This document shows positions 1 through 64,000 of a stretch of 64,000 nucleotides of DNA, one piece after another. Every line of letters starts with the position of its first letter. The stretch's first letter is position 1. A program made the position numbers and the translations under genes. Source of the DNA: Salisaeta longa DSM 21114 (lineage in GTDB: Bacteria > Bacteroidota > Rhodothermia > Rhodothermales > Salinibacteraceae). The DNA is taken from NCBI RefSeq assembly GCF_000419585.1, contig NZ_ATTH01000001.1, positions 1,944,005 to 2,008,004 on the forward strand. Direction: 5' to 3'. The notes below the pieces were generated by a model. It saw only the letters and a program-made list of their open reading frames with translations, was not told the origin of the DNA and did no database searches.

Positions 1-21
1 AGAGACCCAGCAGTCCGTGCG

Positions 22-867
22 TCAGATTGAAGACGTCTTTTCGGGTGGTGCCGGCTTGGAAGACGTCGACGACCTGATGGACCTGGACGAGCCGCTGGAG
101 GATGCCGCCTCGTCGTCCGCCTCAACATCTGCGTCGCGTTCGCGCTCGGCGTGAACGGTTACGTAGCCGAGCGCGCGCCGCGGGAGCCATCCCACCCGGT
201 TGCGGGCCCATTCGACCTGCGCCCACGCGCTGTCGGCCTGCAACACCCGCACGACGGTGCCCTCCGAGACGGAAGTGTCAGCAGCGGCCTGCGTCTGCGC
301 AGCCGACCGTAGCGGAACGTTAGCATCCAGCACAATGGCGGTATGAACCTGCGATTGGGCGTAGGACAGCCCCAGGCTGCTCACACATACGAGTGCGCCA
401 ACGAGAGCCGTTACAGCGCCGCCGTAGCGCCCAAGGGATGCCGGCGGGCGCCACAGTCCCCACGCGCCGCCCGCGCAACCAAGCACGAGGCCGCCCGCAA
501 ACAGCCACACCAGCGGCCACGCCATCGTTGCCCGGTACCACGCAGGCAACGGCGCACGAAAGACTGTAGAACGCGGCAGCCGCGCATGCACCACCGACTG
601 GTTGTGGCGGAGGCCGTCGGTGGGGCCCAGCAGGGCCTCGGCCCGGGCGTACGCCCACAACGCTTCGCCGGGCTCCTGCAGTTGCGCGTACGCATTGCCC
701 AGGTTGTGGTACAACGCCCCGTGCGCGCGTCCACTCCGCACCGCTTGCTGGTAGGCAGCCACGGCCTCCGCGTAGTGCCCGCGGGCATAGGCCGCGTTGC
801 CGGCGGCAAAGAGCGAATCGGCCGGCGGACCCGTCATGCTACCAATGAGGAGAAGAACAAGGAGCAT
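22..867 (-). CDS. BatE-like TPR and SH3 membrane protein
   Basis: Last gene of a bat-type operon. The 281-residue product has an N-terminal hydrophobic segment, TPR repeats at about residues 20-85 (the motif YHNLGNAYAQL is visible), two membrane segments at about 113-165 and an SH3-like domain at about 175-245 (VGWLPRRALGYV). This order matches BatE proteins of Bacteroidota, which are linked to aerotolerance; the biochemical role is not established. The ATG at 867 lies one base after the batD stop, so I prefer it to the longer upstream reading, which would run inside batD. The C-terminus is a low-complexity D/E/S-rich tail. The protein is complete in the window. Confidence 0.82.
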   Translation of the reverse strand: MLLVLLLIGSMTGPPADSLFAAGNAAYARGHYAEAVAAYQQAVRSGRAHGALYHNLGNAYAQLQEPGEALWAYARAEALLGPTDGLRHNQSVVHARLPRSTVFRAPLPAWYRATMAWPLVWLFAGGLVLGCAGGAWGLWRPPASLGRYGGAVTALVGALVCVSSLGLSYAQSQVHTAIVLDANVPLRSAAQTQAAADTSVSEGTVVRVLQADSAWAQVEWARNRVGWLPRRALGYVTVHAERERDADVEADDEAASSSGSSRSIRSSTSSKPAPPEKTSSI

Positions 868-868
868 G

Positions 869-2671
869 TCAGTCTGCGGGCGCGCGGTGTGAGAGTGTAG
901 CGAGGAGCGCTTCGGCGCGGGCAAGTACTGCAGACGCCTCCGCGGATCCGCCGTTCTGCGGGGCATACGACAGGCGCTCGCAGGCCGCAAGCAGTTCCAC
1001 CACGGCCTGCCGCTGCGTGTCGGGCATATCGTGGCGCGCCATCAGGGTGCGCAGCTGATCGTGGGTCCGCCCGCGGGTGGGCTGCCCGGTGCGCGCCTGC
1101 AGCGCGACGCGAAGCGCCTGTTCCACCTGGTGGGCCGCACGCGCCGGATCGTCTGCACGAGAAGCGCGGGCCGCGTTGAGCAGCGCATCGGCCGAGGCCC
1201 GCTCCTGTACAGGCGTACCGTCCCCACGGGCCTGCTGGCGCTGATACACCCACCGGCCGGTAGCCCCAAGCAGGGGAAGCAGCAGCGCCGCGTACGGCCA
1301 TAGCTGGCGGTGCAGCGGCGCGCGGGCCGTGCCGCGCACGGTGTGCAGCAGCGGCGTCACGTCGTTGAGCGGGCGCGCCGGGGACTGTTCTGCAAAGGCG
1401 TTGGCCTGCGGCTGCACATGCAACCGCACCGCATCGGACGTACGCACCACGTATGTCGCACGCGCCGGGTCGAAGTACGCAAACCGCACCGGCGGCAGCC
1501 TCAAGGCGCCTCCTTCTTGCGGGACCACGGTAAAGGTGAAACGCTTCATGCCCCGCAGCGACGTGCTATCGCGCACAATGTCGGTGGTCACCTCGGGTGC
1601 ATACACCGTGGCGGTAGGCGGAGCCTCCACCCGCGGCGCGCGAATCATCGGGAGGTTGCCGCGCCCTGCGATCGTTACGCGCACCTGCACCGCCTCTCCC
1701 AGCACGAGCGAGTCGACGGTGGGCGTAACGCGCAGCTTGAAGGTGCCCACAGCCCCCGAAAACGCCGCCGGCGCCCCCGGCGGGCGCGCGATCGCCGTCA
1801 CCGTGTGCGCATCGGAGCTGAGCGCCACCGTCTCGTAAGGATCGGCCGGCGCAAGCAGCGGATCGCCGGAATAGGCACCCGTCGCGTATGCTTCTGTCCG
1901 GATCTGTAACGGCTCAATACGCAGCGCCCCGGGGTGCAGCGGAAAGAGCGCCGCGCGCTTCAGCATGATGCGCTTGTAGGCACGCCCCCGCAGGAACACC
2001 GTGGGCAGCGAGCGCGGCAGCATATCGACATCTAACGGCTCCTGCCAAAATCCCGGCGCGCTCCACGCACGAGCCATCCGGCTGCGCCGCATCCGCACGT
2101 CCGGACGAAAATACAGCCAGTAGGTTAGGGTGAGTTGCTCGCCCACGTAAACGGTTGAGTCACTCAGGGCCGCTTGTATGAACAGGTCGTCGGTACTTAA
2201 GCGGGAAGACGGATCAGGCGCGGGCCGCTGCGCGCGCGGTGCACGCCAGGCCGGCGCTTGCCCGCTGGGCACCACGCGCACACGAATCGGCTGGGTGGTG
2301 TACGACTGGCCGTTTACGGAGAGGGTGAGCGGGCGAAACCGTAACTGCCCCACGCGAAGGGGCTGATACGTCCACGTGAAGGTAACGACACGCTTCATCG
2401 TCCCGCTGTTAAACGAGACCTCCTGCCGACGGCTCGGCGTGCGCTGCGTAAGCACGGCGTTGGTGGTAGCCGGCGGCTGCGGCGTTTGAATCGCCTGCGA
2501 CGGCGGGGTCTCAATGCGCAGGGTGTACTGCACGGTGCCCGCTGCGGAAGCCACCGTAGGCCGCGCTTCTGCACGGACCGTCACTGCCTGCGCCCGGACG
2601 CTGAGGGGCGCCAGGGCCAGCCAAAGCCCCCACAGCAGTCCCCACCCGATGTGTTGCATGCCCATGCGCAT
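869..2671 (-). CDS. batD: BatD-family protein (oxygen tolerance)
   Basis: The 600-residue protein has a signal peptide (residues 1-28, ending SVRAQA), then a long beta-rich periplasmic part and one membrane segment near residue 460 (WPYAALLLPLLGA) before a helical cytoplasmic tail. This is the architecture of BatD/oxygen-tolerance proteins. BatD is thought to work with the von Willebrand domain proteins BatA/BatB at the inner membrane; no such gene is in this window. It starts five bases after the stop of the preceding TPR gene and ends one base before the BatE-like start, so the genes are surely cotranscribed. ATG codons at residues 1, 3 and 5 are all possible starts. Confidence 0.85.
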   Translation of the reverse strand: MRMGMQHIGWGLLWGLWLALAPLSVRAQAVTVRAEARPTVASAAGTVQYTLRIETPPSQAIQTPQPPATTNAVLTQRTPSRRQEVSFNSGTMKRVVTFTWTYQPLRVGQLRFRPLTLSVNGQSYTTQPIRVRVVPSGQAPAWRAPRAQRPAPDPSSRLSTDDLFIQAALSDSTVYVGEQLTLTYWLYFRPDVRMRRSRMARAWSAPGFWQEPLDVDMLPRSLPTVFLRGRAYKRIMLKRAALFPLHPGALRIEPLQIRTEAYATGAYSGDPLLAPADPYETVALSSDAHTVTAIARPPGAPAAFSGAVGTFKLRVTPTVDSLVLGEAVQVRVTIAGRGNLPMIRAPRVEAPPTATVYAPEVTTDIVRDSTSLRGMKRFTFTVVPQEGGALRLPPVRFAYFDPARATYVVRTSDAVRLHVQPQANAFAEQSPARPLNDVTPLLHTVRGTARAPLHRQLWPYAALLLPLLGATGRWVYQRQQARGDGTPVQERASADALLNAARASRADDPARAAHQVEQALRVALQARTGQPTRGRTHDQLRTLMARHDMPDTQRQAVVELLAACERLSYAPQNGGSAEASAVLARAEALLATLSHRAPAD

Positions 2672-2675
2672 GGCG

Positions 2676-3293
2676 TTACCAATCTTTCGTAGGTGGCGAG
2701 GCCCCCGACGCCCGCTGGCTCACCGCGCGCATCAGCTGCTGCTCGGCGTTTGCCATGGCGTTCAGAATGCGACGGGCTTCGGCAGCCGTAAGCGGCATCC
2801 GGGCGGCAGCGGTTCCATCAACGTCGGCCACGCCCGTTGCTGCGCGACGTGCAGCGCCTTCATCCTGCGTATCGGACGTGCGCTGCGACGATCGTTCGCC
2901 TGCCATGCGGGCTTGTGATCCGCGGGGGGCCCCCTGACGTCCACGCCCTGCCTCGGTGGGCGGTTGCGGAGCACCGCCCTGTGCCGCCGAGGTGTTCGCG
3001 CGGCCGCCGCTTTGTTGCGCGGGCCCCGAGCGGCCCTGTTGAGGCTGCTGCTTGGGGGGGCGCTTCTTTTCAAGTTGCCGCTGAAGCGCCTGCAAGCGTG
3101 GATGATTGGGGGCCAGCGCCAACCCACGCGCTACCGCGGCCCGTGCTTCGTCCATCCGCTGATGCACGTAATGGCCTGCGGCCTCGTGGTAGTACCGCAG
3201 CGCCTCGGGGGCCGCTTGGGCCCGTGCGCAGTGGACTCCCCCCGCCCAATAGCCGATGCCCATCAACAAAGCCAGTAGGAACAGACGCGTCAT
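2676..3293 (-). CDS. BatC-like secreted TPR protein
   Basis: The 205-residue product has a signal peptide (about residues 1-25) and one or two TPR-like helices pairs (YYHEAAGHYVHQRMDEARAA). A long Q/G/P/S/R-rich linker of about 85 residues follows, and then a short conserved-looking helix (LTAAEARRILNAMANAEQQL). Such a C-terminal helix is common in BatC-type TPR proteins of aerotolerance operons. Its start codon overlaps the stop of the upstream TPR gene (ATGA), which indicates translational coupling. The exact role is not known; assignment to the Bat system is by architecture and position. Confidence 0.72.
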   Translation of the reverse strand: MTRLFLLALLMGIGYWAGGVHCARAQAAPEALRYYHEAAGHYVHQRMDEARAAVARGLALAPNHPRLQALQRQLEKKRPPKQQPQQGRSGPAQQSGGRANTSAAQGGAPQPPTEAGRGRQGAPRGSQARMAGERSSQRTSDTQDEGAARRAATGVADVDGTAAARMPLTAAEARRILNAMANAEQQLMRAVSQRASGASPPTKDW

Positions 3294-3934
3294 GGATGCC
3301 GCACGTTTATTTCCACAATGTCTTGCACCCGCCGCATGAAGTCGCCATACGCGCGCACCGTTGAGTCTTGACGGAGGCCCTCGCTGAGCAGCGCGTACGC
3401 CGCGTCGTACTGCTGGCGCGCCACGAGGCGATCGGCTTGCTGCTTTAACTGGCGTGCGTATGCCGAGGGTTCGATGGCCGACGCGGGCGTCCGGCGTTGC
3501 TTCTGACGGCGGGCCAGTTCTTGCTTGAGCACTTCGTAGTTATGCCGCGCCGCGTCCATGGTGGGCATGCGCAGGAGGGCCTGGCGATACAGCCGAAGCG
3601 CGGTTTGCAGCGCGCCCATCGTGACGGATGTGTTGCCGGCGTTGTAGTACGCCCGGGCGGCTTCGGCATCGGAGGCCGCGGCCCGCGCGCCCGCCCGAAA
3701 CGCCTGCAGCGCCTCCCGGTGCTTCTGCTGCTGATGCAAGGCCAGGCCCAGGTTGTGCTGGAGCGCCGCATACACCGCGCCCGTCGTGTCGTCGGTTGCA
3801 CGCAAACCCGCCCGGTAGGCCGCCTCGGCTGCCGCATAGTTCTGCTGTGCGTACCGCGCATTGCCCGTGCGCCCGTCAGAGGCACCGCTTAGCATGCCCA
3901 GCAGTGCAAGCATCCATGCCAGACGCAGGCTCAT
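3290..3934 (-). CDS. TPR protein, first gene of the bat-like operon
   Basis: The 214-residue product has an N-terminal hydrophobic signal and about four TPR motifs between residues 20 and 195 (NARYAQQNYAAAEAAYRAG, QHNLGLALHQQQKHREALQAF, AYYNAGNTSVTMGALQTAL). It resembles BatC/BatB-adjacent TPR proteins of Bacteroidota. A good Shine-Dalgarno stretch (AAAGGA) precedes the ATG at 3934. It is the first gene of the unit as far as the window shows; the gene upstream is the unrelated secreted protease, so batA/batB and moxR must lie elsewhere in the genome or be absent. Function is inferred from the operon. Confidence 0.72.
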   Translation of the reverse strand: MSLRLAWMLALLGMLSGASDGRTGNARYAQQNYAAAEAAYRAGLRATDDTTGAVYAALQHNLGLALHQQQKHREALQAFRAGARAAASDAEAARAYYNAGNTSVTMGALQTALRLYRQALLRMPTMDAARHNYEVLKQELARRQKQRRTPASAIEPSAYARQLKQQADRLVARQQYDAAYALLSEGLRQDSTVRAYGDFMRRVQDIVEINVRHP

Positions 3935-3953
3935 GGCAATCTATCCTTTGTAG

Positions 3954-3991
3954 AGGGGCAACGTCGCGTTTTGCTACGCGAGATTGCCCCT
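3954..3991 (-). terminator. Hairpin between protease gene and bat-like operon
   Basis: The arms AGGGGCAA (3954-3961) and TTGCCCCT (3984-3991) pair perfectly, with an inner CGCG/CGCG pair. It lies after the stop of the minus-strand protease gene and about 20 bases before the start of the TPR gene. There is no clear T-run, so it may be an intrinsic terminator of low efficiency or a leader hairpin. Confidence 0.4.
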
Positions 3992-4034
3992 GCCGGTTCA
4001 GGACGGCATGGAAGAGCGTATCCGGCGCGTTGCC

Positions 4035-5933
4035 TCAGTTCACAACAGCAACCTTGAAGGTGCGCTGAAACACATCGCTGGAGACGCGCACGAAGTAGAC
4101 GCCGCTGCCCCATCCGCCCACAGGAATATCAACAGACTCCGGCGTCTGGCGCCCGAAGTCGCGCGTGGCCTCGTACACCCGCTGGCCCAGTGTATTGTAC
4201 ACCACAATATTGCCCTGCTGTGCGGTACGCGTGGTTACGTTGAAGTGGATTCGCTGGCTGGTCGGGTTCGGATACACGTCGGTGATGGCCACGTCGCCCG
4301 AGAACTCGACGTTGGCACTTGCTTCCTGTTGCAAGGTGTACGTCGTTCCGCTGACCTCGTCGATCATGCGCACGCGCACCGTGTACCGTCCCGGAAACAG
4401 GTTCTCAAGGGTTGCTTGCGTTTCAGTTGTCGTTCGGATCGTCTGGAAGGGACGTGTGAGGCCCGATCGGTACGACACCTCATACACGTAATCGCGCAGA
4501 TCCGTCCCCGGCGGCACGCTCCAATTGGCTGTTAGACGCCCGCGGTTCAACGGATCGTCGGTGCTGGCCTCAGCTGCTACCTCAAAGGTGGTCAGCTGGA
4601 ACGTCACCGACGGCTCTGTTGAGCTGCTACCCTCGGTGCCGTCGCTCCGCTTCCACCGCAGGCGGAAGGTGTGCTGGCCCAGCCCCAGGTCTTCGATTGT
4701 GGTTTGCAATGTGCCGCCAGCCGTGTTCGAGCCATCAATGACCTTCACTTGCCGGTAGGCTTCATCGAAGTAGCGCACATCCACGTAGTATTCCTGAATT
4801 TGGGCGTTGTCTCCCACTTCCCACGAAAGCGTCGCGTCGCCTTCTGCCGGGGCCGAGGCAAGCGCGAGGTTAAACACCTCCGGATTGAAGCGCAGCCATC
4901 CAATCGACTCCATCAGCGCCGCGGAAAGGCCCGGATCGCGAATGGCCTGTCCGGCCGGAAGGGCCGGCTTCATGAGCGTTGTGATAAACGTCTGCTGATC
5001 CCAGTGCGAGTAGCTCGACCCACCGCTCCAGCTACTTGGCGTGTAGAGTTTGGCCGGGGCCCCCACCTCGGCATTTACCGGCGTGTCGTTGAAGTAGATG
5101 CCGCCCGCTCCACCACTGGGCGCGCCGCCGGTGAACAAGTTGCCCAGCTCCTGCGACGGATTCGCGTACGAAAGCATCGGGCTGCCCGGCCCGTCTTCTA
5201 CAAACAGGTCGTAGATCACCGGAAACAGGTCGCCGTTGCTCGATTGCAAGCCGTAACAACCCGCGTCGGCTTGGCCGCATCCGTCTTGCCCGTAGCTGCC
5301 CGAGCCGGTAAACCCAAGCCCATGGCCGATTTCATGCAGGATGACGGTCTCAAAGTCCAGCTCGTTGGGCTGCAAACCGTTCGGGTCTTCGTCAAAGTAC
5401 CAGTCGTTACGGCTGGCGCTAAAGAGGGCAAAAATCTCTGGGTCTTGTCCGTTGAGGTCTTCTCCAGCAAGCGCATTGGCAAGCCCGATGGGATACCACG
5501 TTTCTTGTTGGGGCGCACCCTGGAAGTTCGCAAAGTACGTAAACGGCCCCGCAGCGCCCAATACATTGGCGCCTAACTGCGACGTCCAGCATGCGCGCAC
5601 GGTAAGCGGCACCTCTGTATCGATCGTTTGGGCCCACGTGGTCGTCGCCCGCTGAAAGGCAATTTGCGCTTCTGCGGGCCAGCTATCGCAGCTGTATTGT
5701 CCGTTGAAGATCGTTTCGCCGGTGGGGACGAACTCCACGTTGATGTCCGACACCTTGGGCCGTGGTTGGCGCTCGGGACGCGGCACGATCACCTTCCCTT
5801 GAAAGGGAGCCGGCGGCAGCACATGCGGAAGGTCGCCCGTTGTACCGTCGCGCCGCTCTTGGGCGTGCACCGCAGGGACAAGGCTTACGAAAAGAAACAG
5901 CAGTACGCCGACAAATGAAAGGAGACGTTGCAT
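4035..5933 (-). CDS. Secreted metalloprotease-like protein with T9SS sorting domain
   Basis: The 632-residue protein has a signal peptide (residues 1-25, ending AVHAQ), a protease-like domain with HEIGH at residues 200-204, a later SHWD motif near residue 312, and an LMESIGW end of the domain near 345. Fibronectin-type beta domains follow at about 350-545. The C-terminal 80 residues begin DVYPNPTSQRIHF and contain YNTLGQRVYE and GVYFVRV, the hallmarks of the type A T9SS sorting domain. It should therefore be exported across the outer membrane and be cell-attached or released. The third metzincin zinc ligand (HExxHxxGxxH) is replaced by Gly210; related bacterial proteins also carry HExxHGLGF, so activity remains possible. 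The substrate is unknown. Confidence 0.85.
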   Translation of the reverse strand: MQRLLSFVGVLLFLFVSLVPAVHAQERRDGTTGDLPHVLPPAPFQGKVIVPRPERQPRPKVSDINVEFVPTGETIFNGQYSCDSWPAEAQIAFQRATTTWAQTIDTEVPLTVRACWTSQLGANVLGAAGPFTYFANFQGAPQQETWYPIGLANALAGEDLNGQDPEIFALFSASRNDWYFDEDPNGLQPNELDFETVILHEIGHGLGFTGSGSYGQDGCGQADAGCYGLQSSNGDLFPVIYDLFVEDGPGSPMLSYANPSQELGNLFTGGAPSGGAGGIYFNDTPVNAEVGAPAKLYTPSSWSGGSSYSHWDQQTFITTLMKPALPAGQAIRDPGLSAALMESIGWLRFNPEVFNLALASAPAEGDATLSWEVGDNAQIQEYYVDVRYFDEAYRQVKVIDGSNTAGGTLQTTIEDLGLGQHTFRLRWKRSDGTEGSSSTEPSVTFQLTTFEVAAEASTDDPLNRGRLTANWSVPPGTDLRDYVYEVSYRSGLTRPFQTIRTTTETQATLENLFPGRYTVRVRMIDEVSGTTYTLQQEASANVEFSGDVAITDVYPNPTSQRIHFNVTTRTAQQGNIVVYNTLGQRVYEATRDFGRQTPESVDIPVGGWGSGVYFVRVSSDVFQRTFKVAVVN

Positions 5934-6130
5934 TGCTCAGACATCAACTGCGAAGAAGATCGATTGTGCGTGTACAGCGCACACGCCTTTCCGAATTTAA
6001 CAAAGGGCGAAGGAAAATGCAGGGCTAAAACCGCTTTCACAATTGTTTACACCTGATTCACATTCGGTGCGAGCGCGAGCGCCGGTGGACGGTATACGAG
6101 GCCCGCTTTTAATCATCGCTTTTTGCTGCT

Positions 6131-6622
6131 ATGCCTTCACGTACTGCGCCCGGCCCCGACCAAGAATCGGTGTGGGACTACCCGCGCCCGCCGCGTTTGG
6201 AACGCACCGACCGCCACCTGCAGGTGATATTTGACGGCGTCCTCCTTGCTGACACCACTGCGGCGTATCGCGTGCTTGAGACGAGTCACCCGCCCACCTA
6301 CTATCTGCCGCCCGATGACATTGCCATGGAGCACTTGCAGCAAACCGGACAGCGAACGCTGTGCGAGTTTAAGGGCCAGGCGGTGTACTACGATGTAGCC
6401 GTCGGCGAGGCCCGCGCCGAAGCCGCCGCTTGGGCATACCCGAACCCGCGGCCGCGCTTCCAGGACATCGCGGGCTACGTTTCGTTCTACGCGCACCGCA
6501 TGGACCGCTGCGTGGTGGACGGCGAAGATGTTGCCCCGCAGGAAGGGTCGTTCTATGGCGGCTGGATCACATCAGACGTTGTGGGGCCGTTTAAGGGCGG
6601 GCCCGGAACACGGGGCTGGTAG
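6131..6622 (+). CDS. DUF427 domain protein
   Basis: The 163-residue soluble protein matches the DUF427 family in length and motifs: VWDYPRPPRLE at the start, then TYYLPPDDIAMEHL, the CEFKGQAVYYDV segment, AWAYPNP and VSFYAHRMD near residue 120. The family has a compact beta-fold and no established reaction. It stands alone, with a divergent promoter region shared with the secreted protease gene at 5934-6130, and ends before a hairpin and tRNA-Ser on the other strand. The ATG at 6131 gives the family length. Confidence 0.85.
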   Translation: MPSRTAPGPDQESVWDYPRPPRLERTDRHLQVIFDGVLLADTTAAYRVLETSHPPTYYLPPDDIAMEHLQQTGQRTLCEFKGQAVYYDVAVGEARAEAAAWAYPNPRPRFQDIAGYVSFYAHRMDRCVVDGEDVAPQEGSFYGGWITSDVVGPFKGGPGTRGW

Positions 6623-6655
6623 GGGCGCGTGCGGGATGCAATGGCCGTCGACACA

Positions 6656-6698
6656 CAAGCGCCCGCCGCGCACGGAATTGTGCACAAGCGGGCGTTTG
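6656..6698. terminator. Hairpin after tRNA-Ser
   Basis: CAAGCGCCCGC (6656-6666) pairs with GCGGGCGTTTG (6688-6698) with one mismatch, and a smaller inner GCAC/GTGC pair sits in the loop. It lies just downstream of the minus-strand tRNA-Ser and downstream of the plus-strand DUF427 gene, so it can end both transcripts. T-runs are short, so the call is moderate. Confidence 0.4.
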
Positions 6699-6701
6699 AT
6701 T

Positions 6702-6793
6702 TGGCGGTGGGGGAGGGATTCGAACCCCCGGTACCCTAACGGGCACTCCGGTTTTCGAGACCGGTGCGTTCAGCCAGGCTCCGCCACCCCACC
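6702..6793 (-). tRNA. tRNA-Ser (anticodon CGA)
   Basis: On the minus strand the gene starts GGTGGGGTGGCGGAG, and the 3' arm CCCCACC pairs with the first seven bases. The anticodon loop is CTCGAAA between CCGGT and ACCGG arms, giving CGA (serine codon UCG). It has the long variable arm of class II tRNAs and a T-loop GTTCGAATC. The terminal CCA is encoded (6702-6704), with discriminator G at 6705. Confidence 0.96.
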
Positions 6794-6887
6794 GTTTTGA
6801 TACAGCGCCAGGCGCTGCATGCGCCAATATGTTCGTCGCTGTGTACCCTACGCCTCCCTGCGCGTTCCGCCCCCTGGCCGCATGCGT

Positions 6888-7148
6888 TCACAAATTCAGG
6901 ATGAAGGCCCGCGCCCGTTCTGTTGATCGTACGGCTTGCCATACGTCTCGTAGGGTGATGGGCGTCGGGTCGGGGGCCGCGAAGCGATCGAGGCCCAGCC
7001 GCAGCGCCCCCGCCGCGTAGCCCGCCAAAAATCCATCGTCAAGGGCGTCGTGCAGCGCCGTTTTGATTGTCCGGCGCCCCGATCCGGTGGCCGAGTGGCC
7101 GTGCAGGTTAAGGGGTACGGTTGCCCCATCATCGTCAACGCGTGGCAT
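6888..7148 (-). CDS. Small conserved-looking protein of unknown function
   Basis: The 86-residue product begins MPRVDDDG and includes LNLHGHSATGSGRRTIKTA and a hydrophobic, Ala/Gly/Leu-rich middle. I do not recognise a family; the LHGHS stretch faintly recalls Smr domains but the rest does not fit. It is read as real because its ATG lies 12 bases after the stop of the GlmU-like gene on the same strand, with gene-like codon use. An in-frame GTG three codons earlier is an alternative start. Confidence 0.55.
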   Translation of the reverse strand: MPRVDDDGATVPLNLHGHSATGSGRRTIKTALHDALDDGFLAGYAAGALRLGLDRFAAPDPTPITLRDVWQAVRSTERARAFILNL

Positions 7149-7160
7149 AGTGGGCACCGG

Positions 7161-8459
7161 TTACATGCTGGACAAAGCCTCAGCACGCGCGTCGGTTGTC
7201 TCCTCAAAGAGGGTGCGCAGGAGCGCCTCGTCGGCCGCGTCAAAGGCCGTGTCGCGACGCGCCATCACGCGTTCGGCCACCGCCAGCGCCTTGGGCAGCC
7301 GGTACGTCGCAAAGCCGTGGTGCGCGCCGCCCCAGGCAAACGACGGGACGTAGCGCGGCAGAAAGTCGCCGCCAAACAGGTTGCAGCACGTACCCACGAC
7401 GGTGCCCGTGTTAAACATCGTGTTGATGCCGCACTTGGAATGATCGCCCATGAACAGGCCCACAAACTGGCGCCCGGTATCTACCGGCGCGCGGGCGGCC
7501 GGGTCGTAAGCACGTACGGTGCCGTAGTCGTTTTTCAGATTGGAGGTGTTGGTGTCGGCCCCAAGGTTGCACCATTGCCCCAGGTATGCGTGCCCCAGGA
7601 AACCGGCGTGGCCTTTGTTGCTGAGGCACTGAATGATTGAATCGTGCACCTCGCCGCCCACCTTGCTCCAGTACCCGAAGGCCGCGTTTTCAATGTCGGC
7701 CTGCGGCTTGATCTGGCACTGCGGCCCCACGTACGCCGGCCCGCGCAGCAGCGCGTGGGCCTGAATGGTGGCGTTTTGGCCGATGTAGAGCGGCCCGCCG
7801 CTGGCATCGAGGATGGCACCGGGATGCACCGTCGCGCCGGGCGCGAGGTAGATGGCCTCGGGCCGCACGCCCACCGCGCTGGGATGCACCGTGGTGTTGG
7901 CGCGCTCGTGGATCGACTCCAGGATGTTGTACGGCCCGGTGCGCGCTTCAAAATCGCGGTGGAGCGCCGGGCGCAGCGTATCCAGCAAGTCCCACGGATG
8001 GGTGACGAGCGTCGCGCCGTCCACAAACGTGGGGGGCAGGCGATCGACCACGTCGGGTCCCAGGGCCTCGCGCTCCAGCACGTCGTCGGGCAGGCGTGCA
8101 GCGGCATCGGGGCACCACGCGGCCACCAGCACATCGTCTTGCAGGAAGGCCGCCGGCTCGGGCGATTGCGTGGCGCGCCGCACTTGTTGCAACAGCGGCC
8201 CTTCTTCGGCCACCCAGCGGCCGTTGACGAACAGCACATCGGCGCCGCCGGGCACAGCCGTGAAGGCCTCGGGATGCGCGCGCCGCGTGACGCCGCGCAC
8301 CAGCGACCGGGCGTGTACGGCCGTGCCCCGCCCCTCAAACGCCTCCAGCGCCGTCTCGGCCAGGGTGCGGCCGCCCAGCCGCAGGTCGTACGCGGCCCGC
8401 GTGTTGACGAGCGGGCGCAGGTGCGGCACATGCGCATCCTCAAACAGACAGCAGATCAT
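7161..8459 (-). CDS. Alternate bacterial GlmU-like sugar nucleotidyltransferase
   Basis: The 432-residue protein resembles the Bacteroidota-type alternate GlmU: a putative UDP-GlcNAc diphosphorylase plus glucosamine-1-phosphate acetyltransferase in one chain. The N-terminal half (FEDAHVPHLRPLVNTRAAYDL) lacks the classic LAAGxGTRM loop, as in this subfamily. The C-terminal half, from about residue 215, is a left-handed beta-helix of hexapeptide repeats (APGATVHPGAIL, GPLYIGQNATIQ, ENAAFGYWSKVGGEVHDS). It would act in cytoplasmic cell-wall precursor synthesis. The ATG at 8459 is chosen because the upstream in-frame stretch is not conserved-looking. It lies in the TatD-OsmC-CcmB operon, about 105 bases after ccmB. 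Confidence 0.78.
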   Translation of the reverse strand: MICCLFEDAHVPHLRPLVNTRAAYDLRLGGRTLAETALEAFEGRGTAVHARSLVRGVTRRAHPEAFTAVPGGADVLFVNGRWVAEEGPLLQQVRRATQSPEPAAFLQDDVLVAAWCPDAAARLPDDVLEREALGPDVVDRLPPTFVDGATLVTHPWDLLDTLRPALHRDFEARTGPYNILESIHERANTTVHPSAVGVRPEAIYLAPGATVHPGAILDASGGPLYIGQNATIQAHALLRGPAYVGPQCQIKPQADIENAAFGYWSKVGGEVHDSIIQCLSNKGHAGFLGHAYLGQWCNLGADTNTSNLKNDYGTVRAYDPAARAPVDTGRQFVGLFMGDHSKCGINTMFNTGTVVGTCCNLFGGDFLPRYVPSFAWGGAHHGFATYRLPKALAVAERVMARRDTAFDAADEALLRTLFEETTDARAEALSSM

Positions 8460-8564
8460 AAGCAGGCAGCAGCATCGATGTCCTGAAAAGCGGCGACGTA
8501 GCAGATGCAGCATACCCAAGCCGTGCCGAAGAATCCAGCCCGCCGGGCACAGCGCGGCCTGCGG

Positions 8565-9236
8565 TTAGTCGAGCCACACGTAATCGAAGAGGAGCGTGGC
8601 GGCCGAGAGCGTGGCCCCCGCAAAGCCCACGAGCGTGAGCAGCTCGTCTTGCGCGCTGTTCCACCCCAGCCCCAGAAAGGCGCTGCGCGTAGCGGCCACG
8701 CCCGACAGCAGCAGCGGCACGAGCACCGGCAGCAGGAGCACGGGCAAGAGCGGGCCCCGGCGCGCCGCCCGCGCAATGAGCGCCGCCAGCAAGGTCGTAG
8801 CCCCCGACAGCCCCAGCGCGCCCAGCGCTAGCGTTACAGCCAGCAAGCCCACGTCCTGCACCGTCACATCAAAAAAGAGCACAAAGAGGCCGGTGGAAAG
8901 CACCGTGAGGCCGGCCACCAAAAGCAACGTAAACAGCAGTTTGCCCGCAAACACCATGCTGCCCCGGGTGTTGAGCTGCAGAAGCAGCGTCGTGCCGCCT
9001 TCCTCCTCGGCCACAAACGAGCGCCCCAGCCCCACCGACGCCGAGAACAAGATGACAACCCACAGCAGCGCCGCCTCGACGCGCGCACTGAGGTCCGTGG
9101 GGCCCACGCCAAAAAGCAGCAGCAGCAACGTAGCGCTCACAAACATGCCCAGCATGTTCAGGGCGTAGCGATTGCGGAGCTCCACCCGCATATCTTTCCG
9201 AAAAACGGCCCACGCGCCGCGCCACCATGCCTGCAT
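8565..9236 (-). CDS. ccmB: Heme exporter protein CcmB
   Basis: The 223-residue protein has six predicted membrane segments and the typical CcmB start, with an amphipathic VFRKDMRVELRNRYALNML stretch followed by hydrophobic helices. The conserved SVGLGRSFVAEEEGGT region is present near residue 70. CcmB is the membrane part of the CcmAB ABC transporter used in system I cytochrome c maturation. Its partners ccmA and ccmC are not next to it. It starts 9 bases after the stop of the hydrolase/OsmC gene, so it is expressed from the tatD operon. Confidence 0.88.
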   Translation of the reverse strand: MQAWWRGAWAVFRKDMRVELRNRYALNMLGMFVSATLLLLLFGVGPTDLSARVEAALLWVVILFSASVGLGRSFVAEEEGGTTLLLQLNTRGSMVFAGKLLFTLLLVAGLTVLSTGLFVLFFDVTVQDVGLLAVTLALGALGLSGATTLLAALIARAARRGPLLPVLLLPVLVPLLLSGVAATRSAFLGLGWNSAQDELLTLVGFAGATLSAATLLFDYVWLD

Positions 9237-9245
9237 AAGCGCCTG

Positions 9246-10472
9246 TTACTCGTCGATGAGATGCGAGACGACGTTGATTTCGCTGGTGAGCGTGCGGTGC
9301 ACCGGGCACTTGTTTGCAATCTCCAGCAGGCGCCCGCGTTGCTCGGCATCCAATGCGCCTTCCACCTGAATGGAGCGCGTGAGCCGGTCGATCTTGCCTT
9401 CCTCGGTCGCACACTCCTCACAATCCTCGGCGTGAATCTTTTCGTGCGTCACCGCCACCACGGCTTCCTCCAGCGGCCAGTCCTTGCGATCGGCATACAT
9501 GCGCAGCGTCATGGACGTGCACGTGCCCAGCGCGGCCGCCAGCAGGTCGTACGGCGTGGGGCCGGTATCGGTGCCGCCCACGGATTCCGGCTCGTCGGCC
9601 GTGAATCGATGCGCGCCGGCGACTACATCGGTGCGGAAGCCCTCGGCCGGGGTGCGAGCCACGATGTGGGTGCCGTGAGACGCGGCGTCCTCGCCGTCAC
9701 GATCCGACGTAGACGTGTCGATGTGGCGCGCGCCCCAGGCGGAAAGCACGCGGCCCACGAACGCGGCATCGGCCGGATCGGTGAGCAGATGCGAGGCCTG
9801 ATCGAGCGACACAAAACTTTTGGGATGCTTGGCCGCGTCGTAGATCATGCGGGCATTCTCGATGCCCACGGTTTGGTCGACCGGCGAATGAAAGAGCAGC
9901 AGGGGCCGGTCGAGCGTGCGCACCACGTCGTCGGTGGACTGCCGGGCGAGGTCGTCCAGAAATTTCTTCTTGATGGTGAACGGGCGGCCCGCGAGGGTCA
10001 CTTCCGCTGCGCCCTCTGCCGCGATGGTGTCCAATTCCTCCGTGAGCAGGTGTTTGATGTGCTCCGGATCGTAGGGCGCGCCAATAGTGGCCACCGCCTC
10101 AACGCTCGGAATCTGGTGTGCCGCGCGCAGCACCGCCGCGCCCCCCAGCGAGTGGCCAATGAGCAACTGCGGCGCCGCGTAGGCATCCGCGAGGAAGTCG
10201 GCCGCCGCCACGAGGTCTTCGATGTTGGACGAGAATGTGGTGTCGGCAAAGTCGCCCGCGCTCTCGCCCAGGCCCGTAAAGTCGAACCGCAGCACGGCGA
10301 AGCCCTCCTCCACGAGCGTCCGGCTGATGGCGCCAACGGCCTTCAGGTCTTTCGAGCAGGTGAAGCAGTGCGCAAAGAGCACCACCGCGCGGGGCGGCGC
10401 GGGCGGCCGGTCGAAGCGGGCGGCGAGGGACGTACCATCGGCGTTTGGAAACGTGACTTTCTCAAAGAGCAT
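9246..10472 (-). CDS. Alpha/beta hydrolase-OsmC fusion protein
   Basis: The 408-residue protein has an N-terminal alpha/beta hydrolase (residues 1-255) with the nucleophile elbow GHSLGG near 107 and an HLL histidine near 238. A C-terminal OsmC/Ohr-type domain follows (about 270-408). Both OsmC peroxidatic cysteines are present, in LGTCTSMTLRMYA and NKCPVHRTL. This fusion is a known arrangement; the OsmC half should reduce organic hydroperoxides, while the hydrolase substrate is unknown. An acidic CEECATEEG stretch adds two extra cysteines. The gene starts 3 bases after the tatD stop, so it is translationally linked to it. Confidence 0.88.
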   Translation of the reverse strand: MLFEKVTFPNADGTSLAARFDRPPAPPRAVVLFAHCFTCSKDLKAVGAISRTLVEEGFAVLRFDFTGLGESAGDFADTTFSSNIEDLVAAADFLADAYAAPQLLIGHSLGGAAVLRAAHQIPSVEAVATIGAPYDPEHIKHLLTEELDTIAAEGAAEVTLAGRPFTIKKKFLDDLARQSTDDVVRTLDRPLLLFHSPVDQTVGIENARMIYDAAKHPKSFVSLDQASHLLTDPADAAFVGRVLSAWGARHIDTSTSDRDGEDAASHGTHIVARTPAEGFRTDVVAGAHRFTADEPESVGGTDTGPTPYDLLAAALGTCTSMTLRMYADRKDWPLEEAVVAVTHEKIHAEDCEECATEEGKIDRLTRSIQVEGALDAEQRGRLLEIANKCPVHRTLTSEINVVSHLIDE

Positions 10473-10475
10473 AGG

Positions 10476-11255
10476 TCAGTTGAGATTGTAGATGCGGCGG
10501 GCATTGGCAGTCGTTACACGGGCCACGGTGTCGAGCGGTACATCTTTTAGCGCGGCCACGTGCTCCGCTACGTGTCGCACAAAGGCCGGTTCGTTACGCT
10601 GCCCGCGCTTGGGCTCGGGGGCCAGGTAGGGCGCATCGGTTTCCAGCACCAGATGCTCCAGCGGGATTTCACGCACATGGGCGCCCACGTCGCTGTTGGA
10701 GAAGGTGGCAATGCCGCCAATGCCCAGCATGAACCCCAGATCTGTGGCGCGCGCGGCCACATCGGGCGGATCTACAAAACAGTGCAGGATGCCACGCAGG
10801 CGCTCGGGATGGGCGTGCGCGGCGCGCTCTTCTTCCAGCAGGCGCAGCACATCGGCGGTGGCCTCGCGGTTGTGGATGATGAGCGGGAGGTCGGCCGTCA
10901 TGGCCAGGCGGATGTGGCGGCGAAAGAACTTGTGTTGCCGGTCATCGAACGAGCGGTCCCAGTAGTAGTCGAGGCCGCTCTCGCCCACCGCCACCACATG
11001 CGGGTCGTCGCACCACGCGCGCACCGCCGCAAAATCGTCGTCGGTGGCGGTTTCGGTTTCCGACGGGTGAAGCGCGGCCATCGCGTAGAGGCCCTCGTGG
11101 GCCCGCGACAGCTCCACCGCCTGCTCGATAGATGGCACGTCAATGGCGGGCTGCACGATGGTGTGCACCCCGGCCGCCCGGGCGCGTTCGAGCACCGCCG
11201 CGCGGTCGTCGTCGAAGCGATCGAGGTAAACGTGCGCGTGGGTATCGATGAGCAT
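10476..11255 (-). CDS. tatD: TatD-family metal-dependent DNase
   Basis: The 259-residue protein starts MLIDTHAHVYLDRFDDDR, the metal-binding HxH of TatD hydrolases. It also has GESGLDYYWD near residue 90, LPLIIHNREA near 125, LHCFVD near 155 and ETDAPYLAPEPKRG near 205, all family signatures. TatD proteins are cytoplasmic 3'-5' exonucleases linked to DNA repair and turnover. The ATG at 11255 fits the family start; a longer reading from 11276 adds seven unsupported residues. It is the first gene of a five-gene minus-strand operon running to 6888. Confidence 0.92.
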   Translation of the reverse strand: MLIDTHAHVYLDRFDDDRAAVLERARAAGVHTIVQPAIDVPSIEQAVELSRAHEGLYAMAALHPSETETATDDDFAAVRAWCDDPHVVAVGESGLDYYWDRSFDDRQHKFFRRHIRLAMTADLPLIIHNREATADVLRLLEEERAAHAHPERLRGILHCFVDPPDVAARATDLGFMLGIGGIATFSNSDVGAHVREIPLEHLVLETDAPYLAPEPKRGQRNEPAFVRHVAEHVAALKDVPLDTVARVTTANARRIYNLN

Positions 11256-11347
11256 AGCCGAAAAATGCGTGGACAAGGGCCGTGACGTTTGGAAAATGGC
11301 ACGCGGCTCCTTAAGTTACCAACTCACGACTGATTTTCATCGAATGC

Positions 11348-12634
11348 GTGTTTCCTGTGGTGGCTTTCGTTTCTCGTACTCGTGCCGCGCGCGCTGTGGG
11401 CGTTCTCGTGGGCCTGCTGCTGTGCCTCCGGCCGGCCGCGGCGCAACTGCCGGAGGGCGCACAACAGGTGCGCGTGCGGCTGCTGCACGGAGTGCGTGTG
11501 GAGCGCGTGGACGTGCAAGCCACCGGCGGCGACCTTACGGTGACGCTGCCCGACCTGTCCACCGATCCGCTATTGCGCATTGACGCTGGCGAGACGGCCA
11601 CCATCAGCCGGCGCGGGGGCGAGCTGGCGCTTGCCCATGGCGACCGGTGGATTTATGCCCGCGCACTCAAAATCTCGGGGGCAACGCTTTCGTTGACGCC
11701 CAGCGCAGGCGCGGCCCGCGCATATACCGGCGCGCTCTACATCACGCCCGAGGGCAACGCCCTGCAGCTCGTCAACGAAGTGCCGTTGCCCGACTACGTA
11801 GCGAGCGTGGTGGCCAGCGAGTATCCGTTTAAGGACGAAGCCGGCGCCCGCGCCATGGCGGTTGTGGCGCGCACCTACGCCCTGCGCGCCACGGGCAAGT
11901 TCAGCGGATCGTACGACCATGTGGACGGCACCGCCTCGCAGGTGTACAAGGGCGTGTCGGCCGTTACGGCGACGGCGCGCGACGCCGCCCAGGACACCCG
12001 CGGCGAGGTGGTCACCTACGATGGCGAACTCATCGCAGCGGTCTATTTTTCGTCCAGCGGCGGCCACACGGCCGACAACGAGGACGTGTGGGATGCCGAC
12101 GAAGTGCTCCCGTACCTGCGCGGGCGGCCCGACCCGTACGATAAGCCGTCGCCGCATCATCGGTGGACGGCCCGCGTGTCGCGTCCGGCCGTGCTGCGCG
12201 CCCTCTCGGCCCACTACAACATCGACGTGCAGGGCTTTTACCTGGGCGACCGCAGCGAGGACGGACGGCTCATGTTCTTCAAACTGCTCAAGCCCAATGG
12301 GCAAACGACCCGCGTGCAGGCCAACGACTTTCGCCTGGCGGTAAACAACGGCGTCTCGGGCGCGCCGCTCAAGAGCACGTGGTTCGATGCCCGCCGCAGC
12401 GGCGACACGTACGTCATTGAGGGCCGCGGCTACGGCCACGGCGTGGGCCTCGCGCAGTGGGGCGCGCACGTCATGGCGCAGCGCGGCCACTCGTACCGCG
12501 AGATCCTAACCTTCTACTACGACGGTGTCTCTATCACCACGTTAGAGAACGTGCCGCAGGCCCCGGTGGCCAACGCCCCGAAGCCCCTGGCCGATCGCCC
12601 CACCGAGGAGACGCGCCGCCGCATTGGCTGGTAG
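11348..12634 (+). CDS. SpoIID/LytB domain protein, exported
   Basis: The 428-residue protein has an N-terminal hydrophobic segment (about residues 14-32, ending AAAQ). The SpoIID domain follows: NEVPLPDYVASVVASEYPF, AMAVVARTYALR, YFSSSGGHTADNEDVW and GRGYGHGVGLAQWGA. SpoIID proteins are peptidoglycan lytic transglycosylases that act on stem-peptide-free glycans; in non-sporulating Bacteroidota they are exported cell-wall enzymes of uncertain role. The in-frame start is GTG at 11348 (or GTG at 11357); an ATG at 11344 is out of frame. The C-terminal tail is proline-rich. Confidence 0.88.
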   Translation: MFPVVAFVSRTRAARAVGVLVGLLLCLRPAAAQLPEGAQQVRVRLLHGVRVERVDVQATGGDLTVTLPDLSTDPLLRIDAGETATISRRGGELALAHGDRWIYARALKISGATLSLTPSAGAARAYTGALYITPEGNALQLVNEVPLPDYVASVVASEYPFKDEAGARAMAVVARTYALRATGKFSGSYDHVDGTASQVYKGVSAVTATARDAAQDTRGEVVTYDGELIAAVYFSSSGGHTADNEDVWDADEVLPYLRGRPDPYDKPSPHHRWTARVSRPAVLRALSAHYNIDVQGFYLGDRSEDGRLMFFKLLKPNGQTTRVQANDFRLAVNNGVSGAPLKSTWFDARRSGDTYVIEGRGYGHGVGLAQWGAHVMAQRGHSYREILTFYYDGVSITTLENVPQAPVANAPKPLADRPTEETRRRIGW

Positions 12635-12660
12635 CAAGTCGACAGCATGCTGAACCGCCG

Positions 12661-13464
12661 TCACGGCGTGGTGGCGTAGGCGGCATAGTGCGGCGCCAGG
12701 GGACGCAGGTGCTCCGGGTGTACCGCCTCGATGAGCGCGCGCGCCACGATTTCTGTCGGATCGATGAGCGGCAGGTCCAACTCTCCTACCAGCGGAGCCA
12801 GCGGCAGCTCGGTGCAGCCCAGCACCACCGCATCGGCGCCTTTCTCGCGGAGATGATCGATGGCGTAGAGCAGCTGCTTGCGCGCCTTGGGCGTCACCGG
12901 ATTGCTGTGCGCCTTCAGGCCGTACGTTTCGTCGAAGATCGTTTGGTTCACGACCTCTTTTTGGATGGCCGTGTCGGGCGTTACCACCTCGAAGCCCGCG
13001 GCTTCCATCGGGCGGCGGTGCAGGCCCAGCTCGTACACCGCAAGCGTGGAGAGCGTCCCCACACAGCCGATGTCGGGCAGGTGCGTTTGCATAAAGCGCA
13101 CCGTCTCGTCGATCATGTGCAGCATGCGAATGGAATGGCCCGTGCGCGCAACCTCCTCGCACATCACGTCGAAGATCGCCGGGGCATGCGCCGTGTTGCA
13201 TGGCACGGCCCCCACCACGGCACCCACACGGTCGAGCTGGCGCGCAATGGCGGCCATGGCGTACGCCGGATTTTCGTCGGTTTGCCCAAACAGGAAGGTG
13301 CTTCGGTCAATGATGCGCTCCGGGTACGAGAGCAGGGCCACCGGCAGGTGCTCCTGGTCGATGCGGGCGTCGGTCTGATCGAAAATCTTGCGAACCAGGT
13401 CGAGGCCTGCGTGCGGCCCCATGCCGCCAAGCACGCCAATGACTTCCTTCGTGGGCTGCGCCAT
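12661..13464 (-). CDS. Aspartate/glutamate racemase family protein
   Basis: The 267-residue protein begins MAQPTKEVIGVLGGMGPHAG, the usual start of Asp/Glu racemases. The two catalytic cysteines sit in VPCNTAHAP (about residue 83) and LGCTELPL (about residue 196). These enzymes interconvert L and D amino acids without cofactor; D-aspartate or D-glutamate for the cell wall is the likely product, but specificity cannot be read from sequence. The ATG at 13464 is preferred over a longer upstream reading that lacks similarity. It is convergent with the SpoIID gene and divergent from tRNA-Gln. Confidence 0.87.
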   Translation of the reverse strand: MAQPTKEVIGVLGGMGPHAGLDLVRKIFDQTDARIDQEHLPVALLSYPERIIDRSTFLFGQTDENPAYAMAAIARQLDRVGAVVGAVPCNTAHAPAIFDVMCEEVARTGHSIRMLHMIDETVRFMQTHLPDIGCVGTLSTLAVYELGLHRRPMEAAGFEVVTPDTAIQKEVVNQTIFDETYGLKAHSNPVTPKARKQLLYAIDHLREKGADAVVLGCTELPLAPLVGELDLPLIDPTEIVARALIEAVHPEHLRPLAPHYAAYATTP

Positions 13465-13653
13465 AAAACGAATGCCGTTAGGTTGAACATCGAACGGTCG
13501 TGCAACGGAGCGACCCAAACGGATGATTCGGCCCGCGGCGCAATGTAAATCCTTGGCGAAACCAGCGCGGTTCACCGAATTTCATGAACTCGGAGGCGCG
13601 CCTGCGGTTGACAGCGTCGCGTGCTTTTGCTACCGTATAGCAGCATTCCATAC

Positions 13654-13727
13654 TGCCCGGTCGTCTAATGGCAGGACAGCGGCCTTTGGAGCCGTCAGTG
13701 GTGGTTCGAATCCACCCCGGGCAGCCA
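13654..13727 (+). tRNA. tRNA-Gln (anticodon TTG)
   Basis: The 74-base gene starts TGCCCGG, which pairs with CCGGGCA at 13717-13723, followed by discriminator G and an encoded CCA. The anticodon stem GCGGC/GCCGT brackets the loop CTTTGGA, giving anticodon TTG (Gln). The D-arm and GTTCGAATC T-loop are normal. The window also encodes a glutaminyl-tRNA synthetase, so this tRNA is charged directly. Confidence 0.97.
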
Positions 13728-13739
13728 ACTGCGTTTCGC

Positions 13740-13776
13740 ATCCTGTGTCTCTCCCATCGAGGCACAGGATTTTTTT
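13740..13776 (+). terminator. Intrinsic terminator after tRNA-Gln
   Basis: TCCTGTGTCTC pairs with GAGGCACAGGA over 11 base pairs with one G-T wobble and a short loop. It is followed at once by seven T bases. This is a textbook rho-independent terminator, isolating the tRNA from the downstream prs gene. Confidence 0.88.
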
Positions 13777-13813
13777 CGGCCCACGCTCTCTTGTGCCCAC
13801 GCCCCCAGCCTCC

Positions 13814-14758
13814 ATGCCTGCTTCCTCCGACAGCCGCGTTGTCATCTTCGGGGGCCGCTCGAACCCGGCGCTCGCCCGCCGCATCGCGGCCTCGTATGGC
13901 ACCTCCCTCGGCGACGTGACGATCCGCGAATTTGCCGACGGCGAGATCTATGTGAGCTACGGCGAGTCGATTCGCGGCGCGGATGTCTTCATCATACAGA
14001 GCACCCATCCGCACGCCGACAACTGGATGGAGCTGCTCCTTATGATTGACGCGGCCAAGCGGGCCTCCGCGCGGCAGGTGACGGCCGTCATTCCGTACTT
14101 TGGCTATGCCCGCCAGGAGCGGAAAGACCAGCCGCGCGTGTCGATTGCGGCCAAGCTGATGGCCAACATGCTCACCACCGCGGGCGCCGACCGCGTGCTG
14201 ACGATGGAGCTGCATGCCCCGCCCATCCAGGGCTTTTTTGATGTGCCGGTCGACCACCTGTACGGCTCGGGCGTGCTCATCGATCATGTGCGCGCCTACG
14301 AGCTGGAAAACTTCGTGGTGGTTGCGCCCGATGTGGGCGCCCTCAAGATGGCGCGGGCCTACGCGCAGAAGCTGAACGCGAACATTGCGCTGATTGACAA
14401 GCGCCGCCCGCGCCAAAACGAGGCGCGCGTCATGAACATCATTGGCGACGTCGAGGGCATGAACGTCATGCTGATCGACGACATCGTGGACACGGCGGGC
14501 ACGCTCACCCGCGCCGCCACCGCCCTCCGCGAAGCCGGCGCCCTCGACATCATGGCCGCCTGCACGCACGCGCTCCTCTCGGGGCCGGCCTACGAGCGCA
14601 TCGAAGCCTCGCCGTTAGAGCGCCTCATCATCACCGACACCATTCCGCTGAAGCGCCCGTCCGACAGCATCGAAGTGGTTTCGGTGGCCGGCCTGTTTGC
14701 CAAAGCCATTCGCCACATCTACACCAACCAGTCGGTGTCCACCCTTTTCAAGGATTAA
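13814..14758 (+). CDS. prs: Ribose-phosphate pyrophosphokinase
   Basis: The 314-residue enzyme makes PRPP from ribose 5-phosphate and ATP for nucleotide, histidine and NAD synthesis. Visible motifs are FADGEIYVSYGESIRG (ribose-5-phosphate site), PYFGYARQERKD (catalytic loop), APDVGALKMARAYA and the PRPP-binding loop VMLIDDIVDTAGTLT near residue 218. The length matches the family, and the ATG at 13814 gives the usual short N-terminus before SRVVIFGGRSNPALA. It is followed 124 bases later by rplY, a pairing seen in many bacteria. Confidence 0.96.
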   Translation: MPASSDSRVVIFGGRSNPALARRIAASYGTSLGDVTIREFADGEIYVSYGESIRGADVFIIQSTHPHADNWMELLLMIDAAKRASARQVTAVIPYFGYARQERKDQPRVSIAAKLMANMLTTAGADRVLTMELHAPPIQGFFDVPVDHLYGSGVLIDHVRAYELENFVVVAPDVGALKMARAYAQKLNANIALIDKRRPRQNEARVMNIIGDVEGMNVMLIDDIVDTAGTLTRAATALREAGALDIMAACTHALLSGPAYERIEASPLERLIITDTIPLKRPSDSIEVVSVAGLFAKAIRHIYTNQSVSTLFKD

Positions 14759-14882
14759 CGCAGGCCTCACGTCGCCGCAGGAACTCCACCGCGGCGGTGT
14801 GCCTACGAACTGTTCTGACAACCGGCCGCGCCTCGGCCACCCGACGTGCTGTGCACCAACGATTGAACCGAACCGTTTCATC

Positions 14883-15548
14883 ATGGAAGCCATAACCCTC
14901 GAAGCCCAACCGCGCGAAACCGGCAAGAAGGCCACGCAAGCGGTCCGCAAGAACGACCACGTCCCCTGCATCCTCTACGGTTCGGATACGGACCCGGTGC
15001 CCTTCCAGGTGCCCACGGTGCAGATGGAGAAGTTGCTCTACCGCCGCACGTCGAACGTGGTGGAAGTGAGCGTAGACGGCCAAGCGTGGAACTGCATCCT
15101 CAAGGACTACGACCTGCATCCGGTTACCGACCACCCGCAGCACGTCGACTTTCAAGTGCTCCGCGAGGGCCACAAGATTACGCTCACGGTGCCCATCCGC
15201 TACCAGGGCATTCCGGAGGGCCAGAAGAACGGCGGCGATACGCAATTTATCGTGCGTGAGGTCACCATCTCGTGCCTGCCGTCGAACATCCCGACGGCCA
15301 TTGAGATCGACATCTCGCACCTTGCCATTGGCGACTCCATCCACGTCTACGACCTGGACAAGGAGTTCGACTACAAGATGGCGGACGGCCAGACCCTCGT
15401 AACCGTTGTGGCGCCGCACATCGAAACGACCACCACCGAGGCGGCCGAAGAGGAGGAGCTCGAAGAAGGCGAAGAGCTGCCCGAAGGCGAAGAGGGCGAA
15501 GAGCTGCCCGAAGGCGAGGAAGGCGAAGCGGGAACCGAAGAAGCCTAG
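14883..15548 (+). CDS. rplY: 50S ribosomal protein L25 (CTC type)
   Basis: The 221-residue protein has the N-terminal 5S rRNA-binding L25 domain (residues 1-95; GKKATQAVRKNDHVPCILYG) and the TL5/CTC beta domain (about 100-185). It ends in a very acidic tail of about 30 residues made of E and G. The tail contains a perfect-looking nine-residue tandem repeat GEELPEGEE, encoded by a 27-base DNA repeat. Acidic tails on L25 occur in several phyla but this one is strongly enriched, in line with a halophilic proteome. The ATG at 14883 matches the family start. It is followed by a strong terminator. Confidence 0.95.
   Translation: MEAITLEAQPRETGKKATQAVRKNDHVPCILYGSDTDPVPFQVPTVQMEKLLYRRTSNVVEVSVDGQAWNCILKDYDLHPVTDHPQHVDFQVLREGHKITLTVPIRYQGIPEGQKNGGDTQFIVREVTISCLPSNIPTAIEIDISHLAIGDSIHVYDLDKEFDYKMADGQTLVTVVAPHIETTTTEAAEEEELEEGEELPEGEEGEELPEGEEGEAGTEEA
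15468..15521 (+). repeat. 27-bp tandem repeat in the rplY acidic tail
   Basis: Two adjacent copies of a 27-base unit beginning GGCGAAGAGCTGCCCGAAGG start at 15468 and 15495. Each encodes GEELPEGEE. The copies differ by only one or two bases, which suggests recent in-frame duplication. Confidence 0.85.
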
Positions 15549-15575
15549 AAACTGCAACATCCAACAGATCCCGCG

Positions 15576-15612
15576 AAGCGGCCGCTCTGCCTATCGGAGC
15601 GGCCGCTTTGTT
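15576..15612. terminator. Bidirectional terminator between rplY and the HemW-like gene
   Basis: AAGCGGCCGCTC (15576-15587) and GAGCGGCCGCTT (15597-15608) form a perfect 12-bp stem with a nine-base loop, followed by TTGTT. It sits between two convergent genes and can serve both. Confidence 0.82.
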
Positions 15613-15629
15613 ATGGTGGATACGCAGCG

Positions 15630-16778
15630 TTACGCCTCAACCGACGCCGTCACCCCACGCAGCAGGCGCTCGGCAATGCCATCGGCCACGAGCCGCCCAT
15701 CGGGCGTGAGACGCACACAAGGAGCCGACGGATCGAGCGGTTCGATGAGGTCACCCGCCACCAGCTGATCGAGCAGGTGCGGATGCGTGGCCTGAAGGTC
15801 TACGCCGTAGCGCTCGCGGAGCACGCGCAGGTCGAGCCCCTCCAGCGTCCGCAGGCGCAGCAGCATGTACTCCTCGGCGCGCGCCGTGCGCGGAACCACC
15901 TCCCGAAACGAGATGGGCGCGTACGGCTCCCCGAGCAGCCGGCAGTACTCGTCAACATCCTGGACGTTGGCCCACCGGCGCGCCGGTTGCTCGTCGGTTT
16001 GCGCGGGCCACCAAAATGAATGCGCCGACGGCCCCACGCCGAGGTAGCTGCCGTGCGCGTAGTAATTCTCCTGATGCAACGAGCGGTGCCCGTCGCGGGC
16101 AAAGTGCGTGAGCTCGTACGGCGCATAGCCCTCGTCGTCCAAGAAGCGCATGGCATACGACAGGCGTTTGCCGTGCCGCACCGGGTCGTCCTCGGGCTCG
16201 GGGTTCCACTCGATCAGCGCCACGTGCGGCACGTGCATGCGGCGGACGTGGTTGAGGTTACCCTTCCAGTAATCGCTCGACTGCTCCCGCCATCCAAAGA
16301 GCAGGTCAACCGAAAGCGTTTCGAAGCCGGCTTGCTCGGCATGGTGCACCGCGTCTTGCGCCTGTGCGGCCGAATGCTCGGCCTGCAGGGCCGCGAGGTC
16401 GTCGGCAAAGAACGAGAGCACCGACAGGCTCACGCGGTCGAACCCCAGGCCGTGCACCGCCTGCAGGTAGTCGAGCGACGCATCGGCCGGATGGACCTCC
16501 AGCGTGGCCTCTTGGATGAGCGACGCATCGAACACATCGAGCACGGTGGTTACCAGCGCGCGCATCGCGGGGACCGGCAGCAGCGACGCCCGAGCGCCTC
16601 CCACGTACAACGACTTCACCGGCGCCTCGTCGTGATAGCGGGCCGCGTAAATTTCCAGCTCCCGCGTCACCGCCTCCACGTATGCATCAAAGGCGGTCGC
16701 GTCGGTCGGCACCTGATAGCTCTCGTCGTACGGGGCACGCGTACGACAAAACGGGACATGGATATACAGGCCGGCCAC
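15630..16778 (-). CDS. HemW-like radical SAM paralog lacking cluster cysteines
   Basis: The 382-residue protein is full length for HemW (heme chaperone, formerly called oxygen-independent coproporphyrinogen oxidase). It keeps the HemW frame: YIHVPFC at the start, LEVHPADAS, GFDRVSLSVLSF, SVDLLFGW, LGVGPSAHSFWW and a C-terminal HemW domain. However, the radical SAM CxxxCxxC motif reads C11, A15, D18, so two of three cluster ligands are missing. The SAM-binding GGGTPS loop also reads GGARAS (60-65). It cannot carry the normal 4Fe-4S cluster and so is probably not a radical SAM enzyme; heme binding or another role is possible. The reading frame is intact, so it is not an obvious pseudogene. Confidence 0.8.
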   Translation of the reverse strand: MAGLYIHVPFCRTRAPYDESYQVPTDATAFDAYVEAVTRELEIYAARYHDEAPVKSLYVGGARASLLPVPAMRALVTTVLDVFDASLIQEATLEVHPADASLDYLQAVHGLGFDRVSLSVLSFFADDLAALQAEHSAAQAQDAVHHAEQAGFETLSVDLLFGWREQSSDYWKGNLNHVRRMHVPHVALIEWNPEPEDDPVRHGKRLSYAMRFLDDEGYAPYELTHFARDGHRSLHQENYYAHGSYLGVGPSAHSFWWPAQTDEQPARRWANVQDVDEYCRLLGEPYAPISFREVVPRTARAEEYMLLRLRTLEGLDLRVLRERYGVDLQATHPHLLDQLVAGDLIEPLDPSAPCVRLTPDGRLVADGIAERLLRGVTASVEA

Positions 16779-16812
16779 AGCAACAAGCTACGATGGGAAA
16801 CGAACGGCGCAC

Positions 16813-17817
16813 CTACGACGGCAAAGGATCCTGCTCCTTCCACTGCTTAATTTCGACGTGCTCTTGGATAAGGTCAAGCGACTGAATGAGCATGGACCGT
16901 GAAAGCCGGCTGAGGCGCTTGTCATAGTCGCTCATCAGCACCGCATCCGTCGAGATCGTGGCAATGTGGCCCAGCACGACGTCGTTCTCGGGCGAGGCCA
17001 CATCGGCCACCATCTGGTCGATGACGCGATACACAATGTCGCTGATGGCATGTTCGAGCAAGGTGCTTATCGTGCCGCCCACGCCCGGAATGCTCGCAAT
17101 CGTGCCAATCTCGCGATTTTCGGACACGGCCTTCGCAATCACGCCATCAAGATACGTGCGAAAGTCCTCCTGATACTCCATGTACGCCTGCGCGGTGGCC
17201 TGCTGCAGCCGCTGCGTCACAATCTCGGTGAGCACGTCGCGCTGCGGCACAATGGCTTCGTTTACGATCTGCTCCGTCACCGGATGGCCTTCCCGAATGC
17301 CGTCTTTTACGCTCTCCAAGATGCGGGCGGCCACCCGGTCGGTAATCTCCTCGATGAGGGCCGCCCAGTACCGCAGCGCCGTCTGGTACACCGCCAGCTG
17401 CCGCACGTCAATCCACCCCAGGCGTTGCAGCTTGGGCACCATTGCAATGATGCGTAGCAGGCGCAGCGACCGGAGCGAGCCCACCGGAATGCACCCGAGC
17501 ACGTCGTACCAGTGCGCAAACGGATAGTACCACCAGCGCTCGTAGGTGCCGCGCCGGATGGCCACGATCCACCGCACTGTAATTTCTACGATGAAGATCG
17601 AGACGAACCCCAGGTCGTACAAAATGAAATGCTCGTGCACGTACGTGCCATAGAACGCGTAAACGTTGGGGGCGTAGGCACTCAAAAGCCGTTGCACCGA
17701 CGGCATGGTGTAGAGCCAGTCCACTGCGAGCAACGCCAGGTTGGCGCTAATAAGCACGAGCATGACACCATCGAGGACGAGCAGCCAGCGGGCCCGTTGA
17801 GAGTCGGTTGCAGCCAT
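16813..17817 (-). CDS. Voltage-sensor-like four-helix membrane protein without a pore
   Basis: The 334-residue protein has four predicted membrane segments in the first 135 residues: S1 (about 11-33), S2 with IFIVEITVRW (64-87), S3 with HWYDVLG (98-112) and S4 with RSLRLLRIIAMVPKLQRLG, where arginines recur every third residue. This is the layout of a voltage-sensing domain. No S5-P-S6 pore or TVGYG-type filter follows. Instead there is a helical domain of about 190 residues of no known family to me, with a Gly-rich IPGVGGTIS segment. It may be a regulator driven by membrane potential or a proton channel. The ATG at 17817 is chosen over GTG codons upstream. It is minus-strand, 34 bases before the HemW-like gene. 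Confidence 0.65.
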   Translation of the reverse strand: MAATDSQRARWLLVLDGVMLVLISANLALLAVDWLYTMPSVQRLLSAYAPNVYAFYGTYVHEHFILYDLGFVSIFIVEITVRWIVAIRRGTYERWWYYPFAHWYDVLGCIPVGSLRSLRLLRIIAMVPKLQRLGWIDVRQLAVYQTALRYWAALIEEITDRVAARILESVKDGIREGHPVTEQIVNEAIVPQRDVLTEIVTQRLQQATAQAYMEYQEDFRTYLDGVIAKAVSENREIGTIASIPGVGGTISTLLEHAISDIVYRVIDQMVADVASPENDVVLGHIATISTDAVLMSDYDKRLSRLSRSMLIQSLDLIQEHVEIKQWKEQDPLPS

Positions 17818-17900
17818 AAACACCACGCATCGTTCAGAAGAAACGGTCGATACAATATCGCAGAGCGCACGCCAAGATGAAACGCCGTTTGTAGCCGCCT

Positions 17901-19088
17901 ATGCTGGATCTCCGGAAATTACACGAGCAACTGGCGGACTTCCGCACGCACGAGCGCACCATGCGCGACCGGCGGACCGAGCAGCTGGCTCGGGCCCGTG
18001 CGGCATTGGAAGCCTGCGCCGGCGCCGACTGGGCCGCGCTGCGCGACCGCGTGCAGGCCTGCGATCCAAGTCCGCTGGTGGCCGAGCTGCGCGACGACCC
18101 GACGGCGCGGTACGCGGCACCCGAGCGGCCCACGCCGCTCACCATCGTCGCGGCCGACGGGTCTCAGATCTACCCCGACCGCCACGTGGAGCCCACGTTC
18201 TTTCTGCTCAACATCAGCAAAATTGCGTTTCAGTACGGCACAACCGAACCACCGGTGCTGGATGCCGTGCCGGATTTGCACTTCCGCGAGCGCCTCGACG
18301 CCCACTTCGATGCAACCCTGGGCAGCGTAACGACCGAGGTGGTATCGGCGCTGCGCGACGAGGCCGAGCTGCGCATGCTGCTTGATACGGCGCGCGACGC
18401 CATCTGCGACGGCCGCCCGCTCGTGGCCCTTGCCGATGGCACGCTCATCCGCTGGATGCTGCGCGGCATGCGCAACCGCGCCGTCGAAGAGGAGCTCATC
18501 GCGCGTTATGCCTCCATGCTGCGCTCCTTCCGCGACGAGGCCCTGCCGCTGGCCTCGTACATCAGCCGCCCCGCGAACACCGAGGTGGTCAACTTTTTGC
18601 GCGTCGTGCTGGCCGAGATTGGCGCGCTGACGCCGCTTGTTGACACCGGCGCGGTGCCCGAGGGCGCGCCGCTAGAGGGCCTGCTCGATCGCACGCTCAT
18701 GCAAGCGGTGTTGGATGTCGGCGAGCGCTCGGCGGTCTTTCAATCGACCTCGCACATTCAAGCCTCGTACGAGGCCGAAAGCGCCATCTGCTACGTGTAC
18801 GTCAAGATCCCGGTGGGAGCGCACCGCAGCGAGATTGCGCGCATCGAGTGCCCGCGCTGGGTGGCCGACGCCCCGGCGCTGCTCGACACCATTCACGCGC
18901 TGGTGCTGGATGAATGCCAGAAGGGAGACGGCTACCCGATTGCGCTGTCTGAGGCCCACGAGCGCGCGGTGGTGCGCGCACCGGAGCGCGAGGCGTTCTT
19001 CCGCCTGCTCGACCGCACCTTCCGGCGCGATGGCCTGCCCGCCCAGGGCTCGCGCAAGCGCTTCAGCAAGCAGCGGCCCCGCGTGTAG
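17901..19088 (+). CDS. nurA: NurA-domain nuclease
   Basis: The 395-residue protein carries the NurA fold: the metal-binding aspartates lie in VAADGSQI (about residue 84) and in ALADGTLIRWML (about residue 179), and a C-terminal histidine/aspartate region lies near 320-350 (LVLDECQKGDGYPIALSEAHE). NurA is a 5'-3' nuclease that acts with the HerA ATPase in double-strand-break end resection. The next gene is a HAS-barrel protein, the domain otherwise found at the N-terminus of HerA, which supports a repair role. HerA itself is not in the window. The N-terminal 60 residues are a basic, coiled-coil-like helix. Confidence 0.85.
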   Translation: MLDLRKLHEQLADFRTHERTMRDRRTEQLARARAALEACAGADWAALRDRVQACDPSPLVAELRDDPTARYAAPERPTPLTIVAADGSQIYPDRHVEPTFFLLNISKIAFQYGTTEPPVLDAVPDLHFRERLDAHFDATLGSVTTEVVSALRDEAELRMLLDTARDAICDGRPLVALADGTLIRWMLRGMRNRAVEEELIARYASMLRSFRDEALPLASYISRPANTEVVNFLRVVLAEIGALTPLVDTGAVPEGAPLEGLLDRTLMQAVLDVGERSAVFQSTSHIQASYEAESAICYVYVKIPVGAHRSEIARIECPRWVADAPALLDTIHALVLDECQKGDGYPIALSEAHERAVVRAPEREAFFRLLDRTFRRDGLPAQGSRKRFSKQRPRV

Positions 19089-19113
19089 CTTCCCCTCCAT
19101 TCCTTGTTGTGCT

Positions 19114-19713
19114 ATGCCTACCGATCCGTTTGGCGAAGTTGTAGAATCGACCACCCGACAGTTTACCGCCGAGGTGTACGCCGCGGCCGACCCGCCCGCG
19201 TTTGGCTCGTGGGTGATGGTGCCGGCCGACGATGGCGCCTCGTTGTACGGCCTGGTGAGCCATGTGGCCGTAGGCAGCTACGACGGCAACCGGCAGGCCG
19301 TGGCGCTGGGCCTTTCGGCGGAAGAGCGGAAGCGCGAGTTGCCCATGGTGCAAGAGCTCCTGCGCACCACGGTGCGCGCGCAAATCCTGGCGTATCGGCG
19401 GGGCCCCAACGCGCCCCTCCACCAAACGCTCCCCGCGCACCCGCCCGCCATGCATGCGTTTGTTGAGGCGTGCCCCGAGGACGCGGTGGCCGCGCTGGGC
19501 GCCCCGTACGACTTCCTCCGCACGCTCGTGCGGCACCCGGACCCCGCCGTGCCGGTCGACGACCTTCTGGTGGCCGTGCTGCAGCGCACCTACGCGGCCC
19601 ACGGCGGGGCGCACGGCGGCCGCGATGCGCTCGTAACGGCCGGGCGGGCCCTCAGCCGGCTGCTGGACGACGACCACGAGCGGCTGCAGTCCATTTTGCG
19701 CCGCGTGTTGTAA
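19114..19713 (+). CDS. HAS-barrel domain protein
   Basis: The 199-residue protein begins MPTDPFGEVVESTTRQFTAE and is followed by a small beta-barrel pattern (FGSWVMVPADDGASLYGLVS), as in HAS barrels of HerA-ATP synthase-type proteins. The rest is helical. HAS barrels mediate contact of HerA with NurA, so this free-standing copy next to nurA probably bridges NurA to an ATPase encoded elsewhere. The ATG at 19114 lies 25 bases after nurA and the two are surely one transcript. Confidence 0.75.
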   Translation: MPTDPFGEVVESTTRQFTAEVYAAADPPAFGSWVMVPADDGASLYGLVSHVAVGSYDGNRQAVALGLSAEERKRELPMVQELLRTTVRAQILAYRRGPNAPLHQTLPAHPPAMHAFVEACPEDAVAALGAPYDFLRTLVRHPDPAVPVDDLLVAVLQRTYAAHGGAHGGRDALVTAGRALSRLLDDDHERLQSILRRVL

Positions 19714-19797
19714 CACCGGCCTGCAGCGCTGCAGAATCCATTGCCCGGCCGTGCCCGTACGTCTACGGTCGATTCTTTTGCACAACCCCACACCCGC

Positions 19798-20478
19798 ATG
19801 CTTTCTCTGGCCGTCATCCTTGTATTGAGCTACCTGGTGGGCTCCATTCCCGGAAGTGTTTGGGCCGGCAAAGCGCTGTACGGCATTGACGTACGCGAGC
19901 ATGGCAGCGGCAATGCCGGCGCCACCAACACGTTTCGGGTGGTGGGGTGGAAGGCGGGCGTGCTGTCTACGGTTATCGACATGGGCAAGGGCGCGCTGGC
20001 GGCAGGCGGCTTTGCGCGGTGGATTCGCATCGACGCGCTGCCTATGTTTGGCGGCTGGGATGCACTCACCATCGTGGGGCTTCTCGCGGGCCTCGCGGCG
20101 GTGCTGGGGCACATGTTTCCGATCTGGGCGCGCTTTCAGGGCGGCAAGGGCGTGAATACGGCCGCGGGCATTCTGCTGGCCCTCTCGCCCATCTCCACCC
20201 TGCTTACGATGGCCGTTTTTCTCATCGTGCTGCTCACCTCGCGCTACGTGTCGCTGGCCTCCATGACCGGCGCGGTGGCCTTCCCCACCATCGTGGCGCT
20301 GCGGCGGTACGTGTTTGAAGCCGACGAGCCGCTGAGCCTGCTTCTCTTCGGAATCGTCGTTGCAGTCGCCATCATCGCGGCGCATCAATCGAACATTAAG
20401 CGCCTGTTGGCGGGCAACGAGAACCGGGTTGGATCATTCAAACCGGCGCAAGGGATGCACGGGCGCGGCGAAATTTGA
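19798..20478 (+). CDS. plsY: Acyl-phosphate glycerol-3-phosphate acyltransferase
   Basis: The 226-residue membrane protein makes lysophosphatidic acid from acyl-phosphate and glycerol 3-phosphate, the first step of phospholipid synthesis. The PlsY signatures are clear: LVGSIPGSVWAGK near residue 12, HGSGNAGATNTFR near 37, HMFPIWARFQGGKGVNTAAG near 105, and a Ser/Asn-rich end. Five to seven hydrophobic helices are present. It is followed 40 bases later by gpsA, which supplies its substrate, so this is a functional pair. Confidence 0.95.
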   Translation: MLSLAVILVLSYLVGSIPGSVWAGKALYGIDVREHGSGNAGATNTFRVVGWKAGVLSTVIDMGKGALAAGGFARWIRIDALPMFGGWDALTIVGLLAGLAAVLGHMFPIWARFQGGKGVNTAAGILLALSPISTLLTMAVFLIVLLTSRYVSLASMTGAVAFPTIVALRRYVFEADEPLSLLLFGIVVAVAIIAAHQSNIKRLLAGNENRVGSFKPAQGMHGRGEI

Positions 20479-20518
20479 GCGCGCCTCCACTGGCTTCTAC
20501 GATCAACCTTCCGTTCCT

Positions 20519-21547
20519 GTGAACGCTCCGATCACGATTCTGGGCGCGGGCAGCTGGGGCACGGCGCTCGCGGTGCACTGGGCGCGCGCCGGGCGCGACG
20601 TTACGCTATGGACGCGCCGCCCCGCGGCGGCAGCTAGCATGCGCCACACGCGCCACAACCCGCGGTACCTGCCCGACGTGGCGCTCCCCGCGGGCGTCAC
20701 GGTTACCTCCAGCCTCGCTTCAGCGGCGGAGGCATCGTCGCTGTGGGCGCTGGCCGTTCCGTCGCAGGCCATGCGGGCGCTCGTCCGGCAACTGATTCCG
20801 TTCCTGCATCCCGCGGTGCACCTTGTGTCGCTGGCCAAGGGGATTGAAAACGGCACGCTGTGCACCATGTCGCAGGTCATTGCCGATGTGCTGGGGCCCG
20901 CGGTGGACCACCGCGTGAGCGTGTGCTACGGCCCCAGCCATGCGGAGGAAGTGGCCCTCGACCAGCCCACGGCCGTGGTGGTGGCCGCGCCGCACCTCGA
21001 CACCGCCGAGACGATCCAGGCCCGCTTCATGACCGACCGCCTGCGCGTGTACGTAAACACCGATGTGATGGGCGTTGAGGTGGGCGGCTCCGCCAAAAAC
21101 GTCCTCGCTATCGCGGCCGGTATCAGCGACGGCGTTGGCTATGGCGACAACGCGAAGGCCGCGCTCGTCACCCGCGGCCTTGCCGAGATCAAACGGCTCG
21201 GGCTCGCCCTTGGCGCAAAGCCCGCTACCTTTGCCGGCCTCACCGGCATCGGCGACCTCGTGGTCACCTGCATGAGCGCACACAGCCGCAACCGCCACCT
21301 GGGCGAACAGATTGGCCGGGGCCACGCGCTGGCGTCCATCGTAGACCGCATGGACATGGTGGCAGAGGGCGTACAGACGACGGTGTCGCTCCGCGACCTG
21401 GCCGCCCGCCACGGCATCGAGATGCCCATTACCGCCGCGGTGTACGCCGTGCTCTTCGAGGGCCAGGCGCCCGAGGCCATGGTCGACGCCCTCATGACGC
21501 GCGACGCCAAACGCGAAAACTGGCGCCCCGAGCTCCTCGAATCGTAG
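20519..21547 (+). CDS. gpsA: Glycerol-3-phosphate dehydrogenase [NAD(P)+]
   Basis: The 342-residue enzyme reduces dihydroxyacetone phosphate to glycerol 3-phosphate, feeding PlsY. The dinucleotide-binding motif is ITILGAGSWGTALA near residue 5; the catalytic lysine region is GVEVGGSAKNVLAIAAG and the GIGDLVVTC segment lies near 240. There is no ATG at the family start, so a GTG at 20519 is the likely initiator; upstream in-frame residues overlap plsY and are not conserved. It is co-oriented with plsY, nurA and the HAS gene. Confidence 0.95.
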   Translation: MNAPITILGAGSWGTALAVHWARAGRDVTLWTRRPAAAASMRHTRHNPRYLPDVALPAGVTVTSSLASAAEASSLWALAVPSQAMRALVRQLIPFLHPAVHLVSLAKGIENGTLCTMSQVIADVLGPAVDHRVSVCYGPSHAEEVALDQPTAVVVAAPHLDTAETIQARFMTDRLRVYVNTDVMGVEVGGSAKNVLAIAAGISDGVGYGDNAKAALVTRGLAEIKRLGLALGAKPATFAGLTGIGDLVVTCMSAHSRNRHLGEQIGRGHALASIVDRMDMVAEGVQTTVSLRDLAARHGIEMPITAAVYAVLFEGQAPEAMVDALMTRDAKRENWRPELLES

Positions 21548-21586
21548 CCCTGCCGCTTCTCCCCTGTTCACCAACCGCCCGCGCCC

Positions 21587-22231
21587 ATGACGCTGCGCGA
21601 ATTGCAACAACTGGTGGCCCTCGGCGAAGGCGTGAGTCTTGAGTTTAAGCGCCGCGTGCCGCGCGCGCCCCGCATTGCCAAAGAGGTGGTGGCGCTGGCC
21701 AACACCCACGGCGGGCGCATCCTGCTTGGCGTTGCCGATGACGGGACCATCACCGGCGTTAGCGATGCCAGCGAGGAGGCCTTTGCCTTCGATCAGGCCG
21801 TGGCCCAGTACACCGCCCCGCCCGTTCCGTACCGAACCGAGCGCATCGTCATTGCCCCGGGCCGCGACGTTCTCCTCGTGGTTGTGCCCGAAAGCGACCA
21901 GAAGCCGCACCGCCTCCTCAACGCAGCAGCCGCCGGCGATGGCACGCCGTACGTGCGCGTGAAGGAGATGAGCGTGGAGGCGAGCGACGAGTCGGTGCGC
22001 CTGATGCAAGCGGGCGACGCGACCAACGGTGTCACGTTTGCGTTCGGCGAAACCGAATCGCTCCTGATGCGCTACCTCGACGACTATGGCCGGATCACGG
22101 TGGCGCAGTTTGCCCAGTTGGCCGACGTGTCGACCGACGAGGCGTCGGTCATTCTTGTGCGCCTCGTGCGGGCCGACGTGCTGCGCCTACACGCCGACCG
22201 CGGCGCCGACTACTTTACGCTACGGTATTAG
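21587..22231 (+). CDS. AlbA_2/Schlafen-type domain protein
   Basis: The 214-residue protein starts with an AlbA_2 domain (about residues 1-125): ESLEFKRR-like SLEFKRRVPRAP, then VALANTHGGRILLGVADDG and a PYVRVKEMS end. A short winged-helix-like C-terminus follows (LLMRYLDDYGRITVAQFAQLA). Such proteins bind nucleic acid and ATP and often act as transcription regulators; some are Schlafen-like RNA-binding enzymes. No catalytic motif beyond the fold can be claimed. It is the last gene of the nurA-gpsA unit. Confidence 0.82.
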   Translation: MTLRELQQLVALGEGVSLEFKRRVPRAPRIAKEVVALANTHGGRILLGVADDGTITGVSDASEEAFAFDQAVAQYTAPPVPYRTERIVIAPGRDVLLVVVPESDQKPHRLLNAAAAGDGTPYVRVKEMSVEASDESVRLMQAGDATNGVTFAFGETESLLMRYLDDYGRITVAQFAQLADVSTDEASVILVRLVRADVLRLHADRGADYFTLRY

Positions 22232-22583
22232 GCCGTTGGTTGTCACCCCTCGCGGGCTTTGCTGAGCCGTGTCACGGCACTGCGGGACAGGACCTGTCTT
22301 TATTCCAGCATGGAACGGTCTGTGCCACCTGCCGAGGCTTCGCGCCACGGGGTCGGCGCTACAAACGAACGGGAAAGCGCCGCAACGCGCTGCACGGTTG
22401 GCCCTGCACACCCGCAAACAGCTCAAGAGAATTACCCGATGTGAGCCAGGGAACGCCAACCGAAGCATACAAAAATTGTAATTTTTTTGTACTAAATCTA
22501 GATGACTTTGATAGCGCGGAGATACATCGATAGATTTATCATCAATCATAGAAGCGCTTCCATTACCAGGCCCATGTGTTGCA
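22232..22583 (+). promoter_or_regulatory. Long AT-rich regulatory region before the Tm-1-like operon
   Basis: This 352-base stretch holds no gene that I can support. Its last 120 bases are much more AT-rich than the rest of the window. It contains an imperfect palindrome at 22468-22491 and a perfect ten-base palindrome at 22551-22560. It probably carries the promoter and operators of the catabolic-looking operon that starts at 22584. Confidence 0.5.
22551..22560. promoter_or_regulatory. Palindromic candidate operator GAAGCGCTTC
   Basis: The perfect palindrome GAAGCGCTTC is centred on CG, like the cores bound by LacI-family repressors. It ends 23 bases before the ATG of the Tm-1-like gene, a typical repressor position. 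The identity of the regulator is not known. Confidence 0.4.
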
Positions 22584-23795
22584 ATGAGCTCCACCATTCT
22601 TCTAATTGGTACGCTCGACACCAAGGGAGAGGAATTTGCGTTTGCCCGCGACCAGATCGAGGCACGGGGGCACACGGCCGTACTGCTTGACGTGGGGGTG
22701 CTGGGCGCACCCACCGTTGAACCCACGATTCCCGCCCATGAAGTGGCTAAGGCCGCGGGTACTACGCTTGAAGCACTGCGCGAGGCCAACGATCGGGGGG
22801 CCGCCATGGATGCGATGACCGAAGGCGCAACAGCCATTGCGCGCGAACGGCTGGACACGCATGCCTTTGATGCCGTCCTGGGCCTCGGCGGCTCGGGCAA
22901 TACGGCCGTAGCTACCGGGGTAATGCGGGCGCTGCCCGTAGGCCTTCCAAAAGTAATGGTGTCGACGATGGCATCGGGCGACACAGCCCCGTACGTCGGT
23001 GCAAAGGACATCACAATGATGTACTCGGTGGTTGATATTGCCGGGCTGAATCGCATCGCACGGCAAGTGATTGGCAACGCCGTAGGGGCAGCCTGTGGAA
23101 TGGCCGAACAATCCATTTCCGCAGCCGACGATAAGCCGCTTGTGGCCGCGACTATGTTTGGCGTGACCACCCCGTGCGTAACGGCCGTGCGCAACCATCT
23201 TGAAGAGGAAGGCTACGAGGTGGTCACTTTCCATGCCACCGGGAGCGGCGGCCGCGCCATGGAGGGGCTCATCGAGGATGGGTTCATTGCCGGCGTGGCA
23301 GACATCACGACCACCGAGTGGTGCGATGAACTTGTGGGCGGCGTGCTGAGCGCGGGCCCCACGCGCCTCGACGCTGCCGGGCAAACGGGCACCCCGCAGG
23401 TCGTCTCTGTTGGGGCCCTCGACATGGTCAATTTTGGCCCTGTGGATACAGTGCCCGATGCGTTTCAGGAGCGCACCTTGTATCAGCACAATGCACAGGT
23501 CACGCTGATGCGCACCACGCCCGAGGAGAACGCCGAGCTGGGGCGTATTCTTGCCGAGAAGCTTAACGCTGCCACCGGCCCCACCGTACTCATGCTACCG
23601 CTCCGCGGCGTGAGCATGATCGATGCCCCTGATGAGCCGTTCCACGATCCCGCGGCTGACGCTGCTCTCTTCGATGCGCTTCGTGAGCACATTAACCCCA
23701 CGTCCGTAGAGCTCGTGGAGGTGGATGCGCACATTAACGACAAGGCCTTTGCGAACGCATTGGCCACACGCCTGATCGATTTGCTTGATGGATGA
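22584..23795 (+). CDS. Tm-1-like ATP-binding domain protein (UPF0261)
   Basis: The 403-residue protein begins with the family signature ILLIGTLDTKGEEFAFARDQ. It has the glycine-rich GLGGSGNTAVATGVMRALP region near residue 93, the conserved MVSTMASGDTAPYVG near 125 and FHATGSGGRAMEGLI near 215. The fold binds ATP and related proteins are catabolic enzymes of unknown reaction in bacteria; in tomato, Tm-1 blocks tobamovirus replication. The next gene encodes the other half of plant Tm-1 proteins as a separate chain, so this is the likely unfused ancestral pair. Confidence 0.9.
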   Translation: MSSTILLIGTLDTKGEEFAFARDQIEARGHTAVLLDVGVLGAPTVEPTIPAHEVAKAAGTTLEALREANDRGAAMDAMTEGATAIARERLDTHAFDAVLGLGGSGNTAVATGVMRALPVGLPKVMVSTMASGDTAPYVGAKDITMMYSVVDIAGLNRIARQVIGNAVGAACGMAEQSISAADDKPLVAATMFGVTTPCVTAVRNHLEEEGYEVVTFHATGSGGRAMEGLIEDGFIAGVADITTTEWCDELVGGVLSAGPTRLDAAGQTGTPQVVSVGALDMVNFGPVDTVPDAFQERTLYQHNAQVTLMRTTPEENAELGRILAEKLNAATGPTVLMLPLRGVSMIDAPDEPFHDPAADAALFDALREHINPTSVELVEVDAHINDKAFANALATRLIDLLDG

Positions 23796-23920
23796 GTGGT
23801 GTGCCCTTCTTCTAAAAAGCGGCATGCATGGGACGACAACCCACCCGATGCCCGGCCACAACAGAACAGGGCTTTCGCTTTTTCATCGTCCGCTTCTTTA
23901 CACACGCTACGCCAACCGCC

Positions 23921-24751
23921 ATGCCTTTTATTGAACGCAGTGAATCGTTGCAGCGCTTGCAATCGCAGGTAGACGCCGGTACGCCCCTTTTAGGTGCTGG
24001 AGCGGGCACTGGCATCTCGGCCAAGTTTGCCGAGCGCGGCGGCACCGACATCATCATCATCTACAACTCCGGCCGCTACCGAATGGGCGGGCGCGGCAGC
24101 CTTGCTGGTCTGCTTCCGTACGGTGATGCCAATGCCATCGTGGTCGACATGGCCCGCGAGGTGCTTCCCGTTGTGAGGGATACGCCCGTTCTTGCTGGCG
24201 TCTGCGGCACCGATCCGTTTCGCCTCATGCCGGCCTTCCTCCGCGAACTTAAAGAGATGGGCTTTGACGGGGTGCAGAACTTCCCGACGGTGGGCCTCAT
24301 CGATGGTACCTTCCGGCAAAACCTGGAAGAGACGGAGATGAGCTTTCAGAAGGAGATTGACATGATCCGTTTAGCACACGAAATGGACTTCCTGACATGC
24401 CCGTACGTCTTTGACACCGAACAAGCAAAGGCCATGGCCACCGCCGGCGCCGACGTACTCGTGCCGCACATGGGCCTCACAACGAAGGGTGATATTGGAG
24501 CCGAAACGGCCCTCAATCTTGAGGAAGCCGCCGACCGTGTACAGGCCATGCACGATGCAGCAAAGGCCGTCAACCCCGATATCCTTGTGTTGTGCCACGG
24601 CGGCCCCATTGCCGAGCCGGACGACGCCCAGTACATTTTTGATCACACCGAAGGCGTCGTCGGGTTCTTTGGTGCTTCAAGCGTCGAGCGGCTGCCTACC
24701 GAACCGGCGATCGAACATCAGGCTCGTGCCTTCAAGGAGTTGAATTTTTAA
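23921..24751 (+). CDS. Phosphoenolpyruvate-hydrolase-like TIM-barrel protein
   Basis: The 276-residue TIM-barrel protein begins [20 protein letters not shown] and has [40 protein letters not shown] and [14 protein letters not shown]. These are signatures of the PEP-hydrolase-like family (PEP mutase/isocitrate lyase superfamily relatives) that is fused to the Tm-1-like domain in plants and fungi. The substrate in bacteria is uncertain. The gene lies about 125 bases after the Tm-1-like gene on the same strand, and the pair plus the cupin look like one catabolic operon. The ATG at 23921 is preferred over a 31-residue longer reading. Confidence 0.87.
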
Positions 24752-24850
24752 GGTATCGAGCGGGTAGCGGTCCCTGGGGCTTCCATCCGTCCAACCGCCC
24801 CGCAATAAGTGACACAGTACGTTGATTCACACAATCAATCCTCAAATGCC

Positions 24851-25258
24851 ATGCAACATATCGGACCTGCTGCCATCACAACCGCCGACGACGTCGATAC
24901 GCTTCAGTTCGACTGGGGCACTCTTCAGATGCTCAGCGACCCGCACTCTACCGGGGCCGACAGCTCGAGCTTTGGCCTAGTGCACGTCCATCCAGGCAGC
25001 GGGCATGCCCGCCACAACCATCCGGAAGCCGATGAGATAATTTTCGTCCGCTCCGGGACTGGGACGCAGATGCTCGACGACAAAGACCCTGTTGCCATTG
25101 GGCCCGGAGACGCTATCTACATCCCGAAGGGCGTATATCATGCCACGCAGAATACGGGCGAGGAGTCGCTCGAACTCATTATCGTTTACACACCTGCCGG
25201 TCCCGAGCAGATTTTCCGCGATATGGAAGAGAGCACGATTATCCCGGCAGATGGGTAA
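24851..25258 (+). CDS. Cupin domain protein
   Basis: The 135-residue protein is a single-domain cupin. The two motifs are visible: GSGHARHNHPEADEIIFVRSG (metal-binding His-His-Glu) and GDAIYIPKGVYHATQNTG (third His). Cupins of this size bind a metal and act as sugar or small-acid isomerases, oxygenases or binding proteins; the substrate is unknown. The position after the Tm-1-like and TIM-barrel genes suggests it works in the same pathway. The ATG at 24851 is taken; an in-frame GTG at 24809 would add 14 residues. Confidence 0.82.
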   Translation: MQHIGPAAITTADDVDTLQFDWGTLQMLSDPHSTGADSSSFGLVHVHPGSGHARHNHPEADEIIFVRSGTGTQMLDDKDPVAIGPGDAIYIPKGVYHATQNTGEESLELIIVYTPAGPEQIFRDMEESTIIPADG

Positions 25259-25369
25259 TCGGAAAAGGACCAGGCGTGCCGCCCCCACTTTTTGTTAAGG
25301 CTTCGTTGGTGTGATCCCATCGTCCCGCGCGGGCACACGCGTGCGTCGAGCGCTTATCCAGCGCCATCA

Positions 25370-27550
25370 TCACTTGCCGGATTTGGCGTCGTCGACAAAC
25401 ACGAGATCGACTTCGCGCTTCTCGATATCGGCGCCGATGATTTTCACCTGCACGGTGTCGCCCGGCCGAAAGCTGCGGCCGTAGTTTTCGCCGCGCAGCG
25501 TGTACGTCGACTCATCGAACGCGTAGTAGTCGTCGTCCATTTCGCGCACGTGGACGAGCCCTTCTACCAAAAGGTCGGTGATCTCGACGAACACGCCAAA
25601 CTTGGTGGCTCCGCTCACAACACCCTCGTAGGTATTGCCCACGTGGCGCGCGGCGTATTCCACCTTTTTCAGCTTCACCGACTCGCGCTCGGCCTGCTCG
25701 GCCTCGCGCTCTTGCTCTGAGCAGTGCTCGCAAATGGCGGTGAGCCGCTCTTCGTTGGCGGGTCGCCCGCCCGCGTGGTAACGCTTCAGGAGCCGGTGTA
25801 TCGCCAGGTCGGGGTACCGGCGGATGGGGCTGGTGAAGTGCGTGTAGAAATCGAACGAGAGGCCGTAGTGGCCGATGTTGTTCACGTTGTACTCGGCCTT
25901 CGACATGGCCCGGAGCGCCGCCCGCCGGATGACGATCTCCTCGGCCGTGTCGCGGGCGGAGTTGATGAGCTGCGCAAGATCCTCGGAGTCCGCGTTGCCA
26001 TCGGTAAGCGGGAGGGTGTGCCCAAAGACCTGAACGTACTCCGCCAGTTGACGAATGCGCTCGGCATCGGGCGTGTCGTGAATGCGATAGACAAAGGGCG
26101 GTGCGTTGTCGTCGAAGGGAGCGCCGTTGGCGGCATGGTCCTTCGCGTACGACGGGTCGCCGATGTGCGCCGCCACGGTGCGGTTGGCCAGTAGCATGAA
26201 CTCCTCCACGAGCCGGTTGGCCGGCTTGCGGGTCTTGCGCACCACCTCTTGCGGTGTGCCGTCGTCATTGAGGATCACCTTGACCTCGTCGGAGCCGAAG
26301 TCGATGCCGCCGGTGCTCATGCGTTCCTTCGTCAGCTTCTCGGCCAGCCCCCAGGCGCGGCGCACGTGCGCCGCCATCGGCCCCGATTCGCCATCCAGGT
26401 AGGCCTGCGCCTCGTCGTAGGTGAGGCGCTGCTTGGAGTGGATGACGGTTTCGCGGATGTCGTACGACACCACCTCGCCTTGCGGCGTTACGTCCATGAG
26501 GCAGGAGAACGCCAGCTTGTCTTCGTGCGGCCGCAGCGAGCAGAGCCCGTTGGAGAGCTTCTCCGGCAGCATGGGAATGGTGCGATCGACGAGATAGACG
26601 CTCGTGGCGCGGTCGTAGGCCTCGTCTTCAATTGGCCCTTCGGTGGGCACGTAGTGGCTTACGTCGGCGATGTGGACGCCGACCTCGTAGTTGCCGTCGG
26701 GCTTCTGGAGGATGTGGATGGCATCGTCGAAGTCCTTGGCATCGTCCGGGTCGATGGTAAAGACGGGCTTCGAGCGCAAGTCGAGGCGGCGCTCGATCTC
26801 ATCCGATGGAATCTCTTCGGGGATGGCTTCGGCGGCCGCGATGACCTCGTCGGGCAGCTCGGGGCGCACGTCCATGCTCATGGCCAGCGCCAGCACGCGC
26901 ACGTTCGCATCGTCGGCATCGCCCAGCACGCGCAGCACGCGGCCTTCGGGCGAGGCTTTGCGGCTGTCAAACCGGTCGATGGACGCCACCACCTTCTGCC
27001 CATCTTCTGCGCCGTTGAACGCCTCCTCGGGCACGTACACATCCTGCAGCACGCGCTGATCGTCGGGGTCTACGAAGGCAAAGTGCCCCCGCTGCCGAAA
27101 GGTCCCCACCACCTGCGTGCGGCGGCGCTCCAGCACATCGAGCACCTCGCACTCGCGCTTTTTGTCGTCTTTCGAGCGCGCCGCGACGCCCACAAGCACC
27201 CGATCGCCGTCGAGGGCTTCGGCCATGTTGTGCTCGCGGATGAAGAACTCCTCGTCGCTCTCCTCATCTTGCACAAACCCAAAGCCCTGCGGATGCACCG
27301 AGAGGGTGCCCCGCTTGTGGTTGGGCTGCCGGTTGGCCTTGTACTTTCGCCCGTCGCGGCGCACCAGGTGACTGGCGCTCAGGTCGGCCAGGACGTCGCA
27401 AAACGCCAAAAAGTGATCGTTGTCGTCGTCGTACCCGAGCGCTTGCGCCAGCTCGTGCGAGCGATAGGCCGTGTCCGGATGGGCCCGCAGGTGTTCAAGG
27501 AGACGGCGGCGAATGGTATCGTCGGAGGGAGCAGCGGTATCGTGAGCCAC
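25370..27550 (-). CDS. rnr: Ribonuclease R
   Basis: The 726-residue exoribonuclease has the full RNase R order: N-terminal winged helix (RRRLLEHLRAHPDTAYRS), two cold-shock domains (GTLSVHPQGFGFVQ), the RNB catalytic domain with the aspartate cluster DPDDAKDFDDAIHI and GVHIADVSHYV near residue 280, and a C-terminal S1 domain (YEGVVSGATKFGVFVEI). It degrades structured RNA 3'-5'. No ATG fits the family start, so GTG at 27550 is taken; the longer reading overlaps tamB and lacks similarity. It is the last gene of the aroB-tamB-rnr unit and converges with the cupin gene. Confidence 0.94.
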   Translation of the reverse strand: MAHDTAAPSDDTIRRRLLEHLRAHPDTAYRSHELAQALGYDDDNDHFLAFCDVLADLSASHLVRRDGRKYKANRQPNHKRGTLSVHPQGFGFVQDEESDEEFFIREHNMAEALDGDRVLVGVAARSKDDKKRECEVLDVLERRRTQVVGTFRQRGHFAFVDPDDQRVLQDVYVPEEAFNGAEDGQKVVASIDRFDSRKASPEGRVLRVLGDADDANVRVLALAMSMDVRPELPDEVIAAAEAIPEEIPSDEIERRLDLRSKPVFTIDPDDAKDFDDAIHILQKPDGNYEVGVHIADVSHYVPTEGPIEDEAYDRATSVYLVDRTIPMLPEKLSNGLCSLRPHEDKLAFSCLMDVTPQGEVVSYDIRETVIHSKQRLTYDEAQAYLDGESGPMAAHVRRAWGLAEKLTKERMSTGGIDFGSDEVKVILNDDGTPQEVVRKTRKPANRLVEEFMLLANRTVAAHIGDPSYAKDHAANGAPFDDNAPPFVYRIHDTPDAERIRQLAEYVQVFGHTLPLTDGNADSEDLAQLINSARDTAEEIVIRRAALRAMSKAEYNVNNIGHYGLSFDFYTHFTSPIRRYPDLAIHRLLKRYHAGGRPANEERLTAICEHCSEQEREAEQAERESVKLKKVEYAARHVGNTYEGVVSGATKFGVFVEITDLLVEGLVHVREMDDDYYAFDESTYTLRGENYGRSFRPGDTVQVKIIGADIEKREVDLVFVDDAKSGK

Positions 27551-27614
27551 GCAGGAATTCTTTTTGTCTACAAAGCAATATAGGAGAGATGATACCAACG
27601 TAGCGGCCACACGT

Positions 27615-30600
27615 TCAACGCCGATTCGATGAATCCGCAGCGGCGCCGGTGGCCGTGCCCTCCGAAGCGGGCGGCGCGGCGGTGCTGTCGGGCGATGTGG
27701 AGGCGCCGTCGGCCGTTGTGTCGTCGGACGTTGTGCCGCGGGCGGCCGTTCGGTCGGGCAGGAGCCATCCAAACACGCGGTACAGCAGCCGCTTCCACGT
27801 CGGAAATTCGGTTTGGTACGACAGGCGGGCCCCGGCGCTGGTGGTGAGGGTGCGCCCGCGCGTAAAGGTGTCGCCGGTGCGCCGGTAAAACACTTCGGCC
27901 GATACACGGCGGCTGAGCCGCACCTCCACCACAAACTCGCCCTGCGGGCCGCGCGTCTGGGTTTGCTCCTCCTCGTCGGCCGTGTACACCCCCTCGCCGC
28001 GGATGATGAGCCGCTCGTTGAGCAGGCGCAGCGCCACGCCGTAGATGATGTCCAGGTTCTGCGGATTTTCCCCCTGAATGCCCACGTTGAGGTCTACGTT
28101 GGGCAGCGCCTTGCTCAGGTAGCGGTTGAGCTGGCTCGCCACGAGCTGCGAGACGCTGTTAAAGGCCAGCTGGTTGCCCGCGCTGGCCAATCGGTTGCCG
28201 CCGGCTCCGGTATCGCCGGCCGAGGTGGTGGTGAGCAAGAAGGTGTTGGTGAGCAGCACGCTGGTGGCGTACTCGGTGGTCAGCTCGGGCTGGTTGAGGA
28301 TGGCATCGAGCGTGCGCGTACCGACAAGCTGGGCCGGCTGGTCGCGATCAATGGCCAGTCCAAGGTCTACGCGCGGCACTTCGACGGTGCCCGTGATGAA
28401 CAGCTCCACAATGACGGGGATGCGCGCGCTGCGGCTGTCGTAACCGGGCAAGCCCGCCGGCGCGGCCCGCGTGCGGTACGACGCGTTCAGGTTGAGCTGC
28501 GCGTTGATCGGGTCGCCCGTCCACGTAATCGTGCCGCCGTCAATCGCAAATTGCCGGACGAACACTTCCCCCGCGGTAAACAGGTACGAGCCGCCCTGCA
28601 CATCGAAGCTGCCGTACACGTAGAAGGTGCCTTCGGTGCGTTGCAGCTGCACGCGGCCCGATCCGGTCGTGCGCACCACGTCGCCCACCACCGGATCGAA
28701 GGCGAGGTCGACCTGCGAGCCCTCGGGCGCTACAATGTTCAGGTTGATGTCGAGCCCATCGAGGAACGTCGGCTCCCCCTCGGGACGGTCGGCCAGCACA
28801 TTGTCGCGCCGGTTAATCTCGCGCAGGTCCGGAAGTTGGCCGGTGGAGTCGGCAAAGATGATGAAGCCGCTATCCTCCGAAACGCCGCCTTCTATGACGG
28901 GGATGACGAGCCGACTGTTGGGCGTGGTACGTACGCGCGACGAGTACAGCCGCGCACTGGAGAGCGGGCCGACGAGGCGCACGGTGCCGCTCGCGCGGAT
29001 GTCGCCGTAGAACGGCAGCGTCTGCGATTCGGCCACGTTGATGAACTGCATTTCTTGCAGGTCGCCGCGCAGGTTAAACGAGAAAAACTCGTAGTCGTTA
29101 AACAGCACCGAGCCGTTCATGGTAGCGCGGCCCTCGCCCTGGTCGCGCACTGTCACATCTTGCAGGTGGATGCCGCGCGCATCGACGCGCACCGGCCCGC
29201 TCACGTTGTAGGCCAACCCAAACTCGGGAACGGTGGCGTACCCGTTGGCCACGCGCAAATCGGCCTCAAACAACGGATCGGTGAGGTATCCGCCGATGCG
29301 GCCGGTGCCCGCCACGTAGCCATCGACAGTGCCCAGGTCGTCCTCGAAGATGTACTTGAAGAAAAAGAGATCGGCCTCGGCGATGTTAACCGACAGGTTG
29401 AGAGGCGTGCGGCCTGCAGTGCCTAGGCCTACGGTGCCCACCATACTGAGCGTGCTTCGGCGCGTATCGGTGAGGCCGCCGGGCACCAAGATGGGGACAT
29501 CGACCGTCGTATCGGCCGGCGCCAGGCGCGCGTTGAGCCGCACGGCCTGCCGATCGAGTGCGTACTGGCTTGACACTGTGAGGCGCCCCAGCAGGTTTTG
29601 GTCGAGCGACAGGCGCTGCACGGCAAACGACCCGCTGAGCTCGGGTGCGCGCCATCCGCCGGTGAGGGCCGTGCGCCCGCTCAAGCTACCACCCAGCGGA
29701 TGGTTCATCTGAGCGACCTGCGAGAACGGAAGGAGCCGCACGTTCGATGCCTCCACCGCCAAGGTGTCGGTTGGGTACGGCGAGAACGTGCCGTCCAGTT
29801 GAAGGCGCTGCACGCGGGCCGCGGCCGGCTGCGTGCTCTGAAACGTCAGGCGATCCATCTGCACGGCATCCCGGTAGAGGCGCACGGTGGGCGTTCCGCG
29901 CACTTCCCAGGCCACCGGCGGCACGGCAAGCGACAGCTCGCGGAGCGTTAGCGTGTTGTAGGCCGCGTGGGCTTGCACCGTGGCCCGCAGGTTGAACCAC
30001 CCTTCTGCAGCTGCGCGTTGGGCCTGTGCCGCAAGGGTGCCGCGCTGGTTTTTGAAGTCGAAGGACGCCGTGGCCGCTTGTAGCGCCACGCGGCTGTTTG
30101 CCAACCGATCGGCGCGCGCCTCCACCCGCACCGAAAGCGTTTCGTGCAACGGCCGCTCGCGCAGGGTGCCGCCCAGCCGAAACTGAACCGCCGGATCGTG
30201 GCCCCGCCATGAGCCCACGCCCAGGCGCTCGGCGGTGAGCGTGCCGCGCAGTTGGAGGCTGTCGGGCGAGACGACCGCGGCCATTGTTGCTGTAAATGTC
30301 GAGTCGACGGCCGGGGCCGCGGGCCACCACGCACGCACAATCGCGGGCCGCTTCCACCGCAGGGTGCTGGCGACCTCCAGCGGCCGCGCATAGTCCGCAG
30401 CGCGCATCACGCGCGCGACGGCTTGCTGGGCCGCAGGCACGGTGCGAGCAGCAGAAGTGGACGGCGGCGATGGTTGCGCCGACGCCGTGACAAGCGAATC
30501 GGGCGCCGCGGGGCGGCGCGGCTTGCTCCACAGGGTCGTTACCGCAGCCCGCGTCTCGGCCGCCCAGAGGCGCCCCAAGGCCCACAGCGGCTCGACGGCC

Positions 30601-32447
30601 ACGTCGCCCGCCAGCGTAGCCGCCACCACGTCGCCGCCGATGCGCACGCGCGAACCAGTGGCGCTGCGCGGCTTCAGGGCCACCGTCACGCGATGCGCCG
30701 GGAGCGTGGTGATGCTGTCGCTTCGTGCAATGATGGCCTGTGCCACAGATACATCGGCGGTACCCTGCAGGGCGGCCCACCGCTGCAGCCCCGATGCCTG
30801 CGCCGTTAGCGTTGCGGTAAGCTGCGTCGGCGGGCCGCCCATCACCGGCTGCAGCTCGAAGCGCTCGGCCGTCGCCTCCAACGCCACGCGCGGCACCGCA
30901 ACAGAATCGACCCACGCGCCCTGTGCCGTCAGGCGTCCGCCGGCGGGTTGCCGAAGCTGCAGTGTCCCTTCAACCCGGCGGCCGGCCGCGGTGCGCACCG
31001 CCGACGCATCGAGCGCGAGCGAGTCGAGGCGCTGCGGGCCGAGCTGCGCGTCGGAGAGGCGCACCTGCGTGGCGGTGCGGAGGGCCTGCAGGCTGCGGCC
31101 TTCGCCGCTGAGCGTCACCACGCCGCTGAGACGCACGGGCCGCTGCACGCGCCGCACCACCCGGTGGACGGCCAGTTGTTGCGTGGTTAGGGCGGCCTGG
31201 AAGGCCAGCGTGTCGGAAGCGGCGTAGCGCAGGCGGGCCGTGCCGCCGGCCCGTCCGGGCGCGCCGGCCACCGACCAGTCGGCGGTGCCCTGTAGGGCCA
31301 CGGGCGTCGCGGCAGACGATAGCCCGTGCACGGTGCTCCGCACATAGGCCGATAGGCGCAGCGGACCGGTGCGATGCAGCGCGGCCAGCGGCGCCCCGGG
31401 CACCAGCGCGTCGACATCGGACGGGCGCACGGTGGTGTGCCGGACGGCGAGCTCGGCATCCAGCGAATCGGGCCAGCCTACGAGCGTGCCCCGCACCGAG
31501 GCCCGCGATAGGCCGTGCGCCACCATCAGCGAGTCGATGACGAGCCCGCGCAGCGGACCGTGCACGCGCCCCGCCACTTGCATGCTGCGCGCCAGCGGCC
31601 AGCGCGGTACCAGCCGCTGCCACGCGGTGTTGTTGACGGTGCTGGGCGCCACATCCACCATGAGGCGCCGTTGCCCCACGGCGTCGGCCGGGCGCCAGCG
31701 GGCCTCCACGGCCAGGTCGGTACCGCCCGATTGCAGACGGGCGGCGTCAAGGTGCCAGGCCCCGCCGGTGCGCCGCACCGTTCCGGTCATGCGTACCGCC
31801 GCTCGCTGATCCGACAACGCGAACCGCAGCGCGTCTACGTCCACACGGCGCGCCTTGGGCAGCCACTGCACGTGCATCTGCGCATTCAAGCCCCGCAGCT
31901 CGGCCGTCGTGTAGTCGAACAGCCAGCCGTTTCGGACGATTGCGGGCGGCGGGGCGGCCGAGGTGGTGCGCACCGTTCCGTCCACAATCTCCACATCGCC
32001 AAGCGCAAACGACGGCGGCCCGTTCGAGGGAGCAGCCGTGCGAAGACCAAGCGCCCGCGCAATCGTCCACGTGCTATCGGCCCGTTGGTGCAGCCACAGG
32101 TGCGGCCGGATGAGGGTGAGCGACCGGAGCGTTGCGTAGCCGCGCCACATGCTCCGCCACGAGGGCCGCGCCACCACCGAATCGACGTGCGCGATGGTGT
32201 CGCCGGTGGCGCTGAGCAGAAGCACGTCGCGCGCAAACAGATCCCACACCAGGTTGCCCTCCAGCGCGCCAATGCGCAGCGTCCCGCGAAACTGCTCGTT
32301 GAACTGCGCCTCAATCTGCTGCCGCACCACGTCACGGCCGACCCGCGTGCGCGTGAGGCCAAAAAAGAGCACAACCGCCGCCAGCAGCAGGTACAGGCCG
32401 CCTACAAGCAGTCCGCGCGCGGTACGTACAAAGGAAGGAACAGACAC
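27615..32447 (-). CDS. tamB: TamB-family inner-membrane/periplasmic protein
   Basis: The 1610-residue protein has an N-terminal membrane anchor (residues 9-30, LLVGGLYLLLAAVVLFFGL) and a very long stretch of short beta-strand repeats. Its C-terminal DUF490/TamB domain (about 1180-1540) ends in strands that contact an outer membrane barrel, and a short low-complexity acidic/Ser tail follows. TamB-like proteins form a hydrophobic groove that moves phospholipids to the outer membrane or helps assemble outer membrane proteins. The partner TamA/BamA is not in the window. It follows aroB by 96 bases and precedes rnr by 64. Confidence 0.92.
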   Translation of the reverse strand: MSVPSFVRTARGLLVGGLYLLLAAVVLFFGLTRTRVGRDVVRQQIEAQFNEQFRGTLRIGALEGNLVWDLFARDVLLLSATGDTIAHVDSVVARPSWRSMWRGYATLRSLTLIRPHLWLHQRADSTWTIARALGLRTAAPSNGPPSFALGDVEIVDGTVRTTSAAPPPAIVRNGWLFDYTTAELRGLNAQMHVQWLPKARRVDVDALRFALSDQRAAVRMTGTVRRTGGAWHLDAARLQSGGTDLAVEARWRPADAVGQRRLMVDVAPSTVNNTAWQRLVPRWPLARSMQVAGRVHGPLRGLVIDSLMVAHGLSRASVRGTLVGWPDSLDAELAVRHTTVRPSDVDALVPGAPLAALHRTGPLRLSAYVRSTVHGLSSAATPVALQGTADWSVAGAPGRAGGTARLRYAASDTLAFQAALTTQQLAVHRVVRRVQRPVRLSGVVTLSGEGRSLQALRTATQVRLSDAQLGPQRLDSLALDASAVRTAAGRRVEGTLQLRQPAGGRLTAQGAWVDSVAVPRVALEATAERFELQPVMGGPPTQLTATLTAQASGLQRWAALQGTADVSVAQAIIARSDSITTLPAHRVTVALKPRSATGSRVRIGGDVVAATLAGDVAVEPLWALGRLWAAETRAAVTTLWSKPRRPAAPDSLVTASAQPSPPSTSAARTVPAAQQAVARVMRAADYARPLEVASTLRWKRPAIVRAWWPAAPAVDSTFTATMAAVVSPDSLQLRGTLTAERLGVGSWRGHDPAVQFRLGGTLRERPLHETLSVRVEARADRLANSRVALQAATASFDFKNQRGTLAAQAQRAAAEGWFNLRATVQAHAAYNTLTLRELSLAVPPVAWEVRGTPTVRLYRDAVQMDRLTFQSTQPAAARVQRLQLDGTFSPYPTDTLAVEASNVRLLPFSQVAQMNHPLGGSLSGRTALTGGWRAPELSGSFAVQRLSLDQNLLGRLTVSSQYALDRQAVRLNARLAPADTTVDVPILVPGGLTDTRRSTLSMVGTVGLGTAGRTPLNLSVNIAEADLFFFKYIFEDDLGTVDGYVAGTGRIGGYLTDPLFEADLRVANGYATVPEFGLAYNVSGPVRVDARGIHLQDVTVRDQGEGRATMNGSVLFNDYEFFSFNLRGDLQEMQFINVAESQTLPFYGDIRASGTVRLVGPLSSARLYSSRVRTTPNSRLVIPVIEGGVSEDSGFIIFADSTGQLPDLREINRRDNVLADRPEGEPTFLDGLDINLNIVAPEGSQVDLAFDPVVGDVVRTTGSGRVQLQRTEGTFYVYGSFDVQGGSYLFTAGEVFVRQFAIDGGTITWTGDPINAQLNLNASYRTRAAPAGLPGYDSRSARIPVIVELFITGTVEVPRVDLGLAIDRDQPAQLVGTRTLDAILNQPELTTEYATSVLLTNTFLLTTTSAGDTGAGGNRLASAGNQLAFNSVSQLVASQLNRYLSKALPNVDLNVGIQGENPQNLDIIYGVALRLLNERLIIRGEGVYTADEEEQTQTRGPQGEFVVEVRLSRRVSAEVFYRRTGDTFTRGRTLTTSAGARLSYQTEFPTWKRLLYRVFGWLLPDRTAARGTTSDDTTADGASTSPDSTAAPPASEGTATGAAADSSNRR

Positions 32448-32543
32448 AAGCTCAGGCGTGGCAGCGGGGGAGCAGGGCGCAGCGCCGTGGCAGAAGGCGG
32501 TGCAACGAGATCGTCATACGTGTGGGGCCGCGTCTGTATCCAT

Positions 32544-33629
32544 CTACGACGTGGCGAACGTCCACGCGCGGGCCACGGCCGCCCGCGAGCAGTCGCTGGT
32601 GACGTATGGATCGCCCGGCGCCCGCAGCAGCACGAAGCGGCGACGGCCGCCGCGGTTCTTTTTGTCGGCGCGCATGGCTTCGTAGAGGGCCTCGAAGGAG
32701 AGATCGGCAGTGGCGTCCACCGGTGCCAGCGGCCGCACCAGGGCGTCGCACGCGTCCAGCGGAAACGATGGATGCGCCGCACTGGACAGGTGAAGCGCGG
32801 CCCGCAGGCCCAGCGCCACCGCCCCGCCGTGCGTGAAGCGTCCGTAGCCCGCCACCGCTTCGATGGCGTGCGCAAACGTATGCCCCAGGTTGAGCACGGC
32901 GCGCCGCCCGGCCTCGCGCTCGTCGGCCTGCACCACCTCGGCCTTCACGGCCACGGCCGCCCGCACCATCGACGGGATGGGGGCATCGTCGGTGCGGGCG
33001 TACAGCGCATCGCGGTGCTTGGCAAGCAGCGCGCGCAGCGGCCCGTCGGTAAGCAGGGCGTGCTTCGCCACCTCCGCCAGCCCGCTGGTCCACTCGCGCA
33101 TAGGCAGCGTACGCAGGCATGCCGTGTCGGTGTGCACCAGCGCCGGCTGATAAAACGAACCGATCAGGTTTTTGCCGGTCGCGTGGTTGATGCCGGTTTT
33201 GCCGCCAATGGAGCTATCGACCTGCGCAATGAGCGACGTGGGCACGTGTACCAGCGGAACGCCGCGCAGCAGCGTAGCCGCGGCAAACCCCGCCAGATCG
33301 CCGATGACGCCGCCGCCTACCGCCAACACGGGCGTCTGCCGGTCCATGCCCCAGCGGAGGGCCTCGTCGTAGATGCGGTGCAGCATCTCGGCACGTTTGG
33401 TGGCTTCGCCAGGCGGCAGCGTGTGCACGTGCGGCGTCCATCCGGCGCTGGTCAGCGCGGCCCCCACCGGCCCGCGATAGTGCGCGGCCACGTGCTCGTC
33501 GGTCACCAGCAGGCAGCGCCCGGGGCGCACGTCGGCCGCGGCCAGCGTAGCGGGCAGGGCATCAAGCGGACGAAACTGGACGTCGTAGCGACGCCCGTCG
33601 GCAAACGAAAGCGTGATCGGGTCGGGCAC
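32544..33629 (-). CDS. aroB: 3-dehydroquinate synthase
   Basis: The 361-residue enzyme performs the second shikimate-pathway step, turning DAHP into 3-dehydroquinate with NAD+ and a divalent metal. Motifs: LPPGEATKRAEM, GGGVIGDLAGFAAAT (NAD site) near residue 105, VDSSIGGKTGIN near 140, AEVAKHALL (metal Glu) near 185, and LNLGHTFAHAIE (metal His) near 245. The length and start are normal. It is the first gene of a minus-strand unit with tamB and rnr, a mixed-function operon. Confidence 0.95.
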   Translation of the reverse strand: MPDPITLSFADGRRYDVQFRPLDALPATLAAADVRPGRCLLVTDEHVAAHYRGPVGAALTSAGWTPHVHTLPPGEATKRAEMLHRIYDEALRWGMDRQTPVLAVGGGVIGDLAGFAAATLLRGVPLVHVPTSLIAQVDSSIGGKTGINHATGKNLIGSFYQPALVHTDTACLRTLPMREWTSGLAEVAKHALLTDGPLRALLAKHRDALYARTDDAPIPSMVRAAVAVKAEVVQADEREAGRRAVLNLGHTFAHAIEAVAGYGRFTHGGAVALGLRAALHLSSAAHPSFPLDACDALVRPLAPVDATADLSFEALYEAMRADKKNRGGRRRFVLLRAPGDPYVTSDCSRAAVARAWTFATS

Positions 33630-33948
33630 GGGGCGGCGGGGCGGATTGGAGACTGCAGCGACGCCTTGTCACACGAGCCGGCGCCCCATCGGATTCACGC
33701 GCTGCGCAAATTTCCGGCGGATCTGCACGCGGCGTCGCGCAGCGTCCCATGCCATCGTGCGTTCCGCACAGCGTCCCAAAGGCCCACCACGCCGCACCAG
33801 TGCAATCGCATCAATTTGGGGTTCGTACTGACGCCGATCAGGAGCGATTTGCAAAATGATGATGACGTGCCCCGGAAGGAAGATCCGTCTTTTGCTCTAT
33901 CAGTACGTCTCGCTGATTGCAATGTGCGGCAGGTCCTTGCTCGTTTGT

Positions 33949-34014
33949 GGAGATTGCCACGTACCACGAGTATGATCTTAGGCCCTCGCTCCGCTCCTCG
34001 CAATAACAAAAGGG
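33949..34014 (-). repeat. Interspersed repeat copy A
   Basis: Read on the minus strand it begins TTGTTATTGCGAGGAGCGGA and ends GTGGCAATCTCC, the same start and end as copies B and C. The middle is about 25 bases longer than in copy B. The TCATTGCGAG...GCAATCTCC pattern is a known class of intergenic dispersed repeat in many bacterial genomes. Confidence 0.7.
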
Positions 34015-34109
34015 ATGAAGTGCAGAAACGATACGTGAATGGTTCAGATGGCTTTTCGGACGAGTCTGAACAACTGCACGCCCAACACACAAAAAAGCAG
34101 TACGCTCCT

Positions 34110-34154
34110 TGTCATCGCGAGGAACGAACGCACGTGAGTGACGCGGCGATCTCC
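34110..34154 (+). repeat. Interspersed repeat copy B
   Basis: Short form on the plus strand, starting TGTCATCGCGAGGAACGAAC and ending GACGCGGCGATCTCC. It has the same boundaries as copy A without the insert. Confidence 0.72.
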
Positions 34155-34180
34155 ATGTACGGGCAGGAGCGCCCCATTGC

Positions 34181-34272
34181 GGAGATTGCGCCACAGGCAT
34201 GACCTTCGGCCCCCCTTCCAGGATGACCTAAAGGCCCCCGCGCTCACTGCGTTCGCTCGCAATGACAAGAGG
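34181..34272 (-). repeat. Interspersed repeat copy C
   Basis: On the minus strand it begins CTTGTCATTGCGAGCGAACG and ends GTGGCGCAATCTCC. Its middle contains GGTCATCCTGGAAGG and a nearby GAAGGTCAT, as if a second dispersed repeat had been inserted inside the first. Confidence 0.7.
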
Positions 34273-34508
34273 AGTGAGGGGCCTTAGTCATGCCACTGGT
34301 GCGCATGCGAGCGACGCGGAGGCCGTCTTCGAGGCGCACAGGGCGGATTCACGATTGCTCATTCGATTGCCTTGCACGCAGCACGCTGCGGTTGCATCGA
34401 ACCGGTTGGCCGACGTAACATTGCAAGAGATGCCCACGTGTCAATCCCCGCGTGTGAGTCCCCGCGTTGCCGTTTGCCTCCTTCCACAACCTGACCACCT
34501 CTATCGCC

Positions 34509-36269
34509 ATGCCTACACCACCTGCCGATCCCTCGTCCGCTGCAGCCCCGCATCTCGCCTATTACCCCGCCTGGGCCAAAGAACTCGCCCGCAAGTACTT
34601 CACCAACACCGTATCGGAGTTTATCCTACACGGCGATGTCCGCGACCTGGTGCCCGCGCAAACCCGCGACGGCGCCCGCACCTACGTGCCGCTGCACGAC
34701 TTTCTGACCAACGACCTGTTCGCCGCCCGCGATGTCACCATCCTCTACGACCGCTCGGCGGGCATCCACTTCGCCGACGCGGCGTCGAAGAAAGACTTCA
34801 ACCGGGCCCTCTCGGGCTACGACAGCATCTTTGGCACCGAGTACCAGCAGAAGCTGCCCAAAGACCCACCGCGCGTCTTCAGCCTGCTGGAAAACTACTT
34901 CCGGCTGCGCCTGGCCGACGGCAAGCGCATCGCCTGCATCATCGACTACGCCGAAACCATCGTGCCCATGGCCGAGGCGTCGATGTACTCGGCCGAAGAC
35001 CGGCAGGCGCTCGTCTACCTGCAAAAGTGGTCGCGCGACCCGCTCTTTTTGGCGCACGATTTTACCGCGTGCCTCGTCACCGAAAACCTGACCGACCTCA
35101 ACCAGCAGCTCGTGCAAAGCCCCCACACCGTGGAGGTGCACGTGCCCATTCCGGATGCGAGCGACCGGCGCACCTACATCGACTGGACAATTGACGGGCA
35201 GCGCGATACGTTTCGCCGCTATGCCGACGTCTCGGCGGCCGGGCTGGCGGAAAACACCGCGGGCCTCAACTTCACGCAGCTACGCACCATCCTGGCCGAC
35301 GTGCTGCAAAACCACAACCGGCTGACCTTCGAGACGCTCTCGGCCATCAAAAAGGAGTTCATTGAAGCGGAAGCCTACGGGCTCTTGGAGTTTATCGAAA
35401 CCGATTACTCGCTCGACCTTGTGGCCGGCCACACCGAGGCGAAAAAGCATCTGCGCCAGGCCGCTACCGCCCTTCAGAACGGGCGGCCCGATGTGCTTCC
35501 GATGGGCTACCTGGTCAGCGGTCCGGTGGGCTCGGGCAAGACGTTTACGATCACCTGCTTTGCCGGCGAAATTGGCATTCCGATGGTGAAGCTCAAGAAC
35601 TTCCGCTCGCAGTGGCAGGGCGTCACCGAAGGCAACCTGGAGAAGATCTTGAACTTGCTGGAGGCCATGACGCCGGTGGCCGTGATGATTGACGAGGCCG
35701 ATGCTGCGCTTGGCGACCGCGACGCACAGGGCGACTCGGGCGTCTCGCAGCGCGTCTTCTCGCAGATCGTTTCGTTCATGAGCAACCCCAAGCACCGCGG
35801 CCGGGTCATCTTCTTTTTGGTCACCGCACGCCCCGACCTGATGCCCGTCGACCTCAAGCGGCAGGGCCGCGCCGAGGAACACCTGGCGCTGTTCTACCCG
35901 TCTACCCGCGACGAGCGCGAGGAGCTGCTGCGCGTGATGATGGACCGCACCGGCGTCGACCTCCCAATGGCGGAGGTGCCCGATGCGCTCTTGGATGGCG
36001 AGCGGACGTTCAGCGGGGCCGATATGGAGGCACTCTTGACGCGGGCGTCGTTTCGGGCGGCCGCCCAAGGCACCGACCGCGTAACCGCCGCGATTTTGCA
36101 GGCCACCGTCGACGACTTCATTCCGCCCACGTACCCCTCCGAGGTCGAACTGCAAACGCTGGCGGCCGTGCTTGAGTGCACGAGCCGCGACCTCCTCCCC
36201 GAGCGCTTCCGCGCCATGGACCGCAAGGAGGTGGTGGCGCAGGTGGAAGCCCTCAAGCGCTCGATATAG
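34509..36269 (+). CDS. AAA-family ATPase with a degenerate first module
   Basis: The 586-residue protein has a first AAA-like module (about residues 20-270) without a P-loop but with an acidic IACIIDYAETI strand and LVTENLTDLNQQL sensor-like end. A complete AAA module follows: Walker A GPVGSGKT near residue 340, Walker B VAVMIDEADAAL near 395 and an arginine-finger/sensor region FLVTARPDLMPVDL near 440. A C-terminal helical domain ends it. It resembles Cdc48/SpoVK-type ATPases and probably remodels proteins as a hexamer. It is soluble and has no protease domain. The ATG at 34509 is chosen; a longer start adds 14 unsupported residues. Confidence 0.82.
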   Translation: MPTPPADPSSAAAPHLAYYPAWAKELARKYFTNTVSEFILHGDVRDLVPAQTRDGARTYVPLHDFLTNDLFAARDVTILYDRSAGIHFADAASKKDFNRALSGYDSIFGTEYQQKLPKDPPRVFSLLENYFRLRLADGKRIACIIDYAETIVPMAEASMYSAEDRQALVYLQKWSRDPLFLAHDFTACLVTENLTDLNQQLVQSPHTVEVHVPIPDASDRRTYIDWTIDGQRDTFRRYADVSAAGLAENTAGLNFTQLRTILADVLQNHNRLTFETLSAIKKEFIEAEAYGLLEFIETDYSLDLVAGHTEAKKHLRQAATALQNGRPDVLPMGYLVSGPVGSGKTFTITCFAGEIGIPMVKLKNFRSQWQGVTEGNLEKILNLLEAMTPVAVMIDEADAALGDRDAQGDSGVSQRVFSQIVSFMSNPKHRGRVIFFLVTARPDLMPVDLKRQGRAEEHLALFYPSTRDEREELLRVMMDRTGVDLPMAEVPDALLDGERTFSGADMEALLTRASFRAAAQGTDRVTAAILQATVDDFIPPTYPSEVELQTLAAVLECTSRDLLPERFRAMDRKEVVAQVEALKRSI

Positions 36270-36435
36270 ACCGCCGTGAACGAGCACGTGGCGCGCGGCT
36301 CCTGCGGGAAGCCAACGACGGGTCTCCCAAAAGCGCACGCCGTTTTTTCACTGCCTTCGCCTGCAGCGCCCGAACGCTGCCTGCCGCTTGCGGTACGTAC
36401 CCTCCGCCGACTCATGCACCTATCCCCTGCCGTTC

Positions 36436-37347
36436 ATGACGCGTCTGCTTGTGCCGGTTGCGCTCGTGGCTTTGCTCCTCTCCGGCTGTGCTAGCAGCAG
36501 CCCGGCGACCTCGGATGGCCCCACCGTGGCGCAGCTTCAGGCCCGCATCGACAGCCTGGAGCGCCGCGCCCACCTTCGCCACCCCAACCTGAACAGCGTG
36601 TTGTGGACGCAAACGGCGGTGGAGTTTGACGGCGTCACGCGGAGCGCCTACCAGGCGGCCCACCTGATGATGACGCGCGCCCTGCACGATTCCTCGTGGA
36701 CCGCGGCGCTGGAGCAGCGCCGCCGCGGCGTGGAACGTTACCGCTCGCTTCCGCCGGCGGTGGTGCTGGATGTAGACGAGACGGTGCTCGACAACTCGGC
36801 CTACCAAGCGCGCCTGATCCGGCAGAACGAAACGTACGACAGCGAGAGCTGGAACGCCTGGTGCCGCGAGCGCGCCGCGGGGGCCATTCCCGGTGCGCTG
36901 GCCTTTACCCAGGCCGCCGCCCGCGCCGGGGTGCAGGTTATCTACCTCACCAACCGCGACCACCGCGTGGAGGCCGCCACGCGCGACAACCTCCGCCAGC
37001 TCGGCTTTCCGCTCTCCGACACCAGCGACGTCATCCTCACCCAGGGCGAGCGCCCCGGGTGGGAGGAAAAAGGACCGCGCCGGGCCTTCGTGGCCGATCG
37101 CTACCGCGTCTTGCTGTTGATCGGCGATAACGCTGGCGACTTCATCTCCAACGTGGAGCAGTCCGTGCCGGCGCGCCGGCGCCTCGCCGAACAGTACCAG
37201 GGCTTTTGGGGCACGCGCTGGATCGTGCTGCCCAACCCGCAGTACGGATCGTGGGAAGGCGCCCTGTTCGATTACAACTACGGCCTGCCGTACCTGGAGC
37301 GCCTCCAGAAAAAACACAAGGCGCTGCGCACGAAGTCTTCCAACTAA
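36436..37347 (+). CDS. Lipoprotein e(P4)-type acid phosphatase (HAD)
   Basis: The 303-residue protein has a lipoprotein signal with lipobox LLSGC at residues 14-18. A HAD acid phosphatase domain follows: the catalytic aspartates are in [12 protein letters not shown] near residue 112, then [11 protein letters not shown] near 170 and [10 protein letters not shown] near 230. Family members such as H. influenzae e(P4) dephosphorylate NMN or nucleoside monophosphates at the cell surface. An outer or inner membrane location facing the periplasm is expected. A 15-residue coiled-coil ([12 protein letters not shown]) lies after the lipobox. thiG starts 13 bases after its stop. Confidence 0.9.
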
Positions 37348-37360
37348 GCCGTTTGCCGCC

Positions 37361-38197
37361 ATGGAATCGCCTGCTGCCTCCACCCACCATCCGACGGCGC
37401 CAACCCCCGACGACGCAACCGACGACGCGCTACAGATTGGCGACCATACGTTTTCCTCGCGCTTGCTCGTGGGGTCAGGGCGCTTTCCCAATCCGCAGCT
37501 CATGCTCGACGCCCTTGCGGCGGCCGCCGCCGACCTGGTGACGGTGGCCATCCGACGCGTGAATGTGGAGCGCCCCGCGCCCGAGAGCCACTTGCAGCTG
37601 ATCCGGGATGCCGGCCACACGGTGCTCCCCAACACCGCCGGATGCTACACGGCCCGCGAGGCGGTGCTGGTGGCGCAGCTGGCGCGCGAGGCATTGGGCA
37701 CCGACCTGATAAAGCTGGAGGTGATTGGCGACGACGAGACGCTGCTGCCCGACCCACACGAGCTGCTCGACGCCGCGCGCACGCTCGTTGATGACGGGTT
37801 TACCGTGTTGGCTTATGCCAACGACGACCCCATCACGTGCCAGAAACTGGCGGAGGTCGGCTGTGCCGCCGTCATGCCGCTGGCCTCGCCCATTGGCAGC
37901 GGGCAGGGCCTGTTGAACCCGTACAACCTGCGACTCATCCGCGAGCTCCTGCCCGATACGCCGCTCATTGTTGACGCGGGCATCGGGACGGCGAGCGATG
38001 CCGTGCAGGCAATGGAGCTGGGCTACGACGGCGTGCTGACGAACACCGCCATTGCCGAAGCGAAGCACCCGGTGGCCATGGCCCGCGCGATGCGTCATGC
38101 CGTGACCGCCGGGCGGCTTGCGCATCAGGCGGGCCGCATTCCGCGGCGGCTCTACGCGCAGGCGTCCTCCCCCACCGAGGGCCGCGTGGGCTCCTAG
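37361..38197 (+). CDS. thiG: Thiazole synthase
   Basis: The 278-residue TIM-barrel enzyme makes the thiazole ring of thiamine from deoxyxylulose phosphate, ThiS-thiocarboxylate and dehydroglycine. Motifs: [16 protein letters not shown] near residue 36, VTVAIRRVN near 62, the Schiff-base lysine in [16 protein letters not shown] near 113, [16 protein letters not shown] near 170 and [18 protein letters not shown] near 205. The first 26 residues are a Pro/Thr/Asp-rich extension. No other thiamine gene and no TPP riboswitch motif is seen nearby; its nearest partner is the phosphatase upstream. Confidence 0.94.
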
Positions 38198-38352
38198 CGC
38201 CGGATGGTCGGTTGCCACGTAGTCGCCGCGGACGCGCCGGGACGGCGGCAGTCAAAAGAACGTTACGCATCCGTTGGCAACGCGTGCTGTACAGATGTTA
38301 GCATCACTGTGTCACGCGTTTGCGTTTGTTACTCCAACCGGCTACCGCTCAT

Positions 38353-39153
38353 ATGCCCACCTCATCCGCTGCTTTTCGCGCCCTCGGTACCCTGCTGGCG
38401 CTCGCGCTGCTCCTCGTGGGCAGCCCCGGCGCCGTGCATGCCCAAACCCCCACAACGCTTACGGTACACGTGCTGGCGCACGATGCCAAGCTGCTTCAAG
38501 ACCCGGTGGGCGGCGCGCGCGTCACCGTGCGCAACGCCATCACCAACGAAATCCTGGCGCAGGGCGTGCAGCGCGGCACGTCGGGCAGCACGAAAGCCAT
38601 CATGGAACAGGCCAAGACGCGCGGCGCCGACATCTTTACCGGCGATGAGGCTGCGCGCTTCGTGGCTGAGCTTCCGCTGACGAAGCCCACCCGCGTGCTC
38701 GTTACGGCCGAGGGCCCGCTCGCCTACGAGCAGTCCGTGCAGCGCGCCTCCAAGACGCTGCTGATGGTACCCGGCCAAGACATCACCGGCGATGGGCTGG
38801 TGCTGGAGCTGCACGGCTTTATCGTACAGCTGCTGCCAGCGACTGATGTTGTCGTCGAAGAAGGCGAGGCGTCACTCGACGTGCGCGCTGAAGTTCAGAT
38901 GCTCTGCGGCTGCCCCACCAAGCCGGGCGGTATGTGGGACAGCAACACGTACACGATGAAGGCGCGCCTCGTGGATGAAACGGGCGCTGTCGTCTCATCG
39001 GTAGACCTTGAATACGCCGGCACGCCGAGCGAGTACACCGCCACGGTGCCCGTTCCCTCCACGGGCGAGCTGCCAACGCACATTCAGGTGGTGGTAAGCG
39101 ACGCCGATCGCGTAAACTTTGGAATGGCCAGCAGCGTGTTGAGCCGTCCCTGA
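38353..39153 (+). CDS. Secreted protein of unknown function with CGCP motif
   Basis: The 266-residue protein has a clear signal peptide (residues 1-31, ending AVHAQ). The mature part is beta-rich, with two repeats of an immunoglobulin-like pattern: one at about 30-150 (TLTVHVLAHDAKLLQDPVGG) and one at about 155-260 (LDVRAEVQMLCGCP, then TYTMKARLVDETGAVV). The CGCPTKPGGMWD segment has two cysteines that may form a disulfide or bind a metal. I do not recognise the family. It is transcribed alone, with its own terminator at 39191. Confidence 0.65.
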   Translation: MPTSSAAFRALGTLLALALLLVGSPGAVHAQTPTTLTVHVLAHDAKLLQDPVGGARVTVRNAITNEILAQGVQRGTSGSTKAIMEQAKTRGADIFTGDEAARFVAELPLTKPTRVLVTAEGPLAYEQSVQRASKTLLMVPGQDITGDGLVLELHGFIVQLLPATDVVVEEGEASLDVRAEVQMLCGCPTKPGGMWDSNTYTMKARLVDETGAVVSSVDLEYAGTPSEYTATVPVPSTGELPTHIQVVVSDADRVNFGMASSVLSRP

Positions 39154-39190
39154 TGGCCTCCGCATCCTGTGGCTGTCCCCTGTAACCGAC

Positions 39191-39222
39191 GAGGGTCGTC
39201 CCATGTGGGGCGACCCTCTTGT
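39191..39222 (+). terminator. Intrinsic terminator of the secreted unknown gene
   Basis: GAGGGTCGTCCC (39191-39202) pairs with GGGGCGACCCTC (39207-39218) over 12 pairs with one G-T wobble and a four-base ATGT loop. It is followed by a short TT-rich tail. It lies 38 bases after the stop at 39153. Confidence 0.72.
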
Positions 39223-39295
39223 CGTGCAACGGCCTGTTGGAGTTGTGCGCGCCGGAATGCGCATGCATCACTACGACACACGCGGGCAGCGCGGG

Positions 39296-39664
39296 CTACT
39301 TCAGCTCTAGCGCCTCATCAATCTCACCCAGCGTGATGCGGGCGAGGGCCAAGTTCGACTTCTCGCGGTCGAGCACGACGTACGTAAACACATTGTCGTT
39401 CTCGTGAAAGACGCGAATGAGGTGATACTGCGTCTCAAGGGTGATCAAGATGTCCTCGATGCTCTCGTCGAGGCTAAGCTGATCGATCACCTTCTTGTTG
39501 GCCCGTACAATTTCCGTGTTGCTGGCACCGGCCAGTTCCATGTCGATAGATCCCCCCCCCCCGATGGTGCCCAGTGTCATGCCCGACTGGTAGTCGACCA
39601 ATGCGGCCCCAATCGCGCCGTCAATGTCGGCGATGCGGTTGAGCGATTCTTGAATACTTGCCAT
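39296..39664 (-). CDS. Roadblock/LC7-like protein, copy 1
   Basis: The 122-residue protein begins MASIQESLNRIADIDGAIGAALVDY and is very like the neighbouring copy 2. The size, the IGAALVDYQSGMTLGTIGGG start and the hydrophobic strands fit the roadblock/LC7 fold, seen in MglB-type GTPase regulators. No GTPase gene is adjacent, so the partner is unknown. The coding strand carries an 11-G run (39552-39562) coding for four glycines, one more than in copy 2. This could slip in replication and shift the frame. ATG at 39664 is chosen as the homologous start. Confidence 0.72.
   Translation of the reverse strand: MASIQESLNRIADIDGAIGAALVDYQSGMTLGTIGGGGSIDMELAGASNTEIVRANKKVIDQLSLDESIEDILITLETQYHLIRVFHENDNVFTYVVLDREKSNLALARITLGEIDEALELK
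39552..39562 (-). repeat. Homopolymer G11 tract inside roadblock copy 1
   Basis: Eleven consecutive C bases on the plus strand (G on the coding strand) lie at codons 36-39 of the first roadblock gene. The equivalent tract in copy 2 has eight bases, exactly one codon fewer. Runs of this length are prone to slippage. Confidence 0.9.
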
Positions 39665-39883
39665 ACGTTCTGGTAGGTGGTTGGTGAGTAGGGTGCGAGG
39701 GAGTGCCGTAGCACACGCGAGAGCCGCCATTGGGCCTTAGCGCGTACGGGCAACAGAATGGCATATCAAACATCGCCCATCGCGTGGGGGAAAGGCAAGA
39801 TAACGAAAGCTGCCACGCCTTAGACAGCGAATAGCTACCGAAGAATTCAAAGCCCAACGTGCAAAGAGCCCGTAACCTCCAAC

Positions 39884-39912
39884 AGAAACGGCCGCCCGTT
39901 GCCAGGCGGCCG
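39884..39912 (-). terminator. Terminator of roadblock copy 2
   Basis: On the minus strand CGGCCGCC pairs with GGCGGCCG around a nine-base loop, followed by TTTCTGTTGG. It lies 28 bases after the stop of the copy 2 gene, which starts at 40305. Confidence 0.6.
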
Positions 39913-39939
39913 ATGCACTGGCACAACACGTGCGTCTGT

Positions 39940-40305
39940 TTACTTCAGCTCTAGCTCCTCGTCGATGGTCTCCAGCGTCATGCGCGACAGGGCCAGGTTG
40001 GCCTTGTCACGGTCGAGCACGACGTACGTGAATACGTTGTCGTTCTCGTGGAACATGCGAATGAGGTGGTACTGCGATTCGAGGGTGATAAGGATGTCCT
40101 CGATATGCTCGTCGAGGCTGAGCTGGTCAATCACCTTTTTCTTCGAACGAACCACCTCGGTGTTGCTCGCACCGGCCAGTTCCATGTCCATAGATCCCCC
40201 CCCGATGGTGCCGAGCGTCATGCCCGACTGATAATCGACGAGGGCGGCACCGACGGCGCCATCAATTGCTGCGATTTTTTCGAGGGACTCTTGAATGCTT
40301 GCCAT
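39940..40305 (-). CDS. Roadblock/LC7-like protein, copy 2
   Basis: The 121-residue protein is a close paralog of copy 1, with identical MASIQESL and IGAA/VGAA starts and a nearly identical ELAGASNTEVVRSKKKVIDQLSLDE stretch; I estimate about 80 percent identity by eye. The C-terminal half (LESQYHLIRMFHENDNVFTYVVLD) is strongly conserved between the copies. The fold is probably roadblock/LC7, giving a small dimeric regulator, often of Ras-like GTPases. Its glycine run is eight G bases, not eleven. It has its own terminator and likely its own promoter in the region upstream. Confidence 0.72.
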   Translation of the reverse strand: MASIQESLEKIAAIDGAVGAALVDYQSGMTLGTIGGGSMDMELAGASNTEVVRSKKKVIDQLSLDEHIEDILITLESQYHLIRMFHENDNVFTYVVLDRDKANLALSRMTLETIDEELELK

Positions 40306-40647
40306 AGGAGCGGCGTGCTGTTGTGGAACGAAAGGGTATGTGAGATGCAGCGGCGCGTTGCAGCAATGCAGCACGAGCTTGCAACGATCGGGCCGTGCAT
40401 TTGTGTGGCAAGCGTTACTACAAAGAGCGCTCCATACCGTGCGCGGCCCGCCGCCTTCGAGGAAAACGTCCCCGCACACGCCCGCCCGGAGCGCGCGCCT
40501 GGGCGAGGCGCCATGCCCTGAACCACCATCAGTGCCCCTGAGGCCCGTTCTAAATGTAACGCCGTAGGGCATTGCCCCACAGACACACGCGGGCACTGGG
40601 GCGCGGCTGCGGGGCTTGTCCCATCGGCAGCACGGTGTGACAGGGTG
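40306..40647. other. Gap between roadblock copy 2 and glnS, no gene seen
   Basis: This 342-base stretch has GC content near the window average and no reading frame with gene-like features. It should hold the promoter of the minus-strand roadblock gene. I see no tRNA, riboswitch or repeat in it. Confidence 0.55.
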
Positions 40648-42999
40648 TCATTCTTGCAAGCGGTCGCGTAAAAGCGCCCGCGCCTCTTCGGGGTTGGCGG
40701 CGCCCTGCGTCTCGCGCATCACCTGGCCCATGAAGAAGCCCAACAGCTTCGTTTCGCCCGCGCGATACCGGGCGGCCTCGTCGGGATGGGCATCGATGAC
40801 GGCCGTCACGGCTTCCTGGAGGGCCGAGCGGTCGTTGATCTGCCGGAGCCCGCGCGCATCGACGATGGCTTCCGGATCGCCGCCCGCGTCTACGAGCACG
40901 TCGAACACCTCGCGCGCGCCGCGGCTATTCACAACGTCGTCCGCGGCCAGTCGCACGAGCGCGGCCAATTCCTCCGGCCCAAACGGCAACTCCGCCAGCG
41001 ACCGGTCTTTCAGCACGCGCATCAGGTCGTTGACCACCCAGTGCGCCAGCGCCTGCGGGGCATCGTACGCGTCGAGGGCCGCCTCGTAGAAGTCGGCCAC
41101 CGCATCGTCGGCCGCAAGGACGGCCGCATCCTCGCGGGCCACGCCGCGGGTAAAGTGGTAGTGGGCAAAGCGCTGTCGCTGCGCCTCGGTCAGGCGCTCG
41201 ACCGGGTCGCGCTGGGCCTCCATCGAGCGCTTGCGCTGCTTTGCCTTCTCGGCCTCCTTGGCTTTCCGTTTGGCCTCCAGCGCCTCCTTGCGCGCCGCCT
41301 CTTCGCGCGCGGCCCACGGGTCGCGCAGGGGCACGATGCGGTTGAACACCAGCGCGTCGGGCGCGCTGTCAACCGGATCTTGCCAGAAGTAGCCCTGCCG
41401 CTCAAACTGCAGCCGCGTGTCGGCGGGCAGGTCGCGCACGCTCGGCTCTACGATGCCGGCCTGTACCACGCGGGCCTCGGGGTTCAGAAATTCGGTGAAG
41501 GGCGCGTCCTGGGCATCCGGGGCCGGAACGGTGAACAGGCGGTCGATGAGGCGCGCCTCAATGGGCACCCCGTGTGTGCCCGACACCCAGTGGATGGTGC
41601 CGCGGGGCGAGCGCCCGTCGGGGGCCGTGCTGTCGCGCGTGGCCGGGTCGATGGTGGCCCGCAGCTCCACCACCGCGCCGTCGTCGTCGGTGATGGCCTC
41701 GGTGCAGGTCAGGAAGTAGCCGCCGCGCAGGCGCACCTCGCGGCCGGGCGCCAGCCGGTAGAAGTCGTCCGGCGGGTCCATCCGAAAATCGTCACGCTCG
41801 ATGTACAGCTCGCGGGTAAACGGCACCGCGCGCGTCTCGTCGTTGTCAATTTCGCGCGGCCAGTGCGGCACCTCCAGCCAGTCGACGGTGTCTTCGTCCA
41901 CGTTGGTCACCACCACCTTCAGCGGGTCGAGCACGGCCATCACCCGCGGCGCGCGCGTGTTCAGGTCGTCGCGGATGGCATGCTCCAGCAGGCTAATTTC
42001 CACCCGGCTCTCGCTTCGCGTAACGCCCACGTCGTGGCAAAACGCCCGAATGGCCGACGGCGGCACGCCCCGCCGGCGCAGCCCCGCCAGCGTAGGCAAC
42101 CGCGGATCGTCCCAGCCGTCCACCGCACCGGTCTCCACCAGATGCAGGAGCTTGCGCTTGCTCATGATGGTGTAGTCCACGTTGAGCCGCGCAAACTCGT
42201 ACTGATGCGGGCGCTGCGGCACCTCCTCGGCGGGCAGGCAGTGCTCCAGCACCCAATCGTACACGCGGCGGTTGTTGTCAAACTCCAGCGTGCACAGCGA
42301 GTGCGTAATCCCCTCAATGGCATCTTCCAGCGGATGCGCAAAGTCGTACATCGGGTAGATGCACCAGTCGTCGCCGTTGCGGTAGTGGTGGGCGTGCTTG
42401 ATGCGGTAGAGCAGCGGGTCGCGCATGATCATGTGGGGCGACGCCATGTCGATCTTGGCGCGCAGCACGTGGGCCCCGTCGGGGAAGTCGCCGGCGCGCA
42501 TCCGCCGAAACAGCTCCATGTTCTCCTCCACCGAGCGGTCGCGGTACGGGCTGGGCCGCCCCGGCTCGTTGACCGTGCCCCGGTATTCGCGGATTTCTTC
42601 CTCGCTGAGGCTGTCGACGTACGCATCGCCCTGCGCGATGAGCGTGCAGGCGTACGCGTAGAACTGCTCGAAGTAATCGGAGGCAAAGTAGAGGTGCTCG
42701 CCCCAGTCGTAGCCCAGCCACCGCACCGCCTCTTTGATGGAGGCGACGTACTCCATCGATTCGGTTTCGGGGTTGGTGTCATCGAACCGGAGGTGGCACT
42801 GCGTGCGGGCGCGATCGGCGTAGTCGTGCTTGATGCCAAAGTTGAGGCAAATGGACTTGGCATGCCCAATGTGCAGGTAGCCGTTGGGCTCGGGCGGAAA
42901 GCGCGTTGCCACGCGTCCGTCGTGCGTGCCGTTGGCCAAGTCCTCGTCGATGATGTCGTAGATGAAGTTGTCGCGGTCCGAAGGCGGCGAAGCGCTCAC
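40648..42999 (-). CDS. glnS: Glutamine-tRNA ligase fused to YqeY domain
   Basis: The 783-residue protein is a class I GlnRS (residues 1-560): RFPPEPNGYLHIGHAKSICLN (HIGH motif) near residue 31, DLEF-type FDDTNPETE near 71, and the signature MSKRKLLHL near 280. A 20-residue basic coiled-coil linker (EALEAKRKAKEAEKAKQRKR) joins it to a C-terminal YqeY/GatB-like tail domain (about 600-783). YqeY domains bind tRNA and raise affinity for tRNA-Gln; such fusions are known in Bacteroidota and Deinococcus relatives. tRNA-Gln(TTG) is at 13654 in the same window. The domain is complete. Confidence 0.95.
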   Translation of the reverse strand: MSASPPSDRDNFIYDIIDEDLANGTHDGRVATRFPPEPNGYLHIGHAKSICLNFGIKHDYADRARTQCHLRFDDTNPETESMEYVASIKEAVRWLGYDWGEHLYFASDYFEQFYAYACTLIAQGDAYVDSLSEEEIREYRGTVNEPGRPSPYRDRSVEENMELFRRMRAGDFPDGAHVLRAKIDMASPHMIMRDPLLYRIKHAHHYRNGDDWCIYPMYDFAHPLEDAIEGITHSLCTLEFDNNRRVYDWVLEHCLPAEEVPQRPHQYEFARLNVDYTIMSKRKLLHLVETGAVDGWDDPRLPTLAGLRRRGVPPSAIRAFCHDVGVTRSESRVEISLLEHAIRDDLNTRAPRVMAVLDPLKVVVTNVDEDTVDWLEVPHWPREIDNDETRAVPFTRELYIERDDFRMDPPDDFYRLAPGREVRLRGGYFLTCTEAITDDDGAVVELRATIDPATRDSTAPDGRSPRGTIHWVSGTHGVPIEARLIDRLFTVPAPDAQDAPFTEFLNPEARVVQAGIVEPSVRDLPADTRLQFERQGYFWQDPVDSAPDALVFNRIVPLRDPWAAREEAARKEALEAKRKAKEAEKAKQRKRSMEAQRDPVERLTEAQRQRFAHYHFTRGVAREDAAVLAADDAVADFYEAALDAYDAPQALAHWVVNDLMRVLKDRSLAELPFGPEELAALVRLAADDVVNSRGAREVFDVLVDAGGDPEAIVDARGLRQINDRSALQEAVTAVIDAHPDEAARYRAGETKLLGFFMGQVMRETQGAANPEEARALLRDRLQE

Positions 43000-43189
43000 A
43001 ATAGGCAGGGGCTGCGGTCGGTGAAAACGGGGCGAGGGTGCAAGAGGGTTGGAAGGCTGTGGGCCGCGGAAGATCCATGACCGGCGGGCGCCGGCGGGGC
43101 TTCACCGAGGCATAACAGCCGTTGCGAAACCGCTGCCCGCACGGGCCGGTTGGGACGCACAATTCTTTTTGCCACGATCCCCTCTGCTT

Positions 43190-44272
43190 ATGTCTGCCGA
43201 CGTCCCCGATGCTGCCTCGCTAAGCCGTGACGATCTGCTGCAGTGGCCCAAAGCCGAGCTCCATTGCCACCTCGACGGCTCGCTGCGCCTACCAACCATG
43301 TTGGATATCGCCCGCCGCGAGGGCAAGATGAGCGTGCTGCCGGCCGACACAGAAGACGGGTTGCGCGAAATCTTGCGCGCCATCGACGACTCCGAAACCC
43401 TGGAGGCGTACCTTGCCTGGTTCCGGTACACCATCCCGCTGATGCAGACGGCTGAGGCGCTGGAGCGGGTGGCCTACGAGCTGGCCGAGGACAATGCGCA
43501 GGAGAACGTGCGCTACCTGGAGGTGCGCTTTGGGCCCATCTTGCACACCGAGGAGGGCCTTTCGCTGGAGGACGTGACCGATGCGGTGCTCGCGGGCCTC
43601 GCGCGGGCGGAGCGCGACTACGACCTCACGACGTCGCTGATTGTGTGCGGGCTGCGCGACCGCTACGAGAGCGCGTCGATGCGGCAGGCCGAGCTGGCCG
43701 CGGCGTACCGTCACCGGGGCGTGGTGGCCTTCGACCTGGCCGGCGGCGAGGCGGGCAACCCACCCAAGGGCCACCTGCACGCCTTCTACAAGGCTCGCAA
43801 TGCGCTGCTCAACCTGACGCTGCACGCGGGCGAGTCGTGGGGCCCCGACTCCATCCGGCAGGCCCTCTTTTACTGCGGCGCGCACCGCATTGGCCATGGC
43901 ATCACGCTACGCGAAGATCCCGAGCTGATGCAGTACTTTGCCGACCACCGTATCCCGCTGGAGATTTGCCCCACGAGCAATGTGCAGACGCACGTTGTGC
44001 CCAGCTACGAGGCGCACCCCATCAACACCTACGTGAAGGCCAATGTGCCCGTCACCGTAAACACCGACAACCGCCTGTTTAGCCGCACGTCGGTGACCGA
44101 TGAGCTGCTGCGGGTCCACCAGCGGTGCGGCATCACGGCCAATGCGCTGCGCGAGATTGCCCTCAACGGCTTCCGGTATGCGTTCTTGCCCATCGACGAG
44201 AAGGAGGCGCTGCTAGACGACGTTACCGCCGATCTCCCGATGCCCGCTACCGAACAGACGCCCCGCTGGTAG
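43190..44272 (+). CDS. add: Adenosine deaminase
   Basis: The 360-residue zinc enzyme turns adenosine into inosine. Metal and catalytic residues are visible: PKAELHCHLDGSLR near residue 22, LNLTLHAGESWGPDS near 200, HRIGHGITL near 225 and VTVNTDNRLFSRTSVTDEL near 285. The NTDN form, rather than NTDDP, is typical of one bacterial subgroup whose members can also act on related nucleosides. The ATG at 43190 fits the family. It is divergent from glnS. Confidence 0.93.
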   Translation: MSADVPDAASLSRDDLLQWPKAELHCHLDGSLRLPTMLDIARREGKMSVLPADTEDGLREILRAIDDSETLEAYLAWFRYTIPLMQTAEALERVAYELAEDNAQENVRYLEVRFGPILHTEEGLSLEDVTDAVLAGLARAERDYDLTTSLIVCGLRDRYESASMRQAELAAAYRHRGVVAFDLAGGEAGNPPKGHLHAFYKARNALLNLTLHAGESWGPDSIRQALFYCGAHRIGHGITLREDPELMQYFADHRIPLEICPTSNVQTHVVPSYEAHPINTYVKANVPVTVNTDNRLFSRTSVTDELLRVHQRCGITANALREIALNGFRYAFLPIDEKEALLDDVTADLPMPATEQTPRW

Positions 44273-44316
44273 CCCGGCGCCCGCGGCCCCCCGACCGCCC
44301 TACGACAGGCAGCGCG

Positions 44317-45306
44317 CTACGGCTGCGCAGGCGGCACGGCGTCCCATCCGACGTGCATGTACACCGGCAGGTGGTCCGAGATTTTGCGGGCGGCGCGGAG
44401 CGAGGGAAACTGCTGCGTGAAGTCGATGACCCCGCGGCGCACCGCATCGAGCGTTGCCGTCTCGTAGAAAATGTTGTCGTACTCGCTGGCCAAGTGGCCC
44501 TGCGGCCCAGGATCTACTTTGCGGCCCAGGCTCGTCTTTTGATCGTGCAGCACCATGGCGTAGCCCCGCCGGCGCAAGCCATTGAACGCCTCATCTTCGC
44601 CGTCAAGGTTAAAGTCGCCCACCACCATCACGTTGTCGTCGGGGTAGCGGTCGTGGAGGGCGTGGAGCTGGCGGATCTCGGTTTCCGGGTCTTTGGAGCG
44701 CGGGATGGCGTGCAAGCTGGCCACCAGCATGCGCTGCCCGGTGCCCACGTGCTCGAAGCGCGCGCAGTACGGCTCCCGGTCGATGGTATCGGCCAGGCGG
44801 TCTTCGAGCCAGGCCCGCCCCACCAGCCGCACGCGCGACGGCTTCCACAAGAAGGCATAGCGCTCGGTGCCGTCGCCCGTCGTGGGGTCGCTGATGGTGT
44901 AGTCCCAGTTGAAGCCGGTGCGGTCGAGCGCGTCCACCAACCGCCCAATAGCCTGCGGGCCCGGGGGTGAGGTGGAAATCTCTTGGATGGCCACCACCTC
45001 GTACTCGCGCAACTGCTCGGCGACGAAGGCGATCTCCTCGGCGTTTTTCGAGCGGCCAAAGTTGTACAGATTCCACGTGACGAAGCGCACCGTAGCATCG
45101 GCCGGTGCGGCCTTGGCCGGGGGCGTTTGCGCCGGGGCAGCCGAAGGCGCGGGAGCCGCGGCCGTAGGGGGCGCCTCCGCTGTGCGCGCCGGACGCTCCC
45201 ATTGCTCGGGCACCAGGTCGAGGTCGCCCATCACCTCGACGCCCGTCACATATTCGATGCCGCCCAGCACAACGAGCAGGGCGAGTGCTGCAATCAGACG
45301 CTTCAT
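44317..45306 (-). CDS. Exported endonuclease/exonuclease/phosphatase-family protein
   Basis: The 329-residue protein has an N-terminal signal or anchor (residues 4-22, LIAALALLVVLGGIEYV), then an Ala/Pro-rich linker. A DNase I-like fold follows: NLYNFGRSKNAEEIAF near residue 80, VVAIQEIS (catalytic Glu), VVGDFNLDGEDE near 215 and SDHLPVYMHVGWD near 310. It is likely a periplasmic nuclease or phosphodiesterase. The substrate cannot be told. The ATG at 45306 is taken; a GTG two codons earlier is possible. Confidence 0.87.
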   Translation of the reverse strand: MKRLIAALALLVVLGGIEYVTGVEVMGDLDLVPEQWERPARTAEAPPTAAAPAPSAAPAQTPPAKAAPADATVRFVTWNLYNFGRSKNAEEIAFVAEQLREYEVVAIQEISTSPPGPQAIGRLVDALDRTGFNWDYTISDPTTGDGTERYAFLWKPSRVRLVGRAWLEDRLADTIDREPYCARFEHVGTGQRMLVASLHAIPRSKDPETEIRQLHALHDRYPDDNVMVVGDFNLDGEDEAFNGLRRRGYAMVLHDQKTSLGRKVDPGPQGHLASEYDNIFYETATLDAVRRGVIDFTQQFPSLRAARKISDHLPVYMHVGWDAVPPAQP

Positions 45307-45349
45307 ACGCACAGGGGTGGCAGGTCAGACGTGAAGGATTGGGCGGAAC

Positions 45350-45871
45350 CTATGCGCTGGCCAGTTTCTCCAGAAACCGATCGAAGCGGTTGCTGGCCTC
45401 AATCATCTGCTCCATGGTTTGCGGATCGAAGGCCTCTTTGGGCGTGCGGTCGCCGTTGGCTACGTCTTTGCGGAGCGTAGAGCGCAAGCGATCAGACAAG
45501 AACACCGCCACGGCCCGGTAGAACCGCTTGGCAAACTCGTCGTCTTCGTCCAGCTTTTGCTCCAGCGCGGCCCGCGGCAACTCGAAAACCGTGCTATCGG
45601 TAATTGAGCGGACCGTGGCCGAGGGCGGCTGCTCGTCGACAAACGACATCTCGCCTACGATCTCACCGCTTTCCAGCACCGCCACCGTGGCCTCCCGCTC
45701 CTCATCGATAACCATAAACGAGCCATTGAGAACCAGGTACAGCGAGTCGGCCGGTTTGCCTTGGCGGATGATTACGGTGTCGGCATCTACCTCGGACGAG
45801 GCACCGTTTGCCACCATCCAGTCGATATCGGAGTCGCTCAGTTTTCCTAGAATGTACAGTGCTTTCTTCAT
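45350..45871 (-). CDS. Cyclic-nucleotide-binding domain protein
   Basis: The 173-residue protein has one cNMP-binding domain (about residues 5-120): the phosphate-binding cassette region reads GEIVGEMSFVDEQPPSATVRS. A short helical C-terminus follows without a helix-turn-helix, so it is not a Crp transcription factor. It may sense cAMP or only keep the fold. It lies 43 bases after the EEP gene start and next to a potassium channel gene on the other strand. The ATG at 45871 is taken over the TTG upstream. Confidence 0.82.
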   Translation of the reverse strand: MKKALYILGKLSDSDIDWMVANGASSEVDADTVIIRQGKPADSLYLVLNGSFMVIDEEREATVAVLESGEIVGEMSFVDEQPPSATVRSITDSTVFELPRAALEQKLDEDDEFAKRFYRAVAVFLSDRLRSTLRKDVANGDRTPKEAFDPQTMEQMIEASNRFDRFLEKLASA

Positions 45872-46049
45872 AACCGGCGGTTTCAATCAGGACTTGAAGG
45901 GGTGCGGCGCGAGTAGGGGAGCATACAAACGTACAACGCAGCGGCGATAAATCGCAAGCCGAGTGGAGCGGTGCACCGCTGGCGCCGTCAAACAAAAGCA
46001 TAGCGCTGTGCGTTTTGGGCGCTGTGCCTTTTCAAGCAGACCAACCGCC

Positions 46050-46568
46050 ATGACTTTTTTTGATGATTTTCCGCCCACGGCCCGGCTGTGGATTCACACG
46101 AGCGATGCACCCCTAACCGAAGCGCAGCAAACGGCGTTGCACGAGGCCATGGCGCCATTCTTTGCGTCGTGGTCGACGCACGGCCGCCCGGTGCGCGGCG
46201 CACTCGCGATTGCCAAGCAGCGGTTTGTACTGCTCGCGGGCGTCGTGCAGGCCGACGATGCGGGCATCTCGGGCTGCGGCATCGACGCGGCGGTGCAGGC
46301 CCTCAACGAAGCGGCTGCGCCCCTCGACATTGCGTGGGCGCCGGCTTTGCATGTGGCGTACGAAGACGCCTCGGGCGTGCACGTGGTGCCCCGAACGGCG
46401 CTGGCCGACCGCGTTGCTGCCGGTGCAATTACCGGCGACACCCCCATCTTCGATCGCAGCATTCAGACGGTTGGCGCCTTGCACGACGGGCGCTTCGCCC
46501 GCGCGGCCCGCGCTACTTGGCTGGCGCAGCGTTACTCCCTTGCCCCTGCCTCCACCGCTTCCGCCTAA
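46050..46568 (+). CDS. Conserved Bacteroidota protein often mislabelled ABC transporter ATPase
   Basis: The 172-residue protein begins MTFFDDFPPTARLWIHTSDA and contains GCGIDAAVQALNEA, RTALADRVAAGAI and TPIFDRSIQTV. It matches a small conserved protein of Bacteroidota that many databases call ABC transporter ATPase, but no Walker A or B motif is present, so that label is not supported by sequence. The function is unknown. It starts 3 bases before the potassium channel gene end-to-end on the same strand, so the two are cotranscribed. Confidence 0.75.
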   Translation: MTFFDDFPPTARLWIHTSDAPLTEAQQTALHEAMAPFFASWSTHGRPVRGALAIAKQRFVLLAGVVQADDAGISGCGIDAAVQALNEAAAPLDIAWAPALHVAYEDASGVHVVPRTALADRVAAGAITGDTPIFDRSIQTVGALHDGRFARAARATWLAQRYSLAPASTASA

Positions 46569-46571
46569 CGC

Positions 46572-47612
46572 ATGGCTCCCCCGCGCCGCTACCTTGCCCG
46601 ATGGACGCGCGACTTCGATGTTGCCCAGCTTCAGATCATTTCGGCCACGGCCCTGCTGTGCGTGCTCTTTGGCGTGGGCACCGCCGGATACCGCATCATT
46701 GAAGGCTGGCCGTTCATTGACGGGTTCTACATGACGTTCATCACCCTGGCCACCATCGGGTTTCAAGAGGTGCATCCCCTCTCGCCCGTCGGCCGCCTGT
46801 TCACGGTCTTCATTGGCCTCACGGGCATCGGCCTCGTAACGTTTGTGGCCACGCGCGCCGCGCAGCTCCTACTTGCCAGCGAAAACTTCTACCGACGCCA
46901 GATGAAGCAACGCATCAAAGACCTTACCGACCACTACATCGTCTGTGGCTACGGGCGGGTGGGGCAGCGGCTCGCCGAGGATTTGGAGAAGGCCAATCGC
47001 CCCTTCGTGGTTGTAGAACGCGATCCGGAGGTCATTGAAGACATTGCCGCCAACAATCACCTGTACATTGAAGGCGATGCCGAGGAGGAAGAAACGCTCA
47101 CGGCCGCTGGCATCCATCGCTCGTGCGGCCTGATCCTCGCCCTGCCGGATGACAGCTCGAACGTGTTCGTGACGCTCACGGCCCGCGAGATGAACCCCGA
47201 CGTGGCCATCCTGACGCGCACCATGGACCACCGCAACCGGAGCAAGCTGCTGCATGCCGGGGCCGATAAGGTGGTGGCCCCCAGCGAGGTGGGCGCCGAC
47301 CGCATGGCGCAGGTGGTGCTGCGCCCCAACGTCGATCAGTTTTTGGAGCACGTGCTGCACACCGGAAGCCTCAGCCTGCAGATGGAGGAGGTGCGCATTA
47401 AGCCCGGCGCGCCGCTGGCCGGTCAAACGCTCGCCGAGAGCAACTTCCGGCAGCAGTACGACGCCGTAGTCATTGGCATCATCGACCAGAGCGAGCAGAC
47501 GATGCACTTCAATCCGGCCCCGTCCGATCGCATCCAGACCGGCGATGTGCTCATTGTACTGGGCGACCCGGCAACTATCGAGACGCTGCGTCGTGAAGGA
47601 TGTAGCCCGTAA
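46572..47612 (+). CDS. Two-TM potassium channel with RCK (TrkA-N) domain
   Basis: The 346-residue protein has two membrane segments (about 22-40 and 72-96) around a pore loop, then a TrkA-N Rossmann domain (IVCGYGRVGQRLAED near 123) and a TrkA-C domain (VRIKPGAPLAGQTLAESNF near 280). It resembles MthK-type channels gated by ligand binding to RCK domains. The selectivity filter reads TIGFQE rather than TVGYGD: Gln replaces the second filter glycine. The channel may be a K+ channel with altered selectivity or not conduct. It is in an operon with the small protein upstream. Confidence 0.87.
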   Translation: MAPPRRYLARWTRDFDVAQLQIISATALLCVLFGVGTAGYRIIEGWPFIDGFYMTFITLATIGFQEVHPLSPVGRLFTVFIGLTGIGLVTFVATRAAQLLLASENFYRRQMKQRIKDLTDHYIVCGYGRVGQRLAEDLEKANRPFVVVERDPEVIEDIAANNHLYIEGDAEEEETLTAAGIHRSCGLILALPDDSSNVFVTLTAREMNPDVAILTRTMDHRNRSKLLHAGADKVVAPSEVGADRMAQVVLRPNVDQFLEHVLHTGSLSLQMEEVRIKPGAPLAGQTLAESNFRQQYDAVVIGIIDQSEQTMHFNPAPSDRIQTGDVLIVLGDPATIETLRREGCSP

Positions 47613-47667
47613 CGCATGCGTGCAGCATTGCACGAAGCACACGGTTCACTGCTTTACCGCTTCAATC

Positions 47668-48651
47668 ATGCCGTTCTTGGCCATGCGCTCTTTTCGATTG
47701 TACCTTGTTGCCTGGATGGTGGTGGGCGCCGGCGTGCTGTGGGCCCCTGCACCCGCCCACGCCCAGGGCTTTTACGATCAGTACAAGCTTGAGGAGCTGC
47801 TTAGCACGCGGGCCCCGAGCCTGAATGCGCTGCCCGACGTGTTCTACGAGTACTACGTGCTGGATCACCCCAGCGGCAACTCGGTGCTGGCGCGCAACCA
47901 GTTCTACCGGACGCTAGGCGACGGAAGCGTGGAGCTGGGCACCGAGCGCGCCCACCTGGTGGAGCTCCTGAACCGCAAGCTCCTCGGCAACACAGCGCTG
48001 GGCGATACGCTGGTGGTGCCCACGCGCTTCGGACTCGACTTCCGGGCGTACTCGCCCTTCCCGCGCTACTACCCCGGCGCCCGCTCGCTCAACAAGCTGT
48101 TCATCATTCACAAGCGCGTGCAGGCCTTCGCGGCCTACGAGTATGGCCGCCTCGTGCGCTGGGGCATCGTAAACACCGGCAAGGCCGGCAGCACCGAAAC
48201 GCCCAACGGCCGGTTCAACTTCAACTGGAAAGAAGAATACCGCGTCTCGTCGCTCAGTCCGCCCGACGAGGAGTGGGAGATGTACTGGGTGTTCAATTTC
48301 CACAATGCCCGTGGCATCCACGTGCACCAGTACGCCATGCCCACCGGCGGCCCAGCCAGCCATGGCTGCGTGCGCCTCGTGGACATCGATGCGAAATGGA
48401 TTTACGATTGGGCCGAGCCCTGGAATACCACCGCGGGCGGCGTGGGCTACGGATCGATCAACGGACGCCTGCTCGACCCCGGCACTATGGTGCTCGTGCT
48501 GGGCGACGAGCCGAAGGGCTTGCCGCGGCCGTTCATCTACAAGAAGCGATACCCCATTCTCGACCGCGTGTCGCTACCCAACGACCCGTACAGCGTGCCG
48601 CCGGGCTCTGAGCAGCAGCGCATGTGGGATCGCATCGCGGGCCGCGAGTAG
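47668..48651 (+). CDS. Exported L,D-transpeptidase (YkuD domain)
   Basis: The 327-residue protein has a signal peptide (residues 6-35, ending APAHAQ) and a catalytic domain of the ErfK/YbiS/YkuD type. The active-site motif is HQYAMP...SHGCVRLVDIDAKWI near residues 230-245, with the HGC-R consensus. L,D-transpeptidases form 3-3 crosslinks or attach proteins to peptidoglycan. The N-terminal part (about 40-130) has no clear peptidoglycan-binding domain. Start codons at 47668 and 47683 are both possible. Confidence 0.89.
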   Translation: MPFLAMRSFRLYLVAWMVVGAGVLWAPAPAHAQGFYDQYKLEELLSTRAPSLNALPDVFYEYYVLDHPSGNSVLARNQFYRTLGDGSVELGTERAHLVELLNRKLLGNTALGDTLVVPTRFGLDFRAYSPFPRYYPGARSLNKLFIIHKRVQAFAAYEYGRLVRWGIVNTGKAGSTETPNGRFNFNWKEEYRVSSLSPPDEEWEMYWVFNFHNARGIHVHQYAMPTGGPASHGCVRLVDIDAKWIYDWAEPWNTTAGGVGYGSINGRLLDPGTMVLVLGDEPKGLPRPFIYKKRYPILDRVSLPNDPYSVPPGSEQQRMWDRIAGRE

Positions 48652-48689
48652 ACGAGGCCGGTTTGCCTTACGCAAAGAGAATGCGCACC

Positions 48690-49361
48690 CTACGACGCGT
48701 CCTCGTCCACCGCGTCGGCCAGCTGCGCAAGGCTCTCGGGCCGGCCGGCGAGCAGCAACGTGTCGGACTCCTTGAGCGGCGCGTCGGGGTCCGGCGGCAC
48801 GTCCATTACATCGCGCTCTACGTCGTGCACCGCAATCACCGAGATGCCAAATCGCGCCCGCAGCTCTAGCGCGCGCAGCGACTCGCCCACCCACGTGTCG
48901 AGCACCACCATCTCCTGAATGCTGAGGTCGCCCGACATGCGCACGTAGTTGAGAATGCCCTGCTCAGAAATGCGGTTCGCCAGGTTGAAGGCCGACTCGC
49001 GCTCCGGAAAAACCGTCTCCGTAACGCCCAACTGGCTCATCACGCGGGCGTGATCGTGCGAGATCACCTTCACGTAAATCTCCTCCACGCCCAGGTCTTT
49101 AAGCGCCATGGTAGACAAGATGCTCGCGGTGATGTCGTCGCCCGTGCTAATCACGGCCGCATCCGAGGCGTCGGCGCCCACCTGACGCAGCATATCGCGC
49201 TTGCGCCCGTCGCCCACGGCCGCCCGCGAGACGTGCGAGGCCACCTGGTCGACCGCGCTCTCGCGCGTGTCCACCGCAATGACGTCGTGCCCGCGGCTGT
49301 ACAGCGCCTCCGCCGCACTCGATCCAAAATTCCCGATCCCTACAATAACGAATCGCTTCAT
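48690..49361 (-). CDS. ktrA: Ktr potassium uptake regulatory subunit KtrA
   Basis: The 223-residue RCK protein begins MKRFVIVGIGNFGSSAAEAL, the nucleotide-binding glycine motif of KtrA/TrkA. A TrkA-C domain is present from about residue 140 (MVVLDTWVGESLRALELRAR). KtrA sits on the cytoplasmic face and gates KtrB in response to ATP, ADP or cyclic di-AMP. Its ATG is 34 bases after the ktrB stop and the two are an operon. It is much more KtrA-like than the fused channel upstream. Confidence 0.9.
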   Translation of the reverse strand: MKRFVIVGIGNFGSSAAEALYSRGHDVIAVDTRESAVDQVASHVSRAAVGDGRKRDMLRQVGADASDAAVISTGDDITASILSTMALKDLGVEEIYVKVISHDHARVMSQLGVTETVFPERESAFNLANRISEQGILNYVRMSGDLSIQEMVVLDTWVGESLRALELRARFGISVIAVHDVERDVMDVPPDPDAPLKESDTLLLAGRPESLAQLADAVDEDAS

Positions 49362-49395
49362 GCCTTTGGCGTGTGGTAGAAAAAATCGAACCGCG

Positions 49396-50811
49396 TTAGC
49401 CCACAATCACATCTTCGTATGCGTAACGGAAGTTGTCGCGCTGCGTGCGCCGCTCAATAGACATCGCCGCGGCCACCGTGAGCGGCCCCACGCGGCCAAT
49501 AAACATAAGCAGGATGGTTGTCCAGCGGCCGGTGATGGAAAGGTCGCTCGTGATGCCCATCGACAGGCCCACCGTGTTAAACGCGCTGACGGCTTCAAAC
49601 ATATGGTGCAAAAAGGTGCCCTGCGGCGCAATGGCCAGAATGCTTGGCAGCTCACTAAACGATAGCACAAAGACACCAGCCGTAACCACCACGAAGCCCA
49701 GCACAAACAGACTGGTGGCGCGCTGTACCGTCTCGGGCGGAATGGTGCGCCCCGAGACGTGCGTGTAGTGATAGCCGCGCAGACGTGCCCATGCCGCCAG
49801 GCACAAGATGGCCGCCGTCGTGGTTTTGAGTCCGCCGGCCGTGGAGCCGGGCGAGCCGCCAATAGACATCCAGAGGATCGTGAAGAAATTCGTGCTGGGG
49901 TGCGCTGCGCCGTAGTCGATCGTGTTGAAGCCGGCCGTGCGGGTGGTCACGCTCGCAAACAAACCGTTCACGACCCGATCGACCAGGGAAAGCCCCTGCA
50001 GGGTGTGCTGCCACTCGAAGGCCGTGATAACCACCGCGCCGCCCACAATGAGCACCGCCGTGGTGCCCAGCACAATCTGCGAGTGCGTAGACAGGCGAAA
50101 GCGTTTCGATTGCCGCTTGCGGTACCACACGTTTAGCTCCTCTAACGTCAAAAAGCCCAACCCGCCCATCACAATGAGCGCCATCACCACCAGCAGGAGC
50201 GGCGCATTGCCTTGAAAGTTCATCAGCGAGGTGGAGAAGGTGGAGAACCCGGCGTTGCAAAACGCGCTGATCGAGTGAAAGACGGCCGGCCACACCGCCC
50301 CCTGCCAGCCTAGGGCAGAGCCCCAACTGAGGTACAGCAGGACAGCTCCTAACAGCTCCGTACCAAGCGTAAACTTCATGACGGCCCAGGCCAGATCCGC
50401 ATAGTGCACATCGTCGGTAATTTCGGCCGCGCCGGTGGCGAGTGCCTGATGACGCAACGACAACCGGCGCCCCAGCACTACGATGATGATGGACGTGAAC
50501 GAGATGATGCCCAGCCCGCCGAGCTGGATAAGCAGCAAGAGGTACGCCTGGCCCCACGTCGTAAAAAATGTGGCCGTGTCGACCACAATGAGCCCCGTGA
50601 CGCACACCGCACTGGTGGATGTAAACAAGGCGTTGAGCCACGACAGCTCGGGGCCCGTGTATAGTCCCGGCAGCACCTTGAAGCCCACCGTTCCCAGCAC
50701 AATCAGCAGAAAGAACGAGCCCACAAACAGCTGCGCCGGCGGCACGCTGCGCCACCACATGGACAGGCGGTGCAGCAGCGAGGCGTGGTTGGACGTTGAG
50801 GCAGTAGCCAT
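49396..50811 (-). CDS. ktrB: Ktr potassium transporter subunit KtrB
   Basis: The 471-residue membrane protein has eight to ten helices and the four pore loops of the TrkH/KtrB family: STSAVCVTGLIVVD, SISAFCNAGFST, TRTAGFNTID and FNTVGLSMG, each with one filter glycine. It moves K+ (Na+-coupled in KtrAB) into the cell. In a salt-in halophile it would help hold high cytoplasmic K+. The downstream gene is ktrA. The ATG at 50811 gives the family start. Confidence 0.92.
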   Translation of the reverse strand: MATASTSNHASLLHRLSMWWRSVPPAQLFVGSFFLLIVLGTVGFKVLPGLYTGPELSWLNALFTSTSAVCVTGLIVVDTATFFTTWGQAYLLLLIQLGGLGIISFTSIIIVVLGRRLSLRHQALATGAAEITDDVHYADLAWAVMKFTLGTELLGAVLLYLSWGSALGWQGAVWPAVFHSISAFCNAGFSTFSTSLMNFQGNAPLLLVVMALIVMGGLGFLTLEELNVWYRKRQSKRFRLSTHSQIVLGTTAVLIVGGAVVITAFEWQHTLQGLSLVDRVVNGLFASVTTRTAGFNTIDYGAAHPSTNFFTILWMSIGGSPGSTAGGLKTTTAAILCLAAWARLRGYHYTHVSGRTIPPETVQRATSLFVLGFVVVTAGVFVLSFSELPSILAIAPQGTFLHHMFEAVSAFNTVGLSMGITSDLSITGRWTTILLMFIGRVGPLTVAAAMSIERRTQRDNFRYAYEDVIVG

Positions 50812-51028
50812 GTGCGTGATGCGTAGCGGGGACAAGCGCGGGCTGCAGCTGGAGCCGCTCCAACGTCATATGGTACAGCTCAGCCGTCACGATTGCGATT
50901 CCATACCCCCAAACCCATCGCGTATCAATGGCAACTTTACAGAGCACCGCGGGCCGCGGCGACGTTGCGGATCACCGCCTGCCGTGTCTTGCGAACACCT
51001 GCTCTTGCTCATCAGATGACACGGCACG

Positions 51029-51844
51029 ATGCGCGTTACCTGCGGGCTTATTCTCTGCTGCTGGCTGTACGGCAGCGTAGCGGCGCAATCGACTACCGAC
51101 CTGCTGGGGCATGCCCGGTCGAGCGCCTTGGGATCGGCCACCACCGCGCTCGCTAGCGACGTGGGCGTGCACTCGAACCCGGCCGCCTGGGCCACGCGGG
51201 CGGCGCGGGCCGTCACCTTCTTTGCGCGCCAGGCCTACGGGCTCGCGGAGCTTCGCTACGGGGCGCTTCAGTACCTGGAGCCCACCGGCTGGGGCACGCT
51301 GGCCGGCGGCCTGAGCACGTTTGGGTTTTCGGACTACCGCGAGGTGCACGTGAGCGCGGGCTACGCGCGGGGCGTGTCGTTGGGCACCAGCCGCACCCTC
51401 TTTGCAGGCGCTACTGCTCGGTACTATCACACAGCCATTGCCGGCTATGGCAGCGCCGGGGCCCTCGCGTTTAACGCGGGCTTGCTGTTTCGGCCGCGGC
51501 CCGCCCTTGCGGTGGCCGCGCATGCCACGAACCTGCACGGCGCCGCACTCGGCGGACACACGCTGCCCCAAACGCTGGCGCTGGGCGCTGCCTACGCCGC
51601 CACCGAACGCGTAACGGTTGTGGCCGATGTCTTCAAGCAAATCCGCTACCCGCTGGCCGTGCGCGGCGGGGTGGAGGTGCACCCGGTTGACGTGCTGGCG
51701 CTGCGCGCGGGCATCACCACGGCACCTACGCGCTTTACGAGTGGCGTGGGCCTTCGGCTGGGGCGCCTCGCCGCCGACCTGGCCGTCACGCAGCACCTTG
51801 TGCTGGGCTGGACGCCCGCAGCTTCCCTCAGCATCCACTGGTAA
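51029..51844 (+). CDS. PorV/PorQ-like outer membrane barrel protein
   Basis: The 271-residue protein has a signal peptide (ending SVAAQS) and a beta-barrel pattern of alternating strands. The start of the mature part, LGHARSSALGSATTALASDVGVHSNPAAWA, matches the PorV/PorQ family, members of which act with the type IX secretion system. The protein ends LSIHW, aromatic at the C-terminus as in outer membrane barrels. The downstream gene starts 22 bases after its stop, and together they may be an outer membrane pair. A T9SS cargo is present in this window at 4035-5933, so the link is plausible. Confidence 0.72.
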   Translation: MRVTCGLILCCWLYGSVAAQSTTDLLGHARSSALGSATTALASDVGVHSNPAAWATRAARAVTFFARQAYGLAELRYGALQYLEPTGWGTLAGGLSTFGFSDYREVHVSAGYARGVSLGTSRTLFAGATARYYHTAIAGYGSAGALAFNAGLLFRPRPALAVAAHATNLHGAALGGHTLPQTLALGAAYAATERVTVVADVFKQIRYPLAVRGGVEVHPVDVLALRAGITTAPTRFTSGVGLRLGRLAADLAVTQHLVLGWTPAASLSIHW

Positions 51845-51866
51845 TGCCCTCGGGCTTTTGCTTGCC

Positions 51867-53957
51867 ATGCGCTACGCGACCCTCGCGCTTCTCGTCTTGC
51901 TTGCTGCCCCCTGTGCGGCCCAGCCGGCCGATACGACCGACGTTCCTGCCCGCACCCTCGACGCGGCCGCCGGGACGTTGGCCGAACAGACCAGCGAGAC
52001 CCCCACACAGCTGGCCGAACGCCTGATGATGCTCGCCGCCCATCCGCGCGACGTCAACCAGGCGACCGCCGCCGCGCTCAGTGCCATTCCGGCGCTCACG
52101 CCGGCCCTGGCCCAGCGCATCGTAAACAACCGCCGGCGCTACGGCCCCTTTCCGGCCCTTGACAGCCTGCTGCGCGTGCCCGGCCTAACGCCCCGGGTGC
52201 TGTACCGGGCGCGTCCGTACCTTCGCGCCGCACGAGACGCGTCCCCAACGACCGCGTCGCTTGCCTGGCCGGCGTGGCGCACCCTTGTGGGCCCCGTAGA
52301 GGGGACGGTCATGCAGCGCTACAGCCGCCGCCTCGACCTGGGCCGCGGCTACCGCCCCGACTCGACGCGCCGTACGTTTCGGGGCGGTCCCGCGCGGCTG
52401 CTCACGCGCCTCCGTCTGCAGGTCGGTTCGCACCTGAGCGCGCGCCTTACGCTCGACAAGGATCCCGGCGAGGCGTTTGGCTGGAACCCGGCGACGCGCA
52501 CGTACGGCTACGATCATGCGGGCGCCGCCCTGGCCCTGCGCAATTGGGGCCGCCTGCGCACCCTCATTGTGGGCGACTACACGGCCGCCTTCGGGCAAGG
52601 TGTGGCGCTGTGGCGCGGCATGGCGTTCGGAAAGGGGCGGGCGCCGGTGGAGCCGCTCCTGCGGCAGGGCGACGGCCTCTCGGCCTCCGGCTCAACCGCC
52701 GAGAATCGCTTCCTTCGGGGCCTCGCCGCCACCGTAGCGCTTTCGCCAACCCTCTCCCTTTCTGGATGGGCCTCGCGGCGCACGCTCGATGCATCGCTCG
52801 ATGCCCCCGACACCACCGCAACCGCCGTCGCTACCAGCCTGCCCATTGGCGGCCTGCACCGCACGACCAGCGAGCTCGCCCGCAAAGACGCGCTCCGCGA
52901 GACCCTGTGGGGCGGGGCCATCACCTGGAACCCGGCGTGGGGACAGGTGGGGGCGGCGGGATACCACACGCGGTTTGGTGCCTCTCTGGGCGGCGCCGAT
53001 CAACCGTATGAGCGCTTCGACTTTCAGGGCGACCGCGCCACGATGCTCACGACCTTCGGGCATGCCACCTGGGGCTCCTACACCGTGCTCGGAGAAATCG
53101 CCCGCAGCCCGCGCGGCCATTGGGGCGGCATTGCCGGCGCGGCGGTATCCATCCCCCGCCGCCTCGATGCCCTCGTGATGGCACGTCACTATCCACGTCG
53201 CTTTACGAGCCTCCACGGCTACGCCTTTGGCGAGCGCAACGGCGCCACCCAAAACGAAACCGGCGTATACCTGGGCCTCCGCGTGCCGCTCACGCCGCGC
53301 TGGACCCTTGCCGCAGCGGTCGATCAGTTTCGCTTTCCGTGGCTGCGGTTTGCTGTGCCCCGTCCCACGAGCGGCTACGACGCCCGCCTGGTCCTCACGC
53401 ACGAACCCTTCCAATGGCTTACGCACTACGTGCAGCTGCGCCACGAGCGCAAAGGCGTGGGCACCGACGTGCCCGCCCCGCAGGGCCTCTTGGATGGCGT
53501 AACGCCGCGCATTCGGCAATCGGTGCGGTGGCACGCGCGCTACGCCTTTAGCGAAACGCTGGAGCTGCGCACACGCCTTGAAGGCAAGCGCGTGCACGAA
53601 CAAGGGCACACGCAATACGGGCTGCTGCTCTATCAGGATGTGACGTGGCAGGCCACCCCGTGGCTTCGCCTCGACGCCCGCGTGGCCGCCTTCGACACCG
53701 ATGACTACGCCAGCCGCATCTTTGCCTACGAGCGCGATCTGCTCTACGCCTTTTCGGTGCCCGCCTTTTTTGGAGAGGGCCACCGGACGTATCTGCTCGT
53801 CCGCGCGCGCCCATGGTCGGACCTCACCATCGAGGCCAAGTATGGCGTCACGCGCTACCGCAACGTGCGCAGCATCGGCTCGGGCCTCAACGAAACGCCG
53901 GGGCAGCGCCTGCGCAGCGTAGGCCTACAGGTGCGTTGGACGTTTGGCCCCTCGTAG
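51867..53957 (+). CDS. HhH-domain outer membrane protein
   Basis: The 696-residue protein has a signal peptide (residues 1-20, ending CAAQ) and a helix-hairpin-helix domain at about 55-110 (DVNQATAAALSAIPAL...AQRIVNNRRRYGPFPALDSLLRVPGL), like the ComEA HhH unit. From about residue 130 it is a long beta-barrel pattern with aromatic strand ends and C-terminal VRWTFGPS. Proteins with this unusual join are known from Bacteroidota genomes without an assigned role; DNA uptake or secretion through the barrel can be considered. It follows the PorV-like gene by 22 bases. The ATG at 51867 follows the signal peptide. Confidence 0.75.
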   Translation: MRYATLALLVLLAAPCAAQPADTTDVPARTLDAAAGTLAEQTSETPTQLAERLMMLAAHPRDVNQATAAALSAIPALTPALAQRIVNNRRRYGPFPALDSLLRVPGLTPRVLYRARPYLRAARDASPTTASLAWPAWRTLVGPVEGTVMQRYSRRLDLGRGYRPDSTRRTFRGGPARLLTRLRLQVGSHLSARLTLDKDPGEAFGWNPATRTYGYDHAGAALALRNWGRLRTLIVGDYTAAFGQGVALWRGMAFGKGRAPVEPLLRQGDGLSASGSTAENRFLRGLAATVALSPTLSLSGWASRRTLDASLDAPDTTATAVATSLPIGGLHRTTSELARKDALRETLWGGAITWNPAWGQVGAAGYHTRFGASLGGADQPYERFDFQGDRATMLTTFGHATWGSYTVLGEIARSPRGHWGGIAGAAVSIPRRLDALVMARHYPRRFTSLHGYAFGERNGATQNETGVYLGLRVPLTPRWTLAAAVDQFRFPWLRFAVPRPTSGYDARLVLTHEPFQWLTHYVQLRHERKGVGTDVPAPQGLLDGVTPRIRQSVRWHARYAFSETLELRTRLEGKRVHEQGHTQYGLLLYQDVTWQATPWLRLDARVAAFDTDDYASRIFAYERDLLYAFSVPAFFGEGHRTYLLVRARPWSDLTIEAKYGVTRYRNVRSIGSGLNETPGQRLRSVGLQVRWTFGPS

Positions 53958-54072
53958 GCGGCGCGTGCCGGCCTTTCTGCTCACGGCGCGAACCCCGTTG
54001 CTTGCCATGCGTTGAGACCTCGTAATTTGCAATGGCGCATGTCCAATCGGTCGTGCTTGAAACGGCGATCCC

Positions 54073-54684
54073 ATGACCCAACCCGATGATTTCGCCAGCT
54101 TCGGCGCGTCGGATGACGACGACGCATCGTATGAATGGCTGGATGAGTGGCTCTGTGAGTACGTAGACGGCACTATGCCACCGGCGCAGCGCCGCATCTT
54201 TGAGCAATACGTTGACGCTGATCCGCAGCTGAAGGCGCACATTGAGGACTTGAAGGCAACCCGCCAGCTCCTGCAGCGGTGCCGCTGCACCAAGGCCGCC
54301 TCGCAGCGCGCGCAGGCCCGCATCTGCCGCACGGTAGAGTGCGAGCTGTTGCGTTCCGGGCAGTCGTCGCACGAGTTTTTGTCGGCCCACCCGGCCTGGA
54401 CCGCCGGCGTGGCCTCCTCGGTAGCCCTTGCATTGGTGCTGGGCGTGTTTGTGGGGCTCATTGGCCTCCCGGACCATCCGCGGGCGGCGCGTCCGGAAGC
54501 CACACTGGTTGCACCCGTGGCTCCCACCGCCCCCGCCTGGACGCCCGCGCCGCGCAACGCCGCGTCGGGCCTACAGCCGCTACGCACGGCCCGCCGCCCC
54601 ATGCCGCGCCGCACGCCTGCGGTTCATACCGTTCGCTCGTACGACTCGACGCGCACCCTGCTGCTCACGCCGGCGCGCCCGTAG
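54073..54684 (+). CDS. Anti-sigma-factor-like membrane protein
   Basis: The 203-residue protein has an acidic N-terminal region (residues 1-85) ending in a helix rich in Cys (QRCRCTK), followed by one membrane segment (about 117-137, AGVASSVALALVLGVFVGLIG) and a Pro/Arg-rich periplasmic tail. This matches the layout of many anti-sigma factors with a zf-HC2-like domain (LDEWLCEYVDGTMPPAQRRIFEQY), although the HCC zinc motif is not cleanly seen. No sigma factor gene is adjacent. Function is inferred from layout only. Confidence 0.6.
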   Translation: MTQPDDFASFGASDDDDASYEWLDEWLCEYVDGTMPPAQRRIFEQYVDADPQLKAHIEDLKATRQLLQRCRCTKAASQRAQARICRTVECELLRSGQSSHEFLSAHPAWTAGVASSVALALVLGVFVGLIGLPDHPRAARPEATLVAPVAPTAPAWTPAPRNAASGLQPLRTARRPMPRRTPAVHTVRSYDSTRTLLLTPARP

Positions 54685-54766
54685 CCGCTACTTTTGCGCG
54701 TTCTTGATAGAGCGCCGGGCACCATGCAGCCGGCCGGGCATTGCATAGCACCGCATTTCTTCTGAT

Positions 54767-54840
54767 GGGCTCTTAGCTCAGTGGTTTAGAGCGCTCGCCT
54801 CACACGCGAGAGGTCCCTGGTTCGAATCCAGGAGGGCCCA
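54767..54840 (+). tRNA. tRNA-Val (anticodon CAC)
   Basis: The gene runs GGGCTCT to AGGGCCC plus discriminator A, with acceptor, D, anticodon and T arms complete. The anticodon loop CTCACAC lies between CTCGC and GCGAG, giving CAC (Val). The CCA end is not encoded, unlike the Ser and Gln tRNAs in this window. The region downstream is low in GC and holds a gene remnant. Confidence 0.96.
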
Positions 54841-55122
54841 CATCTGCGCTTCTCCCTTCTTTGCTCCGCCTGAGCTATATCCGATCCATGCCTCATCTTG
54901 GCGTTGGTTGGTCGCGGGCCCCGGGTGATTATGAGCGAACCCCTTCGTCATCGAAGGTCGCTTGCATGCCCATTGGTAAGACAAACTGGCATCGGTGCAG
55001 TATGGTGGATGTGGTGCTCGGCAGAAAAGAGCATCGCAAACCCAACTCTATTCTCCAAGTAAATGTTAATGGCTTATTTTTACTTAGACATCCATTTTGG
55101 TCGCTAACGAAAAGTATTTGTC
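54841..55122 (+). other. Lower-GC segment after tRNA-Val
   Basis: This stretch is visibly more AT-rich than the surrounding DNA toward its right end, with an AAGTAAA/TTTACTT inverted repeat at 55057-55085 that may be an operator or promoter of the Fic remnant. No complete gene is present. Confidence 0.45.
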
Positions 55123-55319
55123 ATGGAGAACCGTGCAGGACGCTGCGCCGACTCCACGACTGCCGGCGAGTCCGTCTGCGCGTTCATTCCAGCGCCCCTA
55201 CCTTCCGATCCCAAGATTGCCTTTACAAGCGCGGATTATGAACGCATCGAGCGGGCCAACCGAGCGCTTGGACGACTGGACGGGGTGACAACACTTTTCC
55301 CCAACCCAAGCTTTTGTAG
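55123..55319 (+). pseudogene. Remnant of a Fic-family gene (N-terminus only)
   Basis: From ATG 55123 the frame reads a typical Fic N-terminus: AGESVCAFIPAPLPSDPKI, then an RIERANRALGRLDGVTTLF helix and NPSF. In intact Fic proteins this is followed by the FIYMYVRKEA helix and the HPFxxGNGR active site; here the similarity stops after about 65 residues and a stop follows soon at 55380. So the AMP-transferase core is gone. The residue pattern is too specific to be a chance match. It lies about 280 bases after tRNA-Val. Confidence 0.8.
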
Positions 55320-55542
55320 TCAGAATCTCCCAGACGATGCGGCGAGCGCCCCCTGCATGCCCAGCTGCTACTATTTTTGAGGAGCCTTTGGGCGTTCGGA
55401 TGCGGCTCATTCGTGACGCGGCTTCCACTCGTTAGGCGTCGAAGCAGGGCTGCGCCACCTAATGGCGTGCAACGTCACAAAAAAGCGGCCGCCATCCCCG
55501 GCGGCCGCTGTATGATGAAACCACATCGCCCGATGCACGACC
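55320..55542. other. Gap after the Fic remnant, no gene seen
   Basis: Short AT-richer stretch followed by a terminator of the minus-strand gene downstream. I see no intact reading frame with gene-like codon use. Confidence 0.4.
55478..55509 (-). terminator. Terminator of the small membrane protein gene
   Basis: On the minus strand AGCGGCCGCC (55500-55509) pairs with GGCGGCCGCT (55484-55493) and is followed by a T-run (the A-run at 55478-55484 on the plus strand). It lies 33 bases after the stop at 55543. Confidence 0.82.
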
Positions 55543-55884
55543 TCACGATGCGGTGCGCGCTTCGGATTCGGCCGCAGGCGCCGTAACCGCCGCGGGGGCC
55601 GCGGGCACCGAACGCTCGATGGCTGCGTCTGCCGTGGCTGCGCGGGGGGCGGGCGGCCACGATACCGCCGCCAGGGCCAGCAGCAGCGCCAGCACAAACG
55701 TGGCCTGGGTGAGCAGCGCGTGGCGTGTGCGGCGGCGCGCACGCTTCCGCGAGCGGGCCTTGAGGCGGCGTGCCAAGTCGCCCGCGGCAAAGCCGGCATC
55801 GTCGAGGGGCTGCTGCGGCGGGCGCAGCATGGGGAGGTACGCGGTGAGAAAGTTACCAATCAAAAAATGCTTAGACGGTCGCAT
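55543..55884 (-). CDS. Small one-TM protein of unknown function
   Basis: The 113-residue protein has a basic N-terminal region (residues 1-57, RLKARSRKRARRRTRHAL) and one membrane segment (about 60-77, ATFVLALLLALAAVSW), followed by an Ala/Pro-rich tail. I do not recognise it. It is read as real because of a clean terminator and a plausible ATG at 55884. It may be an anti-sigma-like or envelope protein. Confidence 0.55.
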   Translation of the reverse strand: MRPSKHFLIGNFLTAYLPMLRPPQQPLDDAGFAAGDLARRLKARSRKRARRRTRHALLTQATFVLALLLALAAVSWPPAPRAATADAAIERSVPAAPAAVTAPAAESEARTAS

Positions 55885-56086
55885 GGGTCTGTTCGGTTCT
55901 GGTCCGTGGTAGGCGGCGCCACGCACCGTTCGGATGCCACCCGTTGGTGCGTCGCATCGAACCGCAAAGCGCGCGCTTGCATGTTCACCCGTCTCCACGT
56001 ATGGGCCGCACGTAAGGTTACACCCGCCACCCCCAAGCGCCCACGCCTGTCCCCAAAGGGCGGCGCGCCCCCACCGCCGCGGCAGG

Positions 56087-59000
56087 CTACGTGGGCAGCG
56101 TAACCGTGAACGTCGCCCCTTGGCCTTTCGTGCTTTCCACCGCAATGGTGCCGCCCATCAGCTCCACGAGCCGCTTGGTGATGGTGAGCCCCAGCCCGCT
56201 GCCCTCAAACTGCCGCGTGTTGCCGCTCGACTCCTGCTGAAACTCGTTGAATACGTCGGGCAGGAACGACGGATCGATGCCCACGCCCGTGTCGCGTACC
56301 GCGATGGAAACGTGCGCGTCGTCGGGGGTCGTTACCGAAACGGTGACGCTTCCTTCGGGCGTAAACTTGATGGCATTGGCAATCAGGTTGACAAGCACGC
56401 GCTCCAGCGCTCGCTCGTCGAGCCGCGCTTCTACGGGCCCCTCGGCAACCAGGGAAAGCGTCAGGTTTTTGTGGCGCGCATCGGGGCGGAAGTCGTCGAG
56501 CACCTGCTCGGCCAGCGCTGTTACGTTGAGCGCGACCGGCGCGTGCGTGAAGGCGCCCGCTTCAAGCTGCGCGAAGTCGAGCACCGAGTTGAGCGTGCGC
56601 AACAGGCGCCGGCCGCTGCGGTGAATGACCGGGGCGTAGGTCGCCGCGGCCGACGGGTCGTCGCCGATGACTTCCGAGAAGCCAATGATGGAGGTGAGCG
56701 GGGTGCGGATTTCGTGGCTCATGTTGGCCAAAAAGGTTGTCTTGAGCCGATTCATCGTTTCGGCGGTTTCCTTTGCACGAATCAGCTGTTTCTCGTAGCG
56801 CGCCTGTTTGATGGCCAGCGCAAGCATGTCGGCCACCTCAAGCGTCACGGTACGATCCACGGCGCTGAACGCATCGGGGCGTTGGGCTGCGATGTTGAGC
56901 GACCCGATGACGTTGTCTTCCACAAGCAACGGGGCCTGAATGTACGACCGTAGCCCGGCCGCCAGCAGGCGGTCTTCGGCAGCGGTTCGGTCGGCGGCCT
57001 CCAGGTCGCGCACGTAGCGCACGGTGTCGCGCTGGAGTGCCCGGGCGCCGCGGAACGAAGCGAGCGACGGTTGCGCGCCGGATGCAAGCTGCGGGGCCTC
57101 ATGCCCACGCACGGCGCGGATGGTGGCCACATCGCGCGCGGCGTCGTACGTTACCACGCTAGAGCGCACGTGCGACACCAGGTGCGTGAGGCGCTGCAAG
57201 GCCGCCTCGGCAATGGCCTCAATCGACGCGGCCGAGAGCACGGCCCGGCCAATGCTGTGCAGCGTTTGGATGCGGTGCAGGGCGTGCATCTGCTGTGCTT
57301 GCGCCTCCAGCCGCTCGGTGGCATCCAGTCCGATGGCCACAAACAGGGGCGGATCTTCCTTTTCGGAAAGTTGCAGGCGAATATCGACGGGATAGCTGCT
57401 GCCGTCGCGGCGAATGTGCCGCGTTTCAATGGCTACCTGCTCCGCGGTGCCCTCGCGCAAGGGCTGAAAGAGCGCATCGAGGCCGTCCCGGTCGAACGGC
57501 GTCATGTCGGCCGGGGTCATCGAGCGCAGCTCGTCGAGCGTGTACCCCAGGTTTTCAAGCGCGCCGCGGCTGACATCAACAAAGGTGTAGGTGTCGGCAC
57601 GAAAGAAGTAAATCTCGTTGATGGAGGCTTCGAGCAAGCGGCCAAAGCGTTGCGCTGCGGCTTCGCGCGCCCGCCGCTCGGTCACATCCGTGGCAATGCC
57701 AACAATGGTTGCGGGCTGCCCCTGTACATTTTCCAACATACGCCCCCGCGATCGCACCCAGCGGACACTGCCCTCGGGCTGCACAATGCGGTAGGTGATG
57801 TCGTAGCTTTCCTCGCCGCCCTCCAGCGAGGCCAGTAGCGTACGTACGGTATCCAGGTCCTCGGGGTGGATGCGCTCGCTAAATTGGGCAAGCGGATGTG
57901 GGGTGTTGGGCGGCATCTGAAAGAGGCGGCCGCCCTCGCGTGAGAGGGTGATGGTGCGGGCCTGCAGGTCGAGTCGAAAGCTGCCGGTATGCGCAATGGC
58001 TTGGGCCTCTTCCAATAGCGCGCGGCTCTGACGCAGGGCCTCCTCCTGCGCGTAGTCGCTCGTTACATCACGAAAGACGAGCACCACGCCCCGCAGCGGC
58101 TCGCCCGTAGCCGCAATGGGCGCAGCGCTATCGGCAATGCGATGCTCGGTTCCGTCCCGCGCAATCAGGATGGTGCCGTTGGCTAGGCTCACGGTGTGGC
58201 CGCTCGCAATTACCTCTGCCACCGGATTGGCTGCCCGCGTGCGCGTCTCGTCGTTGATGATATGGAAGACGGTGGTGAGGGGCTGCCCTTTCGCTTCGTC
58301 GGCCGTCCACCCCGTGAGGGCCTCAGCCTGCGGGTTCATGCGCCGCACGTGCCCCTCGGCGTCGGTGGTAATGACGGCGTCGCCAATGGATTGAAGCGTA
58401 ACCTCCAGGTACTCTTCGCGCTCCTGCAAGGCCCGGTGGGCCTGGTGCTGGGCCGTGACATCGTGAACGGACACCAGCACCGCCGGGCGGCTTTTGAAGG
58501 TGAGGGTATGCGAGACGATATCGACATAGCGCATGGTGCCGTCGCGCGTGCGGTGCCGCCACGGCCCGCTCCGCTCGCGCGCCGGGCGTTCCTCCGCGAG
58601 GTTCGCATCGAGGCGCGCCCGTTCATCGGACGGCCGCAGGTCGTAGAGCGTCATCTCCCGAAAGTCCGCGCGGCTATACCCGTACGTTTCAACCGCCGCG
58701 TCATTTACGGCCAAGAAGCGCAGCGTATCGCGATCGTACACCCACATCGGCAGCGGATTTTTCTCGAAGAGCAGCCGGTAGCGCGCCGGCGCCTCGTCGA
58801 GCGCGTCGAGCAGCACAGCACCGTCGCGGATGGCGTGCTGCGCGGCCTCGATCGCTTCCGCCGTGGGCTCGGCCGCGTAGGTTACCGCAAGCACGTACTG
58901 ATGCTCGGCCCGCTGGCCCACAAGGCAACGCACCGTTGGCGCAGCATCCCACACCGCAGATGCCGTGCGCACCACCGGCGCCTCCGGTGTCGCTTCTAGC

Positions 59001-59200
59001 GCACGCATCCACGGATCGTCGGCAGCCCACGCCTCGGTAGGCGCGCGCCCCGTTGCGGCCAGCACGTGGTACTGCCCCTCGTACCGCACCGCCACAAACG
59101 CCCCTTCGGCGCGGGCCGCGTGGTGCGTGAGGCGCACAAGGCGCTCCAAGGGCGCCCCCTGCCCCAATCCGCCTGCAATGTCGGAGGCTTCCGCTTCCAT
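56087..59200 (-). CDS. Multi-PAS/GAF sensor histidine kinase
   Basis: The 1037-residue cytoplasmic kinase has no membrane segment. Order: a GAF-like N-terminus (about 15-130), four PAS domains (for example FEKNPLPMWVYDRDTLRF near 145, IGDAVITTDAEGHVRRMNP near 265, and EASINEIYFFRADTYTF near 535), a GAF domain (about 670-795), a HisKA domain with the phospho-acceptor NMSHEIRTPLTS, and a HATPase_c domain (NLIANAIKFTPEGS, DTGVGI, GSGLGLTI). The response regulator is not adjacent and there is no receiver domain. It likely senses redox, ligand or light through the PAS/GAF array. ATG 59200 is taken because upstream residues look non-coding. Confidence 0.9.
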   Translation of the reverse strand: MEAEASDIAGGLGQGAPLERLVRLTHHAARAEGAFVAVRYEGQYHVLAATGRAPTEAWAADDPWMRALEATPEAPVVRTASAVWDAAPTVRCLVGQRAEHQYVLAVTYAAEPTAEAIEAAQHAIRDGAVLLDALDEAPARYRLLFEKNPLPMWVYDRDTLRFLAVNDAAVETYGYSRADFREMTLYDLRPSDERARLDANLAEERPARERSGPWRHRTRDGTMRYVDIVSHTLTFKSRPAVLVSVHDVTAQHQAHRALQEREEYLEVTLQSIGDAVITTDAEGHVRRMNPQAEALTGWTADEAKGQPLTTVFHIINDETRTRAANPVAEVIASGHTVSLANGTILIARDGTEHRIADSAAPIAATGEPLRGVVLVFRDVTSDYAQEEALRQSRALLEEAQAIAHTGSFRLDLQARTITLSREGGRLFQMPPNTPHPLAQFSERIHPEDLDTVRTLLASLEGGEESYDITYRIVQPEGSVRWVRSRGRMLENVQGQPATIVGIATDVTERRAREAAAQRFGRLLEASINEIYFFRADTYTFVDVSRGALENLGYTLDELRSMTPADMTPFDRDGLDALFQPLREGTAEQVAIETRHIRRDGSSYPVDIRLQLSEKEDPPLFVAIGLDATERLEAQAQQMHALHRIQTLHSIGRAVLSAASIEAIAEAALQRLTHLVSHVRSSVVTYDAARDVATIRAVRGHEAPQLASGAQPSLASFRGARALQRDTVRYVRDLEAADRTAAEDRLLAAGLRSYIQAPLLVEDNVIGSLNIAAQRPDAFSAVDRTVTLEVADMLALAIKQARYEKQLIRAKETAETMNRLKTTFLANMSHEIRTPLTSIIGFSEVIGDDPSAAATYAPVIHRSGRRLLRTLNSVLDFAQLEAGAFTHAPVALNVTALAEQVLDDFRPDARHKNLTLSLVAEGPVEARLDERALERVLVNLIANAIKFTPEGSVTVSVTTPDDAHVSIAVRDTGVGIDPSFLPDVFNEFQQESSGNTRQFEGSGLGLTITKRLVELMGGTIAVESTKGQGATFTVTLPT

Positions 59201-59460
59201 GCTGTTTTCATTTCGTTGGTAACGACGCTGCAATATATGGGACGAACGGTATGCCCCACAACAGTCCTGTCCCGCTGCAAACAGCATAGAGTAGGCATCA
59301 CGGCCTCAACTGCCATCCACCGTTGGTGCATTTAGCCACACGCCAACGGGGTCTTTTTCAGCTTTTGACGTCCCCGCCCTGCGCTACGGGAACCCAAAGG
59401 GCTTCACGGAACGTGTATATAGAGCTACATGCCATCCTTTGCGCACGAACGTCTACATCC

Positions 59461-60186
59461 ATGCCTGGTACGCCCAGCAACACGCGAAAAGAAAACGAGC
59501 GCGAACTAAATTTCTGGGAGAAGCTCTACGTCCCGGAATTGTTCAAAGGCTTGGGCTTCTCGCTAAACAAAATTGCCAACGAAGAGAGCTACACGGTCGA
59601 ATACCCCGAGGAGCAGTGGTATCCGCCGGACAGCTACCGGGGGCGCCCGGTGCTCGTGGAAGAAGAGGGGCGGCCGCGCTGCGTGTCGTGCAACCTCTGC
59701 GCCCGCGCCTGCCCGCCCATGGCCATCTCGATGCAGAGCCGCGAAGTGGACAACGTGAAGGAGCGCGAGCCGGAGTGGTTCGAGATCAACATGCTCCGCT
59801 GCATCTACTGCGGCTTCTGCGAGGAAGTGTGCCCCGAGGAGGCCATCGTCATGTCGAAGGAATACGACCTGACGTTCCAGAGCCGCGACGAGGCCATCTT
59901 TGGCTTAGAGCGCCTCTTGCAGCCCAAAGAGCAATTGCAAGACCGGCTGGAGTACCTCGACCAGTACAAGAACCAGCAGTTTGGCGAGGAGTGGTCGTTC
60001 CAAAAAGACAACAACCTGCACAGCGTAAAGGACCAGCACTTCCTGGATTGGCTGGCCGACGAGGGCATGGACGAGCTCGAAACGACGCACCTGCGCGACG
60101 ACCGGTCGGCCACCAGTGGCGAGCAGTCGTGGGGCAGCGGCCAAGACCTGCAAGGGCCTCCGGCCTCCGAGCACGCCCCGGCCTAG
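59461..60186 (+). CDS. nuoI: NADH-quinone oxidoreductase subunit I (NuoI)
   Basis: The 241-residue protein has two 4Fe-4S ferredoxin motifs: CVSCNLCARACPP (about residue 78) and CIYCGFCEEVCPEEA (about residue 118), with the NuoI spacing and GRPVLVEEEGRPRCVSC start. It carries electrons through complex I between the peripheral arm clusters. The C-terminal 75 residues are an acidic extension. It is not in a nuo operon here; the neighbours are the histidine kinase, a DinB-like gene and holA. The ATG at 59461 gives the family start. Confidence 0.93.
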   Translation: MPGTPSNTRKENERELNFWEKLYVPELFKGLGFSLNKIANEESYTVEYPEEQWYPPDSYRGRPVLVEEEGRPRCVSCNLCARACPPMAISMQSREVDNVKEREPEWFEINMLRCIYCGFCEEVCPEEAIVMSKEYDLTFQSRDEAIFGLERLLQPKEQLQDRLEYLDQYKNQQFGEEWSFQKDNNLHSVKDQHFLDWLADEGMDELETTHLRDDRSATSGEQSWGSGQDLQGPPASEHAPA

Positions 60187-60233
60187 CGCGTTGCGCCCCT
60201 GCACCCGTCGCTGTTTGCTAATCGCTACGGCTT

Positions 60234-60761
60234 ATGCCTACCCCTCCGGATCCGCCGCCGAACCCAACCGAGGCGCGCGAGGCCCTGATCGCCCAGATGG
60301 CTCATCTCATCGATGAGGTTGAGGCGCTGCGGCCCATGCTCGATGTGCTGCCGCCGGCCGTCCAAACCGGCCGGCCCACCCCCGACGCCCTCTCGATGCA
60401 CGAGGTGTACGGCAGCTTTGCCACCCTCGACGCGGATGTGCGCGGCCCGCGTATCGAACGCCTCCTCGCCGAGGATTCACCGGTGCTTGCCCCCGCCAAC
60501 CGGGCGGACCTAGCGCGCGCGGCGGGGTGGAACGACGAGCCGCTGCCTGCCATCTTGGATGCCGTGCAGCGCGAACGCCGTGCCCTCGTGGAGCGCCTCG
60601 ACGCCATCGCCACACCGCAATGGACCCGCACTGCCCGCTTGCACGACACCACGCACACGCTGTTTACCCTCGTGCGCGCCATGGTGCAAGACGACATCGA
60701 CTGCCTCCGCGAGCTCGCGCAGCGCCTCCACGAGGCCGACCTCTCTGCCACCGACGCGTAG
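60234..60761 (+). CDS. DinB-like four-helix protein
   Basis: The 175-residue helical protein fits the DinB/YfiT fold: a first histidine in ALSMHEVYGSFATLD near residue 58, and a C-terminal HDTTHTLFTLVRAMVQDDIDCL helix with the paired histidines near 140. Metal-dependent thiol transferase activity is typical of the superfamily, but the exact member and substrate are unknown. It lies 47 bases after nuoI and 12 bases before holA, so it is probably cotranscribed. Confidence 0.68.
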   Translation: MPTPPDPPPNPTEAREALIAQMAHLIDEVEALRPMLDVLPPAVQTGRPTPDALSMHEVYGSFATLDADVRGPRIERLLAEDSPVLAPANRADLARAAGWNDEPLPAILDAVQRERRALVERLDAIATPQWTRTARLHDTTHTLFTLVRAMVQDDIDCLRELAQRLHEADLSATDA

Positions 60762-60773
60762 CCCACGCTTCTT

Positions 60774-61868
60774 ATGGCAAAAAACACCGGCGCGTCGTAC
60801 GACGACCTCGCCACCGCCTTCCGGCATCAAAACTTCGATCCGCTGTACTTCTTCTACGGCGACGAAGGGTACCTCATCGAACGCCTGCAGGAGCTGCTGA
60901 TTGAGCACGCGCTGCCCCCGGCGCAGCACGACTTCAACCTCGACATCGTCTACGGCTCCGACGCGACGCCCGCGCAGCTCCTTGCGCTTTGCCAGGGCTA
61001 CCCCGTAATGGCCGAGCGCCGCGTGGTGGTCGTGCGCGAGTTTGAACAAGTGGGCACCGGGCTGAGCAGCACCAACCGCGACCAATTCAAGGAACGCTTT
61101 AAGGCGTACGCCCAGCACCCCAATCCGCACGCCGTGGTGCTGCTGGCCTGCACCAAGCGCCCCAACCTATCGGCCCACCCGTACCGAGCGCTCAAAAAAC
61201 ACGCCACGTGGGCCGAGTTTCGGTCGCTGTACGACCGCGAGGTTCCGCAGTGGATTCAGCGCTTTGTGCGCGACGAGGGCCGCGAGATTAGCCCGCAGGC
61301 CCTGCAAATGCTTGCCGACTATGTGGGCAACGACCTGCAGGCGATGGCCAGCGAAGTCGAAAAGCTCGTTACCTACGCCGGCGACCGCACGCGCATCACC
61401 GACGACGATGTGCTCACGGCCAGCGGCCAAACGCGCGAGGCCAACGTGTTCGACCTGCAAAGCCAAGTGGGCGAAGGAAAACTGCGCGCGGCCCACGCCA
61501 CCGCCGACCGGATGCTGCAGCAAGCCAACAACCCGCGCGGCGAAGCACTCAAAATTGTCGCCATCCTCAGCGCCTACATCGACAAGCTCTGGAAGCTGCA
61601 AGCCGACGACGCCCCCACGTCAAAATACGACGTGGCAAAGTACATTGGCGTCCCGCCGTATTTTGCCCCCGAGTACGTACAAGCCGCGCGGCGCTACAGC
61701 TACCGCGCCATCGAACGGAGCTACCGCGCCCTCCTCGCCGCCGACTACGAGCTAAAAGGCGGCAGCAGCCACGATCCTAAATTGATCTTAGCGCTCCTCC
61801 TCCGCCAACTGATCCCCGATGCTCCCCGCACGCGCTCGCGTGCAAAGTCTGCGTCAAGGGGCGGCTAG
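60774..61868 (+). CDS. holA: DNA polymerase III delta subunit
   Basis: The 364-residue protein is HolA, the clamp-loader subunit that opens the beta clamp. The family pattern is present: [20 protein letters not shown] near residue 24, [12 protein letters not shown] near 84, [13 protein letters not shown] near 120, the [27 protein letters not shown] region near 170, and [17 protein letters not shown] near 320. No P-loop is expected and none is present. The length is normal. Confidence 0.93.
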
Positions 61869-62031
61869 GCATTGCTTCTCACGCGCCGCACGCGTACGTT
61901 TGACTGATTCGTCACTGTCTCACGCCCCCTGCGCAGCCCCGTCATACGGAACGGTCGACGCTGCCGGGTGTGTGCTACAGATGGCACAAGCATTCACACC
62001 GTACATTCCCTATCAACCAGAGGTAGCCCTT

Positions 62032-62271
62032 ATGGCTAACGATATCGAAGGATCAGTCAAGTCGATCATTGTCGAGAAGCTCGGCGTAGACGAAGCCGAT
62101 GTTGAGCGCGACGCATCGTTCACGAACGATCTGGGCGCCGACTCGCTCGACAACGTCGAACTCATCATGGAGTTTGAGAAGGAATTTGGCATCAAGATTC
62201 CGGATGAGGACGCCGAAAAGATCGCGACGGTGGGCGACGCAATCGACTACCTCGAAGAAAACGCTGCGTAA
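62032..62271 (+). CDS. acpP: Acyl carrier protein
   Basis: The 79-residue acidic protein has the phosphopantetheine serine in [14 protein letters not shown] near residue 37 and is full length. The ATG at 62032 has a nearby AGAGGT Shine-Dalgarno. It precedes fabF by 138 bases, the common acpP-fabF pair of fatty acid synthesis. The acpP product carries acyl chains used also by plsY/gpsA-side lipid synthesis. Confidence 0.97.
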
Positions 62272-62293
62272 GCCCCCTTTGGGCTGTGTGCCA

Positions 62294-62338
62294 AACCCGG
62301 CGAGCGAGGCGCCTGTGGGCGTGATGGCTTGCCGGGTT
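62294..62338 (+). terminator. Hairpin between acpP and fabF
   Basis: AACCCGGCGAGC and GCTTGCCGGGTT form a 12-bp stem with one G-T pair. It is followed by CGGTATATTGGG without a T-run. It may be a partial terminator that lowers fabF expression relative to acpP, or a processing site. Confidence 0.4.
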
Positions 62339-62409
62339 CGGTATATTGGGCCGTATGCCTGTGCATGCGGTTCCTTTGCTAAACTTGTGGACCTGTTGAC
62401 GTTTTTCCT

Positions 62410-63669
62410 ATGTCTTCCACCAACCGCCGTGTCGTAGTCACGGGCATGGGCGCCTTAACGCCTATTGGCAACACCGTTGCAGACTACTGGGATGGGCTGA
62501 TGAATGGCCGAAGCGGCGCAGCCACCATCCAATCGTTTGATCCCGAAGGCCTGCGCACCACGTTTGCCTGTGAGCTAAAAGATTTCGATGCCGAGGCGCA
62601 CCTCAATGCCAAAGAGGTCCGGCGCATGGATCCGTTTTGCCAATACGCCCTTGTAGCGGCCGATGAGGCCGTGCGTGATGCGGGCCTCGATACTGAACAG
62701 ATGCCGCAGGACACCAAAGACCAGATCGGGGTCATCTACGGCAGCGGCATTGGCGGCATGCAGGCGTTCTACGACCAGACGAAGTATTTCGTAGAGCACG
62801 ACGAACGCCGCGTCTCGCCGTTCTTCATCCCGATGCTCATTCCGGATATTGCCAGCGGCCAGATTGCGATGGCCCACGGCTTTCGCGGGCCCAACCACGC
62901 CATCGTTTCGGCGTGCGCGACGGGCAATCACAACATTGGCGATGCGTACCGCCTCATCCGCGACGGCGACATCGACGGGGCCGTGTGTGGCGGTACCGAT
63001 GCCTGCGTAACGCGCCTGGGCATCGCGGGCTTCGCCTCGATGCGCGCGCTTTCCACCCGCAACGACGACCCGGCCCACGCCAGTCGTCCGTTCGACAAGC
63101 AGCGCGACGGCTTTGTGATGGGCGAAGGCGCCGGTGCATTGTTCTTGGAAGACCTGGAGCACGCCAAAACGCGCGGTGCTACCATCTACGCCGAAGTGCT
63201 GGGCGTGGGCATGTCGGCCGATGCGCACCACCTCACCGCCCCCGACCCCGAAGGCGGCGGCGTGCGGCTGGCCCTAGAGCGCACCATGGAGCGCGCGGGC
63301 CTCAACCCCGAAGACATCGACTACGTGAACGCACACGGCACCTCGACCCCACTGGGCGATGCGGCCGAAACCGGCGCGCTGAAGCAAGTCTTTGGCGACC
63401 ATGCGTACGACATGAACGTATCCTCGACGAAAAGCATGACGGGCCACCTGCTCGGAGCTGCGGGTGCCATCGAGGCTATCGCGTCCATCCTTGCAATTCG
63501 AAATAACGTGGTACCGCCTACCATCAACTTCGAGGCGCCCGATCCGGCCTGCGACCTCAACTACACGTTCAACGAGCCGCAAGAACGCACGGTGGACGTG
63601 GCGCTGAGCAATGCCTTTGGATTCGGTGGGCACAACACCTCGGTAGCGTTCCGCCGCTTTACCGATTGA
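62410..63669 (+). CDS. fabF: Beta-ketoacyl-ACP synthase II
   Basis: The 419-residue condensing enzyme extends acyl-ACP with malonyl-ACP. The catalytic Cys is in SACATGNHNIGDAY near residue 163; the two histidines are in VNAHGTSTPLGD near 303 and KSMTGHLLGAAGAIEA near 340; the C-terminus is AFGFGGHNTSVAFR. Length and motifs are those of FabF. It follows acpP in the same direction and a methyltransferase gene begins 123 bases later. Confidence 0.96.
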   Translation: MSSTNRRVVVTGMGALTPIGNTVADYWDGLMNGRSGAATIQSFDPEGLRTTFACELKDFDAEAHLNAKEVRRMDPFCQYALVAADEAVRDAGLDTEQMPQDTKDQIGVIYGSGIGGMQAFYDQTKYFVEHDERRVSPFFIPMLIPDIASGQIAMAHGFRGPNHAIVSACATGNHNIGDAYRLIRDGDIDGAVCGGTDACVTRLGIAGFASMRALSTRNDDPAHASRPFDKQRDGFVMGEGAGALFLEDLEHAKTRGATIYAEVLGVGMSADAHHLTAPDPEGGGVRLALERTMERAGLNPEDIDYVNAHGTSTPLGDAAETGALKQVFGDHAYDMNVSSTKSMTGHLLGAAGAIEAIASILAIRNNVVPPTINFEAPDPACDLNYTFNEPQERTVDVALSNAFGFGGHNTSVAFRRFTD

Positions 63670-63792
63670 TGCGACACTGCCCGAGCGCATGCTTCTTTAC
63701 CATCTTGATGGAAGAGCGTGCGGGCAGAATCTCCTGCTTGGCCGCGCCGTTGCATCGCGCGGTCTTATACCTCTGGATGATCTTGCTGCCCG

Positions 63793-64000
63793 ATGCCTAC
63801 CCGACCGCCCATTGGAGAAGTTGATGGGAAAGCCCATGCGGTGGAATCGATGTTTGATGCGATTGCCCCCCGCTACGACGCGCTCAATCGCATCTTAAGC
63901 CTCGGGATCGATCAGTACTGGCGCTACCGGGCCATCCAGTGGCTGGCCACCGAGCCGCACAGCCGTATCATCGACGTGGCCACCGGCACGGCCGACCTGG
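63793..64000 (+). CDS. Menaquinone/ubiquinone methyltransferase, partial
   Basis: Only the first 69 residues are in the window. The frame reads VESMFDAIAPRYDALNRILSLG and ends at IIDVATGTADL, the start of UbiE/MenG-type methyltransferases. In this group of organisms the quinone is menaquinone, so MenG is the likely role. The gene runs past the right edge. Confidence 0.9.
   Translation, partial: MPTRPPIGEVDGKAHAVESMFDAIAPRYDALNRILSLGIDQYWRYRAIQWLATEPHSRIIDVATGTADL

Follow-up and report, generated by a model that had tools for sequence, protein, structure and literature searches.

A HemW ortholog of Salisaeta longa that has lost its cluster ligands, and the same loss among its Salinibacteraceae relatives

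To our knowledge, the reason why the heme carrier HemW holds a radical SAM cluster is not understood. In E. coli HemW, the cluster is dispensable for heme binding and necessary for transfer to NarI, according to the account given in PMC10320005, which cites Haskamp 2018. Here we describe a hemW gene of Salisaeta longa whose product has lost the cluster ligands, together with its relatives; our literature search found no paper that deals with Salinibacter HemW, PsgB or pseudo-SAM proteins.

The window analysed is a stretch of 64,000 nucleotides from S. longa DSM 21114 (contig NZ_ATTH01000001.1). For one of its genes an earlier reading of the sequence, the original prediction, had claimed an intact frame of HemW length, Cys11-Ala15-Asp18 in place of the cluster motif, and GGARAS in place of GGGTPS. 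The features of the locus are the following.

15576..15608, no strand assigned: GC-rich perfect inverted repeat, AAGCGGCCGCTC / GAGCGGCCGCTT, read directly from the sequence; it lies between hemW and L25, two genes that converge there
15630..16778, minus strand: cluster-less HemW ortholog of 382 aa, with a GTG start, no internal stops and full-length HemW architecture
15687..15893, minus strand: HemN_C domain, residues 296-364 (PF06969, 35.8 bits, above the cut-off)
16044..16133, minus strand: residues 216-245, the segment of tightest constraint (pN/pS 0.12), with His225, His235 and His242, and HQENYY replacing HNxxYW
16584..16601, minus strand: residues 60-65, GGARAS, replacing the SAM-binding GGGTPS
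16725..16748, minus strand: residues 11-18, CRTRAPYD, replacing CxxxCxxC (C11/A15/D18)
16813..17826, minus strand: voltage-sensor-like membrane protein (VSD), with N-terminal hydrophobic helices, an S4-like arginine series and a conserved helical C-terminal part; a 34-base gap separates it from hemW, upstream of which it lies
17901..19088, plus strand: nurA, divergent, the usual hemW neighbour in Rhodothermales

The frame is indeed intact over the HemW length (382 aa, no internal stops), and both motifs read as the original prediction had stated; Asn96, Gly119 and Gln121, radical SAM core positions that do not vary among intact relatives, are altered as well. The HemW profile TIGR00539 covers residues 4-346 and scores 145.5 bits, below its cut-off of 205.4 bits, while intact Rhodothermales HemWs (n=3) reach 258-297 bits and other cluster-less ones (n=7) 51-162 bits. 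The radical SAM domain PF04055, its motifs gone, also falls below the Pfam cut-off (21.3 vs 29.5 bits), and we infer that normal cluster binding and normal SAM binding are both ruled out for this protein. The heme motif HNxxYW has become HQENYY, and the N-terminal LYxHxPF strand, which contains His7, is retained. Structure modelling, proposed as a check on the original prediction, returned a confident HemN-like fold: the AlphaFold2 model has a pLDDT of 94 and a pTM of 0.92, and its nearest solved structure is E. coli HemN (1olt, TM 0.80). The model thus indicates that the HemN/HemW barrel and HemN_C are kept despite the loss of the cluster ligands. The inverted repeat at 15576-15608 is, from its sequence, probably a terminator common to hemW and L25. 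Elsewhere in the window, a tRNA-Gln (TTG anticodon) at 13654-13727 lies inside the listed ORF 13523-14758 that holds prs, so the true prs start is further downstream.

Within the S. longa genome (3.40 Mb, 3 contigs, 98.5% complete) we found no second HemW-like gene, intact or not. Since it is the only HemW in the genome and occupies the ancestral place beside nurA, the gene is a HemW ortholog, and not a spare copy or the non-radical HemW paralog that had been proposed; a paralog next to an intact HemW within S. longa was rejected on the same ground. The second, intact HemW whose absence the original prediction took as a point against itself is thus missing from S. longa, and an intact/degenerate pair does exist in two genomes of f9, another Rhodothermales family (G034, G046). 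Four other radical SAM proteins of S. longa carry CxxxCxxC. S. longa has kept heme synthesis, HemF and ferrochelatase both being present; HemN was not found in its genome, though most near-complete Salinibacteraceae relatives have a full HemN, and the coproporphyrinogen step in S. longa probably relies on HemF alone. A HemN misread as HemW was likewise considered and rejected, S. longa being without HemN even though many relatives have one over the cut-off.

The loss extends well beyond S. longa. Cluster cysteines are missing in 20 of the 24 Salinibacteraceae genomes with a readable motif (S. longa counted), and the other four (G004, G006, G011 and G014) have an intact HemW; outside these 24, G019 has no readable N-terminus, and the incomplete assemblies G001 and G013 show no HemW. 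Salinibacter ruber is very probably among the cluster-less members. In the other Rhodothermales families, wherever the N-terminus was read, CxxxCxxC occurs in at least one copy in every family, and in a second set of 117 sequences, mostly Bacteroidota and partly overlapping the first set, the motif is missing only in Salinibacteraceae, in f9 and in one fragment without an N-terminus. The C/A/D pattern, whose conservation in orthologs was to be checked, is mostly R/R/D instead: the commonest cluster-less state is R-R-D with a GGGRPS loop, and C/A/D with GGARAS is private to S. longa. The codon for Cys11 is TGT in S. longa vs CGN in relatives, and this lone cysteine looks like either a private R-to-C change or a private retention. 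For such cluster-less genes, the annotations 'HemW' and 'coproporphyrinogen oxidase' are unsafe.

In most intact relatives hemW is directly divergent from nurA; in cluster-less genomes with both neighbours on the fragment, the voltage-sensor-like gene stands between the two, and the place of hemW is otherwise kept. The cluster-less rows (n=18) form one clade (support 99/96), in which g9 (G008, G016) is the earliest-branching genus. The losses are graded. Members of g9 have lost the cysteines and kept GGGTPS and Gly119/Gln121; g3 (G002, G009) has lost the cysteines and has a GGGRPS loop, with HNxxYW kept; in the other cluster-less members the loop is GGGRPS and HNxxYW has mostly become HQxxYY or a similar sequence. 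The histidine of GPSAHS is replaced by Glu in most cluster-less members. Each of the two f9 genomes has two HemWs (L069 and L070 in G034, L077 and L078 in G046), the cluster-less copy beside nurA and the intact copy elsewhere. In the tree the cluster-less f9 copies attach to the clade of Salinibacteraceae, but only weakly (support 80/93) and with long branches in play, so that one loss and two losses both fit. The intact HemW genes of Salinibacteraceae are placed elsewhere in the tree, their union with the cluster-less clade not being rejected (p-AU 0.25 and 0.40), and hemW may have been replaced in either the intact or the cluster-less group. As a separate observation, the cluster-less HemW of G034 is nearer to the HemW of other families than to the intact copy of the same genome.

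Several explanations compete for these data. The idea of an ordinary radical SAM HemW with a private mutation or a sequencing error, which had been named as an outcome that would overturn the original prediction, has virtually no chance of being right and was rejected: the loss is common to 19 other genomes, and the other radical SAM genes of S. longa are intact. The claim of a change of function, not a sequence error, gains support from a loss that is inherited and family-wide in a gene under purifying selection. A shared role with the voltage-sensor-like neighbour had also been suggested; in one rival reading, the protein is a neofunctionalised non-heme scaffold or regulator that partners its upstream neighbour. 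No Pfam family exceeds its cut-off on the VSD protein: Ion_trans (PF00520) scores 9-13 bits vs a cut-off of 25, and the NaChBac profile gives weak matches (E 0.16-0.23). With the ion-channel score below the cut-off, the 'voltage sensor' label rests on the S4-like arginine series read directly; the structure model of this protein was unusable (pLDDT 52). The synteny itself is real: in 18 genomes, all of the cluster-less clade, the two genes lie side by side in the same direction, a short gap apart (34 bases in S. longa, 13 in G007). VSD is also family-specific: every Salinibacteraceae genome with HemW has it, and the search of other Rhodothermales families turned up none. Nevertheless, this reading is unlikely, and the shared role stays conjectural: VSD is unlinked in the four intact-HemW genomes and in the cluster-less g9 (genera g5, g7 and g9), it is far more strongly conserved than HemW, and no VSD-HemW fusion was seen. 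VSD presence as the cause or partner of cluster loss was equally unsupported, given its occurrence in all family genomes with HemW and its unlinked position in those three genera.

Slow decay, in which HemW is dispensable in halophiles and the gene drifts under relaxed selection with only residual constraint, is a serious rival, considering the relaxed constraint and continuing erosion. The cluster-less hemW is under purifying selection (dN/dS 0.13-0.41 in eight close pairs), but its ratios are about 2-7 times those of the adjacent VSD gene (0.05-0.11) and 1.8-2.8 times those of nurA (0.12-0.16) in the same pairs. Intact HemW has values of 0.03-0.08 in family f3 and 0.36 in Salinibacteraceae genus g5, where nurA evolves equally fast; weaker constraint on the cluster-less than on the intact form is therefore suggestive, in a comparison that is not clean since intact g5 reaches 0.36. 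Erosion goes on: G022 and G023 have deletions where the motif used to be, G019 has an unreadable N-terminus, and S. longa has the GGARAS loop. Against decay, which we regard as fairly unlikely, stand a frame that stays full-length in about 20 species, whose divergence varies widely, invariant residues scattered over the whole protein, and the strong constraint on residues 216-245 around the former HNxxYW, where pN/pS along the gene has its minimum of 0.12 (maximum 0.43-0.55 in the last 107 residues). Arg63, Glu190 and His225 are among the residues that never vary in the main cluster-less clade, and His225 is found in intact g5 too.

The reading that we favour, with about an even chance, is that the S. 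longa gene is the family's vertically inherited hemW, which lost both its ligands and its SAM pocket while staying at its locus, with no back-up copy, and which would have kept a cluster-independent heme role. Under this explanation, the [4Fe-4S] ligands would have gone first and the SAM pocket afterwards, with selection keeping the part of the HemW job that needs no cluster. The protein possibly retains heme carriage, with a putative site in the former HNxxYW region (His225/His235/His242, plus His7 of the LYxHxPF strand), and heme would be handed to hemoproteins without a radical-SAM step. As E. coli HemW binds heme without its cluster, a cluster-free form could plausibly do so too; delivery of the heme would have to work by a different mechanism. 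In favour of this reading are the single HemW-like gene, its nurA-linked place, the 99/96 clade, the graded losses, purifying selection, the tight constraint at residues 216-245, the fold and the presence of heme synthesis; against it, the published heme motif is itself changed (HQENYY), the GPSAHS histidine is mostly Glu, and constraint is below that of the neighbours VSD and NurA, as partial decay would give. A further point against it is that NarI, the known target in E. coli, turned up in none of the 60 genomes searched, with intact HemW or not; a missing NarI was rejected as an explanation of cluster loss for want of any contrast. The more specific proposal of a family-wide replacement by a cluster-free, SAM-free heme carrier, with a rebuilt His225 and His235/His242 site and membrane hand-over together with the voltage-sensor-like protein, is very unlikely.

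The family-wide cluster-free HemW, its graded intermediates, the relatives with an intact gene at this locus and the f9 genomes with both forms make up a comparison set, and Salinibacter-type halophiles are natural test cases for HemW's need of a cluster. Should the cluster-free form prove able to bind heme and hand it over, chaperoning does not require radical SAM chemistry; in the opposite case, these bacteria get by with no HemW function.

Compared with known systems, HemN, the oxygen-independent coproporphyrinogen dehydrogenase (1olt), offers the nearest solved fold (TM 0.80), but it is an enzyme with a cluster, and the S. longa protein scores 75.0 bits where the HemN family requires 324.95. 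CgdH2 of Campylobacter jejuni is HemN-like with reported heme binding via histidines (PMC10320005), and differs in keeping the cluster motif and belonging to the MenK branch. PsgB (TIGR04419), a HemN-related non-iron pseudo-SAM protein, has by its name lost the iron-sulfur site and is a precedent of the same kind; the S. longa protein is nonetheless far below its cut-off (57.7 vs 300 bits) and is outscored there by the intact HemWs tested. With HemW itself (TIGR00539; E. coli, L. lactis and human RSAD1) it shares the orthologous place, full length, fold, HemN_C and LYxHxPF strand, while it lacks CxxxCxxC and the SAM-binding loop, has an altered HNxxYW and scores 145.5 against the 205.4 bits required. 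The S. longa gene is a non-radical HemW ortholog: the change is real, inherited and shared across the family, in a gene that is ordinary in other respects.
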